Under the pieces are notes generated by a model. The model was not told the DNA's origin. It ran no database searches and saw only the letters and a list, made by a program, of their open reading frames with translations. From the NCBI RefSeq assembly GCF_003337735.1, contig NZ_QPJY01000001.1, positions 550,650 to 614,649 of the forward strand: 64,000 nucleotides of DNA, in the 5' to 3' direction. This DNA is from Thioalbus denitrificans (GTDB lineage Bacteria > Pseudomonadota > Gammaproteobacteria > DSM-26407). Positions 1 to 64,000 of this stretch are shown here, piece after piece; the first letter of the stretch is position 1; each line of letters opens with the position of its first letter. Both the position numbers and the translations under genes were made by a program.

Positions 1-183
1 GTCGGTCGCCAGGTCGTGCTGCCCAACCGGGCGGTCCGCCATGAAGGGTGCCGGGGCCGAGGTGGCGGTGGAGCCGGCGTTCCAGAGCAGGTAGCTGCCG
101 TCATTGTGGCTGCCGCCGTCGGCGGCCGCGGTACCGGCCAGTGCGGCCAGGGCGAGAAACAGGGCGGTGCGGGTGGTCTTCAT
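1..183 (-). CDS. Exported protein of unknown function, N-terminal part only
   Basis: The reading frame starts at an ATG at 183 and is still open at the window edge, so only 61 residues are visible. The first ~21 residues (MKTTRTALFLALAALAGTAA) form a clear Sec signal peptide with a short basic start, a hydrophobic core and an AAA-type cleavage region, so the product is probably periplasmic or secreted. A good Shine-Dalgarno (CAGGAG) lies 7-8 bases before the ATG. The visible mature part is small-residue rich and matches no family I can name. It is the last of a minus-strand series after dinB, about 180 bases away, so it may have its own promoter. Function not assigned. Confidence 0.7.
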   Translation of the reverse strand, partial: MKTTRTALFLALAALAGTAAADGGSHNDGSYLLWNAGSTATSAPAPFMADRPVGQHDLATD

Positions 184-361
184 GCTGGCTCTCCTGTCTT
201 GCTGGGGATTCTGTCGTGGCAGCCCGGATGGCTGTTGCCAGGACTGTTGCAGATGCCGTGCCAGAACCTTGCGCAAACAATAAAGCCAGTAGGAACAGGC
301 AGTAACGATATTTCTCCGGATGCAGATCCCGGCCGCAGAGGCGGGGTGTTAACGGAACGTG

Positions 362-1522
362 TCAACGTTTCGTCGAGCCGGGGCCGCGGTGGATGGCCGC
401 GTGGCCGAAGCGGGTCCGCACGGCGTCGGCCACGGCATCGAGGCGGCCCTGTCGGCGGCGGTCCGGTTCCGCGAACAGGTCCGCCTGCCGCGGCGCCTCC
501 GCCTCGAAGCCGCTCACGCCCATCCCGAGCAGCCGGACCGGCGGCAGGGGGCGGGGCAGGCGGGTGCGGAACAGCTCCCGGCTGGTCCGCCACAGCTCCC
601 GGGTGAGATCGGTCGGGCGGTCCAGGGTACGGGCGCGGGTCAGGGTGGTGAAGTCGTGCAGGCGCACCTTCAACTGGACGGTGCGCGCCTCCAGTCCCGC
701 CCGCCGCAACCGTTCGGCCACCTGCTCGGTCAGCGCCAGCAGCCACGCCTCCAGCAGTTGCGGGTCGGCCACGTCCTCGGCGAAGGTGTTCTCGTGGGAG
801 ATGGATTTCGCCTCCTGGTCGGTGACCACCGGGCGGGGATCGATGCCGTGGGCCAGCTGCCGGAGCTGTTCGCCCCCGCTCCCGAGCGCCTGCTGCAGCA
901 TGGCCGGCGGCAGACGACGCAACTCGCCGATGGTCTGTATCCCCCGCGCGGCGAAGAAGCGTCCGGTCACCTTGCCCACCCCCCACAGCCGCCCCACCGG
1001 CAGCGGATCGAGGAAGGCCTGCTCCGTGCCGGGCTCCACCACCACGAAGCCGGCCGGCTTGCGCAGGTCGCTGGCGATCTTGGCCAGGAACTTGTTCGGC
1101 GCCACGCCCACCGAGGCGTCCAGCCGCTCCTCGGCGGCTATCTCCGCCTGGATGCGCCGGCCGATGGCGGACGCGGTGCCGAACAGCCGTTCGCTGGCGC
1201 CGACGTCCAGGAACGCCTCGTCCAGGGAGAGCGGCTCCACCTGGGGGGTGTAGCGGCGGAAGATGGCGTGGATGCGCCCGGACACCTCCGCGTAGAGGGC
1301 GAGCCGCGGCGGGACCCGGATGGCGTCGGGGCACAACCGCACGGCGCGGGCCATGGGCATGGCGCTGTGCACCCCGTAGCGGCGTGCCGCGTAGTTGGCC
1401 GCCGCCACCACGCCCCGGCCCTCGGGGCTGCCCCCCACCACCACCGGGCGGCCGCGCAGCTCCGGCCGCTCCCGCTCCTCCACCGAGGCGTAGAATGCGT
1501 CCATGTCGATGTGAAGGATCAT
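362..1522 (-). CDS. dinB: DNA polymerase IV (Y-family translesion polymerase)
   Basis: Error-prone polymerase that copies past DNA lesions. The protein (386 aa from the ATG at 1522) opens with MILHIDMDAFYASVEE, whose first Asp (D6) is a catalytic metal ligand. The second catalytic motif, SLDEAFLD, follows near residue 100. A helix-hairpin-helix region (PNKFLAKIASDLRKP, WGVGKVT) and the little-finger domain come next. Near the C-terminus QADLF fits the beta-clamp binding pentapeptide that tethers Pol IV to the replisome. Length is slightly above E. coli DinB (351 aa). The frame stays open far upstream, but that part is only translated tandem repeat, so the ATG at 1522 is the likely start. I found no CTGT-N8-ACAG LexA box nearby. 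The upstream region is instead occupied by a 19-copy octamer array ending 14 bases before the start codon. Confidence 0.95.
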   Translation of the reverse strand: MILHIDMDAFYASVEERERPELRGRPVVVGGSPEGRGVVAAANYAARRYGVHSAMPMARAVRLCPDAIRVPPRLALYAEVSGRIHAIFRRYTPQVEPLSLDEAFLDVGASERLFGTASAIGRRIQAEIAAEERLDASVGVAPNKFLAKIASDLRKPAGFVVVEPGTEQAFLDPLPVGRLWGVGKVTGRFFAARGIQTIGELRRLPPAMLQQALGSGGEQLRQLAHGIDPRPVVTDQEAKSISHENTFAEDVADPQLLEAWLLALTEQVAERLRRAGLEARTVQLKVRLHDFTTLTRARTLDRPTDLTRELWRTSRELFRTRLPRPLPPVRLLGMGVSGFEAEAPRQADLFAEPDRRRQGRLDAVADAVRTRFGHAAIHRGPGSTKR

Positions 1523-1536
1523 GGCGGGTGCGTGGG

Positions 1537-1688
1537 GTGAGTGCGTGAGTGCGTGAATGCGTGAATGCGTGAGTGCGTGAATGCGTGAATGCGTGAATGC
1601 GTGAATGCGTGAATGCGTGAGTGTGTGAGTGCGTGAATGCGTGAGTGCGTGAATGCGTGAGTGCGTGAGTGCGTGAGTGCGTGGGTGC
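1537..1688. repeat. Tandem octamer array, 19 copies, abutting the dinB start
   Basis: Nineteen contiguous 8-bp units read GTGAATGC or GTGAGTGC on the plus strand, with one GTGAGTGT (1617-1624) and one GTGGGTGC (1681-1688). The array ends 14 bases upstream of the dinB start codon, so it occupies the position of the 5' leader or promoter. Units differ only at two positions, suggesting recent expansion by slippage. Because 8 is not a multiple of 3, all three frames stay open on the minus strand and give a meaningless periodic peptide. Confidence 0.97.
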
Positions 1689-1845
1689 GCTGGTCCGGAT
1701 TCATCCGGCCAGGCTGGGCTCATCGCTGCCTCTGGTGTGTGTGATTTGCTGACAGCTGACGGCTGAGGCACGGGACTGCCGCACCTCCCTTCTCGCCGAT
1801 CGCAAACCATCCTGTCAATCCTGGAAAATCCTGTCCATTCGGCTT
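1689..1845. other. Non-coding gap between the RND gene and the octamer array
   Basis: This stretch together with the octamer array makes about 320 bases without a gene. Near 1808-1838 the hexamer ATCCTG recurs three times at about 8- and 15-base intervals (ATCCTGTC, ATCCTGG, ATCCTGTCC), resembling degenerate intergenic repeats. No convincing promoter or terminator was seen. Confidence 0.5.
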
Positions 1846-4800
1846 TCAGCCCCGCGGGTGGAAGACCCGGTAGGTGGCGGGGACCAGCAGCAGGCTCACC
1901 AGCAGGGAGAAGGATAGGCCGGAGACGATGGTCACCGCCAGGGGCTGGAGCAGCTCCGAGCCCTCGCCGACGCCCAGCGCCAGGGGCAGCATGCCCATCA
2001 CCGTGGTGAGGGTGGTCATCAGGATCGGGCGCAGGCGCAGCCGGGCGGCTTCCACCAGCGCCTCGCGCACCGCCAGCCCCCGCCGGCGCAGGATCTCCAC
2101 GTATTCCACCAGCACGATGGCGTTGTTCACCACGATGCCGGCGAGCATGATGAGGCCCAGCCACACCGGCATGGACAGCGGCAGGCCGCTGATGCGCAGG
2201 CCCAGGGCGGCGCCGATGGCGGCGAAGGGCACGCTCAGCAGGATCACCAGCGGATTGCGCAGCGACTCGTACTGGACCGCCATCACCACGAACACCAGGA
2301 ACAGGGCCAGGCCGAGCAGCAGCCCGGCGGTGGTGCGTCCCGCCTGCAGGGCCTCCAGCGTACCGCCCTCGTAGGCGCTGTAGCCGGGCGGCAACTCCAG
2401 CTCCGCGGCGGCCGCCTGCAGCCGCAGTGCGGCCTCCCCGAGGGTCACTTCCCCGTCCGGCGCCGCGGTCACCTCCACGATGCGCTGCTGGTTGTCGCGC
2501 CGGATCTCGGCGGGCGCGGCCACCAGCGTCACCTGTGCCACGTCACCCAGGTAGACCGGTGGGCGATCCCCCCCGGAGGGGAACAGCAGGATCTCCTCCA
2601 GGTCCGCGGGGTTGCCGATCTGCGCCCGCGGCAGGCGCAGCCGAACGTCGAAGCTGCGGTCGCCGTCGAGGTAATCGGTGACCACCTCGCCCTCCAGGGC
2701 GCGGCGCACCGCCTTGCCCACCTCCGCCACGTCCAGCCCCAGGGCGGCCGTGCGTTCGCGGTCCGGTACCACGGCCACCTCCTGGCGCACGCTCTCGGTG
2801 GAGCTCTGCACGTTGCGCAGGCCCGGCACCCGCGTCAGCCGCTCCACCGCGGTCTCGGCCAGTCGCTCCAGGACGGCCAGATCCGGGCCCTGGATGCGGA
2901 GGCTGAGCTCGTCGCTGCCCCGTCCCAGGCTGATGCCGCGGATGCCCTGGGTGCGCAGGAACACCCGCAGGCCCGGCAGGCGCAGGGCGTCGATCTCGCC
3001 CTTGACCCGGCGGATCCAGGCCTCGCTGCTCAGGGCCCGCCGGGTGCGCGGTACCAGTTGTACCTGGAGGCTGGTGCGGTTGCTGGCCTCGAACTGGGAG
3101 CGGCCGAAGACGAAGCCGCCCACGGTGGCGAACACGGTCTCCACCTCGGGCTGGGCCAGCAGCAGCTGCTCCACCCGGGTGGCGGCGCGATCCATCTCCT
3201 CCAGCGAGGCGCCGGGATCGGCGGTCAGGCTGATGCGGATGCGGCCGTCGTCGAGCTCGGGCAGGAAGGCCTGGCTGCCGGAGAGGAAGGTGCCCGCGGT
3301 GACCCAGAGGGCCGCCAGGAACACCAGCCACGGCAGCCAGGGAAGGCGCAGGGCGAGGCCCACCGTGCGGGCATAGCCGCGGCCGAGCCGGTCCATGAGT
3401 CCGTCCATGACGCGGCGCAGAGCCCCTTCGGATCGGGCCGGCACCCGCGCCGAGAGGGCCGGCACCAGGGTCAGGGCCACCACCAGCGAGGCGACGATGG
3501 CGGCCGAGATGGTGAAGATCAGCTCCCGGAAGATGAGACCCACCAGCCCGCCGATGAACAGGAACGGCAGCACCGCCGCGAGGTTGGTGGTGGTGGAGGC
3601 GACGATGGCGCCGTTGACCTCGGCGGCCGCTTCGGTTCCCGCCTGCTCGGGACTCTCTCCGGCGCGCTGGTGGCGGACGATGTTCTCCAGCATGACGATG
3701 GTGTTGTCCACCAGCATGCCCACCCCCAGGGCGAGGCCGCCGAGGGTCATCACGTTCAGCGTCAGGCCGCCCAGCACCATGAGCACGAAGGTGACCATGA
3801 TGGCGATGGGGATGGCGCTGCCGATGATGAGGGTGCGGCGCACGCTGCCCAGGAACAGGTAGACCACCGCCATCGCCAGCAGTGCGCCGCTGGTCGCCGC
3901 CAGGGCGGCGTTGTTGACGGCGGTGCGCACGAACACCGCCTCGTCGCCCACGGGCGTGATGGTGACATCCGCCGGTATCAGGTCCTCGGCGCGCAGCCAC
4001 TGCAGGCGCGCGTGGACGGCGTCGGCCACCGCCACCGTGTTCGCCGAGGGCTGCTTCTGGATGGAGAGCTTGATGCCGGGAATGTCGTTGAGGCGGATGC
4101 GCAGCCGCTCGTCCTGGTGGGTATCCACCACTTCGGCCACTTCCGCCAGGTGGACCGTTTCTCCGCCGGGCAGGGGGATGGGCAGCGCCGCCAGGGCGTC
4201 GAGACTCTCCAGCCGCCCGGCCGTGCGGCCCGACAGCTCGCTGCGGGCCATCTCCAGCCGACCGCCGGGGGTTTCGCGGTTGCCCGCCTGCAGGGCATCC
4301 ACGAGGTCGTCCAGCGACAGCCCCAGCGCGCCCAGGCGGCGCGGGTCGGGCAGCACCTGGACCTCGCGCACCAGGCCGCCGCCCACCTCGGCGGCGGCCA
4401 CCCCGGGCAGGGTCAGGAACCACTTGGCGAAGGTGTAGTCCACCCAGCTGCGCAGCTCCACCGGGTCGCGCAGGGTGGAGCTCACCACGAACTCCAGCAC
4501 CGGAATCTGCGAGGGATCGCGCTTGTAGATGGTGGGCGGCTCGATGGTGTCGGGCAGGAAGCGCTTGGCCCGGTCGAGCCGGGTGCTGGCGTCGCGGAGC
4601 GCCCGATCGATATCGGTGCCGTAGGCGAAGGAGAGGTCCACGGCGCTGCGGCCCTCGGTGGTGGTCGACTGCACCGCGATGGCGTCCTCGGTGATGGCCA
4701 GCTGCTCCTCGAGCTGGCGGGTCACCTGGTCCTCCATCACCTCCGGGGGCACGCCGGGGTCCACCACCCGCACCCGCACCTCGGGGTAGATGATGTGGGG

Positions 4801-4935
4801 CAGCAGGTCCACGTTGAGCCGTCCCAGCGCGAAGCCGCCGAGGACGATCACGGCCAGGGCGAGCATGCTGACCCCGACCGGGTGGCGCACCGACCAGGCG
4901 GCGAGTCCTCCGCCCACGCCGCGGCCGGCGCTCAT
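1846..4935 (-). CDS. RND-family efflux permease (inner-membrane pump)
   Basis: Proton-driven inner-membrane pump of the resistance-nodulation-division superfamily, 1029 aa, normal for the family. TM1 lies at about 16-36 (VGVSMLALAVIVLGGFALGR). The first porter domain follows and then the TM2-6 block with the proton-relay motif GVGMLVDNTIVMLENI in TM4. The second half repeats the pattern and ends with the TM8-12 block (LSMPVWLGLIMLAGIVVNNA; LRPILMTTLTTVMGMLPLAL). VDN in place of the AcrB VDD is common in HAE-type pumps related to SwrC. The gene overlaps the adaptor gene by four bases (ATGA), so the two are translationally coupled. No outer-membrane factor gene is present, so a TolC-like partner must be encoded elsewhere. 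Substrate cannot be told from the sequence. Confidence 0.93.
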   Translation of the reverse strand: MSAGRGVGGGLAAWSVRHPVGVSMLALAVIVLGGFALGRLNVDLLPHIIYPEVRVRVVDPGVPPEVMEDQVTRQLEEQLAITEDAIAVQSTTTEGRSAVDLSFAYGTDIDRALRDASTRLDRAKRFLPDTIEPPTIYKRDPSQIPVLEFVVSSTLRDPVELRSWVDYTFAKWFLTLPGVAAAEVGGGLVREVQVLPDPRRLGALGLSLDDLVDALQAGNRETPGGRLEMARSELSGRTAGRLESLDALAALPIPLPGGETVHLAEVAEVVDTHQDERLRIRLNDIPGIKLSIQKQPSANTVAVADAVHARLQWLRAEDLIPADVTITPVGDEAVFVRTAVNNAALAATSGALLAMAVVYLFLGSVRRTLIIGSAIPIAIMVTFVLMVLGGLTLNVMTLGGLALGVGMLVDNTIVMLENIVRHQRAGESPEQAGTEAAAEVNGAIVASTTTNLAAVLPFLFIGGLVGLIFRELIFTISAAIVASLVVALTLVPALSARVPARSEGALRRVMDGLMDRLGRGYARTVGLALRLPWLPWLVFLAALWVTAGTFLSGSQAFLPELDDGRIRISLTADPGASLEEMDRAATRVEQLLLAQPEVETVFATVGGFVFGRSQFEASNRTSLQVQLVPRTRRALSSEAWIRRVKGEIDALRLPGLRVFLRTQGIRGISLGRGSDELSLRIQGPDLAVLERLAETAVERLTRVPGLRNVQSSTESVRQEVAVVPDRERTAALGLDVAEVGKAVRRALEGEVVTDYLDGDRSFDVRLRLPRAQIGNPADLEEILLFPSGGDRPPVYLGDVAQVTLVAAPAEIRRDNQQRIVEVTAAPDGEVTLGEAALRLQAAAAELELPPGYSAYEGGTLEALQAGRTTAGLLLGLALFLVFVVMAVQYESLRNPLVILLSVPFAAIGAALGLRISGLPLSMPVWLGLIMLAGIVVNNAIVLVEYVEILRRRGLAVREALVEAARLRLRPILMTTLTTVMGMLPLALGVGEGSELLQPLAVTIVSGLSFSLLVSLLLVPATYRVFHPRG

Positions 4936-5996
4936 GGCGTCTCCCCGACCGGCTCCACGGACATGCCGTCCTTCAGGCCCAGGAAGCCCTTGGTGACCAC
5001 CCGTGCACCGGCATCCAGTCCCTCCAGGATGCTGACGCGGGCGCCCAGCCGGGTCCCGGTGCGCACCTCGGCCCGGTGGGCGACGTTTTCATCGTCCAGG
5101 CGGAAGACGTACTCGCTGCCGCGATCCTGCTGCAGGGCCGTCAGGGGGATGCTGAGGGTGGTCAGCGCCGGAATCTCGAGGGTCACCCGCGCCAGCTGGC
5201 CGGCGCGCGCGCCCGGCGGGACCGGCTCGATGGTGATCTCCACCGTGCCGAGCCGGGTGCTGGCGTCCACCTGGGGATAGATGCGGCTGATGTGGCCGGC
5301 ATGGGCTTCGCGGCCCAGGGCGTCGATGAGCACCCGCACCTTCTGGCCGAGGGCCAGGTGGGGGAGCAGCAGCTCGGAGACGGAGACCTCGGTCACCAGG
5401 GAGCCGGGGTCGATCAGGGTGAGCAGGTGGGTATGGCGCGGCACGGCGTCGCCCGGCTCCACCAGGCGGGCGCTCACCACGCCGGCGAACGGGGCCCGGA
5501 TGACCATGTAGCCGAGCCGGGTGCGCAGCAGCGCCTCCTCGGCGCGCGCGACTTCCACCGCCGTGGCCGCCCGCGACACCTCGTCCTCGGAGACCATCTG
5601 CCGCTCCACCAGCCGCCGCAGCCGCTTCAGGTCCTGCTCCGCCTGGGCGCGGGTGGCGACGGCGCGCTCAAGCTCCGCGCGCAGCAGCGCATCGTCCAGC
5701 CGCGCCAGCACCGCGCCCTGCTCCACCCGGTCGCCCTCGTAGAAGGGCAGCTCGATGATCCGTCCCTCCTCCTGGTTGAACAGGCGCACCTGGCGGCGGG
5801 TGCGCAGGGTGCCGGTGCGGGTGCTGGCGTAGGGCAGGGGCGCGCGGCTGACCTCACCGGCGGCGACCAGGTGGGTGGCGGGCGGTGCTTTCTTCGGTGC
5901 CGGTTGCGATGTCCCCCCGTCCTGCGAGCAGGCCGTGGCGAGAAGGGAGGAGAGGAGCAGCAGCAGGGGCGGCAGGGCGCGGAGTCGTGGCTTCAT
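4932..5996 (-). CDS. RND efflux periplasmic adaptor (membrane fusion) lipoprotein
   Basis: Periplasmic adaptor linking the RND permease downstream to an outer-membrane channel. The 354-aa protein begins with a lipoprotein-type signal (LLLLLSSLLATAC), predicting lipidation at C23; the -3 residue is Ala rather than the usual Leu. Next come a barrel-sandwich/lipoyl half (EGDRVEQGAVLARLDDALL), a helical hairpin (about residues 105-145), the second lipoyl half (VIRAPFAGVVSARLVEPGDAV) and beta-barrel and membrane-proximal domains. This is the standard HlyD/AcrA order. It is followed with a 4-base overlap by the pump gene and preceded, about 90 bases away on the same strand, by dtd. Confidence 0.92.
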   Translation of the reverse strand: MKPRLRALPPLLLLLSSLLATACSQDGGTSQPAPKKAPPATHLVAAGEVSRAPLPYASTRTGTLRTRRQVRLFNQEEGRIIELPFYEGDRVEQGAVLARLDDALLRAELERAVATRAQAEQDLKRLRRLVERQMVSEDEVSRAATAVEVARAEEALLRTRLGYMVIRAPFAGVVSARLVEPGDAVPRHTHLLTLIDPGSLVTEVSVSELLLPHLALGQKVRVLIDALGREAHAGHISRIYPQVDASTRLGTVEITIEPVPPGARAGQLARVTLEIPALTTLSIPLTALQQDRGSEYVFRLDDENVAHRAEVRTGTRLGARVSILEGLDAGARVVTKGFLGLKDGMSVEPVGETP

Positions 5997-6084
5997 GGAG
6001 TATCCCGACAGAGACTGGGGCGATTACAGCACAAGCCCGGGTTGCGGACCAGATCGGCTGCGCGGCCGGGCTCCGGCGGCCGGT

Positions 6085-6537
6085 TCAGGCGGCGGGCGGC
6101 GGTACCCGGAGCAGGAAGGTGACCGGCCCGTCGTTCACCAGCTGCACCTTCATGTCGGCGCCGAAGCGGCCGCTGGCCACCTTGCCGTGACGCTCGCCGG
6201 CGCGGTGGCAGAAGTGGTCATAGAGGCGCTCCCCCGTGGCGGGGTCGGCGGCCGGGGTGAAGCTCGGGCGCATGCCCTTGCGGGTGTCGGCGGCGAGGGT
6301 GAACTGGGAGACCACCAGCAGGTCGCCGCCGATGTCGGTGAGGCCGAGGTTCATGCGCTCGTTGCAGTCGGGGAAGATGCGGTAGCCCAGCACCCGCTCC
6401 AGCAGCCGCTCCGCCTGCCTCTCCGTGTCGCCGCGCTCCACGCCGAGGAACACCAGCAGCCCGGCGCCGATGTTGCCCACCGTCTCGCCCGCCACCACCA
6501 CCCGCGCGGCGCTCACCCGCTGGAGGAGTGCGATCAC
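6085..6537 (-). CDS. dtd: D-aminoacyl-tRNA deacylase
   Basis: Cytosolic editing enzyme that hydrolyses D-amino acids (and Gly-tRNA-Ala) from mischarged tRNA. The 150-aa length matches the DTD family (E. coli 145). Both signature motifs are present: SQFTL at residues 77-81 and GPVTF at 137-141, the latter carrying the cross-subunit Gly-cisPro that rejects L-amino acids. The start [13 protein letters not shown] aligns with the usual N-terminus. Neighbourhood with typA and glnA a few kb away echoes the E. coli glnA-typA-dtd region. Confidence 0.96.
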
Positions 6538-6542
6538 GGCAT

Positions 6543-6702
6543 ATTCAACGCCAAGACGCCGAGGCGCCAGGACGCGAAGGGTTCAAGGGGCGGTTGCGCG
6601 GATGCCGGTCGAACGCTTTCGTTCAGACGCGCATTCGGCTGCCGCGGTCTGCTCTGAAGGAACTGGAACACCATTTTTTCTCTTCGCGTCTTGGCGTTGA
6701 AT
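6543..6702. repeat. Intergenic element bounded by inverted repeats (160 bp)
   Basis: The left end ATTCAACGCCAAGACG (6543-6558) is the perfect reverse complement of the right end CGTCTTGGCGTTGAAT (6687-6702). The right arm continues inward as CTTCGCG, which pairs with CGCGAAG at 6574-6580 if a 16-base insertion in the left arm is skipped, so the left arm carries an extra degenerate subunit. It sits between pip and dtd, six bases from the dtd start codon. No reading frame of its own. Confidence 0.8.
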
Positions 6703-6720
6703 CTGTTGACCGGACGTTCC

Positions 6721-7677
6721 TCAGCCCACGCGGCGTCCCAGGCTGTTGGTGGCCCGCACCAGGGCGTCGACGATGCCCGGCTCGCTGGCGGCGTGGCCGG
6801 CGTCGGGGATGATCTGCAGCTCCGCATCGGGCCAGGCGCGGGCCAGCTGCCAGGCGTTCTCCAGCGGGCAGATGGCGTCGTAGCGGCCGTGGACGATGAT
6901 GCCCGGGATGCCGGCCAGGCGGTGGGCGTCGCGCAGCAGCTGATCCGGTTCGAGGAAGCTGTCGTGCATGAAGTAGTGGCACTCGATGCGCGCCAGGCTC
7001 AGCGCGGTGAAGGGGTCGGCGAAGTGGTTCACCAGCTCCTCCCGCGGCAGCAGGGAGGCGGTGCGTCCTTCCCACAGGGACCACGCCTTTGCCGCGGCCA
7101 TCCGCGCCACCTCGTCGTCGCTGGTCAGCCGGCTGTAGTAGGCGCGGACCAGGTCGCCGCGCTCGGCCTCGGGAATGGGTTCCAGGTACGCCTCCCAGTA
7201 GTCCGGGAACAGGCGGCTGGCGCCCTCCTGGTAGAACCAGCGGATCTCGTGGGGGCGGCAGAGGAAGATCCCGCGCAGGATCAGGCCCAGTACCCGCTCG
7301 GGGTGGGTCTCGGCATAGGCGAGGCCGAGGGTGGAGCCCCAGGATCCGCCGAACAGCATCCAGCGCTCCACTCCCAAGTGCTCGCGGATGGCCTCCATGT
7401 CGGCCACCAGCGCCTGGGTGGTGTTGCCGTCGAGCTCCGCGTGGGGGGTGGAGCGTCCGCAGCCCCGCTGGTCGAAGAGGATGATGCGGTAGAGCCCGGG
7501 ATCGAAGAAGCGCCGGTGATAGGGCTCGCAGCCGGCGCCGGGCCCGCCGTGGACGAACAGGACCGGGATGCCGTCGGGATTGCCGCACTCCTCCACGTGC
7601 AGGACGTGGGGCGGCTCCACTGCCAGGCTGTGCTGGACGTAGGGACGGATGTCTGGATAGAGCGTGAGCCGGGTCAC
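6721..7677 (-). CDS. pip: Proline iminopeptidase (alpha/beta hydrolase, S33)
   Basis: Cytosolic serine peptidase that removes N-terminal proline from peptides. With the GTG start at 7677 the protein has 318 aa, the normal length. That start is chosen because AGGAGG lies four bases upstream; an ATG 19 codons further up has no such site and encodes non-conserved sequence. Motifs: oxyanion-hole HGGPG (43-47), DQRGCGRS (69-76), nucleophile elbow GGSWGS with Ser112, then the Asp in GRYDAICP and the His in DAGHAASEP. These are the S33 triad and the prolyl-peptidase signature. It stands alone on the minus strand between the inverted-repeat element and a candidate small RNA. Confidence 0.95.
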   Translation of the reverse strand: MTRLTLYPDIRPYVQHSLAVEPPHVLHVEECGNPDGIPVLFVHGGPGAGCEPYHRRFFDPGLYRIILFDQRGCGRSTPHAELDGNTTQALVADMEAIREHLGVERWMLFGGSWGSTLGLAYAETHPERVLGLILRGIFLCRPHEIRWFYQEGASRLFPDYWEAYLEPIPEAERGDLVRAYYSRLTSDDEVARMAAAKAWSLWEGRTASLLPREELVNHFADPFTALSLARIECHYFMHDSFLEPDQLLRDAHRLAGIPGIIVHGRYDAICPLENAWQLARAWPDAELQIIPDAGHAASEPGIVDALVRATNSLGRRVG

Positions 7678-7844
7678 GAACCCTCCTGCTGGGTGGTTTC
7701 CATGCCGGGGATGGTGTCGCGAACGGCGGGGCAACTCAAGGCCCCGGCGCCGCCCGCCGTGGTGCGCCGCAAGACGGCTATGGACAATTTCCTACAACAG
7801 GACTGGCAATTGGCCGCTGGGCAGCGCCCATCCCTTTGCGCACA

Positions 7845-7917
7845 CTGAATCTGCGTCAATCACTAGGAGTCGTATCCGGACTCGTCGTCCCCGAACCTCT
7901 GGTTCGGGGTTTTTTTT
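7845..7917 (+). ncRNA. Candidate small RNA ending in a strong terminator
   Basis: Between typA and pip (both on the other strand) a terminator stands with no gene in front of it. Just upstream is a second small hairpin, GAGTC (7867-7871) pairing with GACTC (7879-7883). Two hairpins, the last followed by eight T, is the usual 3' end of a small RNA. The 5' end is not defined; 7845 is a guess and I see no strong promoter. It could instead be a leftover terminator or the end of a transcript antisense to the pip leader. Confidence 0.35.
7889..7917 (+). terminator. Strong Rho-independent terminator without an upstream gene
   Basis: CCCCGAACC (7889-7897), loop TCT, GGTTCGGGG (7901-7909), then eight T (7910-7917). 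The T tract is on the plus strand only, while both flanking genes are on the minus strand. Confidence 0.85.
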
Positions 7918-7979
7918 GCCTGTCGCAGCCCGGATTCCCCCGCCGCCTCCCGTGGCGGCGGTTCCGCCCCGCCCGAACC

Positions 7980-8007
7980 GGGGGGTGGATATCGTCATCC
8001 ACCCCCC
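7980..8007 (-). terminator. Hairpin directly after typA
   Basis: An 11-bp perfect stem, GGGGGGTGGAT (7980-7990) with ATCCACCCCCC (7997-8007) and loop ATCGTC, begins six bases past the typA stop codon. No T run follows on either strand, so it may protect the mRNA 3' end or be a weak terminator. Confidence 0.45.
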
Positions 8008-8013
8008 TGGCGG

Positions 8014-9852
8014 TCAACTCGCCTCGCTGTCGGTCCGTGAGGCGCGCTTGCGCTCGTGCTCCTTCAGGTGGCGCTTGCGCAGGCGGATGGCCTTGGGGGT
8101 GATCTCCACCAGCTCGTCGTCGTCGATGAACTCCATGGCCTGCTCCAGCGTGAGGTGGATGAAGGGCTCGAGGGCCACCGCGTCATCCTTGCCCGAGGCG
8201 CGGACGTTGGTCAGCTGCTTGCCGCGCAGGGCGTTCACCACCAGGTCGTTGTCGCGGGCGTGGATGCCGATGACCTGGCCTTCGTACACCTCGGTGTTGG
8301 GGCCGATGAACAGCCGTCCGCGCTCCTGCAGCTTCCACAGGGCGTAGGCCGGCGCCTTGCCCTGGGCATTGGAGATGATGACCCCGTTCTTGCGCCGGGC
8401 CACCGCGCCGGAACGCACCGGTCCGTAGTGATCGAAGACATGGTGCATCAGGCCGGTGCCGGAGGTCATGGTCATGAAATCGGTCTGGAAGCCGATGAGG
8501 CCGCGGGTGGGGATCATGAACTCGAGCTTCACCCGGCCCTTGCCGTCGGGCTGCATGTCGCGCATCTCCGCACCGCGCTGGCCGAGGGCCTCCATGACGG
8601 CGCCCTGGGCGTCGGTTTCCACGTCCACCACCAGGTGCTCGTAGGGCTCCTGGCGCTGGCCGTCGATGACCTGGAGGATGACCTCGGGACGGGAGATGGC
8701 CAGCTCGTAGCCCTCCCGGCGCATGTTCTCCAGCAGGATGGAGAGGTGCAGCTCGCCGCGCCCGGAGACGCGGAAGCGGTCGGGGTCGTCGGTGGGCTCC
8801 ACCCGCAGGGCCACGTTGTGGATGAGCTCCCGCTCCAGGCGCTCCTTGATCTGGCGCGAGGTGAGGAACTTGCCCTCCTGCCCGGCGAAGGGGGAGGTGT
8901 TGACCTGGAAGGTCATGGTCACCGTGGGCTCGTCCACCGACAGGGCCGGGAGGGCTTCCACCCGGTCGGGATGGCACAGGGTGTCGGAGATGTGCAGATC
9001 CTCGATGCCGGTCACGGCGATGATGTCGCCCGCCTCGGCCTCCTCGATCTCCAGCCGCTGCATGCCCATCATGTTGAACAGCTGCAGCACCCGGCCGCGG
9101 ACCGTGTCGCCCACCCGATCCACCGCCACCACCGGGGTGTTGCGGCCGATGCGGCCGCGGCTGACCCGGCCGATGCCGATGGTGCCGAGGTAGCTGGAGT
9201 AGTCCAGCGAGGAGATCTGCATCTGGAACGGGCCGTCCGGATCCACCGCGGGGGGCGGGCAGTTGTCGACGATGGACTGGAACAGGGGCGTCATGTCGCC
9301 GTCGCGCACGTCCGACTCGAGGCCGGCGTAACCCTGGAGGGCGGAGGCGTAGACCACGGGAAAGTCCAGCTGCTCATCGGTGGCGCCGAGACGATCGAAC
9401 AGGTCGAAGGTCTGGTCCAGCACCCAGTCCGGGCGCGCGCCGTCACGGTCGATCTTGTTGATGACCACGATGGGCCGCAGGCCGCGGGCGAAGGCCTTCT
9501 GGGTCACGAAGCGGGTCTGGGGCATGGGCCCGTCCACCGCGTCCACCAGCAGCAGCACCGAGTCCACCATGGAGAGCACCCGCTCCACCTCGCCGCCGAA
9601 GTCGGCGTGGCCGGGGGTGTCGACGATGTTGATGCGGTACTCCCCCCAGCGGATGGCGGTGTTCTTGGAGAGGATGGTGATGCCACGCTCCCGCTCCAGG
9701 TCGTTGGAATCCATCATGCGCTCGGTCACCGTCGCACGCTGGTCCAGGGTGCCGGACTGTTTCAGGAGCTCGTCCACGAGGGTGGTCTTGCCGTGGTCCA
9801 CGTGGGCGATGATGGCGATGTTGCGCAGTTTGTCGATCAAGGGGGTATCCAC
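8014..9852 (-). CDS. typA: Ribosome-binding translational GTPase TypA/BipA
   Basis: EF-G-like GTPase that binds the ribosome and helps 50S assembly and growth under stress and cold. The 612-aa protein has the full family layout: G1 [10 protein letters not shown] near residue 18, the switch region RERGITI, G3 DTPGHADF, G4 NKIDRD, then the beta-barrel domain, EF-G-like domains III and V and the BipA-specific C-terminal domain ending [26 protein letters not shown] is the conserved start. Transcribed alone, divergent from the PP-loop gene, with a good -10 element at 9877-9882. Confidence 0.97.
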
Positions 9853-9876
9853 TTCAATATCGGGTGAGGGGCGCGG

Positions 9877-9882
9877 ATTATA
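9877..9882 (-). promoter_or_regulatory. Perfect -10 element for typA
   Basis: On the minus strand TATAAT lies about 25 bases upstream of the typA ATG; the -35 region (TGCACT or TTTAGC at 16-17 bases) is poor. A start site near 9870 would give a leader of about 18 bases. Confidence 0.55.
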
Positions 9883-10009
9883 CCCGAGGCGGGGCTAAAG
9901 TGCAGCTGCGCAAGGAAAAAAGTTGTGAGGGGTGAGGAGTGAGGAGGGCGGGGTGGCGTTGTTTTCCCGCTATTCGCATCACTGTCTGTGCGGCACCGGT
10001 GCTCCATTC

Positions 10010-10018
10010 TGGTATCAT
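10010..10018 (+). promoter_or_regulatory. Extended -10 element upstream of the PP-loop gene
   Basis: TGGTATCAT fits an extended -10 (TGn followed by a TATAAT-like hexamer). It is 78 bases before the start codon at 10096. No good -35 is seen, as is usual for extended -10 promoters. Confidence 0.4.
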
Positions 10019-10095
10019 GATGGCTCAAGGCTGTACGCGGCCGTGGTTGTCCCGCGTAGTCCGTTTCATCCCGTCCGAGTTCCGTTCGAGTTCCC

Positions 10096-11142
10096 ATGTC
10101 CAAGCAGCGCAAAGCAGTGGCCCTCGTCTCCGGCGGCCTCGACTCCATGCTCGCCGCCAAGGTGGTGCAGGAGCAGGGCATCCAGGTGGAGGGCATCAAT
10201 TTCTTTACCGGTTTCTGCGTGGAGGGACATACCCACGCCATCCGCGAGAAGGACCGCAGCCGGCCCAAGCGCAACAATGCCCTGTGGGTGGCCGAGCAGC
10301 TGGGGATGAAGCTGCACATCATCGACATCTCCGCTGACTACAAGGACGTGGTGCTGAATCCGAAGCATGGCTACGGCGCCAACCTGAATCCCTGCCTCGA
10401 CTGCAAGATCTTCATGGTCCACAAGGCCCTGGAGTGGATGGAGGCGAACGGTTTCGACTTCATCATCACCGGTGAGGTGGTGGGCCAGCGGCCCAAGTCC
10501 CAGCGCGCCGACACCATGCCGGTGGTGGCCCGGGAGTCGGGCGCGGAGGATCGGCTGCTGCGGCCCCTGTGCGCGAAAAACCTGCCGCCCACGCTGCCGG
10601 AGCGGGAGGGGTGGGTGGACCGCGAGCGGCTCCACGACTTCTCCGGCCGTTCGCGCAAGCCGCAGATGGCGCTGGCCGCGGCGCTGGGGCTGGAGGAGTA
10701 CGCCCAGCCGGCCGGCGGCTGCTGTTTCCTGACCGACGAGCACTACTCCGCCAAGCTCGCCGATCTCTGGCGCGCGCGCGGCGAACGGGACTACGATCTC
10801 GACGACATCATGCTGCTCAAGGTGGGGCGGCATCTCCGGCCGCGCCCCCATTTCAAGCTCATCATCGGCCGCGAGGAGGGAGAGAACAATTTCCTCGAGG
10901 GCTACCGCCGCCGGTTCATCCACCTGCGTACCCTGGGCCATACCGGCCCCCTGGTGCTGGTGGACGGCAGGGTGGACCGCGACGACCTGGAACTGGCCGC
11001 CCGCATCGCCGCCCGCTACGGCCAGGGCCGCAGCGCGGCGGCGGTGGAGGTGCAGGTGGAGGATCCCGGGGGGGTGCTCAGCACCATCCTGACCGTCGCG
11101 CCCCTGCCGCCCCACGAGGTGGCGGAGTCCTGGCACGTGTGA
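10096..11142 (+). CDS. PP-loop ATPase related to tRNA thiouridylases (MnmA/ThiI-like)
   Basis: Probable ATP-dependent sulfurtransferase of the adenine-nucleotide alpha-hydrolase fold, 348 aa. The PP-loop SGGLDS is at residues 12-17. Family-type cysteines occur as NPCLDC (C100, C103) and as the pair GGCC (C209, C210), the arrangement expected for a persulfide/disulfide mechanism. The C-terminal third (GRHLRPRPHFKLIIGREEGE onward) resembles an NFACT-R-like RNA-binding domain. It is not canonical MnmA: it lacks the usual MnmA C-terminal region. The next gene encodes a TusA-like sulfur carrier, a natural sulfur donor, so the pair probably thiolates an RNA or another acceptor. Substrate unknown. 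Confidence 0.75.
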   Translation: MSKQRKAVALVSGGLDSMLAAKVVQEQGIQVEGINFFTGFCVEGHTHAIREKDRSRPKRNNALWVAEQLGMKLHIIDISADYKDVVLNPKHGYGANLNPCLDCKIFMVHKALEWMEANGFDFIITGEVVGQRPKSQRADTMPVVARESGAEDRLLRPLCAKNLPPTLPEREGWVDRERLHDFSGRSRKPQMALAAALGLEEYAQPAGGCCFLTDEHYSAKLADLWRARGERDYDLDDIMLLKVGRHLRPRPHFKLIIGREEGENNFLEGYRRRFIHLRTLGHTGPLVLVDGRVDRDDLELAARIAARYGQGRSAAAVEVQVEDPGGVLSTILTVAPLPPHEVAESWHV

Positions 11143-11292
11143 GGGGGCGCCCGGGCTCCGCCGTCCCCGTGGTTCGCCGCCGGGGCCCGGCGGGATGGCG
11201 GGCAGGGCACGGCAACAACAAAATTCAGCGCAACGGCGCAATCTGTGGATAATACTGTCTCCGTGTCACCATTCGCGGTCCAGGAACAACCC

Positions 11293-11529
11293 GTGAGCCG
11301 CCATCAGCTCGATGCCCGCAATCTGCTCTGTCCCATGCCCGTGATCCGCACCCAGGACCGCGTGGCGACACTGGCCCCCGGCGACATGCTGGAGGTGTTC
11401 TGCACCGACCCCGGCGCCCTCAACGACATCCCCGCCTGGTGCCGCCTGAACGGCCACCGCGTGCTGGAGACCCGGCGCGACGGGCGCGACGTCGTCCTGG
11501 TGGTGGAAGTGGGGGGGGAGGAGCGGTGA
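11293..11529 (+). CDS. TusA/SirA-family sulfur carrier protein
   Basis: Small cytosolic protein that carries persulfide sulfur on a conserved cysteine. The TusA signature LCPMPV puts the active cysteine at residue 13 of a 78-aa product, the normal length. The GTG at 11293 is chosen because CAGGA stands 7 bases upstream; a GTG at 11245 would add 16 unconserved residues and has no Shine-Dalgarno. It follows the PP-loop gene by 150 bases and its stop overlaps the start of the CDF gene (GTGA). A GATAAT box at 11248-11253 might serve as a separate -10. Not necessarily the TusA of the tusBCD relay, since tusBCDE are not here. Confidence 0.85.
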   Translation: MSRHQLDARNLLCPMPVIRTQDRVATLAPGDMLEVFCTDPGALNDIPAWCRLNGHRVLETRRDGRDVVLVVEVGGEER

Positions 11530-12701
11530 CCGAAGCCCACGCCGGTGACCTGGCGGCCGAGTTCAACGTCGGCGACGCGCGCTACCGGGAGGCCAAGCGG
11601 GTCACCCTGGTGGGTGCGGTGGTCAACCTGGTGCTCTCCGGGGTGAAGATCCTGGTGGGTTGGCTGGGCCATTCCCAGTCGCTGGTGGCCGACGGCATCC
11701 ACTCCCTCTCCGATCTGGCCACCGACGTGCTGGTGCTGTGGGCGGCCAAGCATGGCAGCCGGGACGCGGACGCGGAGCACCCCTACGGCCACGGACGCAT
11801 CGAGACCCTGGCCACGGTGGTGCTCGGCATCTTCCTGCTGGCGGTGGGCGCGGGCATCGGCATCGATGCCTCCCGCCGCCTGTTCCACACCGAACTGCTG
11901 CTGACCCCGGGCTGGCTGGCCCTGGCGGCGGCGGCGGCCTCGGTGCTGCTCAAGGAGGCCCTCTACCACTACACCCTGCGCGCGGCCAGGCGCCTGCGCT
12001 CCAACATGCTGCGGGCCAACGCCTGGCACCATCGGACCGACTCCATCTCCTCGGTGGTAGTGATCGTGGGCATCGCGGGCACCATGGCGGGGCTCCCCTA
12101 CCTGGACGCCATCGCCGCTGTCGGCGTGGCGCTGATGATCGTCAAGATCGGCTGGGATCTCGCCTGGCACAGCGTCCACGAGCTCATCGATACCGCGCTC
12201 GAGCAGGAACGGGTCGATCACATCCGCGAAAAGATCCTGTCGGTGGATGGTGTGCGCGCGGTGCATCAGCTGCGCACCCGGCGCCACGGCGGCCAGGCGC
12301 TGGTGGACGTGCACCTGCAGGTGGATCCGCGGCTCAGCGTCTCCGAGGGGCACCGCATCGGGGAGCGGGTCCTCGAGCGGCTCCATGCCGAGGTGGAGGA
12401 GGTGAGCGACGTGGTGGTCCACGTGGATCCCGAGGACGACGAAAGCTCGCGGCCCAGCAGCAACCTGCCGCTGCGCGGCCCGGTCCTGGAGCGCCTGCGG
12501 CAGCACTGGAAGGCGATCGAGGGGGCCGACCAGGTGCGGCATGTGACACTCCACTACCTGGATGGCGCCATCCATGTGGAAGCCTGGGTGCCCCTTGACG
12601 GCCTGGTGGATCTCGAGGCCGGGCGGCAGTTGTCGCGGCGCCTGGCGGAGACCGCAGCCGGTGACCCGGATGTGGCGGAAGTGAAGGTCTTGTATTACTA
12701 G
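11526..12701 (+). CDS. Cation diffusion facilitator (CDF) metal exporter
   Basis: Inner-membrane divalent metal/proton antiporter of the FieF/YiiP type (391 aa). The frame extends further up, but the GTG at 11526 is preceded by GGGGAGGAG and overlaps the tusA-like stop codon by four bases, the usual sign of coupling. The first conserved block is VADGIHSLSDLATD (residues 54-67, metal-site Asp and His), followed by DAEHPYGHGRIETL and four more TM segments to about residue 215. A cytosolic CTD (VDGVRAVHQLRTRRHG) follows. About 80 residues after the CTD form an additional ferredoxin-like stretch not present in FieF. Substrate (Zn, Fe, Mn, Cd) not deducible. Coupling to a sulfur carrier is unusual. 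Confidence 0.9.
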   Translation: MTEAHAGDLAAEFNVGDARYREAKRVTLVGAVVNLVLSGVKILVGWLGHSQSLVADGIHSLSDLATDVLVLWAAKHGSRDADAEHPYGHGRIETLATVVLGIFLLAVGAGIGIDASRRLFHTELLLTPGWLALAAAAASVLLKEALYHYTLRAARRLRSNMLRANAWHHRTDSISSVVVIVGIAGTMAGLPYLDAIAAVGVALMIVKIGWDLAWHSVHELIDTALEQERVDHIREKILSVDGVRAVHQLRTRRHGGQALVDVHLQVDPRLSVSEGHRIGERVLERLHAEVEEVSDVVVHVDPEDDESSRPSSNLPLRGPVLERLRQHWKAIEGADQVRHVTLHYLDGAIHVEAWVPLDGLVDLEAGRQLSRRLAETAAGDPDVAEVKVLYY

Positions 12702-12702
12702 T

Positions 12703-12719
12703 TGCACCATATTGGTGCC
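12703..12719 (+). promoter_or_regulatory. NtrC-binding site upstream of glnA
   Basis: TGCACCATATTGGTGCC matches the NtrC consensus TGCACC-N5-GGTGCA at 11 of 12 defined positions. It starts one base after the CDF stop codon and lies about 125 bases before the expected glnA start site, the right distance for an enhancer. Confidence 0.85.
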
Positions 12720-12732
12720 TGCGGGACAAGTG

Positions 12733-12749
12733 TGCACCAAAAGAGGGCG
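12733..12749 (+). promoter_or_regulatory. Possible weaker second NtrC half site
   Basis: TGCACC (12733-12738) is a perfect half site but the partner half (AGGGCG) is poor. About 30 bases (three helix turns) from the strong site, so it could support cooperative NtrC binding. Confidence 0.4.
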
Positions 12750-12811
12750 TGCTTGTTCCGCGGGATAGACGGAACCGCCTGATTTCCGTGGATTCCCCGG
12801 CTTTCAGGCAG

Positions 12812-12827
12812 TGGCACAGCAATTGCA
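12812..12827 (+). promoter_or_regulatory. Sigma-54 promoter of glnA
   Basis: TGGCAC-AGCAA-TTGCA matches the -24/-12 consensus TGGCAC-N5-TTGCA exactly. Start of transcription would be near 12837, about 60 bases before the glnA ATG. With the NtrC site upstream this shows nitrogen-limitation control through the NtrBC pair encoded downstream. Confidence 0.95.
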
Positions 12828-12899
12828 CCTTTCCCGGCGGGTTTTTTTCAGGGCGGGTGCCCCGGCAGTCCGAAACGCAATTTCCGGAGGAAACAACAG

Positions 12900-14309
12900 A
12901 TGTCCGCAGCGAAAGTGCTCAAGATGATGAAAGACAACGAGGTGAAGTTCGTCGACCTGCGCTTCACCGACTCCCGGGGCAAGGAGCAGCACGTGACGCT
13001 GCCCGCCAGCGAAATCAACAACGCCTTCTTCAAGGACGGCAAGATGTTCGACGGCTCCTCCATCGCCGGCTGGAAGGGCATCCACGAGTCCGACATGGTG
13101 CTCATGCCCGACGCCGACACCGCGGTGATGGACCCCTTCACCGACGAGCCGAACATGATCCTGCGCTGCGACATCCTCGAGCCCAGCACCATGAAGGGCT
13201 ACGAGCGTGACCCCCGCTCCGTGGCCCGCCGCGCCGAGGAGTACCTGAAGTCCACCGGCATCGCCGACTCCGCCCTGTTCGGCCCCGAGAACGAGTTCTT
13301 CATCCTCGACGACGTGCGCTGGGGCGTGACCATGGAGGGAGCCTTCTACAAGGTCGACTCCGACGAGGCCCACTGGAACTCCGAGCGCGTGTTCGAGGGC
13401 GGCAACATCGGTCACCGTCCCAGCATCAAGGGCGGCTACTTCCCGGTGCCCCCGGTGGACTCCCTGAACGACATCCGCGCCGCCATGTGCCTGGCCATGG
13501 AGGAGATGGGCCTCGTGGTCGAGGTGCACCACCACGAGGTGGCCACCGCCGGCCAGTGCGAGATCGGCGTGGGCGCCAATACCCTGGTGAAGAAGGCCGA
13601 CGAGGTGCAGATCCTGAAGTACGTGGTCTGGAACGTGGCCCACGCCTACGGCAAGACCGCCACCTTCATGCCCAAGCCGCTGGTGGGTGACAACGGCAGC
13701 GGCATGCACGTGCACATGTCGCTGGCGAAGGCCGGCAAGAACATCTTCGCCGGCAACAAGTACGGCGGCCTGTCCGAGATGGCGCTCTACTACATCGGCG
13801 GCATCATCAAGCACGCCCGGGCCCTGAACGCCTTCACCAACGCCTCCACCAACAGCTACAAGCGCCTGGTGCCCGGCTTCGAGGCGCCGGTGATGCTGGC
13901 CTACTCCGCCCGCAACCGCTCCGCCTCCATCCGCATCCCGCACGTGAGCAACCCGAAGGCCCGCCGCATCGAGGTGCGCTTCCCCGACTCCACCGCGAAC
14001 CCCTACCTCTCCTTCGCCGCCATGATGATGGCCGGCCTGGACGGCATCCAGAACAAGATCCACCCGGGCGACGCCATGGACAAGGACCTCTACGACCTGC
14101 CGGCGGAAGAGGCCAAGGCCATCCCCACCGTCTGCCACGCCCTGGATCAGGCGCTGGCGGCACTGGACGAGGATCGCAAGTTCCTCACCCAGGGCGGCGT
14201 GTTCACCGACGACATGATCGACGGCTACATCGGCCTGAAGATGTCCGAGGTGACCCGCCTGCGCATGACCACCCACCCGGTGGAGTTCGATCTCTACTAC
14301 AGCCTGTAA
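12900..14309 (+). CDS. glnA: Glutamine synthetase type I
   Basis: Dodecameric enzyme making glutamine from glutamate, ammonia and ATP. The 469-aa protein is a full-length GSI-beta: beta-Grasp domain with FDGSSIAGW near residue 50, metal/ATP site motifs ([31 protein letters not shown]), the NRSASIRIP loop, and the adenylylation site [10 protein letters not shown], whose Tyr is the target of GlnE. GGAGG lies 8 bases upstream of the ATG. Regulation is by sigma-54/NtrC at transcription and, by family knowledge, by adenylylation. It ends at a strong terminator, so ntrBC downstream needs its own start. Confidence 0.98.
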
Positions 14310-14333
14310 GGCGTTCCCGCCCCGAGGCAGAAG

Positions 14334-14361
14334 ACGCCCCCGCAAGGGGGCGTTTTTTTTT
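14334..14361 (+). terminator. Rho-independent terminator of glnA
   Basis: ACGCCCCC (14334-14341), loop GCAA, GGGGGCGT (14346-14353), continuing into nine T (14353-14361). Twenty-five bases after the glnA stop. Confidence 0.93.
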
Positions 14362-14498
14362 GCGGCCGGCGAGGGCCGGTTGCCGCGCCGGCAATGCCGA
14401 CCCGGCGGCCCACGGGCGTGCCGGGGTTGCGCTGCCCGGCCCGGGGGCTGTACAAAAGACGGACAATCAGTCGACGCGGCGGGAGCCGGGGAGAGCCA

Positions 14499-15146
14499 AT
14501 GCACAGGTGGATCATCATCGGGCTGCTTTGCCTGGCCACCGCCGCCCAGGGGGCGGTCTACCGCTGGGTGGACAAGGACGGCAACGTGGTCTTCTCCGAC
14601 CGCCCGCAACCGGGCGCGGAGGAGGTGCGGGTGCCGACCCCCAGTCTCTACGAGGCGCCGCGCCTGCCCGCGCCGGCCGGGAGCGCGCCGTCCGCCGCGC
14701 CCCGCGGGCCCCGCTACGGCAGGGTGACGGTGACCCTGCCGGAGAATGACGCCACCATCCGCGACAACACCGGCCAGGTGCGGGTCGAGGTGCAGGTCGT
14801 TCCCACCCTGGACAGCCGGGCCGGGGATCGGGTGGTCATCCTCCTCGACGACCGGGTCCAGGGCGGCCCGCTCGCCACCACCCGGCTCACGCTGGCGGGC
14901 GTGGACCGTGGCACCCACACCCTGCAGGCGCGGGTGGTGGATGCCAACGGCGACGAACTGCTGGCCAGCGATCCGGTCACCTTCCACATGCACCAGGCCT
15001 CGGTGCTGTTCCGTCAGGGTGACGGAAACGGCGGCGATTCCGGCGGCGGCGATTCCGGCGGCGGCGACTCTGGCGGCGGCGACTCCGGCGGCGGCGACTC
15101 CGGCGGCGGTGCCGATGGTGGTTCCACCGGCGACGGCGGGACCTGA
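14499..15146 (+). CDS. DUF4124-type exported protein with a Gly/Asp-rich repeat tail
   Basis: The 215-aa product starts with a signal peptide (MHRWIIIGLLCLATAAQG) followed directly by a DUF4124 module (VYRWVDKDGNVVFSDRPQ), a short motif common in gammaproteobacterial envelope proteins of unknown function. A linker leads to a beta-rich middle domain (about residues 72-170, Ig/cadherin-like appearance). The tail is a run of five SGGGD-type repeats and a final Gly/Ser/Asp stretch. The ATG at 14499 is chosen because upstream codons are not conserved-looking and the signal peptide starts there. Genes with DUF4124 often sit between glnA and ntrB in this group. Confidence 0.8.
   Translation: MHRWIIIGLLCLATAAQGAVYRWVDKDGNVVFSDRPQPGAEEVRVPTPSLYEAPRLPAPAGSAPSAAPRGPRYGRVTVTLPENDATIRDNTGQVRVEVQVVPTLDSRAGDRVVILLDDRVQGGPLATTRLTLAGVDRGTHTLQARVVDANGDELLASDPVTFHMHQASVLFRQGDGNGGDSGGGDSGGGDSGGGDSGGGDSGGGADGGSTGDGGT
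15031..15108 (+). repeat. 15-bp in-frame tandem repeat coding the SGGGD tail
   Basis: About five copies of a 15-bp unit (GGCGGCGA(C/T)TC(C/T)GGC) encode (GGDSG)n. Units are nearly identical in DNA, with only C/T changes, indicating recent expansion; copy number may vary between strains. Confidence 0.85.
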
Positions 15147-15183
15147 CGTTCCACCGCCATTTCCGGGCGCACACACCCACCCA

Positions 15184-15218
15184 GACCCCTCGCGCACCAT
15201 ATTGGTGCGCGAGGGGTC
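15184..15218 (+). promoter_or_regulatory. NtrC-type palindrome embedded in a 15-bp perfect hairpin
   Basis: GACCCCTCGCGCACC (15184-15198), ATATT, GGTGCGCGAGGGGTC (15204-15218) is a perfect 15-bp inverted repeat. Its core CGCACC-ATATT-GGTGCG is an NtrC site with the same central ATATT as the glnA site. It lies between the DUF4124 gene and ntrB. In RNA it would be a very stable hairpin followed by TCTCTCC, so it may also end the upstream transcript. Confidence 0.75.
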
Positions 15219-15290
15219 TCTCCGATAGACTCCCCTGCAGACCCTGGCGTTCGCCGCCTGACGCTAAGCCACTCCCGGTGAACGGCTTTC

Positions 15291-16448
15291 ATGCCCCATG
15301 ACGGGGCGGTGACACGGACTGGTCCGCTCTTTGCTAGGGAAAGAGCACGAATCTGCGTGGGAGTGCCCTGCTTGGCCCGTCTGCACCAGCATATCCTGGA
15401 CAACCTCACCACGGCCGTGGTCCTGCTGGGCGAGGATCTGCGGCTGCGGTACATGAACCCGGCCGCCGAGGAGCTCTTCGACGTCAGCGTCGGGCGCATG
15501 CTCGGCCGCCCGGTGGAAGACCTGTTCTGGAACGCCGAACTGACCCCGGAGACGCTCCGGCAGGCGCTGCGCTCCGGGCATCCGTTCACCGATCGGGAGC
15601 TGGCGCTGGAACTGCCGGGACGACGCCAGGTGACGGTCGGATGCACCGTCACACCGCTGCTGACTCCCGGCGCGCCGGTGGAGCTGCTGGTGGAGATGGA
15701 ACGGGTGGACCGGCACCTGCGCATCGCCCGCGAGGAGACGCTGATTGCCCAGCAGCAGGCCGCCCGGCTGCTGGTGCGGGGCCTGGCCCACGAGGTCAAG
15801 AACCCCCTCGGTGGGCTGCGCGGGGCGGCCCAGCTGCTGGAGCGGGAGCTGCACGACCCGGCGCTGAAGGAGTACACCGGCATCATCATCGGCGAGGCGG
15901 ATCGCCTGCAGGAGCTGGTGGACCGCCTGCTCGGACCCCACAGCCTGCCGCGGAAGCGTTCCATCAACATCCACGAGGTACTGGAGCGCGTGCGGACGCT
16001 GGTGCTGGCGGAGTCGCCGGAATCCCTGTCCGTGGTGCGCGACTACGATCCCAGCATCCCCGAGCTGAACGCGGATCCCGACCAGCTGATCCAGGCGCTG
16101 CTGAACATCGTCCGCAACGCCGTCCAGGCGCTGGAGGGGCGGGGCCGGATCACCCTGCGGACCCGCACGGTGCGCCGGTTCACCATCGGGCACAAGTGCT
16201 ACCGGGTCGTGCTGCGGGTGGACATCATCGACAACGGCCCCGGCATCCCCAAGGAGCTGCTGGAGAACATCTTCTATCCCATGGTGACCGGGCGACCCGA
16301 CGGGACCGGCCTGGGCCTGTCCATCGCCCAGTTCCTGATCAGCCAGCACGCCGGGCTGGTGGAATGCGACAGCCGGCCGGGCCGTACCGTCTTCCGCCTG
16401 CACCTGCCGCTGGAGAATGGCGGTGCCGGCGCCGATGCCGGTGAGTGA
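15291..16448 (+). CDS. glnL: Nitrogen regulator sensor kinase NtrB
   Basis: Cytosolic histidine kinase/phosphatase that, with PII, sets the phosphorylation of NtrC. Layout: PAS domain (ILDNLTTAVVLLGEDLRLRYMNPAAEELF), H box RGLAHEVKNPLGGLRGAAQL carrying the phosphorylated His, then N box (NIVRNAVQAL), G1 (DNGPGIP) and G2 (GTGLGLSIAQ). From the ATG at 15291 it has 385 aa, but E. coli NtrB has 349 and the conserved part starts at LARLHQHILDN. The GTG at 15363 or the TTG at 15372 (GGGAG 8 bases before) may therefore be the true start. Followed by ntrC after 17 bases. Confidence 0.95.
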   Translation: MPHDGAVTRTGPLFARERARICVGVPCLARLHQHILDNLTTAVVLLGEDLRLRYMNPAAEELFDVSVGRMLGRPVEDLFWNAELTPETLRQALRSGHPFTDRELALELPGRRQVTVGCTVTPLLTPGAPVELLVEMERVDRHLRIAREETLIAQQQAARLLVRGLAHEVKNPLGGLRGAAQLLERELHDPALKEYTGIIIGEADRLQELVDRLLGPHSLPRKRSINIHEVLERVRTLVLAESPESLSVVRDYDPSIPELNADPDQLIQALLNIVRNAVQALEGRGRITLRTRTVRRFTIGHKCYRVVLRVDIIDNGPGIPKELLENIFYPMVTGRPDGTGLGLSIAQFLISQHAGLVECDSRPGRTVFRLHLPLENGGAGADAGE

Positions 16449-16465
16449 CCGACACGAGGTGAGTT

Positions 16466-17878
16466 ATGCCCACAGGAGAACATGTCTGGGTCATCGATGA
16501 TGACCGCTCCATCCGCTGGGTGCTGGAGCGGGCGCTGTCCCAGGCCGGCATGGATGTGCGCAGCTTCGAGGAGGGCGGCAGCGTCATGGCCGCCCTGGAA
16601 CGGGAGCAGCCCGACGCGCTGCTGACCGATGTCCGCATGCCCGGCATCGACGGCATCGAGCTGCTGGAGCAGGTGCGCCGGCGCTTTCCCGACCTGCCGG
16701 TCATCATCATGACCGCCCACTCGGACCTGGACAGCGCCGTGGCCGCCTACCAGGGCGGGGCCTTCGAGTACCTGCCCAAGCCCTTCGACGTGGACGAGGC
16801 GGTGGAACTGGTCCGTCGCGCGGTGCAGCACCGGCGCTCGGAGGCCGAGGCGCCGGTGGAGCCGGTCACCGAGGCGCCCGAGATCATCGGCGAGGCGCCG
16901 GCGATGCAGGAGGTGTTCCGGGCCATCGGGCGCCTCGCCCGCTCCCACATCACCGTGCTCATCAACGGCGAGACCGGTACCGGCAAGGAGCTGGTGGCCC
17001 ACGCGCTGCACCGCCACAGTCCCCGCGCCGCCTACCCCTTCATCGCGCTGAACATGGCCGCCATTCCCCGGGACCTCCTGGAGAGCGAGCTGTTCGGGCA
17101 CGAGAAGGGCGCCTTCACGGGCGCCACCGGCATGCGCCGCGGCCGGTTCGAGCAGGCCGACGGCGGCACCCTGTTCATGGACGAGATCGGCGACATGCCG
17201 GCGGAGCTCCAGACCCGGCTGCTCCGGGTCCTGGCCGACGGGGAGTTCTACCGGGTCGGCGGTCACACCTCGGTGAAGGTGGACGTGCGCATCATCGCCG
17301 CCACCCACCAGAACCTCGAGCACCTGGTCGCCGAGGGCCGCTTCCGCGAGGATCTCTTCCACCGTCTCAACGTGATCCGCATCCACATCCCCGCCCTGCG
17401 CGAGCGGCGCGAGGACATCCCGGTCCTGGCGCGTCACTTCCTCGACCGCGCGGCGCGGGAGCTGGACATGGAGCCGAAGGTGCTGCGCAGCGAGGTGGCG
17501 GCCTACCTGAGCGGGCTGGAGTGGCCCGGCAACGTGCGCCAGCTGGAGAACGCCTGCCGCTGGATGATGGTGATGGCCTCCGGGCGCGAAATCCACCTGG
17601 ACGACCTGCCGCCCGAGCTGATGGGCGGCACCGAGACCCCCGCCAGCGGCGAGGACTGGCTCGCATCCCTGCGCGCCTGGGCCGACCGCCATCTCGCCAT
17701 GGGCGACCAGGGGCTGCTGACCCAGGCCCTGCCGCGCTTCGAGCAGACCCTCATCGAGGTGGCCCTGGCCCGCACCGGCGGCCGGCGCCAGGATGCCGCC
17801 CGGCTGCTGGGCTGGGGGCGCAACACCCTGACCCGCAAGATCAAGGAGCTGGACATGGACGTGGGCGGGGAGGAGTAG
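16466..17878 (+). CDS. glnG: Nitrogen response regulator NtrC (sigma-54 activator)
   Basis: Response regulator that activates sigma-54 promoters such as glnA. The 470-aa protein has a receiver domain ([12 protein letters not shown]; phospho-acceptor Asp in [17 protein letters not shown]), an AAA+ domain with Walker A GETGTGKE, the sigma-54 contact loop GAFTGA, Walker [13 protein letters not shown] and sensor residues. A Fis-type HTH at the end ([20 protein letters not shown]) binds the TGCACC-N5-GGTGCA sites found at 12703 and 15184. A Shine-Dalgarno (GAGGTGAG) precedes the ATG. Convergent with the pilus genes, with only 17 bases between. Confidence 0.97.
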
Positions 17879-17895
17879 CGGCCGGCGGTCCGGCG

Positions 17896-18393
17896 CTACC
17901 ACTCCACCGTGATTGTCAGCCGGTCCTCGTAGTATCCCACCGCGGCGTTCTGGCCGGGGGGCAGGCGGGCATGGACGGTGAGCACCGCCGGCGTGTTGCG
18001 GGTCACCTTGCGCAGCCACACGGTCTCGCCGATGCCCGTGCCGTCGCCCCAGATCCGGGTGGTGGCCGGATCGACGAACAGGTTGTAGGCCAGGCGCTCC
18101 TCGCCACCCACCCGGCGCAGTTCCCGGGGCAGGAAGCCGCCCGATACCGCGCTGGGACCGATGCCGACGGTCACGTCCGGCGGCGGGGCGAGGTCGCAGT
18201 CGATGGTGATGCTGGCGCTGCTGGCGGCGCCCGCGGGATCGAAGGGGTCGTAGCTGCCGAAGGCGATGCCGCCGACGCTCACGCCGCAGGCGCCGGCCGG
18301 CGCCAGGCCCAGGAGCAGGATGACTCCCCCCGCCGCCGCGGCGACGCGGCGCCGGCGGGTGCGCGGCGGCCGCTCAGCGCTCGGGTGCGTCAC
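17896..18393 (-). CDS. SCPU-domain fimbrial subunit (last gene of the pilus locus)
   Basis: Secreted fimbrial subunit of the spore-coat-U/Csu type. After an Arg-rich signal peptide (VAAAAGGVILLLGLAPAGA) the mature part begins CGVSVGGIAFGSYDPFDP, the typical SCPU opening, with a second Cys in ITIDCDL that would form the disulfide. The C-terminal strand (YYEDRLTITVEW) is the donor-strand-like end. 165 aa. The start overlaps the usher gene by 20 bases. In Csu-type loci the gene after the usher often encodes the tip adhesin, but this one is short and single-domain, so its exact role (tip or minor subunit) is open. Confidence 0.85.
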   Translation of the reverse strand: MTHPSAERPPRTRRRRVAAAAGGVILLLGLAPAGACGVSVGGIAFGSYDPFDPAGAASSASITIDCDLAPPPDVTVGIGPSAVSGGFLPRELRRVGGEERLAYNLFVDPATTRIWGDGTGIGETVWLRKVTRNTPAVLTVHARLPPGQNAAVGYYEDRLTITVEW

Positions 18394-20695
18394 AGCGAAC
18401 CTCCCCCAGCTCCAGGACCACCTGTTCGGTGGCCGGTATTTCCAGCAGGAAGTCGCACCCGCCGGCGGGACCCTGGTAGCGGCCGCGGTGGCGCCCGGGG
18501 GCGATCCCCTCCAGGTAGAAGCCGCCGTCGCGCAGGGTGATGGCTTGCAGGGGCTCCGACGCCTCTCCGAGGGTGACGGTGCCGTGACCGGCCGGCGTGC
18601 CGTCGGACCTGAGCAGCCGTCCCGCCACTGCCCGTACCCGGCGCAGGGGGAAGTCCACCAGCACCCCGCCCCGGTGGGGCGGGGCCACGTGCCGTTCGCG
18701 GGTCGCGAAGGCGTAATCGAGCGGGATGTCCCGCCCGTCGATGGTCACGGCGTTGTCCAGGTAGCCGCTGAGATCGGGCAGCGGCAGGAGGCCCCGGCTG
18801 TCGGTCCGTCCCACCGCCTGGTGGTTGAGGGAGACGCGGACGTTTTCCAGCGTGCCCACCCGCACCAGGGCGAAGGCGTCGTGGATGGGGCGCGTCAGCA
18901 CGGCGTGGCCGTCCGCCCACGCCAGCGCCCCGGCCCCCCGCAGCCGCCAGCTGTCGCCACCACCCGCGCCGCCTGTGCGCAGCTCCCCGCTCAGGATTCC
19001 GCGCCGTCCGTGCCAGCGGGCGTAGGGGGAGAGGGCCACCTCCCCGGCGTCGTGATCCATGGCGAGGCGATAGCCGAACCCTTCGCCGGCCGGTGTGGGG
19101 CGGGTGACCTGCAGGCTCTGGCGCCCGCCGTCGCCGTCCTGCTGGTGCTGGAGGCTGACGTTCCGCCGGCCGCCGGCGTGGAGGCTCAGGCCCAGGAACA
19201 GGCGCGTGTCGCTGCCCGAATCCGGGTCGCGGCCGCGGCTCAGGGTGGTGAACAGGCTCAGGCGTCCCCCCAGCGTGCGGCTGTAGGTGAGGCTGTCGGT
19301 GCGGCCTTCCCCCCCGTCATGGTCGCGCTGCTCGGCATGGCTCAGGCCCAGGTTGCCGAGGCCGGGAAGGTGGGTGCCGATGCTCGCCTCCAGGCGCCGG
19401 CTGGGGCGATCGGACGCGCTGCCGTGGGTGCTGTTGGCGTAGGACGCCGCGTAGGTTTCCAGGCGCAGCCCGGCATTGAAGCGGCGGGCCTGGTAACTGT
19501 AGCCGAGCAGGCCGGCACCGCCGGCGGCGGCGCCCGGGATGCCGCCGGCGGCGCCGGCCAGGGTGGCGATGCCGAGGCCGCCGGGCAGCCGCAGGGTGAG
19601 CTCGGGCCCGGCGTTCCAGAACCCCTCCCCGGCCTCGCCCCGCAGGCCGGCGGTGAGATCGTCGCTGACGCCGTAGCGGTGGTAGAGGGCCGCGGCCGGA
19701 GCGCCATAGTCCGCGCTGCGGCTGCCGAACGCCTCGCGCTGCAGGCCGGCGGCGTAGCCGTACTCATGCAGGCCCGCGGCGAGGAGGGAATCGGTGAAGT
19801 AGTAGGCGCGGGTCAGGAACTGTTCGCGGCCGAAGGCGTCGCGCACCAGGACCTGGACGTTGCGGCTGCCGCCGTAGTAGTCCAGCCCCTCGAGCTCGAA
19901 CGGCCCCGCCCCCAGCTCCTCGCTCCTCACCCGCACCCCGTCCAGGTAGATCTCCACCTCCGCGGGCGAGGGGAGCACGCCGCTGAGGCGGGCGGTGGGA
20001 TTGCGCACGAAATAGGGATCGATGGCATAGACCTTGGTGAGGCTGACACCGCCGAGATTGAGCGTGCCGCCCAGGCTCCCGGAGTCGGCGTAGTGGTCGC
20101 CGAGCACCAGCCGCTGCAGTTGCTGCGGGCGATCCCGGACCAGTCGCGTCATCAGGCGCAGGGGACGGCCGCCGGCCCGGCGCTGATCGCTCAGCAGGAG
20201 CCAGCCGCCGCGGCGCACGCCGAGCTCCAGGTCCAGGTCCCGGCTCGATCCGCCGTCCCCCCCCTGGAGGCCGGCGCCGTAGTTGAGAAAGGCGCTGTCG
20301 CCGCTGAGGGGCTCCAGGTCGGCGCGCCTGGGCGTGCGGAAATCGAGGCGCCGGACCGGCAGCCGCTCCGGGGGGAGCACGATGTCCAGGGTCAGGGTGG
20401 CGGTGTCGAAGGCGACCCGGGACTCCGGCAGCGCGGAAAGATCGATCCATGCGTCTGGCTCCGGGCTATGGCCGCTCCCGGGCGGGAGGGGGCCCAGGCC
20501 CAGTTGCAGGAAACTCGCCGCGGGCACCAGGAATGTCCCCTGCGGGGTGCGCAGGGCCGGGAGTTCGCCGCGGCCCTCGCCGTTCACCCTGACCGCCACC
20601 AGCATCATCTCGCCGGGGGGATCCGCCGCCCGGGCCGGGGCCGCGAGGCAGAGCAGCAGGCACAGGGCCCAGGGCAGGGGGGCGCTGCGGCTCAT
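18374..20695 (-). CDS. Fimbrial outer-membrane usher (Csu/SCPU type)
   Basis: Beta-barrel usher that assembles and secretes chaperone-bound subunits. 773 aa, on the short side (FimD is ~840 mature). A signal peptide (LPWALCLLLCLAAPARA) is followed by the N-terminal domain binding chaperone-subunit complexes and the 24-strand barrel with plug domain (SGVLPSPAEVEIYLDGVRV; GAGPFELEGLDYYGGSRNVQ). The barrel ends with NAVTIDGRDIPLDYAF, then C-terminal domains (RLLRSDGTPAGHGTVTL). The start overlaps the chaperone stop by four bases. All pilus genes are on one strand, so it is one operon. Confidence 0.92.
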   Translation of the reverse strand: MSRSAPLPWALCLLLCLAAPARAADPPGEMMLVAVRVNGEGRGELPALRTPQGTFLVPAASFLQLGLGPLPPGSGHSPEPDAWIDLSALPESRVAFDTATLTLDIVLPPERLPVRRLDFRTPRRADLEPLSGDSAFLNYGAGLQGGDGGSSRDLDLELGVRRGGWLLLSDQRRAGGRPLRLMTRLVRDRPQQLQRLVLGDHYADSGSLGGTLNLGGVSLTKVYAIDPYFVRNPTARLSGVLPSPAEVEIYLDGVRVRSEELGAGPFELEGLDYYGGSRNVQVLVRDAFGREQFLTRAYYFTDSLLAAGLHEYGYAAGLQREAFGSRSADYGAPAAALYHRYGVSDDLTAGLRGEAGEGFWNAGPELTLRLPGGLGIATLAGAAGGIPGAAAGGAGLLGYSYQARRFNAGLRLETYAASYANSTHGSASDRPSRRLEASIGTHLPGLGNLGLSHAEQRDHDGGEGRTDSLTYSRTLGGRLSLFTTLSRGRDPDSGSDTRLFLGLSLHAGGRRNVSLQHQQDGDGGRQSLQVTRPTPAGEGFGYRLAMDHDAGEVALSPYARWHGRRGILSGELRTGGAGGGDSWRLRGAGALAWADGHAVLTRPIHDAFALVRVGTLENVRVSLNHQAVGRTDSRGLLPLPDLSGYLDNAVTIDGRDIPLDYAFATRERHVAPPHRGGVLVDFPLRRVRAVAGRLLRSDGTPAGHGTVTLGEASEPLQAITLRDGGFYLEGIAPGRHRGRYQGPAGGCDFLLEIPATEQVVLELGEVRCDAPER

Positions 20696-21438
20696 GGCCC
20701 GCAGAGCGACCGGTCAACCGGTATCCGATCCTCCAGGGTGAGCGCGTCGCTGCGGACCGTGACCCGAACCTGGTCCAGCTCCGCGCACTGCCCGGAGGAG
20801 AGCGCCAGGCGGTAGTCGCGGCCGCGCCCGGGCAGGAGGTACCAGCCGGGCAGGCGCTGCTCCAGTCCGGCGCCCTCGAACACGACCTCCTCGAGCCGCA
20901 GGTGGACGTTGCCCGTGTTGCGCACGTGGACGAGCAGGTCGCCGGATGGCGTCTGCCCCGTCTCCAGGGTGGCGGCCGGAGCGGGTGCGGCCGGCGCCAC
21001 GAAGACCGGCACGCCGAAACGGATGGCCAGGCTTACCCGGGCGCCCCCGTTCCGCGCCGGCGGCGTCACCTCCTCCAGGTAGAGGCGGTAGCTCCGCTCC
21101 ACCGCCCCGGGCGGCTGGCGCAGGCCCACCCGCACCACCTGCCGCGCCGCCGGGGCGAGCGAAACCACCCGGGGGAAATAGATCAGCGCATCGCTCGGCT
21201 CATAGCGGTCACCGCCCGCCTCGTCCTGGCTCCAGGCCTTGAGGGTCAGGGCCAGGTCGAGGGTCGCGCGGCCGTTGTTGGTGACCGTGACCGCCGCCGA
21301 GCGGGTGGCGGGGTCCAGGTCGAGGCGGATGGGGGCGACGGCGAAGTCGCCCGCCGGCGTCGGCGCGGTACACGCCAGCAGCCACAGCCCGGCGAGCAGC
21401 CGGGCCGTGGCCGGAGATGGGTGGCGACGGGTGGGCAT
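20692..21438 (-). CDS. Periplasmic pilus chaperone (PapD/CsuC type)
   Basis: Two-domain Ig-fold chaperone that completes fimbrial subunits by donor-strand complementation. 248 aa with a signal peptide (LLAGLWLLACTAPTPAG), the first domain opening FAVAPIRLDLDPATRSAAVTVTN, an A-strand region with Arg, and the conserved G1 edge (ALIYFPRVVSLAPAARQVVRVG) used for subunit binding. The second domain follows (SLAIRFGVPVFVAP). It lies between the SCPU subunit gene (44 bases before) and the usher (4-base overlap). Confidence 0.9.
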   Translation of the reverse strand: MPTRRHPSPATARLLAGLWLLACTAPTPAGDFAVAPIRLDLDPATRSAAVTVTNNGRATLDLALTLKAWSQDEAGGDRYEPSDALIYFPRVVSLAPAARQVVRVGLRQPPGAVERSYRLYLEEVTPPARNGGARVSLAIRFGVPVFVAPAAPAPAATLETGQTPSGDLLVHVRNTGNVHLRLEEVVFEGAGLEQRLPGWYLLPGRGRDYRLALSSGQCAELDQVRVTVRSDALTLEDRIPVDRSLCGP

Positions 21439-21482
21439 GGAACAGCGCGGCGATCGGCCCCGGGAGGCCGGTCGCCCCGTCC

Positions 21483-21956
21483 TCAGGGATTGATCTCCAG
21501 GGTGACGGTATCGGAGTAGGCGCCGGCGGTGGCCTGCTCGTAGTCGGTCTGGGCCACGCCGCCCTCGTAGGTGAGGGTCAGGGTGGACAGGGGGCCGTTG
21601 CCGGTGCCGCTGGCGCCGCCGGTGAAGGCGAAGGTGTAGGGCAGGTACTCGGTGATGCCGGCGTCGTCATGCTCCATGCGCTTGGTGCCGGTGTCGTCGT
21701 AGAGTCCGCCACGGTCGGTGATGGTATAGCTCACCCCCTTGGTGCACCAGAAGTCGACGGCGCCGGTCTGGGTCACGTCGCCGCCCATGGCCGGATCCAG
21801 GTCGCCGAAGGCGAGGGTGCCGGTGGAGGTGAACTTGCAGGTGCCCACCACGTTGGCCGAGACGCTGACGGTGGTCTGGTCGCTGGCCGCGTGGGCGGCG
21901 GGGGAGAGGAGCAGGGTGGCCAGGGTGAGGCCGGAGAGGAGTCGTGCCTTGCGCAT
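21483..21956 (-). CDS. SCPU-domain major fimbrial subunit
   Basis: Likely main pilus subunit: 157 aa with a signal peptide (SGLTLATLLLSPAAHA), mature start SDQTTVSVSANVVGTCKFTS, a Cys in GTCKF and a second in VDFWCTKGVSY for the disulfide, and the C-terminal strand YSDTVTLEINP. All fit the spore-coat-U fold. First gene of the chaperone-usher set in transcription order. The upstream region (22000-22090) is notably AT-rich compared with its surroundings and probably holds the promoter. Confidence 0.9.
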   Translation of the reverse strand: MRKARLLSGLTLATLLLSPAAHAASDQTTVSVSANVVGTCKFTSTGTLAFGDLDPAMGGDVTQTGAVDFWCTKGVSYTITDRGGLYDDTGTKRMEHDDAGITEYLPYTFAFTGGASGTGNGPLSTLTLTYEGGVAQTDYEQATAGAYSDTVTLEINP

Positions 21957-22016
21957 GGTTGCGGTGCGTCCTGTGACAGAGGGTTCGGATCCGGAAACGT
22001 CCTGCGATACGGCATT

Positions 22017-22077
22017 TCATCACAATCCATGTGGGCATTTGTCAATATTCGCGTCATTTGTAAACGCGGCGGACACA
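22017..22077 (-). promoter_or_regulatory. AT-rich upstream region of the pilus operon
   Basis: On the minus strand TTGACA (complement of 22040-22045) could be a -35, but the hexamer 17 bases on is only TGATGA. The motif CATTTGT(C/A)A occurs twice in direct orientation, at about 22036-22044 and 22055-22063, nearly two helix turns apart, and could be an operator. Experimental mapping is lacking. Confidence 0.35.
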
Positions 22078-22216
22078 TAAAGATGTGAACCCCGTCACGG
22101 TCTCGATTTGTTGAGTGATGCGATGCGGCACTACGCCGGCGCAGCCAGGCGGGGATGGCTGTCACTGCGGTGGCGGGTATGCCGGCGGCGCCGGCGCCCG
22201 CCACCCTGGCACCCGG

Positions 22217-23311
22217 TCAGAGGGGGAGGATGCTGAGGGTGACGGGCCAGGGATACTCGCCCGGGGGAGTTCCCGGCGCCAGCGCGAAGCGGTAGCCGGG
22301 TCGGATCTCGATTGCTGCACGGGGATCGGCGGGGGGGCGCAGGAGCGTGCCGCCGGCGACGGCGAGGGCGACATCCGGGCCCAGGCCGCGGATCACCACG
22401 CCGGTGAGGATTTCGCTCCGCCCTTCCACGACCAGGGCATAGCCGCGGGGCGAGTTGCTGCGGATGGAGAGCCGGGAGATGCCGTCCACCTCCACGTAGC
22501 CGCGCGCCGCGTCGACGGCTGTCACGTGCAGGCTCGAGGGCTGGGCGAGTACCTCCAGGCGTGCGTAGGGCAGTACCCGCGCCGACACGCTGACGCCGCC
22601 CTCCGCCCCGCCGGCCGCGGCTGCGGTGCCGGGCAGTCCCGGGCCGAGGGCGAGCAGCGCCGCCACCGCGGCGGCCATCAGGCCCCGCTGCAGGCGCAGG
22701 CCCTCGGCAATGGTCCGCGGCGTGGCGTAGCCGGCGTCGATGAGCACCTCGCCCAGGGCGCGGCCGGTTCCGACCTGGCGGGCGAGGGCGGCATCGAGCT
22801 GTCCGGTGGTGATGGCGCCGAGCAGCACGAGGATGCGGCCCAGGCGCAGGGGTCCGGGGCCCGGCGGCGTGCGCCCGAGCTGCCGCTGCAGGGACAGCAG
22901 CCGCTCCAGGGCCGGCTCCGCGATCCAGCCCCGCCGCACCGCGATGCGGCCCAGGCGCGCACCGGTCCGCTCCTGTTCGGCGAGGGCATCCTCCAGCTGC
23001 GCGGGCGTGATGCACCCGCCCGCCAGCAGCAGGACACCCAGCGGTTCGCGGGGGCCGGCGGCGGTGGCCAGGATCCGCTCGGGGGAGGAGAGCGCCGATT
23101 GCAGCTCCAGGGCCAGCTCGAGGGTCGCCGGGTCGAGGAAGCCCATCTCGCAGAGCAGCGCGCCGAGGCGGACCGCACCGGCTTGCTGCCGCGCCAGGGC
23201 CGAATGCAGCTGGTCCGTCGTGACGAGGCCGGCATCGAGCAGGATCCGTCCGATGCGGGGGGCGGCCGTGCGTGCCGGTCCGCCGCCGGGGCGCGGTGCC
23301 TGCCTGGTCAT
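22217..23311 (-). CDS. Triple MshEN-like (c-di-GMP-type) domains, internal signal segment and beta-rich domain
   Basis: 364 aa from the ATG at 23311, chosen because GGGAGG stands six bases upstream. Residues 19-208 hold six copies of a 24-residue motif R-x-G-x2-h-h-x2-G-h-h-x4-L-x3-L-x2-Q: 19-42, 48-71, 90-113, 119-142, 156-179 and 185-208. They pair up with exactly five-residue spacers (43-47, 114-118, 180-184), which is the layout of the MshEN domain that binds cyclic di-GMP in MshE-type ATPases. Copy 3 lacks the Arg and copy 6 is degenerate. No ATPase domain follows. Instead residues 209-235 look like a signal peptide inside the protein (hydrophobic LMAAAVAALLALG, then an AAAA cleavage-like site). 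The last ~128 residues (VSVSARVLPYARLEVL onward) are beta-rich and cysteine-free, with an SCPU-like opening. It lies directly before the chaperone-usher operon. Role inferred only. Confidence 0.75.
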   Translation of the reverse strand: MTRQAPRPGGGPARTAAPRIGRILLDAGLVTTDQLHSALARQQAGAVRLGALLCEMGFLDPATLELALELQSALSSPERILATAAGPREPLGVLLLAGGCITPAQLEDALAEQERTGARLGRIAVRRGWIAEPALERLLSLQRQLGRTPPGPGPLRLGRILVLLGAITTGQLDAALARQVGTGRALGEVLIDAGYATPRTIAEGLRLQRGLMAAAVAALLALGPGLPGTAAAAGGAEGGVSVSARVLPYARLEVLAQPSSLHVTAVDAARGYVEVDGISRLSIRSNSPRGYALVVEGRSEILTGVVIRGLGPDVALAVAGGTLLRPPADPRAAIEIRPGYRFALAPGTPPGEYPWPVTLSILPL

Positions 23312-23439
23312 GGATCCCTCCCTATGCGGATCGCCCCGGCCCGTCGGAGCGACTGCTGATACTTTAGACCATCGGCAGGGGCCGGGGATGGGCAACCGGT
23401 TGCTGTCCGCTCACGCCGGGGGGTGTGAATGCGCCGGGC

Positions 23440-24405
23440 TCAGCTGGTGCACAGGCTGGCGGGCCGCTCGGTGACCAGCGTGCCCACGAGCTGCTCCACC
23501 GTGCCCATGCCGTGGCGCTGGAGGTAGGCGGCGATGCCGGTGTTGATCTTGGCGCACACCAGGGGATCGTAGAACAGGGCGGTGCCCACCCCGATCGCCG
23601 AGGCGCCGGCGATGATGAACTCCAGGGCGTCCTCGGCGGTGGCGATGCCGCCCTGGCCGATGATGGGGATGCCATGGTCGCGGCAGACCTGGTGGACCTG
23701 GTGCACCTTCAGCAGCGCGATGGGCTTGATGGCGGGTCCGGAGAGCCCGCCCTGGCGGTTGCCGAGGATGGGGGTGCGGTTCTCGATGTCGATGGCCATG
23801 CCCATGAGGGTATTGATCACGGCGAAGGCGTCGGTGCCGGCCTCGATGCAGCGGCGGGCGTTGTGGGCGATGTCGGTCTGGTTGGGGGAGAGCTTGGTGA
23901 TGAGCGGCTTGGCCGTGGCCCGGCGGCACACCTCGACCACCCGCGCGGACATTTCCGGGTCGTTGCCGAAGGCCACGCCGCCCGCCTTCACGTTGGGGCA
24001 GGAGATGTTGATCTCGATGGCGTCGATGGGCGAGTCGTCGAAGATGCGCGCCACCTCCTCGTACTCCTCCACCGTGGAGCCGGAGATGTTGGCGATGAAG
24101 CGGGTCTCCGAGAAGTCGAGCGTGGGCAGGATCTTCTCCACCACGTGGCGGGCGCCGGGGTTCTGCAGGCCGATGGCGTTGAGCATCCCCGCGGGGGTCT
24201 CGTAGACCCGGTGGGGAGCGTTGCCGAGCCGCGGCTCAAGCGTGGTGCCCTTCAGGCACACCGCCCCCACCTCCGCGTTGGAAAAGCCCTCGACCCGCGT
24301 GTATTCTTCGCCGAAGCCGACGCACCCCGACAGCAGGGTGATGGGTGAGGAGAATTCGAGGCCGCAGAAATCGAGGGCCAGCAGGGAGCGTTGTTCGGCT
24401 GTCAT
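23440..24405 (-). CDS. Dihydroorotate dehydrogenase, class 1 (PyrD-like)
   Basis: FMN enzyme of pyrimidine synthesis oxidising dihydroorotate to orotate. 321 aa from the ATG at 24405; upstream codons are not family-like. The active-site segment NISCPNVKAGG carries the Cys typical of soluble class 1 enzymes (class 2 has Ser), and the C-terminal phosphate/FMN loop is IIGQGGIATAEDALEFI with GASAIGVGTA. Class 1B enzymes work with PyrK, an Fe-S/FAD subunit; no pyrK is adjacent, and gammaproteobacteria usually use class 2. It may be a dihydropyrimidine-dehydrogenase-like relative, or the partner may be elsewhere. Divergent from trmL. Confidence 0.8.
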   Translation of the reverse strand: MTAEQRSLLALDFCGLEFSSPITLLSGCVGFGEEYTRVEGFSNAEVGAVCLKGTTLEPRLGNAPHRVYETPAGMLNAIGLQNPGARHVVEKILPTLDFSETRFIANISGSTVEEYEEVARIFDDSPIDAIEINISCPNVKAGGVAFGNDPEMSARVVEVCRRATAKPLITKLSPNQTDIAHNARRCIEAGTDAFAVINTLMGMAIDIENRTPILGNRQGGLSGPAIKPIALLKVHQVHQVCRDHGIPIIGQGGIATAEDALEFIIAGASAIGVGTALFYDPLVCAKINTGIAAYLQRHGMGTVEQLVGTLVTERPASLCTS

Positions 24406-24510
24406 GAGTCTTGGTCCGGTGCGCGGGTGCCAGTGCGACGCAGTCCACTGCGGATGCCTGAGATGCAGCGTTGAACTGCGCAGTACACGATACAGCGAAC
24501 CCGGAGACCG

Positions 24511-24975
24511 ATGTTGCACGTGGTGCTCTACGAGCCGGAGATTCCCCCCAACACCGGCAACGTCATCCGCCTGTGCGCCAACGTGGGCGCGCGGCTGCAT
24601 CTGATCCATCCCCTCGGCTTCGATCTGGAGCATGCCAAGCTCCGGCGCGCGGGTCTGGATTACCGGGAGTTCGCCGAGGTGCAGCAGTATGACAATTTCC
24701 AGGCCTTTTCGGAAGCGCAGCGGCCCCGGCGGATCTTCGCCGTGAGCACCCGCGGCCGCACCGCCTACACCGGGCCGGAGTATCGCGACGGCGACGCCTT
24801 CCTGTTCGGCCCCGAAACCCGCGGACTGCCCGCCGCGCTGCTCGACGGCTTCCCTCCCGAGCGGCTGCTGCGCATCCCCATGCAGCCCCGCAACCGCAGC
24901 CTCAACCTCTCCAACGCCGTGGCCGTCGTCCTCTACGAGGCCTGGCGCCAGCTCGGCTTCCCCGGCGGGGCCTGA
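24511..24975 (+). CDS. trmL: tRNA (cytidine/uridine-34-2'-O)-methyltransferase
   Basis: SPOUT methyltransferase acting on the wobble base of tRNA-Leu isoacceptors. 154 aa, matching TrmL (157). Motifs: N-terminal EIPPNTGNVIRLCANVGARL, then the SAM-binding knot FGPETRGLP and the closing IPMQPRNRSLNLSNAVAVVLYEAWRQ, written here in parts: IPMQPRNRSLNLSN and AVAVVLYEAW. MLHVVLYEPEIPPN is the usual start. Alone on the plus strand; its end faces gpsA across the inverted-repeat element at 25011-25179. Confidence 0.95.
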   Translation: MLHVVLYEPEIPPNTGNVIRLCANVGARLHLIHPLGFDLEHAKLRRAGLDYREFAEVQQYDNFQAFSEAQRPRRIFAVSTRGRTAYTGPEYRDGDAFLFGPETRGLPAALLDGFPPERLLRIPMQPRNRSLNLSNAVAVVLYEAWRQLGFPGGA

Positions 24976-25010
24976 TGCCCCGTTCCTCCATCGACCGGCT
25001 AGAAACGCGG

Positions 25011-25179
25011 TTTATCCGCAGATTACGCGGATTTCGCAGATTGAAAAAATCTGAACGTCATTGGGCAATTCAGTCTGGAGTGCGAGGTGGGCTGATGGAT
25101 CGCCCAGGGCCGTTGTCCGGCAATGTCGCGTGGCTTGATCAAGCCCCCATCGGCGTAATCTGCGTAATCTGCGGATAAA
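25011..25179. repeat. Intergenic element bounded by inverted repeats (169 bp)
   Basis: TTTATCCGCAGATTACGC (25011-25028) is the perfect reverse complement of GCGTAATCTGCGGATAAA (25162-25179). Extending inward to 27 bases gives only two mismatches. Each arm contains tandem copies of a unit near CGCAGATTA. It fills the gap between the convergent genes trmL and gpsA, with no reading frame and no other terminator there. Confidence 0.85.
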
Positions 25180-25200
25180 AGGAGGATCGGGACGGGAGGG

Positions 25201-26223
25201 TCAGGCGAGGCCCCAGGTCTCGGATTTCTGTTCGCGGGCGAGCAGGGTGGTGACGGCCGCGCGCGGGGTTTCGCCCTCGTAGAGGACCCGGTGGACCTCC
25301 CCGGTGATGGGCATCTCCACCCCGGCGCGCTGTGCCAGGCGGTGCACCTCGGCCGCGGTCCCGCGGCCCTCCACCACCTGGCCGATGGCGGCCTCGGCGG
25401 CCTCCGGATCCGTGCCCCGGCCCAGGGCGAGTCCGAAGCGGCGGTTGCGGGACTGGTCGTCGGTGCAGGTGAGCACCAGGTCGCCGAGCCCGGCCAGGCC
25501 CATGAAGGTCTCCGCCTGGCCACCCAGGTGCGCGCCCAGGCGCGCCATCTCGGCCAGTCCGCGGGTGATGAGCGCGGCGCGGGCGTTGGCGCCGAAGCCG
25601 AGACCGTCGGAGATGCCGGCGGCGATGGCCAGCACGTTCTTCACCGCGCCGCCGAGCTGCACACCCACCATGTCGGCGCTGGTGTAGGCGCGGAAGGTGT
25701 CATTGTGCAGCCAGCCGGCCAGGTCGTGGGCCAGCTCCGGATCGTGGGAGGCGACGGTGACCGCGGTGGGAAGGCCGGCGGCCACCTCGCGGGCGAAGGA
25801 GGGGCCGGAGACCACGGCGGCCGGACGCTGCGAACCGAGCACCTCGGCGCAGACCTCGTGCAGGAGCTGGCCGGAGGCGGCGTCCAGGCCCTTGGTGCCC
25901 CAGGCGATGCGGCAGCCCGGCGCGAGCCAGGGACGGATCTGGTGCAGGACGCCGCGGAAGACGGCGCTTGGCACCACCAGCAGCGCCAGGCCGGCACCGT
26001 CGAGCGCCGCGTCGAGCCGGTGCTCCACCTGCAGTGTCTCGGCGAAGGGGATGCCGGGGAGGAAGGCGTCGTTGCAGCGCCTGGCGGCGAGTTCGGCCAT
26101 GTGCGCCGGCTCGTGCCCCCACAGGGTGACCGGCAGCCCGTTGCGGGCCAGCAGCATGGCCAGGGCCGTTCCCCAGGAACCGGCGCCGAGCACGGTGACG
26201 GGTGGTGTTGCGGCTCTGCTCAC
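25201..26223 (-). CDS. gpsA: Glycerol-3-phosphate dehydrogenase [NAD(P)+]
   Basis: Makes sn-glycerol-3-phosphate from DHAP for phospholipids. 340 aa, normal. Rossmann motif [17 protein letters not shown] near residue 12, GTKGLD, the catalytic-Lys segment [19 protein letters not shown], and [12 protein letters not shown]. Last gene of the run arsR - DUF2892 - rhodanese - grxC - secB - gpsA, which conserves the E. coli yibN-grxC-secB-gpsA order. 35 bases after secB. Confidence 0.97.
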
Positions 26224-26258
26224 GGGCGTCTCCTCATCCGCGGGCGATGGCGGCCGCC

Positions 26259-26747
26259 TCAGTGGGCGGTGCCGCCTTCGGCCGGCTGCTCGCCTTCCTG
26301 CGCACGGCGGAGGTGCTCGGCGTAGAGGGCATCGAAATTCACCGGATTGAGGTACAGGGGCGGGAAGCCGCCGCGGCTGACCAGGTCGGTGATGGCCTCG
26401 CGGGCGTAGGGGAAGAGGATGTTGGGACAGAAGCTCCCGAGCATGTGGCCGAGCTGGGCCGGTTCGAAGCCCTTGAGCGTGAAAATCCCCGCCTGCTTGA
26501 CCTCCGCCAGGAAGGCGGTCTTGTCGTTGTTGGTGACCGTTACGGTGAGGGACAGGGTCACTTCGTTGACTCCCTCGGCGAGCTGGCGGGTCTCGGTGTG
26601 CAGCTCCACGTTCATCTGCGGCTGCCAGCGTTCCTGGAACACCTCCGGTACCTTGGGGGACTCGAAGGAGAGATCCTTCACGTAGAGGCGCTGGATGGCG
26701 AACTGCTCATGTCCGGCGGCGTCGGGCTGCGCGTTGTTCTCTGCCAT
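26259..26747 (-). CDS. secB: Protein-export chaperone SecB
   Basis: Cytosolic tetrameric chaperone keeping preproteins unfolded for SecA. 162 aa. Conserved blocks: [38 protein letters not shown] and [13 protein letters not shown], whose acidic/aromatic face contacts SecA. The ATG at 26747 begins [10 protein letters not shown]; the frame continues upstream only as non-conserved sequence. It follows grxC by 224 bases, a gap with no gene that may hold an extra promoter. Confidence 0.97.
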
Positions 26748-26971
26748 GATGATCTGGTCCTTGTAGGATGAAGTGAATGTCGGGCCGGTCCTGGTGCGCC
26801 GGTCGGCCCGGCGGGCCACTGCGCGTCCGTCCCGGCGTGGCGTCGGGAGACCGCCGCCATTGTAACCGGCAGCCGGGTTCCGTTGCGCCCGGTTCCGGCC
26901 CTGGCGGGACGGGAGGCCGCGCCGGAGTGCACCGTCGGCCGGGCTGCGGCGGGGGCCGGCCCCCGCGGGTC

Positions 26972-27232
26972 TCAGGAGAGGCCCAGCAGCGGGTCGAGCC
27001 GGCCCTCCACGTCGAGCTCCGCCAGGTCGTCGAAGCCGCCCACGTGGAGATCGTCGATGAATATCTGGGGCACCGAGGTGCGGCCCTCGGCGCGCGCCTC
27101 CATCTCCGGGCGCCGTTCCGGCTCCGCGTCCACCCGGATATCGGTGTACCGGACACCCTTGGCATCCAGCAGGCGCCGGGCCCGCACGCAGTAGGGGCAC
27201 CAGGCGGTGGTGTACATCACGACGTTGGCCAT
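26972..27232 (-). CDS. grxC: Glutaredoxin 3
   Basis: Glutathione-dependent dithiol oxidoreductase. 86 aa. Active site CPYC (residues 12-15) in TTAWCPYCVRAR, the cis-Pro in TSVPQIFI, and the GSH-binding GGFDDL. Next to the rhodanese gene (4 bases between), as in E. coli grxC-yibN. Confidence 0.96.
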   Translation of the reverse strand: MANVVMYTTAWCPYCVRARRLLDAKGVRYTDIRVDAEPERRPEMEARAEGRTSVPQIFIDDLHVGGFDDLAELDVEGRLDPLLGLS

Positions 27233-27236
27233 GCCG

Positions 27237-27686
27237 TTACTTTCCCTTCTTGGTCTTGCGGGTCAGCGGCAGGTTGGCATTCTGCCAGGCGAGGATACCG
27301 CCTTCCAGGTTGTGGACTTTCTCGAACCCCTGCTTGCGCAGCTGCCCGCAGGCGCGCGCCGAGCGGTGGCCGCTGCGGCAGCCGACGATGAGGGTGCGGT
27401 CACGGTAGCGCTCGAGCTCGCCGATGCGATCCCGCAGCCGGGACAGCGGTATGTGCACCGAGTCGATGATGTGGCCGTCCCGGTACTCGGTGTCCTCGCG
27501 CACGTCGAGCACCAGCGCGTCCTCGTGGCTGATCAGGGTGGTGGCCTGCAGCGGCCCCACCCGGCTGACGCCGTTGATCCGTCCCCAGACCTCCAGCCAG
27601 AGGATGGCCCCGAGGGTCACGAACAGGGCGAGAAAGAGCTGCCAGTTGCCGGCCGCGAAACTTGCGAACTTGTCCATATCGGGCAT
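27237..27686 (-). CDS. Membrane-anchored rhodanese-like sulfurtransferase (YibN type)
   Basis: One N-terminal membrane segment (residues ~15-33, WQLFLALFVTLGAILWLEV) anchors a single rhodanese domain in the cytosol. The active-site loop is CRSGHR (103-108) with Cys103, the residue that carries persulfide sulfur; LDVREDTEYRDGHI is the family's CH2A motif. 149 aa. AAGGGG precedes the ATG. Location between grxC and a DUF2892 membrane protein headed by an ArsR regulator suggests sulfane-sulfur handling. Confidence 0.92.
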   Translation of the reverse strand: MPDMDKFASFAAGNWQLFLALFVTLGAILWLEVWGRINGVSRVGPLQATTLISHEDALVLDVREDTEYRDGHIIDSVHIPLSRLRDRIGELERYRDRTLIVGCRSGHRSARACGQLRKQGFEKVHNLEGGILAWQNANLPLTRKTKKGK

Positions 27687-27696
27687 GGTCCCCTTC

Positions 27697-27909
27697 TCAG
27701 TCGCAGGGGCCCTTGACGCCCATCTTCTTCAGCAGCTTCTCCGGCGGACAGAAGCCGGTGAATCCGCTCTGGAGCAGGTTGAGGGCGGCGAAGGCGGTGA
27801 GCCACAGCCAGTAGCCGCTGTGATGGATGGGGCTCGCCGGGGCGCCGAGGGCCAGGGAGATGAGCACCACGGAACCGGCCATGATGCGGATGATGCGCTC
27901 GGTGGTCAT
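27697..27909 (-). CDS. DUF2892 small membrane protein (YgaP membrane-domain like)
   Basis: 70 aa, two membrane segments (IMAGSVVLISLALG and WLWLTAFAALNLLQSGFT) and the DUF2892 ending GFCPPEKLLKKMGVK. In E. coli YgaP this membrane domain is fused behind a rhodanese domain; here the two are separate neighbouring genes, 10 bases apart. The start ATG at 27909 (MTTERIIRIM) matches the family; upstream codons do not. Confidence 0.85.
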   Translation of the reverse strand: MTTERIIRIMAGSVVLISLALGAPASPIHHSGYWLWLTAFAALNLLQSGFTGFCPPEKLLKKMGVKGPCD

Positions 27910-28019
27910 TCGTATGAATCTCTGCGGAAGTCGTGTTCGGTTGTGTGTGAAAAGCACGTCACGGCCATGGGGCGCGGGTGCCCCGGGGCCGGATCAGCGT
28001 ACGCCGCCCGTGGCGTGGG

Positions 28020-28346
28020 TCAATGGGCCAGCGTACAGAAAACGTCGCGCATCATGCTGATGAGGCGCAGCGTCCTGGCATCTCCCACGCGGTAGTAGAC
28101 GCGGTTGGCGTCCTTGCGGGAGGCTAGTATGCCCTTGTCGCGCAGGATGGCAAGGTGCTGGGAGATATTGCTCTGGGAGGTGCCGACCTGCTCCACGATC
28201 TCCTGCACGCTGATCTCCCGATCGCCGAGGGTGCAGAGGATCTTGAGGCGCAGGGGGTGGGCCATGGCCTTGAGGGAGCGGGAGGCCCGTTCGATGTCCT
28301 CATCCTGGGTGATGAGGGTTAGATCTCCGGTTTCTGGCAGCATCAT
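28020..28346 (-). CDS. ArsR-family regulator with two cysteines (YgaV/BigR/SqrR type)
   Basis: Winged-helix repressor, 108 aa. The HTH is at about 46-70 (VQEIVEQVGTSQSNISQHLA), the wing ASRKDANRVYYRV. It has exactly two cysteines, C38 in KILCTLGD and C104 in DVFCTLAH, at the positions that form a tetrasulfide link in persulfide sensors of the BigR/SqrR/YgaV group. The arsenic-type CxC metal site is absent. It heads the run with DUF2892 and rhodanese genes, as ygaV heads ygaP. I infer a repressor relieved by sulfide-derived persulfides. Confidence 0.85.
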   Translation of the reverse strand: MMLPETGDLTLITQDEDIERASRSLKAMAHPLRLKILCTLGDREISVQEIVEQVGTSQSNISQHLAILRDKGILASRKDANRVYYRVGDARTLRLISMMRDVFCTLAH

Positions 28347-28577
28347 GATTTCATTCCGTATCGCTATCGTTGTGGTTCCGACCCTCCCCTGGAGATCGAG
28401 GGCGCGGCAGAGGCTCTGAGGGCTCTATCATCAAAACCTTATACAATTAAATACCATTTGAGAACCCTGGGCGGTCCCTTTGTACGCAATCAGACACACT
28501 TTTCCACGTTTCGGAGGCCGGTACCCGTCGATCGATGGTGCCCGGGCAGAGTCCCGGCAGCGGATGCTGCGGTGCAC

Positions 28578-28583
28578 TATAAT
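28578..28583 (+). promoter_or_regulatory. Perfect -10 hexamer far upstream of gpmI
   Basis: TATAAT preceded by TGCAC; no good -35. If used, transcription starts near 28590, leaving a leader of about 330 bases before gpmI. Confidence 0.4.
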
Positions 28584-28789
28584 TCCCCAGGAAGTTCACC
28601 GTGTTGAGCCATCAAGCCGGGATGGGTGATGAATCGCGCTCCGTGACGCGGCACTCGCCAGCCGTGGCCGGCAGTGGCCCGGTACCCGGTCAATCATGGA
28701 AAAAGGGTGCTGACGGGTACGACTGCGCCCCGGATCGGGCAAATATCCATGTTTCCAGGAAAAAGCCCGGTTTTCATGTGGTCATGTAC

Positions 28790-28809
28790 GGCTCCCTGCG
28801 GGCCTTTTT
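28790..28809 (+). terminator. Weak terminator-like hairpin in the gpmI leader
   Basis: GGCTC (28790-28794) pairs with GGGCC (28800-28804), including one G-U, then TTTTT (28805-28809). It lies 108 bases before gpmI. Could end a short RNA or attenuate gpmI. Confidence 0.35.
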
Positions 28810-28917
28810 ACCGTGGCGTCGGGAGCCCCGCTCCGGTAGGATCGCGCCTCCGACTTATTTAATAGGCTCCCCGGTGGATCTGCCCCGCAGTTCACCGGCG
28901 TTTCCGGTTGAACCGCG

Positions 28918-30465
28918 ATGTCACTGACACACAGGCCCATTGTCCTCATCGTGCTCGATGGCTGGGGGTACAGCGATGAGGTGGAGTACAACGCCATTCG
29001 CCAGGCCCGCACGCCGGTCTGGGATCATCTCTGGGCGACCCGCCCGCACACGCTCATCAGGGGATCGGGGGCCGAGGTCGGCCTGCCCGCCGGGCAGATG
29101 GGCAACTCCGAGGTGGGGCACCTGAACCTGGGCGCGGGCCGGGTGGTCTACCAGGAGTTCACCCGCATCAACAACGCCATCCGCTCCGGCTCCTTCTTCG
29201 ATAATCACACCCTGCAGGAGGCCATCGACGGCGCGGTGGCGGGCGGCGGGGCCGTGCACCTCATGGGCCTGCTCTCCCCCGGTGGCGTGCACAGTCACCA
29301 GGAGCACATTCACGCCATGGCGGATCTGGCGATCCGGCGTGGCGCGGAGAAGATCCACATCCATGCGTTCCTGGACGGGCGGGATACCCCGCCGCAGAGC
29401 GCCGCGGCGTCCATCGCGGCCACCGAGGCGAGGCTCGCGGAGCTCGGTCACGGCTCCATCGCCAGCCTGGTGGGCCGTTTCTTCGCCATGGATCGGGACA
29501 AGCGCTGGGACCGCATCCAGCTGGCCTACGACATGCTGACCCAGGGCGAGGCTCCCTTCACGGCACCCGATGCCGGTACCGCCCTGGAGCAGGCCTATGC
29601 CCGCGGCGAGACCGACGAGTTCGTCCAGCCCACCCTCGTGGTCCCGCCGGGGACCGAGCCGGTCTGGATCCGGGACGGCGACGCGGTCATTTTCATGAAC
29701 TACCGCGCCGACCGCGCCCGCCAGCTCACCCGGGCATTCATCGAGGAGGGCTTCGACAGCTTCGAACGGGCCGTGGTGCCGCGGCTCTCCTCGTTCGTCT
29801 CCCTGACCGAGTACAACGAGGACTTCGACATCCCCGTGGCCTACCCGCCCGAGCGGCTCAAGAACGTCATCGGCGAGTATGTCTCCCGCCTCGGCCTGCA
29901 CCAGCTGCGCATCGCGGAGACCGAGAAGTACGCCCACGTCACCTTTTTCTTCAACGGGGGGCTCGAGCCGCCGTTTCCCGGCGAGGATCGTATCCTGGTG
30001 CCCTCGCCGAAGGTGAAGACCTACGATCTGCAACCGGAGATGAGCGCCAGGGAACTGACAGACAAGCTGGTCGAGGCCATCGGCAGCGGCCGCTATGACC
30101 TCGTCATCTGCAACTACGCCAACCCGGACATGGTGGGGCACACCGGCAAGCTGGACGCCGCCATGCGCGCCGTGGAAACCATCGATGACTGCCTCGGGCG
30201 GGTGGTGGAGGCGCTGGATGCGGCGGGCGGGGAGGTCATCGTCACCGCCGATCACGGCAACGTGGAGTGCATGCGGGACGAGGCGAACGATCAGCCGCAC
30301 ACGGCCCATACCAGCGATCCGGTGCCGTTCCTCTATGTGGGCCAGCGCTCCGCCGGAGTCGCCGAGGGCGGGATACTCGCCGACGTGGCGCCGACGCTGC
30401 TCTACCTGATGGGGCTGGAGAAGCCCAGCGAGATGAGCGGCCGCTCGTTGCTGGAGTTCGACTGA
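28918..30465 (+). CDS. gpmI: 2,3-bisphosphoglycerate-independent phosphoglycerate mutase
   Basis: Mn-dependent glycolytic enzyme interconverting 3- and 2-phosphoglycerate. 515 aa. [10 protein letters not shown] has the first metal Asp (D14); the phosphoserine nucleophile is S64 in [12 protein letters not shown]. Later metal ligands occur in [12 protein letters not shown] and ADHGNVE. Order gpmI-envC-ctpA-yibQ extends the E. coli gpmI-envC-yibQ cluster. 7 bases to envC. Confidence 0.97.
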
Positions 30466-30472
30466 GGCGCCC

Positions 30473-31678
30473 ATGATCCCGGCCAGGAAGCGGCACGGGG
30501 CCGGGGCGGGCCGCCGCAGGCGCCCGGCGCTGCCCTGCATCGGGTTGTTGCTGGCCGGTGTGATCACGGCGGCCCCGCTGCCCGCCGCGGCCCAGGGCGG
30601 CGAGGCGGAGAAGTCCGCCCAGCTGGCGCAGGTGCGGGAGCGGATCCAGGCGCTGAAGCGGGAGCTCGAGGCGGATCGCGATCGGCAGAGCGGCCTGCGC
30701 GCCGAGCTGGAGGCGAGTGAACGGGCCATGGCCCGGGTCACCCGCCGCCTGGCAACGCTGGCAGCGGAGCAGAACGGTGCCCGTGAGCGGCTGGCCGCGC
30801 TAACCCGTTCGCGCGATGAGCGGCGCGCCGAGCTGGCGCAGGAGCGGGAGGCCCTCGCCGGACTGCTGCGTTCCGGCCACCGGGCCGGACGGGCGGAGTA
30901 CCTGAAGCTGCTGCTCAACCAGGAGGATCCCCAGCGTCTGGGCCGGATGCTGGTCTACTACGACTACCTGGGGCGGGCCCGGACGGAGCGGCTGGAGAGG
31001 CTGCGCCTGGCGCTGGAGGAGCTGGCCGCGGCCGAGTCCGAGGTGCGCGGGGCCGCCGAACGTCTCGACGCGGTGCGCGCGGAGGTGCAGCGGGAGCACG
31101 CCGCCCTGACCGGGCAACAGCGGGAGCGGGCCCGGGTGCTGACGGCCCTGGGGCGCGAGATCGGGGCCAAGGACCGGCAGCTGAAGACGCTGGTGGAGGA
31201 CGAGGAGCGGCTGCAGCGGGTGTTGGCCACCCTGCGCCGGGCACTGGCCGATCTGCCCCGGGACTTCGACGCCGAGAAGCCGTTCCCGACCCAGCGCGGG
31301 CACCTCCCCTGGCCCGCCGCGGGAAGCGTCAAGGCGGTTTTCGGCGCCAGCCGGGGCGTGGGGGAGCTGAAGTGGAACGGCATCCTCATCGCGGCGCCCG
31401 AAGGGCAGGCGGTGCACGCGGTGCATCGCGGGCGGGTGGCCTTCGCCGACTGGCTGCGCGGATTCGGTCTGCTCATGATCGTGGACCACGGCGATGGCTA
31501 CATGAGCCTCTATGGCCACAACCAGCACCTGCTCAAGGAGGTGGGGGAGTGGGTCGAGGCGGGCGAAGCGGTGGCCAGCGTCGGCGCCAGCGGCGGGCGG
31601 GCGGCGTCCGGGCTCTACTTCGAGATCCGTCACGATGGCCGCCCCGTCGATCCCATCCGGTGGCTGGCGCGACGCTGA
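30473..31678 (+). CDS. envC: Murein hydrolase activator EnvC
   Basis: Periplasmic activator of the amidases AmiA/AmiB at the division septum, acting with FtsEX (encoded at 50.5-52.2 kb). 401 aa: signal peptide (IGLLLAGVITAAPLPAAA), a long coiled coil (about 45-260, heavily charged), and a C-terminal LytM/M23 fold. The fold is degenerate: the usual HxGxD zinc motif reads WNGILI here, so it should bind amidases rather than cut peptidoglycan, as known for EnvC. The HGDGYMSLYGH segment is retained. Confidence 0.93.
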   Translation: MIPARKRHGAGAGRRRRPALPCIGLLLAGVITAAPLPAAAQGGEAEKSAQLAQVRERIQALKRELEADRDRQSGLRAELEASERAMARVTRRLATLAAEQNGARERLAALTRSRDERRAELAQEREALAGLLRSGHRAGRAEYLKLLLNQEDPQRLGRMLVYYDYLGRARTERLERLRLALEELAAAESEVRGAAERLDAVRAEVQREHAALTGQQRERARVLTALGREIGAKDRQLKTLVEDEERLQRVLATLRRALADLPRDFDAEKPFPTQRGHLPWPAAGSVKAVFGASRGVGELKWNGILIAAPEGQAVHAVHRGRVAFADWLRGFGLLMIVDHGDGYMSLYGHNQHLLKEVGEWVEAGEAVASVGASGGRAASGLYFEIRHDGRPVDPIRWLARR

Positions 31679-31953
31679 GGTCCGGCTGCGGAACCGCTGG
31701 CCGGTAGGAACGGTCCAATCGTGGTAACTGCATGCCTGCAGGGGGTTTGACACTCCCCAAAGGCCTGTGGCAGCTTGCATCAGACGACGCGGCGCCCCGC
31801 CGAAGGGGCCCGCGTGCATGTGGCGCTGCAGAAGCAGCGGCGCACGAGTGCTCCACCCGTGATGAACGGAAGTGGGCACTGGAGTCATGGCACTTCCGGC
31901 AGCCTCCCGCTGAAAGCACCGTTATTCACGGAGCAGTACACTAGGAGCATTTG
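31679..31953 (+). other. Intergenic region before ctpA
   Basis: 275 bases with no gene. TTGACA at 31747-31752 could be a -35 but no fitting -10 follows at the normal distance; TACACT at 31936-31941 is a poor -10 close to the ctpA ribosome site. No terminator after envC is evident. Confidence 0.35.
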
Positions 31954-33312
31954 ATGAAGTCGACCTCCCGCACCCTGGCGGTTCTCGTTCTGGGTCTGCT
32001 GCTGGGCGTGACCCTGGCCCCCAACCACTATGTCTTTGCCGAGCATGAAGAAGCGCGGAGCCTGCCGCTGCCGCTCGACGAGCTGCGCACCTTCACCGAG
32101 GTGTTCGCCAAGATCAAGAGCGACTACGTGGAGACGGTGGATGACAAGCAGCTCCTCGACTACGCCATCCAGGGCATGCTCTCGGGCCTCGATCCCCACT
32201 CCTCCTACCTCTCGCCCAAGGATTACGAAGACCTGCAGGTAGGCACCACCGGCGAATTCGGCGGTCTCGGCATCGAGGTGGGGATGGAGAACGGCTTCGT
32301 CAAGGTCATCGCTCCCATCGACGACACCCCGGCCAGCCGCGCCGGCATCGAGGCCGGCGACCTGATCATCCGCCTCGATGACAAGCCGGTGAAAGGGCTC
32401 ACGCTGGACGAGTGCGTGGCCATCATGCGCGGCAAGCCGGGCACCGAAATCGTCCTCACCATCGTGCGCGAGGGAACGGAGAAACCGTTCCAGATCACCC
32501 TCAAGCGGGACATCATCCGGGTCAAGAGCGTCAAGAGCCGGATGCTGGAGGAGGGTTACGGCTACCTGCGCATCAGCCAGTTCCAGGCCCATACCGGCGA
32601 CAACCTGATCGAGGCCATCGACGGGCTCAAGCGGGAGGCCGGCGATCAGCTCAAGGGCGTGGTGCTGGACCTGCGCAACAACCCCGGCGGCGTGCTCAAT
32701 GCCGCGGTCGCCGTCTCCGATGCCTTCCTCGAGCAGGGCACCATCGTCTACACCGAGGGCCGGGCCAGCGACTCCGAGCTGCGCTTCAATGCCCGTCCCC
32801 AGGATGTGCTCAAGGGCGCGCCCATGGTGGTGCTGGTGAACGGCGGCTCCGCCTCGGCCTCGGAGATCGTCGCCGGCGCCCTGCAGGACCAGAAGCGGGC
32901 CGTGATCATGGGCACCAAGACCTTCGGCAAGGGTTCGGTGCAGACCATCCTGCCCCTGACCAACAACTCGGCGCTCAAGCTCACCACCGCCCGCTACTAC
33001 ACCCCCAGCGGCCGTTCCATCCAGGCCGAGGGCATCACCCCGGACATCACCGTGGAGAACGTGAAGGTGGGCGACGTGGTCGATGACGGGGTGGCGCGGC
33101 TGAAGGAAGCGGACCTCACCCGCCACCTGGCCAACGGCGATGCGAAGCCGAAGGACGGGGAGGGTGCCGGGAAAAAGGGCGCCGGGCCGGCAGGTGAGCA
33201 GGCCCCGGCCACCGGCGAGGAGCAGCTCTCCCTGGCGCGGACCGACTACCAGCTCTACGAGGCGCTGAACCTGCTGAAGGGGCTGAACATCCTCGAGCAG
33301 CGCCGCCGCTGA
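31954..33312 (+). CDS. C-terminal processing protease (S41A, CtpA/Prc type)
   Basis: Periplasmic serine protease with a Ser/Lys dyad that trims or degrades envelope proteins, often peptidoglycan hydrolases and their regulators. 452 aa: signal peptide (LAVLVLGLLLGVTLAP), N-terminal helical part, PDZ domain (GGLGIEVGMENGFVKVIAP), and the catalytic domain with S301 in GGSASASE, K326 in FGKGSVQ and Q330, spaced as in E. coli Prc. A charged Gly/Lys/Glu linker near 395-425 and a helical tail close the protein. TAGGAG seven bases upstream supports the ATG at 31954. Its place beside envC suggests cell-wall turnover. Confidence 0.93.
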   Translation: MKSTSRTLAVLVLGLLLGVTLAPNHYVFAEHEEARSLPLPLDELRTFTEVFAKIKSDYVETVDDKQLLDYAIQGMLSGLDPHSSYLSPKDYEDLQVGTTGEFGGLGIEVGMENGFVKVIAPIDDTPASRAGIEAGDLIIRLDDKPVKGLTLDECVAIMRGKPGTEIVLTIVREGTEKPFQITLKRDIIRVKSVKSRMLEEGYGYLRISQFQAHTGDNLIEAIDGLKREAGDQLKGVVLDLRNNPGGVLNAAVAVSDAFLEQGTIVYTEGRASDSELRFNARPQDVLKGAPMVVLVNGGSASASEIVAGALQDQKRAVIMGTKTFGKGSVQTILPLTNNSALKLTTARYYTPSGRSIQAEGITPDITVENVKVGDVVDDGVARLKEADLTRHLANGDAKPKDGEGAGKKGAGPAGEQAPATGEEQLSLARTDYQLYEALNLLKGLNILEQRRR

Positions 33313-33316
33313 GGCG

Positions 33317-34102
33317 ATGCCGCGGGCCCGCCTGCCGCTGCTGCTGTGCCTGCTGCTGTCGCTGGTGCAGGCGGCAGCGGCCGGCGAGGCGCGCATCGCG
33401 CTCATCATCGATGATCTCGGCAACGACCGGGCCGCCGGCCTGCGGGCGGTGGCCCTGCCCGGTCCGGTGACCCTGGCGATCCTGCCCCGGACCCCCCACG
33501 GGGCGCGCCTGGCCCGCGCGGCCCACGAGCGCGGCAAGGGGGTGATGCTGCACCTGCCGCTGGAGGCGCTCGGCGGCGCGCCGCTGGGCCCCGGCGGCAT
33601 CGGTCTGCACATGGACCGGTACCAGTTCCTGCGCACCCTGCGCGAGGATCTGGTCAGCGTGCCCCATGCCCGGGGTGTCAACAACCACATGGGCAGCCTG
33701 CTTACCCGCCATCCCGGGGCGATGGCCTGGCTCATGCGGGCCCTGCGCGCCTACGGGCTCTATTTCGTCGACTCCCGCACCACGCCCGCCACCGTCGCCG
33801 CGCAACTCGCCGCGGAGATCGGGGTCCCGTACCGGCAGCGGGATGTGTTCCTGGACCATGACCCGGAGCCGGCGGCCGTGGCGGCGGAGTTCGAGCGCCT
33901 GATCGCCCGGGCCCGGCAGCAGGGCAGCGCGGTGGGTATCGGCCACCCGCACCCGGTCACGCTGGCCTACCTGGAGCGGGTGCTGCCGCAGCTGCGCGCG
34001 CGGGGGGTGGAGCTGGTGCCGGTGACGGAGATCCTGGAGCCCTCCACGCGACCTGGTCCGCCCGAACTGCCGTGGGTTGCCGCCGGTCGGCCCGCCGACT
34101 GA
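33317..34102 (+). CDS. Divergent polysaccharide deacetylase family protein (YibQ)
   Basis: 261 aa with a signal peptide (LPLLLCLLLSLVQAAAAG) and the PF04748-type domain: IALIIDDLGND with the paired Asp, ILPRTPHG, MLHLPLEA, NNHMGSLLT and GIGHPHPVTL. The fold resembles NodB deacetylases but substrate and activity are not established. Four bases after ctpA, so in the same operon, and conserved with envC and gpmI across gammaproteobacteria. Confidence 0.9.
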   Translation: MPRARLPLLLCLLLSLVQAAAAGEARIALIIDDLGNDRAAGLRAVALPGPVTLAILPRTPHGARLARAAHERGKGVMLHLPLEALGGAPLGPGGIGLHMDRYQFLRTLREDLVSVPHARGVNNHMGSLLTRHPGAMAWLMRALRAYGLYFVDSRTTPATVAAQLAAEIGVPYRQRDVFLDHDPEPAAVAAEFERLIARARQQGSAVGIGHPHPVTLAYLERVLPQLRARGVELVPVTEILEPSTRPGPPELPWVAAGRPAD

Positions 34103-34171
34103 GCGATTGTCGCGGTCCGCGCCGGTCAGTCAATGATTGCTGTCGACCATGGACGAGAGGAGGTTCTCAAC

Positions 34172-34723
34172 ATGCCAAGCGTTCTGATTCCCCTGGCGCC
34201 GGGCTTCGAGGAGATCGAGGCGGTCACGGTGGTGGACCTGTTGCGCCGGGCCGCCATCGAGGTGGTCACGGCGGGGCTCGCGCCCGGGCCGGTCACGGCG
34301 AGCCGGGGCACGGTGGTGGTGCCCGACGCGGAACTGGACACGGTGCTGGAGCGGGAATTCGACATGCTGGTCCTGCCCGGCGGGCTGCCGGGTGCGGATC
34401 ACCTGGACCGCGATCCGCGGGTGCGGGAGCTGGTGGGACGGATGGCCGAGAGCGGACGCTATACCGCCGCCATCTGCGCCGCGCCCAAGGTGCTGGCCAG
34501 CGCGGGGCTGCTGTCCGGCCGCCGCGCCACCGCCTTCCCCGGGGTGCTGGAGCGGCTCGACCTGCCCGACGTGGCGCTCGAGGCGGCCGCAGTGGTGGTG
34601 GACGGGAAGGTGGTCACCTCCCGGGGGCCCGGCACCGCCATGGACTTCGCCCTCGCCCTCATTGAGCTGCTCGCCGATCGCGCCACCCGCGAGCAGGTGG
34701 AGGCGGCGTTGCAGAGGCCATAG
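34172..34723 (+). CDS. DJ-1/PfpI family protein (YajL/ThiJ-like)
   Basis: 183 aa. Start at 34172 because AGGAGG lies eight bases upstream; the frame's earlier codons are not family-like. GFEEIEA (11-17) holds the conserved Glu, and C102 in AAICAAPKVLASAG is the reactive cysteine of the elbow. VTSRGPGTAMDFALAL closes the domain. The family protects against oxidative and carbonyl stress; YajL-type proteins are cytosolic. Exact role unknown. Confidence 0.9.
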   Translation: MPSVLIPLAPGFEEIEAVTVVDLLRRAAIEVVTAGLAPGPVTASRGTVVVPDAELDTVLEREFDMLVLPGGLPGADHLDRDPRVRELVGRMAESGRYTAAICAAPKVLASAGLLSGRRATAFPGVLERLDLPDVALEAAAVVVDGKVVTSRGPGTAMDFALALIELLADRATREQVEAALQRP

Positions 34724-34725
34724 GG

Positions 34726-34790
34726 CAGTTGCCAGTGACCAGTGATTGTGTGGCCGAAGCCCTCTACTGGCTACCGGAAACTGGCAACTG
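34726..34790. repeat. Short intergenic inverted-repeat element (65 bp)
   Basis: CAGTTGCCAGT (34726-34736) is the perfect reverse complement of ACTGGCAACTG (34780-34790). It starts three bases after the DJ-1 stop and ends 13 bases before the hisF stop, filling a convergent gap. Confidence 0.7.
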
Positions 34791-34803
34791 ATCACTTGCT
34801 CAC

Positions 34804-35577
<774 letters not shown>

Positions 35578-35581
35578 GACG

Positions 35582-36337
35582 TCAGGCCGCCGGGGGTGCG
35601 GCGGGGCCGAGCTCGTCGGCCAGGCGCTGGGCCTCGCCGAGGTCGAGGGTGCCCTCGTAGAGGGCCCGGCCGGTGATGGCGCCGATGATGCCGGGCTCGC
35701 CGGTCTCGCACAGGGCGCGGATGTCCTCCAGGCTGCTGATGCCGCCGGAGGCGATGACGGGGATGTTGACCGACTGCGCCAGCTTGACGGTCGCCTCCAC
35801 GTTGACGCCGCTCAGCATGCCGTCGCGGCCGATGTCGGTGTAGACGATGGCCTCCACGCCGTCCTTCTCGAACCGCTGGGCCAGGTCGATGACATCGTGG
35901 CGCGAGAGCTTCGACCAGCCGTCGATGGCCACCTTCCCCTCCTTGGCGTCGAGGCCGACGATGATGTGGCCCGGGAACTCGAGGCAGATGTCGGAGATGA
36001 AGTGGGGGGCGTTGATGGCCTTGGTGCCGATGATGGCATAGCTCACGCCGGCATCCAGGTAGGTCTGGATGGTGTCCTCGTCGCGGATGCCGCCGCCCAC
36101 CTGGATGGGCAGCTCGGGAAAGGCTTCGGCAATGCGGTGGATGATCTCGGCGTTGACCGGGCGTCCGGCGAAGGCGCCGTCGAGGTCGACGATGTGCAGG
36201 CGCCGGGCGCCGGCCTCCACCCAGCGGCCGGCGACGGCGACGGGATCCGCGGAGAATATGGTCTCGTCCTCCATGCGCCCCTGGCGCAGGCGCACGCATT
36301 TGCCTTCCTTCAGGTCGATGGCGGGAATTACCAGCAT
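35582..36337 (-). CDS. hisA: ProFAR isomerase (phosphoribosylformimino-AICAR-P isomerase)
   Basis: TIM-barrel isomerase converting ProFAR to PRFAR. 251 aa. Asp8 in [15 protein letters not shown] acts as general base, the second Asp lies in [12 protein letters not shown]. Four bases before hisF, so co-transcribed. 81 bases after hisH. Confidence 0.97.
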
Positions 36338-36418
36338 GGAACGTCCATCCTCGTTCGGGTCTCGGGTTGTCTGTCCGGCCTGTTGTCCGTCGCTCCGGCG
36401 GCCGGTTGCCGGCGCGGC

Positions 36419-37069
36419 TCAGTCCGTCCCGTCCCAGGCCAGGAAGTTCGCCAGCAGTTGCAGTCCTGCCTGCTGGCTCTTCTCCGGGTGGAACTGGACG
36501 GCGAAGAGGTTGTCCCGGGCCACCGCCGCGGTGAAGCGCAGCCCGTACTCGGTGCTGGCCGCGCTGAGCGCCGCGTCGGCGGGATCCACGTAGTAGCTGT
36601 GCACGAAGTAGAAGCGCGTGTCCTGGGCGATTCCGTTCCACAGCGGGTGCGGCCGGGTCTGCCGCACCTGGTTCCAGCCCATGTGGGGGATCTTCAGCCG
36701 CTCCCCGCTGCGGGGATCGGAGAGCCGCTCACCGAAGTACCGGACCGCGCCGGGCAGAACGCCGAGGCAGGGCGTGCCGCCGTTCTCCTCGCTGTGTTCA
36801 AGGAGCACCTGCATGCCCATGCAGATGCCGAGGAAGGGCTTGCCGGCGGCCGCCTCGCGGACCACATCCTCCAGGCCGCGGGACCGGATCTCCTCCATGC
36901 AGTCGCGGGCGGCGCCCACCCCGGGGAAGACCACGCGATCGGCGGAGAGAATCTCCTGCTCCACGTCCGTGACCCGCACGCGGGTTCCCGCCGGGGCCAT
37001 GTGCTCCAGGGCCTTGGATACCGAGCGCAGGTTGCCCATGCCGTAATCGATTACCGCGACGCTGCTCAT
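36419..37069 (-). CDS. hisH: Imidazole glycerol phosphate synthase, glutaminase subunit
   Basis: Class I glutamine amidotransferase supplying ammonia to HisF. 216 aa. Nucleophile C83 in [10 protein letters not shown], His and Glu in FHPEKSQ; start [17 protein letters not shown] is standard. Between hisB and hisA. Confidence 0.97.
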
Positions 37070-37105
37070 GCCGTACTGTACCGTGGCTGTGGTCGGAAGA
37101 AGGGT

Positions 37106-37696
37106 TCAGAGAACGCCCTTGGTGGAGGGGATGCCCTGGGCCCGGGGATCGGGTTCCGCGGCCATGCGCAGCGCCCGGCCGAGGGCCTTGAACAGGGTCT
37201 CCGCCACATGGTGGGCGTTGCTGCCGCGCAGGGCATCGAGGTGCAGGGTGATGCGGGCGTGGTTGACCAGCCCCTGGAAGAACTCCCGGAACAGGTCCAC
37301 GTCGAAATCGCCGATGCGCGCGCGCGGGTACTCCACGTGGTACTCCAGGCCGGGACGGCCGGAGAAGTCCACCACCACCCGCGAGAGCGCCTCGTCCAGG
37401 GGCACATAGGCATGTCCGTAGCGGCGGATGCCGCGCTTGTCGCCCAGGGCCTGGGCCAAGGCCTGGCCGAGGGTGATGCCGATATCCTCCACCGTGTGGT
37501 GGGCATCGATGTGCAGGTCGCCGCGGGCCTCGATTTCGATATCGATGAGCCCGTGCCGCGCCACCTGATCGAGCATGTGGTCGAGGAACGGGATGCCGGT
37601 ATCGATGCGGGCCGTGCCCGTGCCGTCCAGGTCGATGCTGACGGTGACCTGGGTTTCCAGGGTCTCGCGGTTGATGCGGGCGTTGCGCTGGGTCAT
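37106..37696 (-). CDS. hisB: Imidazoleglycerol-phosphate dehydratase
   Basis: Mn enzyme dehydrating IGP to imidazole-acetol phosphate. 196 aa, single-domain (no phosphatase fusion). Motifs [11 protein letters not shown] and [12 protein letters not shown] hold the metal-binding histidines. The ATG at 37696 ([16 protein letters not shown]) fits the family start; a GTG nine codons upstream would add unconserved residues. Divergent from the fnr genes; minus-strand TATAAG (complement of 37728-37733) may be its -10. Confidence 0.95.
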
Positions 37697-37814
37697 GGTG
37701 CCGGGTACGCATTCGGATTGCACAAGCCTTATAGGATACCCTCAAGGCCGGCGGGCGTGAACCGCATTCGGATCACCGCTGGGGAGGTCCGGCGCGGTCG
37801 GATGAAGACTATGA

Positions 37815-37828
37815 TTGATCCACATCAA
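37815..37828 (+). promoter_or_regulatory. Perfect FNR box upstream of the first fnr gene
   Basis: TTGATCCACATCAA matches TTGAT-N4-ATCAA exactly. A TAATAC -10 at 37849-37854 places the start site about 41 bases from the box centre, the class II activator position, implying autoactivation. The gap also serves hisB on the other strand. Confidence 0.85.
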
Positions 37829-37848
37829 TAATCGGCACCATAATAAGG

Positions 37849-37854
37849 TAATAC
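37849..37854 (+). promoter_or_regulatory. -10 element of the first fnr gene
   Basis: TAATAC, about 21 bases downstream of the FNR box. The implied start of transcription (about 37861-37863) coincides with the first in-frame ATG, which is why the next ATG at 37893 may be the real translation start. Confidence 0.5.
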
Positions 37855-37862
37855 GGTGATTT

Positions 37863-38699
37863 ATGGGCACGGCTCAGGACCTCGAGGTATCGATGGCCGG
37901 CAATGTGAAACTCAGTGTGGCAGGCCCCGGCGGCGCGGCGGTGGCTGACAAGCGTATCGCCTGTCAGGACTGCACCCTGTTCCAGCTCTGCCTGCCGCTG
38001 GGTATCGGCGAGGACGAGCTGGCCCTGCTGGACGAGGTGATCACCGCCCGGCGTTCGCTCAAGCGGGGTGAAATGCTGTTCCGCGGCGGCGCGCCGTTCC
38101 ATGCCATCTACGCGGTACGCTCGGGATCGCTGAAGACCTATACCATCATGCAGGACGGCCGCGAGCAGGTGACCGGCTTCTACCTGCCGGGGGAGCTGGT
38201 GGCGCTGGACGCCATCAGCCTCGGTCGCCACCCGAGCTCGGCCAAGGCCCTGGAGAGCTCGAGCATCTGCGAATTCTCCTTCCAGGATTTCGAGCGCATG
38301 GGCGCCCGGGTGCCGGGCCTGCAGCGGCAGATGCTGCGGGTCATGAGCCGGGAGCTGCTCAACGACGAGCTGCTGCTGCTGCTGCTCGGCAAGAAGAGCG
38401 CCGAGGAGCGCCTGGCGGCATTCCTGCTCTCCCTGGCCATCCGCTTCCGCCAACGCGGCTTCTCCGCCACCGACTACAACCTGAGCATGTCCCGCAGCGA
38501 CATCGGGAACTATCTCGGGCTGGCGGTGGAGACGGTCAGCCGCCTGTTCACACGCTTCCAGCAGGATGGCCTGCTGCGCGTGGAGCGGCGCCGAATCCGC
38601 ATCCACGATATCGACCGTCTGTCCCTGCTGGCCGGGGACACGGCCCTTTCCGGCAGTCAGCGCATCGACAGTGCGGAGGTGCCGCAGAGCGAGCGCTGA
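37863..38699 (+). CDS. fnr: FNR/ANR-type oxygen-responsive regulator
   Basis: Crp-family activator that senses oxygen through a 4Fe-4S cluster. From the ATG at 37863 (278 aa) the ligands are C34, C37, C43 (CQDCTLFQLC) and C136, each exactly 14 residues beyond E. coli FNR C20, C23, C29 and C122. A cNMP-like sensor domain and a dimer helix follow; the HTH has the FNR recognition sequence NYLGLAVETVSRLFTRF. The predicted start of transcription falls at about 37861, so the ATG at 37893, which has GAGG six bases upstream, may be the true start (268 aa). Followed 34 bases later by a second fnr-like gene. Confidence 0.95.
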   Translation: MGTAQDLEVSMAGNVKLSVAGPGGAAVADKRIACQDCTLFQLCLPLGIGEDELALLDEVITARRSLKRGEMLFRGGAPFHAIYAVRSGSLKTYTIMQDGREQVTGFYLPGELVALDAISLGRHPSSAKALESSSICEFSFQDFERMGARVPGLQRQMLRVMSRELLNDELLLLLLGKKSAEERLAAFLLSLAIRFRQRGFSATDYNLSMSRSDIGNYLGLAVETVSRLFTRFQQDGLLRVERRRIRIHDIDRLSLLAGDTALSGSQRIDSAEVPQSER

Positions 38700-38733
38700 G
38701 TGCCTGGTTTCAACCCGCAACCCGGATCCCGTC

Positions 38734-39489
38734 ATGCCAGAACAGTGTTCACCAACCCCTGCAGGGAAGCACGGGACCAAGACCGAGGTCGCCTGCGAAG
38801 AGTGCGGGCTGTTCGGCTTCCTGCGTCTGCTCACCGTCATCGATCCCCAGGGCGAGCGCTCCGAACCCCTGGCGGGCGTCCTCTCCCGGCGCACGCGCAT
38901 TCCCAAGGGTGAAACCCTCTATCGCCACGGTCAGCAGCTTCAGGCCGTCTACGCGGTCAAGTCCGGCGCCTTCAAGAGCTACACGCTGCTGGACACGGGC
39001 GAGGAACAGGTCACGTCATTCCACTTTCCCGGAGAGCTGATCGGGCTTGACGCCCTGAAGGGCAACCGCCATCAGTACACCGTGAAGGCGCTGGAGGACA
39101 GCAGCGTCTGCCAGCTGCAGTTCCGCGAACTCGAGCGTTCCGGCGTGCGCCTCGCGGAGTTCCGCGAGCAGATGATCAAGGCCATGAGCGAGAAGATCGG
39201 AGAGCAGTCCCGTCTGCTGCTGGTCTCCTCCCGTCCCTCGGCCGAGGAGCGCCTGGCCGCCTTCGTTCTCAACGTCTCCCGCCGCCTCGAAGTGCGCGGC
39301 TTCCCCTCCGAGGCTTTCCGTCTCGCCATGTCGCGCCAGGACATCGCCAGCTACCTCGGCCTGGCGGTGGAAACGGTGAGCCGGATGTTCAAGCGCTTCC
39401 AGGCCGAGGGGCTGCTCTCGGTCAGCGGCAAGCAGTTGCGGATTCTCAACCGGACCGCTCTCCAGTTGCTGGCAAAGGTTCGCGACTGA
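38734..39489 (+). CDS. Second FNR-like regulator, missing one cluster cysteine
   Basis: 251-aa paralogue of the preceding FNR. The HTH is nearly the same (SYLGLAVETVSRMFKRF), so it should read the same boxes. The N-terminal motif is CEECGLFGFL: C21 and C24 are present and C126 matches the internal ligand, but the third ligand (E. coli C29) is Leu30. There is one other cysteine, C5. It may bind a different or labile cluster, or none. Between the motif and the sensor domain there is a short insertion (DPQGERSEP). The ATG at 38734 has a weak Shine-Dalgarno, so coupling to the first gene is likely. Confidence 0.88.
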   Translation: MPEQCSPTPAGKHGTKTEVACEECGLFGFLRLLTVIDPQGERSEPLAGVLSRRTRIPKGETLYRHGQQLQAVYAVKSGAFKSYTLLDTGEEQVTSFHFPGELIGLDALKGNRHQYTVKALEDSSVCQLQFRELERSGVRLAEFREQMIKAMSEKIGEQSRLLLVSSRPSAEERLAAFVLNVSRRLEVRGFPSEAFRLAMSRQDIASYLGLAVETVSRMFKRFQAEGLLSVSGKQLRILNRTALQLLAKVRD

Positions 39490-39530
39490 TTCTGGAATAT
39501 CAAATAAAACAATAGGATGTATTGATTCAG

Positions 39531-39555
39531 CGGAGGCGCCCCCGGGGCGCCTCCG
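39531..39555 (+). terminator. GC-rich hairpin after the second fnr-like gene
   Basis: CGGAGGCGCCCC (39531-39542) pairs with GGGGCGCCTCCG (39544-39555) with one central base. Forty-two bases past the stop codon. No T tract follows, so termination would be inefficient or factor-dependent. Confidence 0.45.
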
Positions 39556-39605
39556 ACCCCACCTTCCCGCCCCCGGGTACAACTTGCGACCGATCAGTCG
39601 AAACA

Positions 39606-39619
39606 TTGACAAAGATCAA
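39606..39619 (+). promoter_or_regulatory. FNR box of the cbb3 oxidase operon
   Basis: TTGACAAAGATCAA differs from TTGAT-N4-ATCAA at one position. TAATAT at 39641-39646 is a good -10, placing the start near 39653 and the box centre about -41. The leader to ccoN is then about 240 bases with no gene in it. Confidence 0.85.
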
Positions 39620-39640
39620 TGTTCACGTATCGTTGTCCGC

Positions 39641-39646
39641 TAATAT
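39641..39646 (+). promoter_or_regulatory. -10 element of ccoN
   Basis: TAATAT, spaced 21 bases from the FNR box end, as in FNR class II promoters. Confidence 0.6.
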
Positions 39647-39890
39647 GGCATCCAGTGCCAACTTCCGTGCACGAAATGGACGGTTGCCGACCGTCCTCGG
39701 CAGGCCGACTGGAAACAATTCGCGCCTGTGCTAAATCATTACAGAATGTGGGTGAAGGGGCGGGGGTGTGTGCGCCCTGGAATTTCGATACCCACGCGGC
39801 CGGAGTCGGGGAGGGCTGGTCAGGCCGCAGCAGGAGCCCGTAGGAAATCTGCGCAATTTGCACACACTCTAAGAAACGAGGAGAACAACC

Positions 39891-41327
39891 GTGGTGGAAG
39901 CGACAGTGGAGCAAAAGTACAACTTTGACGTTGTACGATGGTTCACCGTCATGGCGGTGGTGTACCTGGTGGTGGGCGCCCTGGTGGGCGTCTATATCGC
40001 ATCGGAGCTGGCCTGGCCGGTGCTCAACCTGGACAATCCCTGGTTGAGCTTCGGGCGTCTGCGTCCGCTGCACACCAACGCCGTGATTTTTGCCTTTGGC
40101 GGCTGCGTTCTGATGGCCACCGGTTTCTACAGCGTGCAGCGCACCTGCGGCGTACGCGTGTGGAGCGACAAGATGGCCTGGTTCACCTTCTGGGGCTGGA
40201 ACACCATCATCGTGCTGGCGGTGGTCACCCTGCCGCTGGGCCTGACCCAGGGCAAGGAGTACGCCGAGCTCGAGTGGCCCATCGACATCCTCATCGCCGT
40301 GGTGTGGCTGTCCTTCCTGGCCAACTTCGTCATGACCCTGGCGGTGCGGAAGACCTCGCACATCTACGTGTCCAACTGGTTCTACCTGGGCATGCTGGTG
40401 ATGATCACCTACCTGCACGTGGTCAACAGCCTCGCCATCCCGGTGGGCCTGTTCACCTCCTACTCCCTCTTCTCCGGGGTGCAGGACGGCATGATCCAGT
40501 GGTGGTGGGGTCACAACGCGGTGGGCTTCTACCTGACCGCCGGCTTCCTGGGCATCATGTACTACTTCGTGCCCAAGCAGGCCAACCGTCCGGTGTTCTC
40601 CTATCGCCTGTCGGTGGTCCACTTCTGGGCCCTGATGTTCGGCTACGTCTGGCTCGGGCCGCACCACCTGCAGTACACCGCCCTGCCTGACTGGACCGGC
40701 TCCCTCGGCGCCGCCGTGTCGCTGGCCATGATCATCCCCTCCTGGGGTGGTGCGGTGAACGGCATGATGACCCTCTCGGGTGCCTGGGACAAGCTGCGCA
40801 CCGACTACATCCTGCGCTTCCTCATCATCTCGCTCGCCTTCTACGCCATGTCCACCTTCGAAGGTCCGGTCATGTCGCTGAAGACGGTGAACGCCCTGTC
40901 CCACTACACCGACTGGACGGTGGGTCACGTGCACTCCGGCGCGCTGGGCTGGGTGGCCATGGTCGGCATGGGTGCGCTCTACCACCTGATGACCCGCATC
41001 TGGCACACGGAGATCTTCTCCGCCAAGCTGGTGAACCTGCACTTCTGGACCGCCACCATCGGCGCCGTGGTCTACATCGTCGCCATGTGGGTGTCCGGCA
41101 TCATGCAGGGCCTGATGTGGCGTGCCTATGACGAGTACGGCACCCTGGCCTACACCTTCGCCGAATCCGTGGAGGCCATGCACCCGTACTACGCCATGCG
41201 TGCCATCGGTGGAATGATCTTCCTCCTGGGCGCCGTGATCATGCTGTTGAACACGGTTCTGACCATCCGCAAGTCGGTGGCCGAGGGCAGCCTGCGCGCC
41301 GCCCGTGCCGCGACCGCGACCGCTTAA
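39891..41327 (+). CDS. ccoN: cbb3-type cytochrome c oxidase subunit I
   Basis: Catalytic heme-copper subunit of the high-affinity oxidase, inner membrane, about 12 TM helices. 478 aa, normal. The binuclear-centre segment [18 protein letters not shown] carries the CuB His and the cross-linked Tyr; [13 protein letters not shown] holds the next pair of His, and THGHVHSG-type residues appear as [14 protein letters not shown] start with GAGGAG eight bases upstream. FNR-controlled promoter. First of ccoNOQP. Confidence 0.97.
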
Positions 41328-41343
41328 GGGGGGGATTTCAGAG

Positions 41344-42057
41344 ATGGCAGATCAGATCTACTCCACCCGTTTCCAGGACAAGCTGGAGCGGAATATCTGG
41401 GGCATGCTGATTGTGCTCGCCATTGTTCTTTCAGTGGGCGGCATCGTCGAAATCGTGCCGCTGTTCTTCCTGAAGAACACCATGGAGCACAACAAGTTCC
41501 CCGAAATCGTCTGGCAGCGTCAGGCCGGCCAGACCCTCAACGACTGGAAGGCGGGTGACGGCGTGCGTCCCTACACGCCGCTGGAGCTGGCGGGCCGGGA
41601 TGTCTACCGGCGCGAGGGCTGCTACACCTGTCACTCCCAGATGGTCCGTCCGTTCCGTGACGAGAAGGAGCGTTACGGTCACTACTCCCTGGCCTCCGAG
41701 TCGATGTTCGACCACCCGTTCCAGTGGGGCTCCAAGCGTACCGGTCCCGATCTGGCGCGTGTGGGCGGGAAGTACTCGGATGACTGGCACCGCAAGCACC
41801 TCCGCGCTCCGCGTTCGGTGGTTCCGGAGTCCGTCATGCCGAACTACGTCTGGCTGGACAACGCCTACGTGGACGGCGCCACCATTGCGGCCCACATGAA
41901 GGGAATGCAGATGATTGGCGTTCCCTACACGGATGGTGATATTGCCTCCGCGGCTGACGCCGTGCAGGGCAAGACGGAGATGGACGCCCTGGTGTCCTAT
42001 CTCCAGGTGCTCGGCACAATGGCAACGCTCGAGGAAGGCAAGGCCTACCGTGAGTAG
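41344..42057 (+). CDS. ccoO: cbb3-type cytochrome c oxidase subunit II (mono-heme)
   Basis: Membrane-anchored cytochrome c passing electrons to CcoN. 237 aa from the ATG at 41344. One N-terminal TM ([19 protein letters not shown]), heme motif CYTCH at 93-97, axial-Met segment ESVMPNY. Starts 16 bases after ccoN; its end overlaps ccoQ by eight bases. Confidence 0.96.
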
Positions 42058-42262
42058 TCTGCGGGAATATTTCCACACCGATTGGGAGGCGATGACCACC
42101 AACGACTGGATCGGTATGACGATCACGGTGGTCATCTTCCTCCTGATGGTGGGCCTGTATGTCTACGTCCTGCGTCCCAAGAACCGGGATCGGCTGGAAT
42201 CGCACCGGCACATCCCGATGCTGGACGAGGACGAGCGCAATGAACGTGGAGGAAGACCATGA
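42050..42262 (+). CDS. ccoQ: cbb3 oxidase small subunit CcoQ
   Basis: 70 aa, one TM ([20 protein letters not shown]) followed by a charged cytosolic tail [20 protein letters not shown], the CcoQ/FixQ pattern. The GTG at 42050 overlaps ccoO and has GAGGAAGG upstream; an ATG at 42092 has GGGAGG but only two bases away, too close. CcoQ stabilises the complex. Overlaps ccoP by four bases. Confidence 0.9.
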
Positions 42263-43113
42263 CGGACAAAGTGTTTCCCGGTGAGAGCAATACCGGGCAC
42301 GTGTGGGATGACAACCTGCGCGAACTGACCAACGATCCGCCGCGCTGGTGGACCATCGCCTTCTGGGCGAGCGTCATCTGGTGGATTGTCTACGGCATCA
42401 TCTACCCGACCTGGCCGGTCAGTCTGGAGGGTGCCAACAAGGGCCTGCTGGGCTGGACCCAGATCCAGGAGTACCAGCAGGGCGTCGCGGAAATCCAGGC
42501 GGTCCGGGCCGAGTTCGAGGACCAGATCAAGGCCAAGACGGCCAAGGAGATCCTGGCCGACCCGGGTCTTACCGACTACACCGTCGCTTCGGCCAAGGTG
42601 CTGTTCGGTGACAACTGTGCCGCCTGCCACGCGGCCGGTGGTGCCGGCAACCCCGGTTTCCCGGTGCTGGCGGACGACAACTGGATCTATGGCGGCAGCA
42701 TCGAGACGATCCAGCAGAGCATCACCATGGGTCGCCAGGGCGTCATGACCGCCCACGGCAAGATCCTGTCCGCGCAGGAGATCGATACGCTGGCCAACCT
42801 GGCAGTCAACCTCAGCCAGGGCAAGAGCGATCCTGATGGCATGACCCTGTTCACCCAGAAGGGCTGTATCGCCTGTCACGGCCCCGACGCCAAGGGCATG
42901 CAGGTGCTGGGTTCCGCCAACCTGACCGACAGCATCTGGCGGTTCACGCCGGGCGGTTTCGAAAGTGCCAAGTACACCATCACCCATGGTGTCAACGACG
43001 GCACCGATCCGCAGACCCGCGAAGCCCAGATGCCGTCCTTCAAGGACCGTCTGGACGAAGCGGCCATCAAGAAGCTGGCCGTGTACGTCTACCGGCTCGG
43101 CGGCGGCCAGTAA
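42259..43113 (+). CDS. ccoP: cbb3-type cytochrome c oxidase subunit III (di-heme)
   Basis: Entry point of electrons into the oxidase. 284 aa with an N-terminal hairpin of TM type (WWTIAFWASVIWWIVYGIIY), then two cytochrome c domains: CAACH (120-124) and CIACH (203-207). Last of the four structural genes; followed by two hairpins and then the 40-residue membrane protein gene. Confidence 0.97.
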   Translation: MTDKVFPGESNTGHVWDDNLRELTNDPPRWWTIAFWASVIWWIVYGIIYPTWPVSLEGANKGLLGWTQIQEYQQGVAEIQAVRAEFEDQIKAKTAKEILADPGLTDYTVASAKVLFGDNCAACHAAGGAGNPGFPVLADDNWIYGGSIETIQQSITMGRQGVMTAHGKILSAQEIDTLANLAVNLSQGKSDPDGMTLFTQKGCIACHGPDAKGMQVLGSANLTDSIWRFTPGGFESAKYTITHGVNDGTDPQTREAQMPSFKDRLDEAAIKKLAVYVYRLGGGQ

Positions 43114-43133
43114 CGGTCAGCCAGAGCGTCTGA

Positions 43134-43197
43134 AGCCCGCTTGCGGGCTCATAGATAAAAAATGACACCGCGCGGAGGCGTTCCGCCTCCGCGCGGT
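43134..43197 (+). other. Two consecutive hairpins after ccoP
   Basis: AGCCCGC (43134-43140) with GCGGGCT (43143-43149); then ACCGCGCGGAGGCG (43167-43180) with CGCCTCCGCGCGGT (43184-43197), a 14-bp perfect stem with loop TTC. Neither has a T tract on the plus strand. They probably stabilise the ccoNOQP mRNA end or partly terminate. Confidence 0.6.
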
Positions 43198-43219
43198 AAC
43201 TGGAAACGGGGGTAATGTC

Positions 43220-43342
43220 ATGAACACAGACGCGGTTTTCTGGGGTTCGGTCCTCACGGTGGTCATCGCCGTGGTGATCGTGGTCTATCTCGGCTTCAAG
43301 GCCAAGCAGCTGATGGACCGCGACGCCAGGAGTCACAAGTAA
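43220..43342 (+). CDS. 40-residue single-span membrane protein in the cbb3 locus
   Basis: MNTDAVFWGSVLTVVIAVVI begins a 40-aa protein with one membrane helix (about 7-25) and a basic cytosolic tail ending RDARSHK. GGGGGTAA eight bases before the ATG is a strong ribosome site. It lies between ccoP and ccoG, after the hairpins and before a weak terminator. Size and topology resemble CcoM of Pseudomonas stutzeri cbb3 and other oxidase micro-subunits (CydX class), but no family motif proves this. I infer an accessory subunit. Confidence 0.75.
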   Translation: MNTDAVFWGSVLTVVIAVVIVVYLGFKAKQLMDRDARSHK

Positions 43343-43375
43343 GCACGGTTGCAGCGAACAATCTGAAAGCACTTC

Positions 43376-43401
43376 GAGGGGGCTGTCCGGGCCCCCTCAA
43401 T
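43376..43401 (+). terminator. Hairpin after the small cbb3 gene
   Basis: GAGGGGGC (43376-43383), loop TGTCCGG, GCCCCCTC (43391-43398), then AATTTC. Only three T, so a weak terminator; the next transcript has its own promoter. Confidence 0.55.
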
Positions 43402-43518
43402 TTCGACTACCAGCCGCAGTCTGCCCCGTCAGAGGCGGGTGAAAAGGGCGAGGGGCGCGCGCGAGTTTCGCCACCGACGGCAGGAATGTAAGTATTCTGT
43501 TATATTCCCGTCGCCGAA

Positions 43519-43532
43519 TTGACAATTCTCAA
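43519..43532 (+). promoter_or_regulatory. Degenerate FNR box before ccoG
   Basis: TTGACAATTCTCAA has one mismatch in each half of TTGAT-N4-ATCAA. TAGACT at 43556-43561 could be the -10, putting the box near -42. Fits a separate oxygen-controlled promoter for ccoGHIS. Confidence 0.6.
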
Positions 43533-43608
43533 TGGGGCGATCCGGTCCGGGGCGATAGACTAGTGTCGGGTTATTTTGTCCTGATTTCCCGGCACAGGAG
43601 ATGGTAAG

Positions 43609-45036
43609 TTGAGCGAAGAACAGCGCAAAGTCGACCAGGCTGGTGTCGACGAACTGTATGCCGAGGCCGAGCACTGGCATGTCAACACGGGTGGGGAGAC
43701 CATCCACGCCAAACGGGTGCCGGGCAAGTGGCGCAACGTGAAGTGGCTGGGCAACGCCGTCTGGCTGATCTTCTTCCTGGGCCCCTACCTGCGCTGGGAT
43801 GGCCGGCAGGCGGTCCTGTTCGACATTCCCGAGCGTCAGTTCCACATCTTCAGTCTCACGGTCCTGCCCCAGGATTTCTGGATGCTGTCGCTGCTCCTGC
43901 TCTTCTTCGCCTTGCTGCTGGCCGTTTCCACGGCCCTGATCGGGCGGGTCTGGTGCGGTTTCTTCTGCTTCCAGACGGTGTGGACGGATGTCTACACCTG
44001 GATCGAGGACAGGCTGGAGGGCAATCCGCAGCAGCGCAGGAAGCTGGAAAAGGCGCCGCTGGATGCCCGCAAGTTGCGCATCAAGCTGACCAAGCACGCG
44101 CTGTGGCTGATTATCGCGGCTTTGACCGGCATCAGCTTCGCGGCCTGGTTCACCGACGCTTTCGTGCTGTGGGGCCAGATTGCGACCCTGCAGGCCAGCA
44201 CGGTGGTCTGGATCGTCATCGCCCTGTTCACCGGCGGCACCTACGTGCTGGCAGGCTACATGCGCGAACAGGCCTGTTTCTGGCTCTGCCCCTATGCGCG
44301 CATCCAGGGTGTGATGGTGGACAAGGCCACGGCCCTGCCCACCTACGACTACCGCCGCGGGGAACCGCGCGGCCGGGTCAAGAAGGGTGAGTCCGAGGCG
44401 AACCGGACCACCGGCGACTGCATCGACTGCAACCAGTGCGTGGCGGTCTGTCCCACCGGGGTCGACATCCGCCAGGGACAGCAGGAGGGGTGCATCACCT
44501 GTGCCCTGTGCCTGGATGCCTGTGACACCGTCATGGACAAGCTCGGCCGCGACCGGGGGCTGATTCGCTACATGTCCCTCGAGGAGCTGGAGGGCAAGAA
44601 GCCGGTGCCGCTGTGGAAGCGCGGGCGGGTATGGGTCTATACCGGGATCATGTCCATCGCCCTGGCTGGCGTGGCCTACGGCATCAGCACCATCTCCTCG
44701 CTGGAGCTGAAGGTGCTGCACGAGCGCCAGCCCCTGTTCGTGCTGCAGAGCGACGGCTCGGTGCAGAACAAGTACACCCTCAAGATTCTCAACAAGACCA
44801 ACTTCGACATGGACGTGGTCATCAGCGCCGAGGGTCTGGATGACATGGTGCTGGTCGGAGCGGACAAGCCGGTGACCGCGCACGGCAGCAAGGTCACGGC
44901 GACCACGGTATTCCTCCGCGTGCCGCGGGAGGAGCTGAAATCGGATTCCGAGTCCGTGGTCTTCCATATCCACAACCTGGCGAATGAGCAGTTCAGTGCC
45001 GAGCGCCAGAGCGTCTTCGTGGGCCCTCGGCGCTAG
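43609..45036 (+). CDS. ccoG: Cytochrome c oxidase accessory protein CcoG (FixG)
   Basis: Membrane Fe-S protein, a likely copper reductase in cbb3 assembly. 475 aa. TM segments near 60-80, 85-110, 160-205; conserved WCGFFCFQTVWTD and ACFWLCPYARIQG; two 4Fe-4S ferredoxin motifs with C271-C274-C277-C281 and C295-C298-C301-C305; C-terminal TM plus an Ig-like domain. The start is TTG at 43609 with AGGAG eight bases upstream; the ATG at 43601 is out of frame and meets a stop after three codons. Confidence 0.94.
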   Translation: MSEEQRKVDQAGVDELYAEAEHWHVNTGGETIHAKRVPGKWRNVKWLGNAVWLIFFLGPYLRWDGRQAVLFDIPERQFHIFSLTVLPQDFWMLSLLLLFFALLLAVSTALIGRVWCGFFCFQTVWTDVYTWIEDRLEGNPQQRRKLEKAPLDARKLRIKLTKHALWLIIAALTGISFAAWFTDAFVLWGQIATLQASTVVWIVIALFTGGTYVLAGYMREQACFWLCPYARIQGVMVDKATALPTYDYRRGEPRGRVKKGESEANRTTGDCIDCNQCVAVCPTGVDIRQGQQEGCITCALCLDACDTVMDKLGRDRGLIRYMSLEELEGKKPVPLWKRGRVWVYTGIMSIALAGVAYGISTISSLELKVLHERQPLFVLQSDGSVQNKYTLKILNKTNFDMDVVISAEGLDDMVLVGADKPVTAHGSKVTATTVFLRVPREELKSDSESVVFHIHNLANEQFSAERQSVFVGPRR

Positions 45037-45141
45037 TTCCGACGCGGCACGGGTGACGCGGCGAAGTCGGCAGGGTTGCGCCGCCAAGGCGGCATCGGGA
45101 ACCGGGCGAGGCCCGGTATGGTCAGGCCCGCAAGGGTCGGG

Positions 45142-45173
45142 GGGCGGGTGACGCAACGGTGCGTCATCCGCCC
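45142..45173 (+). other. Strong hairpin in the ccoG-ccoH gap
   Basis: A 14-bp stem with one G-U pair (45142-45155 with 45160-45173, loop ACGG; inner arms TGACGCA/TGCGTCA). Two shorter hairpins precede it (GCCGCC/GGCGGC at 45081-45094). No T tract. The 166-base gap has no gene. Likely an mRNA-stabilising or ribosome-site-shaping structure, since it ends about 30 bases before ccoH. Confidence 0.6.
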
Positions 45174-45202
45174 GGTACGTACGAGGCAGGCAGGTGCAGA
45201 CT

Positions 45203-45700
45203 ATGGCAAATCCAAATTCCGCCTGGCGCAGCCCCTGGGTCATCGGCTGGATAGGGCTGGTGGTCACGGTTCTGAGCGTCAACGCATACATGGTGTACAT
45301 GTCCTTCACGACCATGCCCGGCCTGGTCAACAGCGACTACTACGAGCAGGGTCAGAACTACGAAAAGACCATGAACGAACGGCGGGTCCGGGCCCAGGAG
45401 CTCGACCTGGATGTCCGTGCTCCAGCGCGCCCGGTGCGGAACGAGTCGGCCACCTTCCTCTACATCGCCCGTGACTCGGGCGGGGTGCCGCTGGAGGGGG
45501 AGTCGGCGACGCTGCATGCCTACCGTCCGGCCAATGAGAAGGATGATTTTTCCGTTCCGATGGTGGCTGAAGGCAACGGCCAGTATCGCGCCGAGGTGAG
45601 TTTTCCCCTCAAGGGGGTCTGGGATGTGGTGGTGAGCCTCAAGCAGGGTGACGGGGAAGTGAACGCCGCCCGCCGCGTGATGGTGCGTGATTCCCAGTAA
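45203..45700 (+). CDS. ccoH: cbb3 assembly protein CcoH (FixH)
   Basis: 165 aa with one N-terminal TM (WVIGWIGLVVTVLSVNAYMVYM), the conserved GLVNSDYYEQGQNYEKT and a periplasmic beta-domain ending GVWDVVVSLKQGDGE. Needed for cbb3 assembly in other bacteria. ATG at 45203; a GTG three codons upstream is possible. Three bases before ccoI. Confidence 0.92.
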   Translation: MANPNSAWRSPWVIGWIGLVVTVLSVNAYMVYMSFTTMPGLVNSDYYEQGQNYEKTMNERRVRAQELDLDVRAPARPVRNESATFLYIARDSGGVPLEGESATLHAYRPANEKDDFSVPMVAEGNGQYRAEVSFPLKGVWDVVVSLKQGDGEVNAARRVMVRDSQ

Positions 45701-45703
45701 CCC

Positions 45704-48220
45704 GTGGCGGTGACCCAGCCCCAGCCCCAGGCGCGACTCACGACGCCCGCGGCCGCCGAGGAGGAGGCCTCCGGGGAGCAGTGTTTCCACTGCGGACTGC
45801 CCCTGCCCGCGCCCGGTGAAATCGTCCGGGCGGAGGTGGATGGTGCGGGGCGGGAGTTCTGCTGTCACGGCTGTGAGGCCGTCTGCCAGGCCATCTACGC
45901 CGCCGGCCTGGAGGGCTTCTATCGCCGTACGCCCGATGGCGTGCTCCTCGGGCCTCCGCCCGAGCCGCCGCGCGAGACCCGGGTCTTCGACCTGGACGAG
46001 GTGCAGTCGGAGTTCATCCACGAACTCGGTGCCGAGCGCGAAATCAACCTGCTGGTGGAGGGCATCCACTGCGCCGCCTGCGTGTGGCTGATCGAGCGCG
46101 CCCTGGGGCGCCTGGACGGCGTGCTCAAGGCCCAGGTGAACCTGGCCGGCAAGCGGCTCAAGGTGCGCTGGGACAACGGCCGGGTCCATCTCTCCGACAT
46201 CATCCGCCGCCTGGGCGAGATCGGCTACGCAGCCGTCCCCTTCGATCCCGAGGTGGCGGAGGGACGGCTGAACCGGCAGAACCGGGCGATGCTCTACCGC
46301 ATCGCCTTTGCCGGTTTCGCCATGATGAACATGCTCTGGGTCTCCATCTCCCTGTATGCCGGGGCGGCGGAAGGGGAGATGCGCGACCTGTTCCACTGGG
46401 TGGGCCTGTTCCTGGCCACGCCCACCCTGTTCTACTCGGGGTTCCCCTTCTTCCGCGGCGCCTGGACCGGGTTGCGCTCGCTGCACCTGTCCATGGACCT
46501 GCCCATCGCCATCGGCGCCGGCATCACCTACCTCTACTCCACCTATGTCACCGTGTTCCGGCCGCCGGTGGGCGAGGTCTACTTCGACACCGTGGTGAAC
46601 TTCGTCTTCGTCATCCTGGTGGGGCGCTACCTGGAGTCCCTGTCCCGGCGGCAGGCCGTCTCCTCGACCCAGCGGCTGATGGACCTGCAGCCGAAGGTGG
46701 CGGCGGTGCTGCGCGACGGGGGGGAGGAGGTCGTGCCCGTGCGGGCCGTCAAGCCCGGCGAGCTGGTGCTGGTGCGTCCGGGCGAGAAGCTGCCGGTGGA
46801 CGGCGAGGTGATCGAGGGCCGCAGCGGCGTGGACGAGTCCATGCTCAGCGGCGAATCGATGCCGGTGGAGAAGGGCCCCGGAGACCGGGTGGCCGCCGGC
46901 ACGGTGAACGTCCGCAGCACATTGAAGGTGCGCACCGAGCAGGTGCTGCGGGACACGGCGCTGGGACGGATCATCCGGCTGGTGGAGGATGCCCAGGCCT
47001 CCAAGGCGCCCATCCAGTGCACGGCCGACCGCATCGTGCCCTGGTTCGTGGCGGTGACCCTGCTGCTCGGCCTGTTCACTTTCCTGCTCTGGCACGGGGA
47101 CGGGATCGACAAGGCGCTGATGGCGGCCACCGCGGTGCTCATCATCACCTGTCCGTGCGCCTTCGGCCTGGCCACCCCCATGGCCATCGCCGTGGCGTCC
47201 GGCTTCGGCGCACGCCACGGCATCCTGGTCAAGAACGGCGAGGTGCTGGAGACGCTCTCGGGCATCGACCACGTGGTGCTGGACAAGACCGGGACCCTGA
47301 CCGAGGGCAGCATGTCGGTGACCAGCATCGAGGTGGCCGACGGGGCGCTGGATGCCGATGGCCTGCTGGCCCGGGTGGCGGCCATCGAGGTCCAGTCCGA
47401 GCACAGCATCGCCGATGCCATGGTGGCCGCGGCGCGGGCGCGCAACCTGGGCCCGGATCGCCATGGCGTGAGCGAGTTCAACAACCATCCGGGCATGGGC
47501 GTGAGTGCCCGGCTGGAGGGGCGGCGCTGGGTGGCCGGCACCCTGAGCCTGCTGCAGCGGGAAGGCGTCGTGCCGGACCCGGGGCTGCTGGAGCGGGCCC
47601 GGGTGCTGGAGGCCGAGGTGGTGACCTGCGTGCACGTGGCGGTGGATGGCCGTCACGTGGGCCTCGTCGGGGTGTCCGACCGGCTGCGTCCCGACGCCCT
47701 GGAGCTGGTGGCGGGCCTGCGGGCCGAGGGCATCGGCATGACCCTGCTTACCGGTGACCGGCGCGGGGTCGCCGAGGCGGTGGCGCAGCAGCTCGGCGGC
47801 ATGGAGGTGCTGGCCGAGGTGCTGCCCCAGGACAAGGACCGGGTCGTCGGCGAGCTGCGCGGGCGCGGCCTGCGGGTGGCGATGGTCGGGGACGGGATCA
47901 ACGATGCCCCCGCGCTCATCCGCGCCGATGTGGGCATCGCGCTCGGCTCGGGGACCGACGTCTCCATCGAGAGCGCCAGCATCGTGCTGATGAGCAACGA
48001 GCTGCGCAAGGTGCTGATGGCGGTGCGCCTGTCCCGGCGCACACTGCGCACCATCCGCCAGAACATCGGCATCTCCTTTACCTACAATCTCATCATGGTG
48101 CCGCTGGCGGTAATGGCCTACATCACGCCGCTGCTGGCGGCCATCTCCATGCCGATCAGCTCGCTGCTGGTGATCGGCAACGCGGCGCGCATCCGGACCC
48201 TGTTCCGGGACCGCGCCTGA
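45704..48220 (+). CDS. ccoI: CcoI copper-translocating P-type ATPase
   Basis: Inner-membrane copper ATPase supplying Cu to the cbb3 CuB site. 838 aa. N-terminal Zn-ribbon-like CFHCGLPL (C27, C30) and [12 protein letters not shown] motif CAAC (123-126); TM copper site CPC (483-485); phosphorylated D527 in [15 protein letters not shown] and the final TM pair. GTG start, three bases after ccoH. Order ccoG-H-I-S is canonical. Confidence 0.96.
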
Positions 48221-48366
48221 GGCGGTTCTTCAAGCCGGACCCGGTCGGATCCGGACCCCTGTCACCGCCGCCACTGCGCGGGGCAACCTGCGAGCGGCTG
48301 GCCGGCTGCATGTGCTGCCGGTGATGACGCCACTGGGGCGGCAATGAACGAAGAGAGTGTGTGACG

Positions 48367-48624
48367 ATGGATGTGATCTACGGTCTGTTGCCGGGGGTTC
48401 TGCTGTTCGGCCTGGTGGTGGTGGGTGTCCTGTTCTGGGCGGCCAGGAGCGGTCAGTTCGACGACCTGGAAGGCGAGGCCCACCGCATCCTCATGGACGA
48501 GGATCTGGATGAGGAGCAGGACCGGGGCGGCCGGAGCAAGGCCGGGGCACCCCAGGGTGACGCCCCGGGAGAGGGCGGGGCGGCTCCGGAGCAGGCGGAG
48601 GAAGAGCCGCGGACCCGCAAGTGA
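48367..48624 (+). CDS. ccoS: cbb3 assembly protein CcoS
   Basis: 85 aa. MDVIYGLLPGVLLFGLVVVG is the single TM; WAARSGQFDDLEGEAHRILMDED is the CcoS signature. The tail is longer than usual, a Gly/Glu-rich charged stretch. The ATG at 48367 is preferred to a GTG two codons earlier because family members begin MD(V/I). Last of the locus. Confidence 0.93.
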   Translation: MDVIYGLLPGVLLFGLVVVGVLFWAARSGQFDDLEGEAHRILMDEDLDEEQDRGGRSKAGAPQGDAPGEGGAAPEQAEEEPRTRK

Positions 48625-48677
48625 GCCCCGTGGCGCGGAGTTGAGGCCGGCGGGCGGCCGGAACCGCGCCGGTACCC

Positions 48678-49352
48678 CTACTCGGACGTCCGCTCCAGGG
48701 GTTCACTCAGCTGGGTGAAATCTTCCGGCAGGGCGTACTGGATGACGGTCTTCCCGTCGCCGGCCACGGCGACGTCGATGCCCCGCGTCGGGTAGAGCCA
48801 GTGGGTGACCCCGCTGCCGTCCACCCGCTTCTCCGCGGCGGCTCCGAAGCGCTTGCCGATGATCTCCTCGTCGAGGCGGGCGCTCGGGAGGTAGGTGATG
48901 TGGTGCACGGGCAGCGCCGCGGCGGCTGCGATGTCGTCAGGATGCAGCGTGACCCGCCGCTGGCCCTCGGCCAGGGTGCTGATGCGCAGGCCGCGGGTGT
49001 ACATCCCCTCCAGCTGCGCCCGGGGAGCCGCCAGAACGACCACCATCTTCGCCTTGAGGCCCTTCAGGCTCACCTCCTGGAAGAAGGCCTCGAGATCCAG
49101 CCGGCCGGCGTCGGTGGTGAAGAGGCTGAGCTCGCCCTGCTCCTGGAGCTTGGCGCGGACCTCGGCCAGCGTGGTCCGCCCCAGGGTGAAGCCGAACGCC
49201 GTGGTGCTGCCGTCGGGGTTCACCGTCACCGACCAGGGCAGGGTCTCGGCGCCGTGGCGGGGACGATCGCCGCTGGGCACCAGGATCAGGTAGGCCGCGC
49301 CCGCCAGCAGGACCAGGACGAGGATGACGCGGAGCAGGATTGTCTTCGACAT
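48678..49352 (-). CDS. Membrane-anchored protein of unknown function
   Basis: 224 aa. One N-terminal hydrophobic segment (ILLRVILVLVLLAGAAYLIL) anchors a periplasmic domain with mixed alpha/beta pattern; no cysteine and no motif I recognise. FGFTLGRTTLAEVRAKL resembles a lipoprotein-like/BamE-type ligand segment only superficially. Convergent with ccoS (53 bases) and 130 bases after rpoH on the same strand. I cannot assign a function. Confidence 0.65.
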   Translation of the reverse strand: MSKTILLRVILVLVLLAGAAYLILVPSGDRPRHGAETLPWSVTVNPDGSTTAFGFTLGRTTLAEVRAKLQEQGELSLFTTDAGRLDLEAFFQEVSLKGLKAKMVVVLAAPRAQLEGMYTRGLRISTLAEGQRRVTLHPDDIAAAAALPVHHITYLPSARLDEEIIGKRFGAAAEKRVDGSGVTHWLYPTRGIDVAVAGDGKTVIQYALPEDFTQLSEPLERTSE

Positions 49353-49485
49353 GTGCGTGTGCGGTTCCCTTGCAGAGGGTGCAGTGTACCCGCCGGCGCG
49401 GATATTTTCAGCCCGGCGTCGTTGCGGGAGAGCGGTGGGGTGCGGCGGTGCGTGCCCCCGGCCGGCGGGGCGGGGGCGTTGTGCC

Positions 49486-50346
49486 TCAGGCGGGAACGAC
49501 GGCCAGGCGCAGCTTGCGCAGGGCGTTCTGCTCCAGCTGGCGGATGCGCTCGGCGGAGACCCGGTACTTGTCGGCGAGATCCTGCAGGGTGGCCTTCTCG
49601 CCGTCGGTCAGCCAGCGGCGCTGGATGATCTCCTGGCTGCGCTCGTCGAGGCCGGCGAGACTCTCCTCGAGCCGGGCCAGGCTGTGCTCGCGCCAGTCAT
49701 CGCTCTCCGCCTGTTCGGCAGGATCGAAGCGGCGGTCTTCCAGGTAGTGGACCGGCGCGGGCGGCGCGTGATCGTCGCTGTCCTCGCTGTGGCCGTCGAA
49801 GGCGGCGTCGTGGGCCGCCAGGCGGGCCTCCATCTCCAGGACCGTCTCGGGCTTGACCCCCAGGTCCTTCGCCACCGCGTTCACCTCCTCGCGGGTGAAC
49901 CAGCCGAGGCGCTGCTTGGCGTTGCGCAGGTTGAAGAACAGCTTGCGCTGGGCCTTGGTGGTGGCCACCTTGACGATGCGCCAGTTGCGCAGGATGAATT
50001 CGTGCATCTCGGCCCGGATCCAGTGTACGGCGAAGGAGACCAGGCGCACGCCCACGTCCGGGTCGTAGCGCTTGACCGCCTTCATGAGGCCGATGTTGCC
50101 TTCCTGGATCAGGTCGGACTGCTGCAGGCCGTAGCCGTTGTAGCCGCGGGCGATGCGGACCACGAAGCGCAGGTGGGACATGACCAGGGCGCGGGCGGCG
50201 TCCAGGTCGTGCTCGTCGCGCAGCCGCAGCGCCAGCTCCCGTTCCTCCTCGGCGCTGAGCATGGGCAGCCGGTTGACGGCCTCGACATAGGCCTCCAGGC
50301 TGCCGGTCGGCAGGCTCATCTCCAGTTTCTGTAACGCGGTGCTCAT
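49486..50346 (-). CDS. rpoH: RNA polymerase sigma-32 (heat-shock sigma factor)
   Basis: 286 aa. Region 2 ([36 protein letters not shown]), the RpoH box QRKLFFNLR at 133-141 that sets it apart from other sigma factors, and region 4 ([20 protein letters not shown]). ATG at 50346 with GGGAGG five bases upstream; the frame extends further up as non-conserved sequence. A perfect CIRCE element stands 74 bases upstream. After ftsX, as in E. coli ftsY-E-X-rpoH. Confidence 0.97.
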
Positions 50347-50419
50347 AGTCCTCCCGGCGGCACGTTGAAACCCCGCGTCACCCTTGCGGGTGCCCGGGGT
50401 CCGGTCGTCTGACCCGATT

Positions 50420-50446
50420 TTAGCACTCACGGAGTGTGAGTGCTAA
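50420..50446. promoter_or_regulatory. CIRCE element (HrcA operator) upstream of rpoH
   Basis: TTAGCACTC, nine bases, GAGTGCTAA: a perfect match to the CIRCE consensus TTAGCACTC-N9-GAGTGCTAA. It lies between ftsX and rpoH, 74 bases before the rpoH ATG, and suggests repression of rpoH by HrcA. Confidence 0.92.
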
Positions 50447-50496
50447 GGGGGGTGAAAAGTTCCCGTCACGGGGTCGGCGTAATCCCCGGGGGCGGC

Positions 50497-51518
50497 TCAG
50501 GTGGGTTCGATGGACTTCAGGTGGCGACCCACGGCGAGCCAGGCCCCGGCCAGGCCCAGCACCACGGCGAAGGCGAGCAGCGCCAGCACCTCGGTCGCGG
50601 CGAGGCCGCGCAGGGTGAAGCCGCTCTGGTAGAGCAGCGCCAGGCGCTGGACCGGGGCATGCAGCCAGCCCAGCGACAGCGCCACCAGCAGCCAGGCCAC
50701 GCTCCCTCCGGCCAGGCCGTACCAGAGACCGGTATAGAGGAATGGCCGGCGCACGAAGCCGTCGGTGGCGCCCACCAGCTTCATCACCACGATCTCCTCG
50801 CGCCGGTTCTCGATGGCCAGCCGGATGGTGTTGCCGATGACCAGGATCACGGCCAGGCCGAGCAGGGCGCCGATCACCATCACGGCCCGCCACACCAGCT
50901 CCATGAGGGCGTAGAGCCGCTGGATCCACTCCAGGTCCAGCCGGGCCAGCTCCACCCCCGGCAGCGCCTGCAGCTCCTCGCGCAGTCGCTCCAGCGCCTT
51001 GGGCTTGGCTACCTCATCTGCCGGGCTCACCACCAACGTGGCCGGAAGGGGGTTTTCGCCCAGGCTGTCGATGGCGATGTCGAGTCCCGACGCCTGGCGG
51101 AACTCCGCCAGCGCCTCGTCACGGGTGATGTAGCGGACCGAGGCCACCTCCGGGCGCCCTTCGATGCGCCGGGCCAGTCCGCGGGCCTCGCTGTCGGGGA
51201 CGCTGAGCCGCAGGTAGAGGGAGATCCGGGCGGCGCCCTCCCAGGTGTCGCTCAGCTGCCGGGCGTTGGCCAGCACCAGGTGCAGGGCCGCCGGCAGGGC
51301 CAGCGCGATGCCGAGCACCAGCACCGTCATCAGGTTGCCGAGCGGCGCGCGGACCAGGCGGCCGAGGCTGCCCACCAGGGCCTGCAGGTGGTGGGTGAGC
51401 CAGGTCCGGGGCAGGCGGCGCCAGGACGAGGCTTCCCCGCCCCGTCGCTGCCGGCGCTCGCGGGGCGGTTTCCGGGCCCGCTCCGGGGAGCGGCGTTCCG
51501 GCTTGCGGGTGGCCATGC

Positions 51519-51522
<4 letters not shown>
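50497..51522 (-). CDS. ftsX: Cell-division ABC permease FtsX
   Basis: 341 aa. A long Arg-rich cytosolic N-terminus (about 45 residues), TM1 (NLMTVLVLGIALALPAAL), the periplasmic domain that signals to EnvC (encoded at 30.5 kb), and three more TMs with the FtsX domain (NTIRLAIENRREEIVVMKLVGA). Overlaps ftsE by four bases. Confidence 0.95.
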
Positions 51523-52187
<665 letters not shown>

Positions 52188-52337
52188 GGTCTGGTCCGGC
52201 CGGAGCGCGACGGTAAGCGGGAATGTATCGTCACGTTGTGGTGGCGCATTGTGGGTCCATGGAACGAAACGCAGGCAGGCGGCCGCGGGGCGCGGTGCCG
52301 CCGGCGGGGGATGGGCGTTTCCGGTGCCGGCCGGCCG

Positions 52338-53321
52338 CTACTCCGGCTCGCGGGCCAGCAGGGCCTCGACGAAGGCCTCGGCCCCGAACGGGCGCAGATC
52401 GTCGATGGTCTCGCCCACGCCCACGAAACGGATGGGCAGGCCCATCTTCTTGGCGATGGCGAAGATGATGCCGCCCTTGGCGGTGCCGTCCATCTTGGTG
52501 AGGGTGATGCCGGTGACGTTCACCGCGGCGTGAAACTGCTCGGCCTGGGCCAGGCCGTTCTGCCCGGTGCCGGCGTCCAGCACCAGCATCACCTCGTGGG
52601 GGGCCGACGGGTCGAGCTTGGTGATGACGCGCTTGACCTTGACCAGCTCCTCCATCAGGTTGCTCTTGGTGTGCAGGCGCCCGGCGGTGTCGGCGATGAG
52701 CACGTCGATGCCGCGGGCCCTGGCCGCCGCCACCGCGTCGTAGATGACCGAGGCGCTGTCCGCGCCGGTGTGCTGGGCGATGACCGGGATGCCGTTGCGC
52801 TCGCCCCAGACCTGCAGCTGCTCCACCGCCGCGGCGCGGAAGGTGTCGCCGGCGGCCAGCATGACGCTGCGGCCCTCGGCCTGGAAGCGCCGGGCCAGCT
52901 TGCCGATGGTGGTGGTCTTGCCGGCGCCGTTCACCCCCACCATCAGCAGCACGTAGGGGCGTTGTTCGGTGTCCGGAACCAGCGGCACGTCGACCGGCCG
53001 CAGCAGGCCGAGCATGTTCTCGCGCAGCGCCGCGTAGAGGGCGTCGGCGTCGTCCAGCTGCTTGCGCGCCAGGCGCGCGGTCAGGTCGGCGATGATCTGG
53101 CTGGTGGCCTCCACGCCCACGTCCGCCATCAGCAGGTGGGTCTCGATCTCCTCCAGCAGCTCGTCGTCGATCCGGCGCCGCCGCGCGACCAGCTCGCCCA
53201 CGTCCATGAGCAGCACCTCGCGGGTGCGCCGCAGGCCGCTCTTGAGGCGTGACATGATGCCGGACTTCTTCTCCTCCGGCGCCTTGTGCTCTTCGTCTCT
53301 GTCTTTTCTGAACCCGAACAT
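52338..53321 (-). CDS. ftsY: Signal recognition particle receptor FtsY
   Basis: 327 aa. Short acidic/basic A region, N domain, then the G domain: [44 protein letters not shown]. Docks SRP-ribosome complexes at SecYEG. The A region is short compared with E. coli. Divergent from the M16 peptidase genes. Confidence 0.97.
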
Positions 53322-53462
53322 GTCCGTGCTGTCTGAATGGCAACGATGCGGAAGGGGCGAGGTGCTGCCACCTGTTGGGATGGGCTATCCTAGCACTCCC
53401 CTCCCCATTCCGATAACCCGCCCGGGACCCATGCGACAATTCTGCCAGGAGAACATTGCGGC

Positions 53463-54842
53463 ATGCTGAAACGCCTGTTGCTCCCCGCCCTGTGGGCCGC
53501 GCTGCTGCCGTGGTCCGCCCATGCCGAGGTCGCGGAATACACCCTCGACAACGGCATGAAAGTCATCGTCAAGGAGGACCACCGGGCCCCGGTGGTGGTC
53601 TCCCAGGTCTGGTACCGGGTGGGTTCGAGCTACGAGCCGGCCGGGCTGACCGGGATCTCCCACATGCTCGAGCACATGATGTTCAAGGGCACCGAGGCGC
53701 ACCCGGCGGGCGAGTTCTCGCGCATCATCGCCGAGAACGGCGGCAGCGAGAACGCCTTCACCAGCCGCGACGCCACCGCCTACTACCAGCAGCTGGAGAA
53801 GAGCCGCCTGGCGGTGAGCTTCGAGCTTGAGGCCGACCGGATGCGCAACCTGCAGCTGCCGGAGGCGGAGTTCCTGAAGGAGCGCCAGGTGGTGGCCGAG
53901 GAGCGGCGCCTGCGCACCGAGGACGATCCCCAGTCGCTCGCCTACGAGCGTTTCAACGCCCTGGCCTACCTGGAGAGCCCCTACCGGCAGCCGGTCATCG
54001 GCTGGATGAACGACATCCAGAACTACACGGTGGAGGACCTGCGCGCCTGGTACCGGCGCTGGTACGCGCCCAACAACGCCATCCTGGTGGTGGTGGGCGA
54101 CGTGCGGGCCGAGGCGGTCCTGGCCCTGGCCCGGGAGCACTTCGGCCCGCTCGCCCCCTCGGAGCCGGCCGCCCTCAAGCCCCGGCGCGAGCCGGAACAG
54201 CTGGGCGAGCGGCGGGTCACCGTGCGGCTGCCGGCGCGCCTGCCCTACCTGATCATGGGCTACCATGTGCCGGTGGTCGGCCAGGCGGAGACGGCGTGGG
54301 AGCCCTACGCCCTGGCGGTCCTGGCCGGCATTCTCGACGGCGGCGACAGCGCGCGGCTGGCCCGGGAGCTGGTGCGCGGCAGCCAGGTGGCGGCCAGCGC
54401 CGGGGCCGGCTACGGCGCCTTCGCGCGCCTGCCGGGCCTGTTCCAGCTCGAGGGGGTGCCCGCCAACGGTCACGGCGTGGCGGCGCTGGAGGCCGCCTTC
54501 CGCGACCAGGTGCGGCAGCTGCAGGAGCGGCCGGTGGACGGGGCCGAACTGGCGCGGGTCAAGGCCCAGGTGGTGGCGGGCGACGTCTTCGGCCGCGATT
54601 CGGTGCAGTACCAGGCCATCCGCATCGGCCGGCTGGAGAGCATCGGCCTGGACTGGCGCCTGATGGACGGGTACGTCGACCGCATCCGCGCGGTCACCGC
54701 CGAACAGGTCCGGGCGGTGGCGCGCAAGTACCTGACCGGAGACAACCTCACCGTGGCGGTGCTGGAGCCGCAGCCGACCGCCGAGGGCGCGCGCGAGCCG
54801 CGCCCCGTGCCGCAGGGAGGGGCCCGCGATGAGCAATCCTGA
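53463..54842 (+). CDS. M16 zinc peptidase, catalytic subunit
   Basis: 459 aa, signal peptide (LLLPALWAALLPWSAHA). The inverted zinc motif HMLEH is at 67-71 (GISHMLEHMMFKGT), with the distal Glu in the segment about 75 residues on (KERQVVAEERRLRTED). Processing-peptidase/pitrilysin-type, in the periplasm. Forms a pair with the next gene (14-base overlap), as in two-subunit M16B peptidases. Confidence 0.93.
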   Translation: MLKRLLLPALWAALLPWSAHAEVAEYTLDNGMKVIVKEDHRAPVVVSQVWYRVGSSYEPAGLTGISHMLEHMMFKGTEAHPAGEFSRIIAENGGSENAFTSRDATAYYQQLEKSRLAVSFELEADRMRNLQLPEAEFLKERQVVAEERRLRTEDDPQSLAYERFNALAYLESPYRQPVIGWMNDIQNYTVEDLRAWYRRWYAPNNAILVVVGDVRAEAVLALAREHFGPLAPSEPAALKPRREPEQLGERRVTVRLPARLPYLIMGYHVPVVGQAETAWEPYALAVLAGILDGGDSARLARELVRGSQVAASAGAGYGAFARLPGLFQLEGVPANGHGVAALEAAFRDQVRQLQERPVDGAELARVKAQVVAGDVFGRDSVQYQAIRIGRLESIGLDWRLMDGYVDRIRAVTAEQVRAVARKYLTGDNLTVAVLEPQPTAEGAREPRPVPQGGARDEQS

Positions 54843-56157
54843 GCGAACGAACGCCTGGCTGGCGGCGCTGCTGCTCCTGTTCCTGCTCCTGCCGCTGCCG
54901 GCGCTGGCGGCGCCGGACATCCAGCACTGGGAGACCGGCAACGGGGCGCGGGTCTACTTCGTGCCCACCCCCGCGCTGCCCATGGTGGATGTGCGGGTGG
55001 TCTTCGATGCCGGCAGCGCCCGCAACGATGGCCACGGCGGCCTGGCCACCCTGGTCAACGGCCTGCTGGCGGAAGGCGCCGGCGGCCTGGACGCCGACAC
55101 CATCGCCGCGCGCCTGGAGTCGGTGGGGGCGCAGCTGGACAACGACGCCTTGCGCGACATGGCGGTGGTGAGCCTGCGCAGCCTCACCGACCCGGAACTG
55201 CTGGCGCCGGCGGTGGCGACATTCGCCACCCTGCTGGCCCAGCCCGACTTCCCGGACACCGCCCTGGAGCGGGTGCGGCAGCAGATGCTGGTGGCCCTGG
55301 AACAGGAGCGCCAGGATCCCGCCGCCCAGGCCCGCAACGCCTGGTACCGGGCCGTCTACGGCGACCACCCCTACGCCGCGCCGACCCTCGGCACGCCGGA
55401 GAGCGTGAACGCCCTCACCCGGGCGCAGGTGGTGGCCTTCCAGCGCCGCTTCTACGTGGCCCGCAACGCCGTGGTGGCCATCGTCGGCGACCTGGACCGG
55501 GGCCGGGCCGAGGCGCTCGCCGACCAGGTGATCGGACGTCTGCCGGCGGGCGAACCGGCGCCGCCGCTGCCGCCGGTGGCGGCGCTCACCGCCCCGCGCA
55601 GCGTGACGGTGGCGTTTCCCTCCGCCCAGACCCACGTGCTCGTGGGCCAGCCCGGCATCGACCGCCGGGATCCCGACTACTTCCCCCTCTACGTGGGCAA
55701 TCACATCCTCGGCGGCGGCGGCTTCACCTCGCGCCTGACCCGGGAGGTGCGCGATGAGCGCGGCCTGTCCTACAGCGTCTACAGCGCCTTCGTGCCCATG
55801 CGCGCCCGCGGCCCGTTCCTGCTGGGGCTGCAGACCCGCAACGACCAGGCCGGCGAGGCCCTGACGGTGCTCAACGCGGTGCTGGACAAGTTCGTGGCCG
55901 GGGGCCCCACCGCGGCGGAGCTGGAGGCGGCGAAGCGCAACATCACCGGGGGTTTCCCCCTGCGCATCGACAGCAACGCCAATATCGTCGAGTACCTGGC
56001 CCTCATCGGCTTCTACCGTCTGCCCCTGGACTATCTCGACACCTTCAACGACCGGGTGGAGGCGGTGACCGCCGCGCAGGTGCGCGCGGCTTTCGCCCGC
56101 CGTGTTCACCCCGATCGGCTCGTCACCGTGACCGTCGGAGGTGGCGGTGAAGGATAG
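54829..56157 (+). CDS. M16 family non-catalytic subunit
   Basis: 442 aa, signal peptide (LLLLFLLLPLPALAA). Same fold as the previous protein but the zinc motif is lost (GLATLVNGLLAEGAGG replaces HxxEH), while the substrate-holding glycine-rich region (GNHILGGGGFTSRLTREVR) and the R/Y pair are kept. This is the usual inactive partner. Overlaps rsmD by 17 bases. Confidence 0.92.
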   Translation: MSNPERTNAWLAALLLLFLLLPLPALAAPDIQHWETGNGARVYFVPTPALPMVDVRVVFDAGSARNDGHGGLATLVNGLLAEGAGGLDADTIAARLESVGAQLDNDALRDMAVVSLRSLTDPELLAPAVATFATLLAQPDFPDTALERVRQQMLVALEQERQDPAAQARNAWYRAVYGDHPYAAPTLGTPESVNALTRAQVVAFQRRFYVARNAVVAIVGDLDRGRAEALADQVIGRLPAGEPAPPLPPVAALTAPRSVTVAFPSAQTHVLVGQPGIDRRDPDYFPLYVGNHILGGGGFTSRLTREVRDERGLSYSVYSAFVPMRARGPFLLGLQTRNDQAGEALTVLNAVLDKFVAGGPTAAELEAAKRNITGGFPLRIDSNANIVEYLALIGFYRLPLDYLDTFNDRVEAVTAAQVRAAFARRVHPDRLVTVTVGGGGEG

Positions 56158-56764
56158 GGGCGGGCCGGTGCGCCGCACCCGGCCGGTCTCCGGCGGCGGC
56201 ACCCTGCGCATCATCGGCGGCCGTCACCGGGGGCGGCGGCTCCATTTCGCCCCGCTGCCGGGTCTGCGTCCCACGCCCGACCGGGTGCGCGAGACCCTGT
56301 TCAACTGGCTGGCGCCGGTGATCGAGGGTGCCCGCTGCCTGGATCTCTTCGCCGGCAGCGGCGTGCTGGGGCTGGAGGCCCTGTCCCGCGGGGCCGCGAC
56401 GGTGGTGTTCGTGGATGCCGCGCCGCGGGCGGTGGCCGCCATCGCCGGGCATCTCGAGACGCTGGGCGCGACGGAGGGCCGGGCGCTGCGGGCCGACGCG
56501 CTGGCCTTCCTGCGCGGCCCGGCCGAAGCCTTCGACGTGGTGTTCCTGGACCCGCCCTTCGGCCAGGGACTGCTGGCGCCGTGCCTGCGGCTGCTGGCCG
56601 GGGCGGGGTGGCTGGCGCCGGGCGCCCGGGTCTACGTGGAGGCGGAACGGGATCTGGGCGAGGTGGCCCTGCCGCCCGGCTGGCACTGGCACCGGGAGAA
56701 GGTGGCGGGCCAGGTGGCCTACCGCCTCGCACTCGCGACCGATGGGCATGCCGCGGATGGTTGA
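56141..56764 (+). CDS. rsmD: 16S rRNA (guanine-966-N2)-methyltransferase
   Basis: 207 aa. LRIIGGRHRGRRLHF, SAM motif DLFAGSGVLGLEALSRGA, catalytic DPPF in VVFLDPPFGQGLL. GTG start inside the end of the previous gene. rsmD next to ftsY/ftsE/ftsX is conserved in gammaproteobacteria, here separated by the M16 pair and in divergent orientation. Confidence 0.95.
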   Translation: MAVKDRGGPVRRTRPVSGGGTLRIIGGRHRGRRLHFAPLPGLRPTPDRVRETLFNWLAPVIEGARCLDLFAGSGVLGLEALSRGAATVVFVDAAPRAVAAIAGHLETLGATEGRALRADALAFLRGPAEAFDVVFLDPPFGQGLLAPCLRLLAGAGWLAPGARVYVEAERDLGEVALPPGWHWHREKVAGQVAYRLALATDGHAADG

Positions 56765-56895
56765 GCCACAGCGGACACAGGGATTACCGGGGGGTTGAGC
56801 CCACTGGCCACACCCCGCCGTACCCGGGTACCAACGCCGGCGGCCCGACAACCCAACCCTCTTTCACCCCGGTGCTCTCTGTATCCTCTGTGGCT
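56764..56895. repeat. Imperfect inverted-repeat element (132 bp)
   Basis: AGCCACAGCGGACACAG (56764-56780) pairs with CTGTATCCTCTGTGGCT (56879-56895) at 15 of 17 positions, and CCGGGG/CCCCGG pairs further in. It fills the gap between the convergent rsmD and the spermidine-synthase-like gene. Confidence 0.7.
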
Positions 56896-56902
56896 ATGAA
56901 AC

Positions 56903-58441
56903 CTACAGCCCCAGGCCGGTGAAGTAGAGGCTCTGCACCAGGCGGTCCACCGGCACGTAGTCGTCGGTGAGCAGGGGCAGCGCCGCCAGCGGGGTGCCGG
57001 TGGCCAGCAGCGGTGCGGTGACCCGCAGCCAGCTGCGCGGCAGGCCCCGCCGGGCGCGGAGGGTGTCCGGCCAGTCGTCACGCTCCCCCGCCACCACCAC
57101 GTAGGTCATCCGGGTGGGGGCCTCCGGCACCCGGTCGAGCCACACGTCGACCCGGGGAAAGACTGCGCCCAGGGTCTTCACCAGGCTCTTCACCAGCAGC
57201 GGGTCGGGAAAGCGATCGACGATATTGAGGGTGTAGAGACCGCCGGGGGCGAGATGGCCGCGCACCTGCCGGGCGAACTCCCGGGTCACCAGGTGGTAGG
57301 GAATGGAGATGTCGTGGAAGACGTCGGTGACGATGACATCGAAGCGCCGCTCCTCCGGCAGCCGCGCCAGCACCACCCGGGCGTCGGCGTGGTGCACCTC
57401 CAGCGCCGACGGATCCACGAACAGCGCCCCTTCCGCCACCTCGGTGACCACCGGGTCCAGCTCCGCCACCGTCACCTCCGGCGCCCGGTAGAGGGCGCCC
57501 ACGGCGCGGGGCTGGGTGTAGGCGCCGCCACCGGCGAAGAAGAAGCGCAGCCCGGCCGGCGGATCGCCGCGGTAGTGCTCCAGCACCAGTTCGTCCATGA
57601 GCTGGACGTAGGGCGCCAGCAGCAGGCCGGGCTGCTGGCGGTGGTTGGTGCCGTGCACGAGGTGGTCGAGAATGAGCGAGCGGGCCTCCCCGAAGGGGGC
57701 CTCCGCCGAGCTGTCCACCACCCGCAGGCAGAAGTAGGGGCTCTCCCGGTCGCAGGGATCGGCGAAGCCGTCGCGGGAGAGGGTGGCGGCGCCCAGGAGG
57801 AGGGCGCCCAGCAGGGCCGCCGCGGCGGCGGGCAGGCGGGCGCCGCGCAGCAGCGGCAGGGCCAGCAGGAACAGCCCGGCGGCGGTGGCGAGGATGATGT
57901 TGCGGGTGCCCAGGTACTGCACCAGCCAGTAGCCGGTGACGAAGGTGCCGAGGATGCTGCCGAGCGCCGCCAGGGCGTGCATCAGCCCGACGATGTGGCC
58001 GGTGCGGGTGTCCAGGCGCAGGGCGAGGGTGGTGAGCAGCGGCGTGACCACGCCCAGCAGCATGGCGGGCAGGAAGAACAGGCTCAGCACCAGCAGGAAG
58101 CTGGCGGAGAGCAGGCTCAGGCCGCTCGCCTGCAGCACCGGGGCCACCAGGGTCAACAGCCAGAGAATGGCGAGGCAGGCCAGCGCCCCGACGATGAGGG
58201 TGGCGCCCGCGGCGCGCGGGCCGGCCCCGCGATCGGCCCATACCCCGCCGGCCCAGTTGCCGAGCGAGAGGCCGGCCAGGATCACCCCGATGATGGAGGT
58301 CCAGGTGTAGAGGGAGACGCCCACGTAGGGCGCGATGAGCCGCCCGGCGGCGATCTCGAGCATCAGCAGGAAGGCCGAGCTGAGGAAAATGGTGGCGGCG
58401 TAGCCGGCCACGCGGGCCCGGTCGGACACGGGGACCTCCAT
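56903..58441 (-). CDS. Membrane-fused spermidine-synthase-like protein
   Basis: 512 aa. The first ~210 residues hold about six or seven TM helices (FLSSAFLLMLEIAAGRLIAP; FLPAMLLGVVTPLLTTLAL). The C-terminal half is a Rossmann methyltransferase-like SpeE domain: LILDHLVHG, FFFAGGGAYT, VTVAELDPVV, HHADARVVLARL, DVIVTDVF. The acid and aromatic residues for polyamine binding are only partly recognisable, so the substrate is uncertain. Such fusions are widespread and uncharacterised. Confidence 0.85.
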   Translation of the reverse strand: MEVPVSDRARVAGYAATIFLSSAFLLMLEIAAGRLIAPYVGVSLYTWTSIIGVILAGLSLGNWAGGVWADRGAGPRAAGATLIVGALACLAILWLLTLVAPVLQASGLSLLSASFLLVLSLFFLPAMLLGVVTPLLTTLALRLDTRTGHIVGLMHALAALGSILGTFVTGYWLVQYLGTRNIILATAAGLFLLALPLLRGARLPAAAAALLGALLLGAATLSRDGFADPCDRESPYFCLRVVDSSAEAPFGEARSLILDHLVHGTNHRQQPGLLLAPYVQLMDELVLEHYRGDPPAGLRFFFAGGGAYTQPRAVGALYRAPEVTVAELDPVVTEVAEGALFVDPSALEVHHADARVVLARLPEERRFDVIVTDVFHDISIPYHLVTREFARQVRGHLAPGGLYTLNIVDRFPDPLLVKSLVKTLGAVFPRVDVWLDRVPEAPTRMTYVVVAGERDDWPDTLRARRGLPRSWLRVTAPLLATGTPLAALPLLTDDYVPVDRLVQSLYFTGLGL

Positions 58442-58548
58442 CTGTTTGTCGTTATGATGTCGCGGCGCAGTACACTAGACTACACGGCCGGCCGCTTTCC
58501 GGCACCCGTTCCCTGCGCCGTGCCTGGACCCCGTCGAGCACCGAGACC

Positions 58549-59535
58549 GTGATCCGGACCAGTGACTTCCGGCCGCCCTGGTGGCTGGCGAACCCACACC
58601 TGCAGACCCTGTGGTCGACGCTGTTCCGGCGCCGCGCGCCGCGGCCGGCCTATGTCCGTGAGCGCCTGGAGCTGGCGGACGGCGACTTCCTGGATCTGGA
58701 CTGGTGCGGGGAGGGCGGCGGCCCGCTGGTGCTGATACTCCACGGGCTGGAGGGATCCGCCGGCTCGCCCTATGCACGCGGCCTGACGGCGACGGTCGCG
58801 GCCCGGGGCTGGCGGGCGGTGGTGATGCACTTCCGCGGCTGCAGCGGTGTGCCCAACCGCCTGCCGCGCAGTTACCACTCCGGCGAGACCGGCGACCTGG
58901 AGACGGTGGTGGGGCTCCTGCGCGAACGCCACCCCGGGACGCCCCTGGCGGTGGTGGGCTATTCGCTGGGCGGCAATGTCCTGCTGAAGTGGCTGGGGGA
59001 GCGGGGCGGGGCCGCCGGGATCAGCGCCGCCGCGGCCGTTTCGGTCCCGTTCCTGCTCGACCAGGCGGCCACGCGGATGAGCCGGGGGTGGTCGCGGATC
59101 TACCAGCACGTCCTGCTGCACAGCCTGCGCCGCTCCCTGGCCGTCAAGCTGGCGCGGCTGGAGGCCCGGGTGGTGGACCCGGCCCTGCTGCCGGAGCTCA
59201 CCGACTTCTGGCGCTTCGACGACGCGGTGACCGCGCCGTTGCACGGTTTCCGCGACGTGCACGACTACTACCGCCGCGCCAGCTCGCGCCAGTACCTGGC
59301 CGGCATCCGGGTGCCGACCCTGCTGCTCCATGCCTTGGACGATCCCTTCATGACTCCCGCGGTGGTCCCCGCCGCCGCGGAGCTCTCTTCCTGCACCGAG
59401 CTGGAGCTGAGCGCCCACGGGGGCCACGTGGGCTTCGTCACCGCCCGGGTCCCCTGGCGTCCCCGCTACTGGAGCGAGGAGCGCATCGCCGCCTTCCTGG
59501 TGTCCCGACTGGGGGAGCAACCTCCGCCGCCATGA
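58549..59535 (+). CDS. YheT-family alpha/beta hydrolase
   Basis: 328 aa. FRPPWWLANPHLQTLW is the YheT N-terminal signature; HGLEGSAGSPYARGL, nucleophile elbow GYSLGGN (Ser), and the catalytic His in SAHGGHVGF. Cytosolic carboxylesterase-like; physiological substrate unknown. GTG start. Divergent from the spermidine-synthase-like gene. Confidence 0.92.
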   Translation: MIRTSDFRPPWWLANPHLQTLWSTLFRRRAPRPAYVRERLELADGDFLDLDWCGEGGGPLVLILHGLEGSAGSPYARGLTATVAARGWRAVVMHFRGCSGVPNRLPRSYHSGETGDLETVVGLLRERHPGTPLAVVGYSLGGNVLLKWLGERGGAAGISAAAAVSVPFLLDQAATRMSRGWSRIYQHVLLHSLRRSLAVKLARLEARVVDPALLPELTDFWRFDDAVTAPLHGFRDVHDYYRRASSRQYLAGIRVPTLLLHALDDPFMTPAVVPAAAELSSCTELELSAHGGHVGFVTARVPWRPRYWSEERIAAFLVSRLGEQPPPP

Positions 59536-59809
59536 GAGGAAAAGTCTTCAGCCGTGTGGCGCGCGGAACAGGCCCGATTTTCCCCGGATTCCGGCGGCTG
59601 ATCCGGTCCTGCGCGACGCTATTCTGCTGGCGGGGTAAATGATGCAACTGACTGCCAGGAAAGGGTGTTTTGAATATGCATGGGTATTATAAATAAGAAT
59701 TTCAACAATAACTGCATGTTCGCCGAAAAAGCCTGTTTTTACTTTTTTCCTGTGGAATTGCCGTGGAGCCTGTGATATCCATGGAATTCAGGTGGATGGA
59801 GGATGACCG
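59536..59809 (+). other. AT-rich gap before the small membrane protein
   Basis: 274 bases, much more AT-rich than its surroundings from 59640 to 59760, with TATTATAAATAAG near 59686 as a possible -10 region. A T-rich stretch (59737-59757) follows a short AAAAAGC/CTGTTTTT hairpin. No gene. Confidence 0.4.
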
Positions 59810-60109
59810 ATGACGAACAGGCTTCCCAAGTTTTTGATGATGCTTTCCTATTTCTCGGGCGCGGCGCTGCTGATCGGGATCGGGCGCTGGGTGGTCGTTT
59901 CCGGTTTCGAGGGTTTCCGCTGGTACCAGGAGCACATCGGCGCCTGGCTGCCCATACCCAGCGAGGAGCTCTACCACGGTACCGGCAATTTCCTCGTCGT
60001 GGTGGGGGTGATCCTCGTGCTGGCCGGGCTGGTGGAGCTGTTCCTGTGCCCGAGCTGTCCCTTCCCCTTCAGCCGCAAGTGGGAAAGCCCCACCATGCAG
60101 CGTCGCTGA
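59810..60109 (+). CDS. Small two-span membrane protein of unknown function
   Basis: 99 aa. TM segments at about 8-27 (FLMMLSYFSGAALLIGIGRW) and 60-80 (NFLVVVGVILVLAGLVELFL), with a periplasmic/cytosolic loop between. CPSCPF near the end has a CxxC pair that could bind metal or form a disulfide. No family recognised. The ATG follows GGAGGATG. Confidence 0.6.
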   Translation: MTNRLPKFLMMLSYFSGAALLIGIGRWVVVSGFEGFRWYQEHIGAWLPIPSEELYHGTGNFLVVVGVILVLAGLVELFLCPSCPFPFSRKWESPTMQRR

Positions 60110-60204
60110 ATCCCGCCTCTGGCCGGCCCGCCCCCCGCCGCCGGGCCGCGCCTGGTCCGCTGCCGGGGTGCCGGGCGGGCCCGCACATCTCCGGCTGAAC
60201 CAAG

Positions 60205-60226
60205 GCCCCCGCCCGGGGGTCTATTT
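60205..60226 (+). terminator. Terminator after the small membrane protein
   Basis: CCCCC (60206-60210), GCCC, GGGGG (60215-60219), then TCTATTTT. Short stem, weak. Confidence 0.45.
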
Positions 60227-60332
60227 TCGAGTGGCCACCGGGCCCGCCCGTCATTTGCCGTCCGCGCTCACCGCCGGGCGTCCGGAGGCCGATGACGCCG
60301 GCGAAGAACGCTGACAATCGAGGAGAAGACCG

Positions 60333-60791
60333 ATGCGCAAGAATCTGCTCAACCTGACGGTGGCGACGGGGCTGGTCGCGTTGGCCATGGCGCCCGTGGC
60401 GGGGGCGGAGGAGATGGATGCCGATGCCATGATCAAGTACCGGACCAACGTCATGAAGTCCCTCAGCGGCCACATGGGCGCCCTGGCCCGGACGGTGGAG
60501 GGCAAGGTGGGATTCCGGGACCTGGTGCTGCCCCATGCCCAGGCCATCGCCGCCATCAGCCACAAGACCGCGGAGATGTTTCCGGAGGGCAGCGACTTCG
60601 GCGATACCGACGCCAAGGCCGATATCTGGTCCCGGCGGGCGGAGTTCGACCAGGCCGCGGCGACGGCGGCGGAGCGCGCCGACGGGCTGGTGGCGGCCGC
60701 CGAGGGAGGTGACATGGCCGCCATCGGGACGGCCTTCAAGGAGATGGGGAAGGCCTGCAAGGGCTGCCACGACGAGTTCCGGGAGGAGTGA
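60333..60791 (+). CDS. Cytochrome c' / c556-type class II cytochrome
   Basis: 152 aa with signal peptide (LTVATGLVALAMAPVAGA). Four-helix-bundle pattern (IKYRTNVMKSLSGHMGALART) and the C-terminal heme site CKGCH at 142-146 typical of PF01322. Periplasmic. Cytochromes c' bind NO; the c556 type transfers electrons. The missing Phe/Arg details do not settle which. Confidence 0.9.
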   Translation: MRKNLLNLTVATGLVALAMAPVAGAEEMDADAMIKYRTNVMKSLSGHMGALARTVEGKVGFRDLVLPHAQAIAAISHKTAEMFPEGSDFGDTDAKADIWSRRAEFDQAAATAAERADGLVAAAEGGDMAAIGTAFKEMGKACKGCHDEFREE

Positions 60792-60823
60792 TCCTGGCGC
60801 TCCCGGAGCAGCCGGCGCCACAC

Positions 60824-60858
60824 CGAAGCGGCCGCAGGAATGCGGCCGCTTCGTTCTT
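60824..60858 (+). terminator. Terminator of the cytochrome gene
   Basis: CGAAGCGGCCGCA (60824-60836), GGAA, TGCGGCCGCTTCG (60841-60853), then TTCTT. Thirteen-bp perfect stem between convergent genes. Confidence 0.65.
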
Positions 60859-60880
60859 CAGGACGGCAAGCCGGCGCCGC

Positions 60881-61351
60881 TCAGGCGGCGGAGCTCTTGG
60901 GCAGCGGCCGGTGGTGCAGGATGTCCTGGCGCTTCGCCAGCTCCTGGATGTCGGGCCGTGCCGTGAAGCGGTCCAGGGTGATGTTGTCCAGGAACTGGAA
61001 GATCTGGTCGCTGAGATCGGTCCACAGCTCGTGGGTCAGGCAGCGCTTGCCGCCGTGGCAGTTCTCCTTGCCCTGGCAGCGGGTGGCGTCCACCTGCTCG
61101 TCCACCGCGGTGATGATGTCGGCCACGGTGATCTCGGTGGCCGGACGGGCCAGACGGTAGCCGCCGCCGGGCCCGCGCACCCCTTTCACCAGGTTGGCCT
61201 GGCGCAGCTTGGCGAAGAGCTGTTCCAGGTAGGACAGCGAGATGTCCTGGCAGGTGGAGATGTCCGCCAGGGTCACCGGCCCCACTTGGTTGTGCAGAGC
61301 CAGGTCCATCATGGCGGTCACGGCATATCGGCCTCGCGTGGACAGTCTCAT
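60881..61351 (-). CDS. iscR: Fe-S-sensing Rrf2 regulator IscR
   Basis: 2Fe-2S regulator of cluster biogenesis. 156 aa from the ATG at 61351. [19 protein letters not shown] and the wing [12 protein letters not shown] are conserved; ligands C92, C98, C104 and H107 sit at the same numbers as in E. coli IscR. The isc operon does not follow: the next gene on the other strand is a cytochrome. The upstream palindrome TTGAC-N7-GTCAA may be its own operator. Confidence 0.94.
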
Positions 61352-61421
61352 AGTCGGCACCTTTTGGTTATGGCTGTATCGGATAACAAAGCTGGGCAGT
61401 CGGATTAAATGATTGCAAATG

Positions 61422-61438
61422 TTGACCAAAATAGTCAA
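61422..61438. promoter_or_regulatory. Candidate operator upstream of iscR
   Basis: TTGAC-CAAAATA-GTCAA is a perfect 5-bp inverted repeat in an AT-rich patch, 71 bases before iscR. On the minus strand it contains TTGACT, a good -35. Part resembles IscR type-1 sites (TTGACT...), but the match is loose. Confidence 0.5.
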
Positions 61439-61479
61439 GAAAAGTTTCGCAATCCGCATCCGGCCACCCCCGCCACGGG

Positions 61480-64000
61480 TCAGCTCTCGGCGGGGGCGGG
61501 GCGGCCGAACAGGCGCCGCAGGTGGCCGGCGGCGCTTTCGTGGAGCGAGAGCAGCGCGGGGATGACCAGCAGCACCAGGACCGTGGCGAAGGCGAGGCCG
61601 AAGGAGATGGAGACGGCCATGGGGATCAGGAACTGGGCCTGCAGGGAGCTCTCGAACAGCAGCGGCGCCAGGCCGGCGATGGTGGTGAGCGAGGTGAGCA
61701 GCACGGCGCGCAGGCGCAGGCAGGCGGCCTCCACGAGGGCCTCCCGCACCCCCATGCCGCGGTCGCGCAGCTCCTTGAAGAAGGTGACCAGGATGATGGA
61801 GTCGTTGACCACGATCCCCGACAGGCCGAAGAAGCCGAACAGCGAGAGCACGGTGAGATCGATGCCCATCAGCCAGTGTCCCGCCAGGGCGCCCACCAGG
61901 CCGAAGGGGATGGCCATCATCACCACCAGCGGCCAGCCGTAGGAGGCGAACACCCACGCCAGCACCAGGTAGATGAGCGCCAGGGCGAAGATCAGCCCCC
62001 GCTTCATGTCGCCCAGGGTCTCGGCCTGGTCGGCGGCGCGGCCCTCGAAGGAGTAACTGATGCCGTAGCGGGTGGCCAGACCGGGCAGGAACTCCTCTTC
62101 CAGCCCGGCCAGCACGCGGTTGCTGTTGTTCACCTCGCGGTCCACGTCGGCGGTGATCTCCGCCGCCAGCCGGCCCTGGGCGTGGCGCAGCACCTCGAGC
62201 CCGCGGCGGCTCTCGAAGGTCACCGCCGAGGCCAGCGGCATCAGCTCGCCGGCGGGGGTCCGCACGTGCAGGCGCTGCAGGCTGGAGAGGCTGTCGCGCT
62301 CGGCGTCCGGCAGCACCACCCGCACCTCCACCTCCTCGCCGGCGTCCTGGAAGATCTGCACCAGCTCGCCGTCATAGGCGGCGCGCAGCTGGCGCCCCAC
62401 CTGGGTGACGGTCAGCCCGGCCGCCTGCGCCTCGGGCGTGAGGCGGTAGACGAGCTGCTCGGCGCCGAAGGGCATGTCGTCCTCCACGGCGCTCACCCCT
62501 TCCACCGCCTGCAGCGCGGAGACCAGCTCCTGGGCCGCGGCCTTCAGGGTGAGGGGGTCGGCGCCGGTGAGGCGGATGTCCACATCCTTGCCGGGGGGGC
62601 CGCCGACCCGTTCGCTGATGGTGAAGGTCTCGAGGCCGCCCGGCCGGCGCACCAGGGCACGCCAGTGATCGATGAAGGCGCGGTTGCGCACCGTGCGGGC
62701 GTCCGGGGAGACCAGCTCCACCTGCAGCGAGCCGAAGTGATCGCCGCGCCGGGCCCCGCCGCCATCCGCGGAGGAGACACCGGCGCGGGCCACCGCCGCC
62801 ACCAGCAGGTCGCCGCCCAGATCGGTCTCGGTCCGCTCGAGGGTGGTCTGCAGGTGCTCCAGGAAGCCGAGCACTTCCGTGCGCGGCGTGCCCGCGGCGA
62901 AGGCCACGTTGGCGTGCAGGACGGTGCCCTCGGGGGAGGGGAAGAAGGTGAAGCTGAGCCGGCCCCCGGCGAGGAGTCCCACGGCCAGGATCAGGCTGGC
63001 GGCGGCCAGGCTCAGGGTGGTCCAGCGGTGGCGCACGGCCCGCTCCGCGAGGGGGCGGAAGCGGCGATCGCGGAAGTGCTCGAAGGCGGCGTCCAGGCGC
63101 TGGCGCAGGCGTCCGGGGGGGCGGTGGTGGAGGTGGAGGAAGCTCCCGCGCAGGTGACCCGGGAGAATCAGGAAGCTCTCCACCAGCGAGGCGAGGATCA
63201 CGCAGATGATCACCAGCGGAATCTCCGAGAGGATGTTCCCGATGATGCCGCCCACCAGCATCAGCGGCAGGAACGCGGCGATGGTGGTCAGCGAGGAGGA
63301 GAGCACCGGGGCGAGCATGCGCCGGGCGCCGCCCTCGGCCGCCTCCAGCGAGCTCTCCCCGGTCTGGTAGTGGGTCATGGCGTCCTCCCCCACCACGATG
63401 GCGTCGTCGACGATGATGCCGAGCGCCATGATGAGGGCGAACAGGCTGATCATGTTGATGCTGCCCCCGGCCAGGTAGAGGATGGCGAGGGTGGCCATGA
63501 ACGAGACCGGGATGCCCATGGTGACCCACCCGGCGACCCGTCCGTTGAGGAACAGGAACAGGATGATCACCACCAGCAGCAGGCCGCCGGCGCCGTTCTT
63601 CAGCAGCAGCTGGGTGCGCTCGACGATGAGCTGCCAGGTCTGATCGAAGGGGTGGAGCTCGATCCCGGGCGGCAGCCGCGGGCGGGTACGCTGAAGCCAG
63701 TCCTCGAACACGCGGGCCGAGTCGAGGGAGTCGGCCCGCTCGGTCCGCTGCAGCACCAGCTCCACCGCCGGGCGGCCGCGGTAGAACACCTCCACTTCGC
63801 CGTCCTGGGCGCGGCGCTCCAGCCCGGCCACGTCCGCGAGCCGCAGCAGCCGTCCCTGCGCGTCGGCCACCAGCGGCAGATCCTCGAAGTCCAGCGTGCT
63901 GCGCCGCTGCTCGAGGCTGCGCAGCTGTCGCCCGGCCTCCGCCCGTCCCACGGTTCCGGCGGGCAGGTCGCGGCTCACCGCGGCGATGCGATCACCGAGC
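61480..64000 (-). CDS. RND-family efflux permease, C-terminal part
   Basis: At least 839 residues; the frame is open to the window edge, so the start lies outside. TM4 proton-relay segment [20 protein letters not shown] has the paired Asp; porter domain with [21 protein letters not shown]10-12 block with [20 protein letters not shown] and [17 protein letters not shown]/AcrB-like, unlike the first pump at 1846, which has Asp-Asn. The adaptor gene is presumably beyond the edge. About 40 bases separate its stop from the palindrome in front of iscR. Confidence 0.93.

Follow-up and report, generated by a model that had tools for sequence, protein, structure and literature searches.

How might a c-di-GMP receptor come to be joined, within one polypeptide, to a signal peptide and an exported domain, directly ahead of a pilus operon? 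The question was raised by a gene in the window (the whole 64,000-nucleotide stretch of Thioalbus denitrificans DNA that was analysed), for which a first-pass annotation had proposed three MshEN-like domains joined through an internal signal peptide to a pilin-like domain. We consider here the reading that its product, P0001, is a c-di-GMP-sensing preprotein whose pro-region is coupled to a Sec signal peptide and gates export of the pilin-like domain, a reading that we place a little short of an even chance.

Three MshEN domains in P0001

The reading frame was as first annotated: window:22217-23311:- translates into 364 amino acids without a stop. Its features are as follows, where A1 denotes a profile of the last MshEN domain plus signal peptide made from seven seeds.

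22217..23311, minus strand: P0001, 364 aa, MshEN (three copies), internal signal peptide and predicted exported domain (open frame; Shine-Dalgarno; GC3 high throughout)
23316..23322, minus strand: Shine-Dalgarno-like GGGAGGG, four bases upstream of the ATG (sequence read)
23099..23257, minus strand: MshEN domain 1, residues 19-71, both halves matching the published consensus (NF053729; motifs)
22886..23044, minus strand: MshEN domain 2, residues 90-142, first half beginning with P instead of R (best stretch for NF053729; PilF/MshE PDB matches)
22688..22846, minus strand: MshEN domain 3, residues 156-208, second half beginning with A instead of R, Gln208 last (NF053729; A1 profile)
22619..22687, minus strand: putative internal Sec-type signal peptide, about residues 209-231, with RG, the core LMAAAVAALLALG and PGLPGTAA (hydropathy, Ala-x-Ala sites; A1 profile; model)
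22220..22618, minus strand: predicted exported cysteine-free beta domain, residues 232-364 (homologue L043:2707-3078, 39%; top Foldseek and VIA rows pilin-rich, weak)

The proposed MshEN identity held. The NCBIfam model NF053729 (MshE-related c-di-GMP motif; cut-off 38 bits) matched three stretches of P0001 with an E-value of 3.7e-44, Pfam placed DUF4388 over residues 85-141 only, and the closest PDB sequences were the c-di-GMP-binding N-domains of PilF and MshE. The full-length model (mean pLDDT 69.9) superposed on 5htl (MshE with c-di-GMP) over 50-54 residues at 0.6-0.9 A and with a probability of 1.00; the corresponding Foldseek E-values were weak (0.16-0.25) because the model is multi-domain. 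The ATPases MshE, PilB, GspE and PilF carry the same 53-residue c-di-GMP site, but they are cytosolic, have no signal peptide after MshEN, and their A1 matches end before or at the start of the signal peptide; Pfam and NCBIfam searches gave no match to an ATPase domain in P0001.

Six 24-residue motifs (residues 19-42, 48-71, 90-113, 119-142, 156-179 and 185-208) form three pairs, each with a five-residue spacer. Their positions and spacers were exactly those first reported, but the arginine said to open every motif is replaced in motif 3 (P90) and motif 6 (A185), so that domain 1 is the one intact in both halves. A loose form of the pattern occurs five times in the real protein, the sixth motif failing for a Cys only, and in 20,000 shuffles of residues 1-208 it had a mean of 0.0012 per sequence and a maximum of one.

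By sequence and fold, these domains appear to be c-di-GMP receptor domains, and P0001 itself would be expected to bind the ligand. They might alternatively form a constitutive folded leader that does not sense c-di-GMP, for example an anti-folding or membrane-targeting aid, as the deviations at position 1 of motif halves 3 and 6 would allow and as the case of XpsE, an MshEN that has lost binding (PMC5013675), illustrates. The intact domain 1, the published binding of c-di-GMP by PA3740, and the GGDEF matches in all six carrier genomes tested (12-33 in each; 32 in the source genome) argue against such a leader, which we consider unlikely.

The signal peptide at the end of the last MshEN helix

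Gln208 is the final ligand-binding residue of domain 3, and the sequence directly behind it is RGLMAAAVAALLALGPGLPGTAAAAGG: basic at first, then hydrophobic over a short core, interrupted by Gly/Pro and provided with Ala-x-Ala sites. The signal-peptide-like segment of the first-pass annotation was thus recovered at residues 209-231, with RG before it and Ala-x-Ala after it. In the AlphaFold model, a single continuous helix (residues 198-221) takes in both the hydrophobic core and the last helix of MshEN, and P0001, which is one of the seven A1 seeds, scored 97.6 bits against A1 in a match reaching model position 79. The signal-peptide call, here and in the relatives, is based on hydropathy and Ala-x-Ala features. 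In all relatives examined, the terminal Gln of the last MshEN motif leads directly into the signal peptide, which has a short h-region and Ala-x-Ala; the features of a cleavable Sec signal (basic n-region, h-region of 7-15 residues, small residues at -3 and -1) were found in all members shown, and Ala-x-Ala was retained in nearly all PA3740 orthologues.

The main rival to gated export is that P0001 is an uncleaved, single-pass inner-membrane receptor with cytosolic MshEN domains, a permanent anchor and a periplasmic output arm, signalling inside-out like LapD and perhaps retaining pilus subunits or chaperone or letting them go. Its topology would be identical, the modelled helix is unbroken across the junction, and LapD is an established inside-out receptor for c-di-GMP. 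LapD/LapG likewise tie cytosolic c-di-GMP reception to events beyond the inner membrane; however, LapD is a stable membrane receptor made of other domains, whereas the segment in P0001 looks cleavable and the exported part varies among relatives. Furthermore, in most members the uncharged stretch is just 11-15 residues long, and a conserved c-region with Ala-x-Ala comes after it, as in cleaved signals, and polymerisation would be impossible for an anchored pilin. The short cores and conserved Ala-x-Ala sites favour a cleaved signal peptide, and we regard the permanent anchor as possible but doubtful.

An artefactual or neutral fusion of two adjacent genes would also place a signal peptide inside a protein, and an ATG does occur within the frame, at residue 212, preceded by a G-rich stretch. 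The GC3 of 22217-23311, however, is uniform and stays high across the junction, and the occurrence of the same junction with different domains in many other genomes refutes a fusion artefact for the family. In several members there is no start codon close to the junction, which argues against such a fusion and for which reason internal re-initiation was also rejected as a general explanation. We consider a fusion of this kind extremely improbable.

The C-terminal domain

The domain that a cleaved signal peptide would release lacks Cys, and the AlphaFold models show it as rich in beta structure, as had been described; a weak fold match suggests that it may be pilin-like. In a two-sequence model (pLDDT 68), CfaB, FimA, the pilin domain of PapG and PsaA were among the best matches, all of them weak: the best by Foldseek was CfaB (E 6e-3, TM 0.34), and VIA gave Z of 5-6 to FimA, PsaA and others. 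No match to SCPU (PF05229) was seen up to E 10 with the HMMER filters on, and comparison with pilins by hhalign was not significant. We call the domain pilin-like on this weak evidence of fold and do not call it a pilin. The only homologue of the domain found in 369 genomes was a relative in genome G120; other matches (E 0.004-0.009) were set aside, as those read sit in non-coding-looking frames. The sole homologue of P0001 itself (L043) is partial, its N-terminal part lying beyond the contig end.

The neighbouring chaperone-usher operon

Pfam matches confirmed that P0001 is encoded upstream of an SCPU-type chaperone-usher operon on the same strand:

21483..21956, minus strand: SCPU pilin with an ordinary N-terminal signal peptide (Pfam SCPU 4.8e-14)
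20692..21438, minus strand: PapD-like chaperone (Pfam PapD_N 1.9e-11)
18374..20695, minus strand: outer-membrane usher (Pfam Usher 4.4e-27)
17896..18393, minus strand: second SCPU protein, possible tip subunit (Pfam SCPU 7.2e-20)

The P0001 gene is separated by 260 bp from the downstream SCPU pilin gene, which opens the order pilin-chaperone-usher-second SCPU, and the gene upstream of P0001 ends 128 bp ahead of its ATG. A scan for promoters and terminators around P0001 and the pilus operon recognised none. The pilin-chaperone-usher-pilin genes are those of SCPU/Csu-type operons, whose pilins, in contrast to P0001, bear ordinary N-terminal signal peptides; to our knowledge, a gene headed by MshEN is no part of any described operon of this type. 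The sister genome G001 has, on a short contig, an SCPU-chaperone-usher set with no MshEN gene ahead of it, but this says little on linkage because its usher is distant (29%).

Recurrence of the junction on unrelated exported domains

We searched 369 genomes of the class and 398 of the phylum, plus families, with carrier frequencies being lower bounds because the large scans score a limited number of candidates per genome. Among the 369 gammaproteobacterial genomes, at least seven proteins matched A1 through the signal peptide, and nearly all other MshEN matches ended before it. As six of the seven full matches were themselves seeds, the independent gains were the protein of genome G093, the Pseudomonadaceae and family f185. 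In the Pseudomonadaceae, carriers were found in at least 46 of 178 genomes, in 6 of 19 genera; these and f185 came from the phylum and family searches. With A1, the junction was thus traced to several families of Gammaproteobacteria. An apparent match across the junction in L011 (G013) was excluded, since the frame holds a TGA, and L006 and L007 proved to be ordinary MshEN ATPases and not MshEN-signal proteins.

All-against-all comparison divided the exported parts into six groups with no mutual similarity:

Group 1: the pilin-like domain of the window
Group 2: a pilin in G138
Group 3: a class A beta-lactamase-like serine hydrolase, in G039 and G026
Group 4: a weakly FilA/DUF6160-like domain, in Pseudomonadaceae, f185 and G008
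Group 5: an FN3/Ig protein, L005
Group 6: a short domain, in G213 and G093

The second MshEN-signal-pilin gene, in G138, lies in a gammaproteobacterial family other than that of the window:

L038:5322-6131, minus strand: MshEN-signal-pilin gene, directly before a PapD-like chaperone (4547-5239) and a CS1-type usher (1966-4503)

Beyond its signal peptide, this protein shares 34% identity (E 3e-21) with an ordinary pilin encoded nearby, whose own signal peptide is N-terminal; two ordinary pilin paralogues lie further on, on the opposite strand, and the usher has the TcfC and CooC_C domains of the CS1 type. MshEN-signal units thus precede chaperone-usher genes twice, with two usher classes (SCPU in the window, CS1 in G138). 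The co-occurrence with ushers that had been suggested is real in these two cases and is not general: most relatives carry non-pilin domains, the loci read showed no usher next to them, and the window's usher had no match in the carrier genomes G213 and G008.

The remaining loci differ in what follows the signal peptide. The serine hydrolases are encoded at L044:8682-10286 (minus strand) and L045:8675-10054 (minus strand). At L041:9490-10059 (minus strand) and L052:1471-2037 (plus strand), only about 100 residues follow, ending in VRAKFNF or VRAKFRF, whose terminal aromatic might suggest an outer-membrane fate. In the deltaproteobacterial MAG relative L005 (278-3797, plus strand), three MshEN domains and the same junction precede FN3 and bacterial Ig-like domains and a C-terminal stretch that we read as dockerin-like; its gene follows a PrsK/PrsR-like pair of kinase and regulator, and a PEP-CTERM protein is encoded close by, a possible exosortase-linked context.

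PA3740 of Pseudomonas

The Pseudomonadaceae loci are flanked by an NhaP-type antiporter and an acyl-CoA thioesterase, which we take to be the neighbours of PA3740 in P. aeruginosa. The assignment of these loci to PA3740 rests on these neighbours and on its published c-di-GMP-binding peptide. PA3740 has been described as a swarming motility protein that binds c-di-GMP, with an MshEN domain and a second, uncharacterised one (PMC5013675), and the binding peptide was mapped as LKKALKKQTNLR (PMC8789108). This peptide corresponds to the final part of the last MshEN helix together with the signal peptide's n-region and hence spans the junction (compare L078, LAKALKKQTNLRLTATLVAALLSPFQMASAD). As in P0001, a Sec-type signal peptide comes immediately after MshEN in this family and leads into an exported domain; unlike P0001, there is one MshEN unit instead of three, the weakly FilA/DUF6160-like exported domain is unrelated to that of P0001, and the neighbours are not an usher.

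The first-pass annotation knew of no described protein with this layout. PA3740, whose orthologues share it, is a described c-di-GMP binder, so that the claim is right in part; we found no mention of the internal signal peptide of PA3740 in the literature; the term 'signal peptide' is absent from the main text of PMC5013675. In NfrB and the other fusions treated there (REC, HD-GYP, CheA, CheX, cyclase, kinase), MshEN is likewise a regulatory add-on, but the partners are cytosolic or enzyme domains, and the text of PMC5013675 that deals with them lists no exported partner behind a signal peptide. PA3740 (here loci L078-L081 and L097-L123) has been labelled a PilZ protein (PMC8335546) or PilB (PMC9765702), both of which clash with the MshEN-signal layout; its deletion in a high c-di-GMP strain did not reduce biofilm (PMC8335546).

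Conservation of the signal peptide

A signal peptide that serves as a plain export tag is expected to evolve fast. We compared 28 distinct PA3740-type orthologues from related species of Pseudomonadaceae, a family outside the window's lineage, and found mean pairwise identities of 0.880 in the signal peptide, 0.744 in MshEN and 0.728 in the exported part, with the signal peptide exceeding the exported part in 370 of 378 pairs. For the one control gene, DsbC (exported in the ordinary way, encoded in the same 18-kb stretches and similar in overall divergence), the signal peptide was at 0.635 and the mature part at 0.750, the signal peptide being the more conserved in 70 of 351 pairs. Since fourfold sites in the signal peptide (0.567) were no more conserved than those of MshEN and the exported part (0.566 and 0.683), the constraint acts on the protein, and an RNA-level constraint on this stretch was not supported. 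The f185 pair agreed (signal peptide 25/25, mature 0.69) and the G213/G093 pair did so mildly (0.77 and 0.60), but the distant serine-hydrolase pair disagreed (0.47 and 0.50).

Such conservation could also suit a membrane signalling helix in an uncleaved receptor. It is compatible, too, with the cleaved MshEN-signal stub being the working part, a membrane-tethered c-di-GMP binder whose exported domain is a separate product of one precursor, because in the PA3740 family conservation is higher in the signal peptide than on either side of it. If the stub alone mattered, however, the recurrence of unrelated exported domains would be pointless, and we think this quite unlikely.

A model for gated export

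Gating of Sec entry by c-di-GMP would be the simplest mechanism, because the helix and signal form one piece, the n-region lies within the mapped peptide and the constraint on the signal peptide is unusual. The three MshEN domains of P0001 would act as a cytosolic pro-region that binds c-di-GMP, with the last binding helix continuing into the n- and h-regions of the Sec signal peptide, and ligand at this helix would alter, in whichever direction, the freedom of the signal peptide to engage SRP, SecA or SecYEG. On export, signal peptidase I would cut at Ala-x-Ala, freeing the pilin-like domain into the periplasm, where it may encounter the chaperone and usher of the adjacent operon, and the MshEN part would remain in the cytosol with the signal peptide.

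The MshEN-signal module may act likewise on other exported domains, including those of the PA3740 family. In that case, it would be a portable, messenger-gated signal peptide, through which an MshEN pro-region directly controls the Sec export of any attached domain post-translationally; we advance this tentatively, at appreciably below an even chance. The observation made at this locus was confirmed, and its interpretation was supported in part, for the MshEN domains, the internal signal peptide, the exported C-terminal domain and the position upstream of a chaperone-usher operon; c-di-GMP gating of pilus assembly is a conjecture, and the more general reading is that of a c-di-GMP-sensing pro-region attached to the signal peptides of varied exported proteins.

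Implications

N-terminal predictors ignore signal peptides beyond residue 70, and the present reading, if true, would give annotators grounds to seek them there. The recurring sensor-signal unit suggests that c-di-GMP can control whether particular proteins leave the cell. c-di-GMP is known to act on surface proteins through transcription, through ATPases and through the protease switch of LapD; a signal peptide with a receptor domain attached would, if true, be a different control point, the export decision for a single protein, and would provide a testable mechanism for the unexplained PA3740.

Follow-up and report, generated by a model that had tools for sequence, protein, structure and literature searches.

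The 64,000-nucleotide stretch of Thioalbus denitrificans DNA analysed here (the window) carries rpoH, the gene for sigma-32, on its minus strand, with the start codon ATG at 50346. Upstream of it, on the same strand, lie ftsX, ftsE and ftsY, and the order ftsY-ftsE-ftsX-rpoH is the gene order of E. coli. In the gap between ftsX and rpoH we found TTAGCACTCACGGAGTGTGAGTGCTAA, which agrees at 18/18 defined bases with CIRCE, the operator of the repressor HrcA (TTAGCACTC-N9-GAGTGCTAA), lies near a predicted promoter and stops 73 nt short of the rpoH ATG (Table 1). An earlier note on this DNA had reported a perfect CIRCE in front of rpoH, and the element was indeed recovered with no mismatch. It was the sole match in the window even when up to three mismatches were allowed, and 0/100 dinucleotide shuffles of the window yielded a CIRCE at that threshold, so that none is expected by chance.

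Table 1. Features of the rpoH control region (window coordinates)
Feature	Position	Strand	Evidence
rpoH, sigma-32, 286 aa	49486..50346	-	TIGR02392 404.5 bits (cut-off 323), NF005143 427 bits
ftsX, upstream neighbour	50497..51522	-	TIGR00439 373 bits
CIRCE, predicted HrcA operator, 0 mismatches, TTAGCACTC-ACACTCCGT-GAGTGCTAA on rpoH strand	50420..50446	-	pattern match and conservation
Putative sigma-E type -35, GGAACTT	50457..50463	-	sequence; GAAC in register in 20/33 rpoH vs 0/28 groESL CIRCEs
Putative sigma-E type -10, TCACA (TCnnA), spacer 17	50435..50439	-	sequence and conserved TCnnA bias
Predicted extended -10 of sigma-70 type, TGCTAAAAT (TAAAAT 50422-50417)	50417..50425	-	fused to CIRCE right arm; promoter scan
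Weak sigma-70 -35, TTAGCA, 4/6	50441..50446	-	first 6 CIRCE bases; 18 nt before -10

When the search was extended to the whole 4.14-Mb genome (completeness 99.7%), three CIRCEs were obtained at two or fewer mismatches, and the reversed-pattern control gave 0. All three precede heat-shock genes, namely rpoH (0 mismatches), groESL (0, on contig 11) and hrcA itself (1 mismatch, on contig 7). The earlier note had left the presence of the repressor to be checked; a profile search of the genome returned hrcA at 325.7 bits, above the cut-off, so the objection of a genome without HrcA does not apply. The gene is followed by grpE, dnaK and dnaJ, these three being named from their translations. The gene rpoE is also present (325.9 bits), with CGAACTC-N16-TCTAC upstream of it, and the genome gave three weaker ECF-like sigma factor matches. 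Sigma-32-like promoters (TTGAA-N13..17-CCCCATnT) were found at five places in the genome and at none with the reversed control, and dnaK and clpB are each preceded by one of the five. An mraZ-like gene and an aminotransferase-like gene are likewise preceded by such promoters. The same genome-wide scan gave no match in the ftsX-rpoH gap, and autoregulation of rpoH by sigma-32 was rejected on this ground.

A search of the gap for a terminator or attenuator found none. Transcription could also read through from ftsYEX into rpoH and might bypass the operator. The predicted rpoH leader contains a stable GCAA-loop hairpin (50368-50401, minus strand), placed downstream of the promoter and ahead of the ribosome site. 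The possibility that the leader holds an RNA thermometer or a riboswitch was considered and rejected, with no Rfam match at E 1 and a fold z of -1.05 against shuffles.

Predicted promoters overlapping the operator

The promoter scan of the gap gave a single sigma-70-like site, TTAGCA-18-TAAAAT (50446-50417), which is coextensive with the CIRCE. It scores 9/12 plus TG, where shuffles expect 0.0, and reads as an extended -10 with a tolerable -35 element. A second candidate promoter, of sigma-E type, begins upstream of the operator and runs into it, its putative -10 TCACA straddling the end of the CIRCE left arm (two bases) and the start of the CIRCE spacer (three bases). Its spacer of 17 nt departs from the usual value of 16.

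Such an arrangement of GGAACTT, about 16 nt and TCnnA before rpoH, in a genome with RpoE, resembles what is found in enterics. In the hrcA-less Kluyvera and Lelliottia, GGAACTT-N16-TCTGA stands at about the same place before rpoH, without a CIRCE; it corresponds to the sigma-E dependent promoter P3 of E. coli rpoH. To our knowledge, E. coli and its relatives possess neither hrcA nor CIRCE, whereas the operator in the window takes in the -10 half of its putative sigma-E promoter. The exact sigma-E motif was not enriched in the T. denitrificans genome (4 matches vs 11 for the reversed control). The sigma-E promoter is thus proposed as a weaker part of the model than the rest, and it is the conservation described below that argues for it.

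Distribution of the rpoH operator and its flanks

We looked for rpoH and CIRCE in 56 genomes of the class, almost every one representing a different family; 52 of them had a usable rpoH upstream region. An rpoH CIRCE was scored as present when it had at most three mismatches and lay within 400 nt before rpoH. By this measure it was present in 29/32 hrcA-positive families and in 4/20 hrcA-negative ones (Fisher, 3e-7); the rpoH target is conserved in families with hrcA and mostly absent without it, 16/20 hrcA-negative families being devoid of the element. Of the four exceptions, three come from assemblies that are 62, 81 and 86% complete, and the fourth, G017, is 97% complete. Conversely, a recognisable rpoH CIRCE was not found in three hrcA-positive genomes (G014, G027 and G038). 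The earlier note had treated the arrangement as something that happens "here"; the survey of relatives rejects uniqueness to this genome, since the link is class-wide; in 2004 it had already been predicted for another bacterium, Geobacter sulfurreducens (PMC545781).

In a set of 80 named loci, rpoH was preceded by a CIRCE in Methylocaldum, Dyella, Rhodanobacter, Nitrosomonas, Pandoraea, Polynucleobacter, Trinickia, Uliginosibacterium, Halothiobacillus, Pseudoalteromonas luteoviolacea and a Geobacteraceae assembly, among others, and the loci from enterics, Vibrio, Aeromonas, Haemophilus and Shewanella lacked it. The CIRCE of P. luteoviolacea is perfect, although no CIRCE stands before rpoH at the loci of Vibrio, Shewanella and Glaciecola.

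Several loci depart from the common form. A tandem pair of CIRCE-like elements precedes rpoH in G011 and G053, and in G011 both members of the pair carry TGCTAAAAT. In Lysobacteraceae and similar genomes (loci L041, L090 and L023) the operator is altered in both arms, to TTAGCAGTC-N9-GACTGCTAA or near, with GGAAC kept upstream; a possible explanation of these arm changes is a shift in HrcA specificity. One genome (G033) has two rpoH copies with a CIRCE at one only. In G017, where hrcA was not detected, a 1-mismatch CIRCE followed by AAT precedes rpoH, which may reflect either a relic or a missing contig.

Alignment of 79 rpoH CIRCEs revealed two conserved flanks in fixed register. On the right, nAT follows the right arm and completes TGCTAAnAT, which has the form of a sigma-70 type extended -10. 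On the left, many rpoH promoters carry GGAACTT some 16 nt ahead of the left arm, giving the sigma-E type GGAACTT-N15-17-TCnnA, in which TCnnA is again made of the last two left-arm bases and the first three spacer bases. For comparison, 28 CIRCEs that precede groESL and 12 that precede hrcA were brought into the same orientation and set beside 33 rpoH CIRCEs. GAAC stood in register in 20/33 rpoH, 0/28 groESL and 0/12 hrcA sequences; TGCTAAnAT was seen in 23/33, 1/28 and 2/12, and T as the third base after the CIRCE in 31/33, 3/28 and 6/12, respectively. The reverse was seen for TTGA about 20-32 nt upstream (rpoH 4/33, groESL 26/28, hrcA 2/12). A as the third CIRCE-spacer base, as TCnnA demands, was present in 23/33 rpoH vs 5/28 groESL CIRCEs. 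The sigma-E part is absent in about a third of hrcA-positive families.

A fresh search with the pattern GAAC-N9..13-TTRGCACTC-N9-GAGTGCTAA in 377 genomes found the composite in 121 of them, and the control gave 0. Its spacer was N11 in 99/121 sequences and the third CIRCE-spacer base was A in 106/121; all 121 genomes fell within the 280 that have hrcA (Fisher, 4e-20). When 30 of the composite loci were read, 28 lay before rpoH and 2 before groES; at least one further match, in G275 and outside these 30, lies beside hrcA and, like both groES ones, has odd spacing and lacks TCnnA. Because the flank counts differ between rpoH, groESL and hrcA, the composite is read as an rpoH trait, and groESL operators as following an ordinary promoter. 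Operator and repressor are the same at groESL as at rpoH, but at groESL the CIRCE begins where the -10 of an upstream sigma-70 type promoter (TTGAC...TATTA) ends, whereas the rpoH operator spans the promoters themselves.

A predicted circuit and its rivals

Since hrcA is present, the CIRCE tracks hrcA, and the element overlaps the one sigma-70-like promoter found in the gap, this predicted operator is best read as placing rpoH under HrcA control. We consider it likely that the CIRCE is a working HrcA operator gating rpoH, laid over a sigma-E type and a sigma-70 type promoter. With regard to the earlier note, which placed sigma-32 under HrcA control, the operator, the repressor gene, their co-conservation and the promoter overlap all hold, and the control itself stays a prediction; the operator had been recognised correctly, and the sigma-E type promoter that appears to lie under it had been missed.

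A narrower version would have HrcA gate rpoH with the sigma-70 promoter alone under the operator, GGAACTT being inconsequential here or serving another ECF sigma factor. Several families do carry CIRCE and TGCTAAnAT without GAAC, genome-wide counts show no enrichment of the sigma-E motif by itself, and weaker ECF-like sigma factors are encoded; but the GAAC-CIRCE register fixed in 20/33 families, the TCnnA bias in rpoH and not in groESL spacers, and the presence of this motif about equally far from rpoH in hrcA-less enterics, where it corresponds to the known P3, make this version unlikely. Much less probable still is that the operator merely remains as a relic, rpoH now being controlled by ftsYEX read-through or post-transcriptionally. 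E. coli rpoH is controlled largely through translation and stability, and G017 retains its element where hrcA was not detected; against this, the 18 bases are intact at rpoH though the operator of hrcA itself has drifted by one, and the element is retained across some thirty hrcA-bearing families and mostly lost without hrcA.

We find it hardly credible that the inverted repeat acts as RNA, that is, as a leader hairpin for mRNA stability or translation (a thermometer) rather than as an HrcA operator. The palindrome can fold as a hairpin if the transcript starts upstream of the repeat, and the leader does hold the stable GCAA hairpin; yet the predicted sigma-70 start is downstream of the repeat, the leader folds no better than shuffles and is without an Rfam match, the presence of CIRCE tracks hrcA, which an RNA role would not need, and conservation is at base level, beyond mere pairing.

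For the preferred reading, an HrcA operator over two promoters, the following course of events may be proposed from the known biology of HrcA, sigma-E and sigma-32, from which binding, repression, GroE titration and promoter use are inferred. HrcA on the CIRCE would cover the -10 elements of both promoters, so that both polymerase forms would be excluded and sigma-32 would stay low. Heat or protein damage would draw GroE from HrcA, or inactivate HrcA directly, both routes of release being known from other bacteria; the operator would then empty and rpoH would be transcribed, with the sigma-70 promoter serving in general and the sigma-E promoter during envelope stress. Sigma-32 would in turn switch on its own targets through the sigma-32-like promoters, such as those before dnaK and clpB. 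HrcA would also repress hrcA-grpE-dnaK-dnaJ and groESL directly. Given HrcA operators at the dnaK operon and groESL and a sigma-32-like promoter before dnaK, the layout would be feed-forward, with dnaK under HrcA both directly, by the operon CIRCE, and via rpoH and sigma-32; restoration of HrcA by GroE would close a negative feedback. The description "wired in series", used previously, captures the predicted link from repressor to sigma factor and is incomplete, since HrcA operators also stand at hrcA-grpE-dnaK-dnaJ and groESL. With the operator built into two promoters at once, a single repressor probably gates the whole heat-shock response.

Relation to known systems and ancestry

The rpoH-CIRCE link is real, well conserved and of a known kind, and it is its breadth and layout that look new. 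HrcA/CIRCE control of rpoH was predicted for G. sulfurreducens by Rodionov et al. (2004; Table 8, PMC545781), with a perfect CIRCE at -51, where hrcA-grpE-dnaK-dnaJ and groESL also have CIRCEs; the paper gives groESL as the sole constant member. That prediction concerns one deltaproteobacterium, with no promoter overlap described in the accessible part of the paper, whereas the link seen here occurs in most hrcA-bearing families of the class and comes with the sigma-E/sigma-70 composite. Helicobacter and Campylobacter likewise combine two heat-shock regulators in one circuit, by double repressor control through HspR and HrcA (PMC6032397, PMC7464140); there both are repressors, and here a repressor would control a sigma factor. 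AlgU, the sigma-E of Pseudomonas, has been tied to heat shock through RpoH (PMC7641640), and the accessible text of Leyn et al. (2016) has metabolic regulators as its subject. In the literature searched, which covered few subscription papers, neither the gammaproteobacterial breadth nor the sigma-E overlap was found described, and an earlier beta- or gammaproteobacterial report is possible.

The comparison with enterics may be read simply as an old sigma-E promoter from which, in enteric rpoH, the CIRCE was lost together with hrcA. Whether the composite of CIRCE, sigma-E and sigma-70 promoters goes back to the ancestor of the Gammaproteobacteria, including the former Betaproteobacteria, as their original rpoH control region, with E. 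coli P3 without a repressor as the remnant after HrcA loss, is in our judgement an even bet. If it does, the E. coli layout would be what HrcA loss left behind, and the post-transcriptional control that model organisms exert on sigma-32 may have taken the place of an older gate at the level of transcription; that gate would have brought GroE status and envelope stress together at a single operator. Textbook sigma-32 control derives from organisms without HrcA.

The fused layout offers a simple test case for one repressor silencing two forms of RNA polymerase, and GAAC-N11-CIRCE-nAT a strong sequence signature for the annotation of rpoH control. If most hrcA-bearing beta- and gammaproteobacteria do gate rpoH by HrcA, the repressor and sigma branches of the heat-shock response would be one circuit, and E. 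coli would be the special case.
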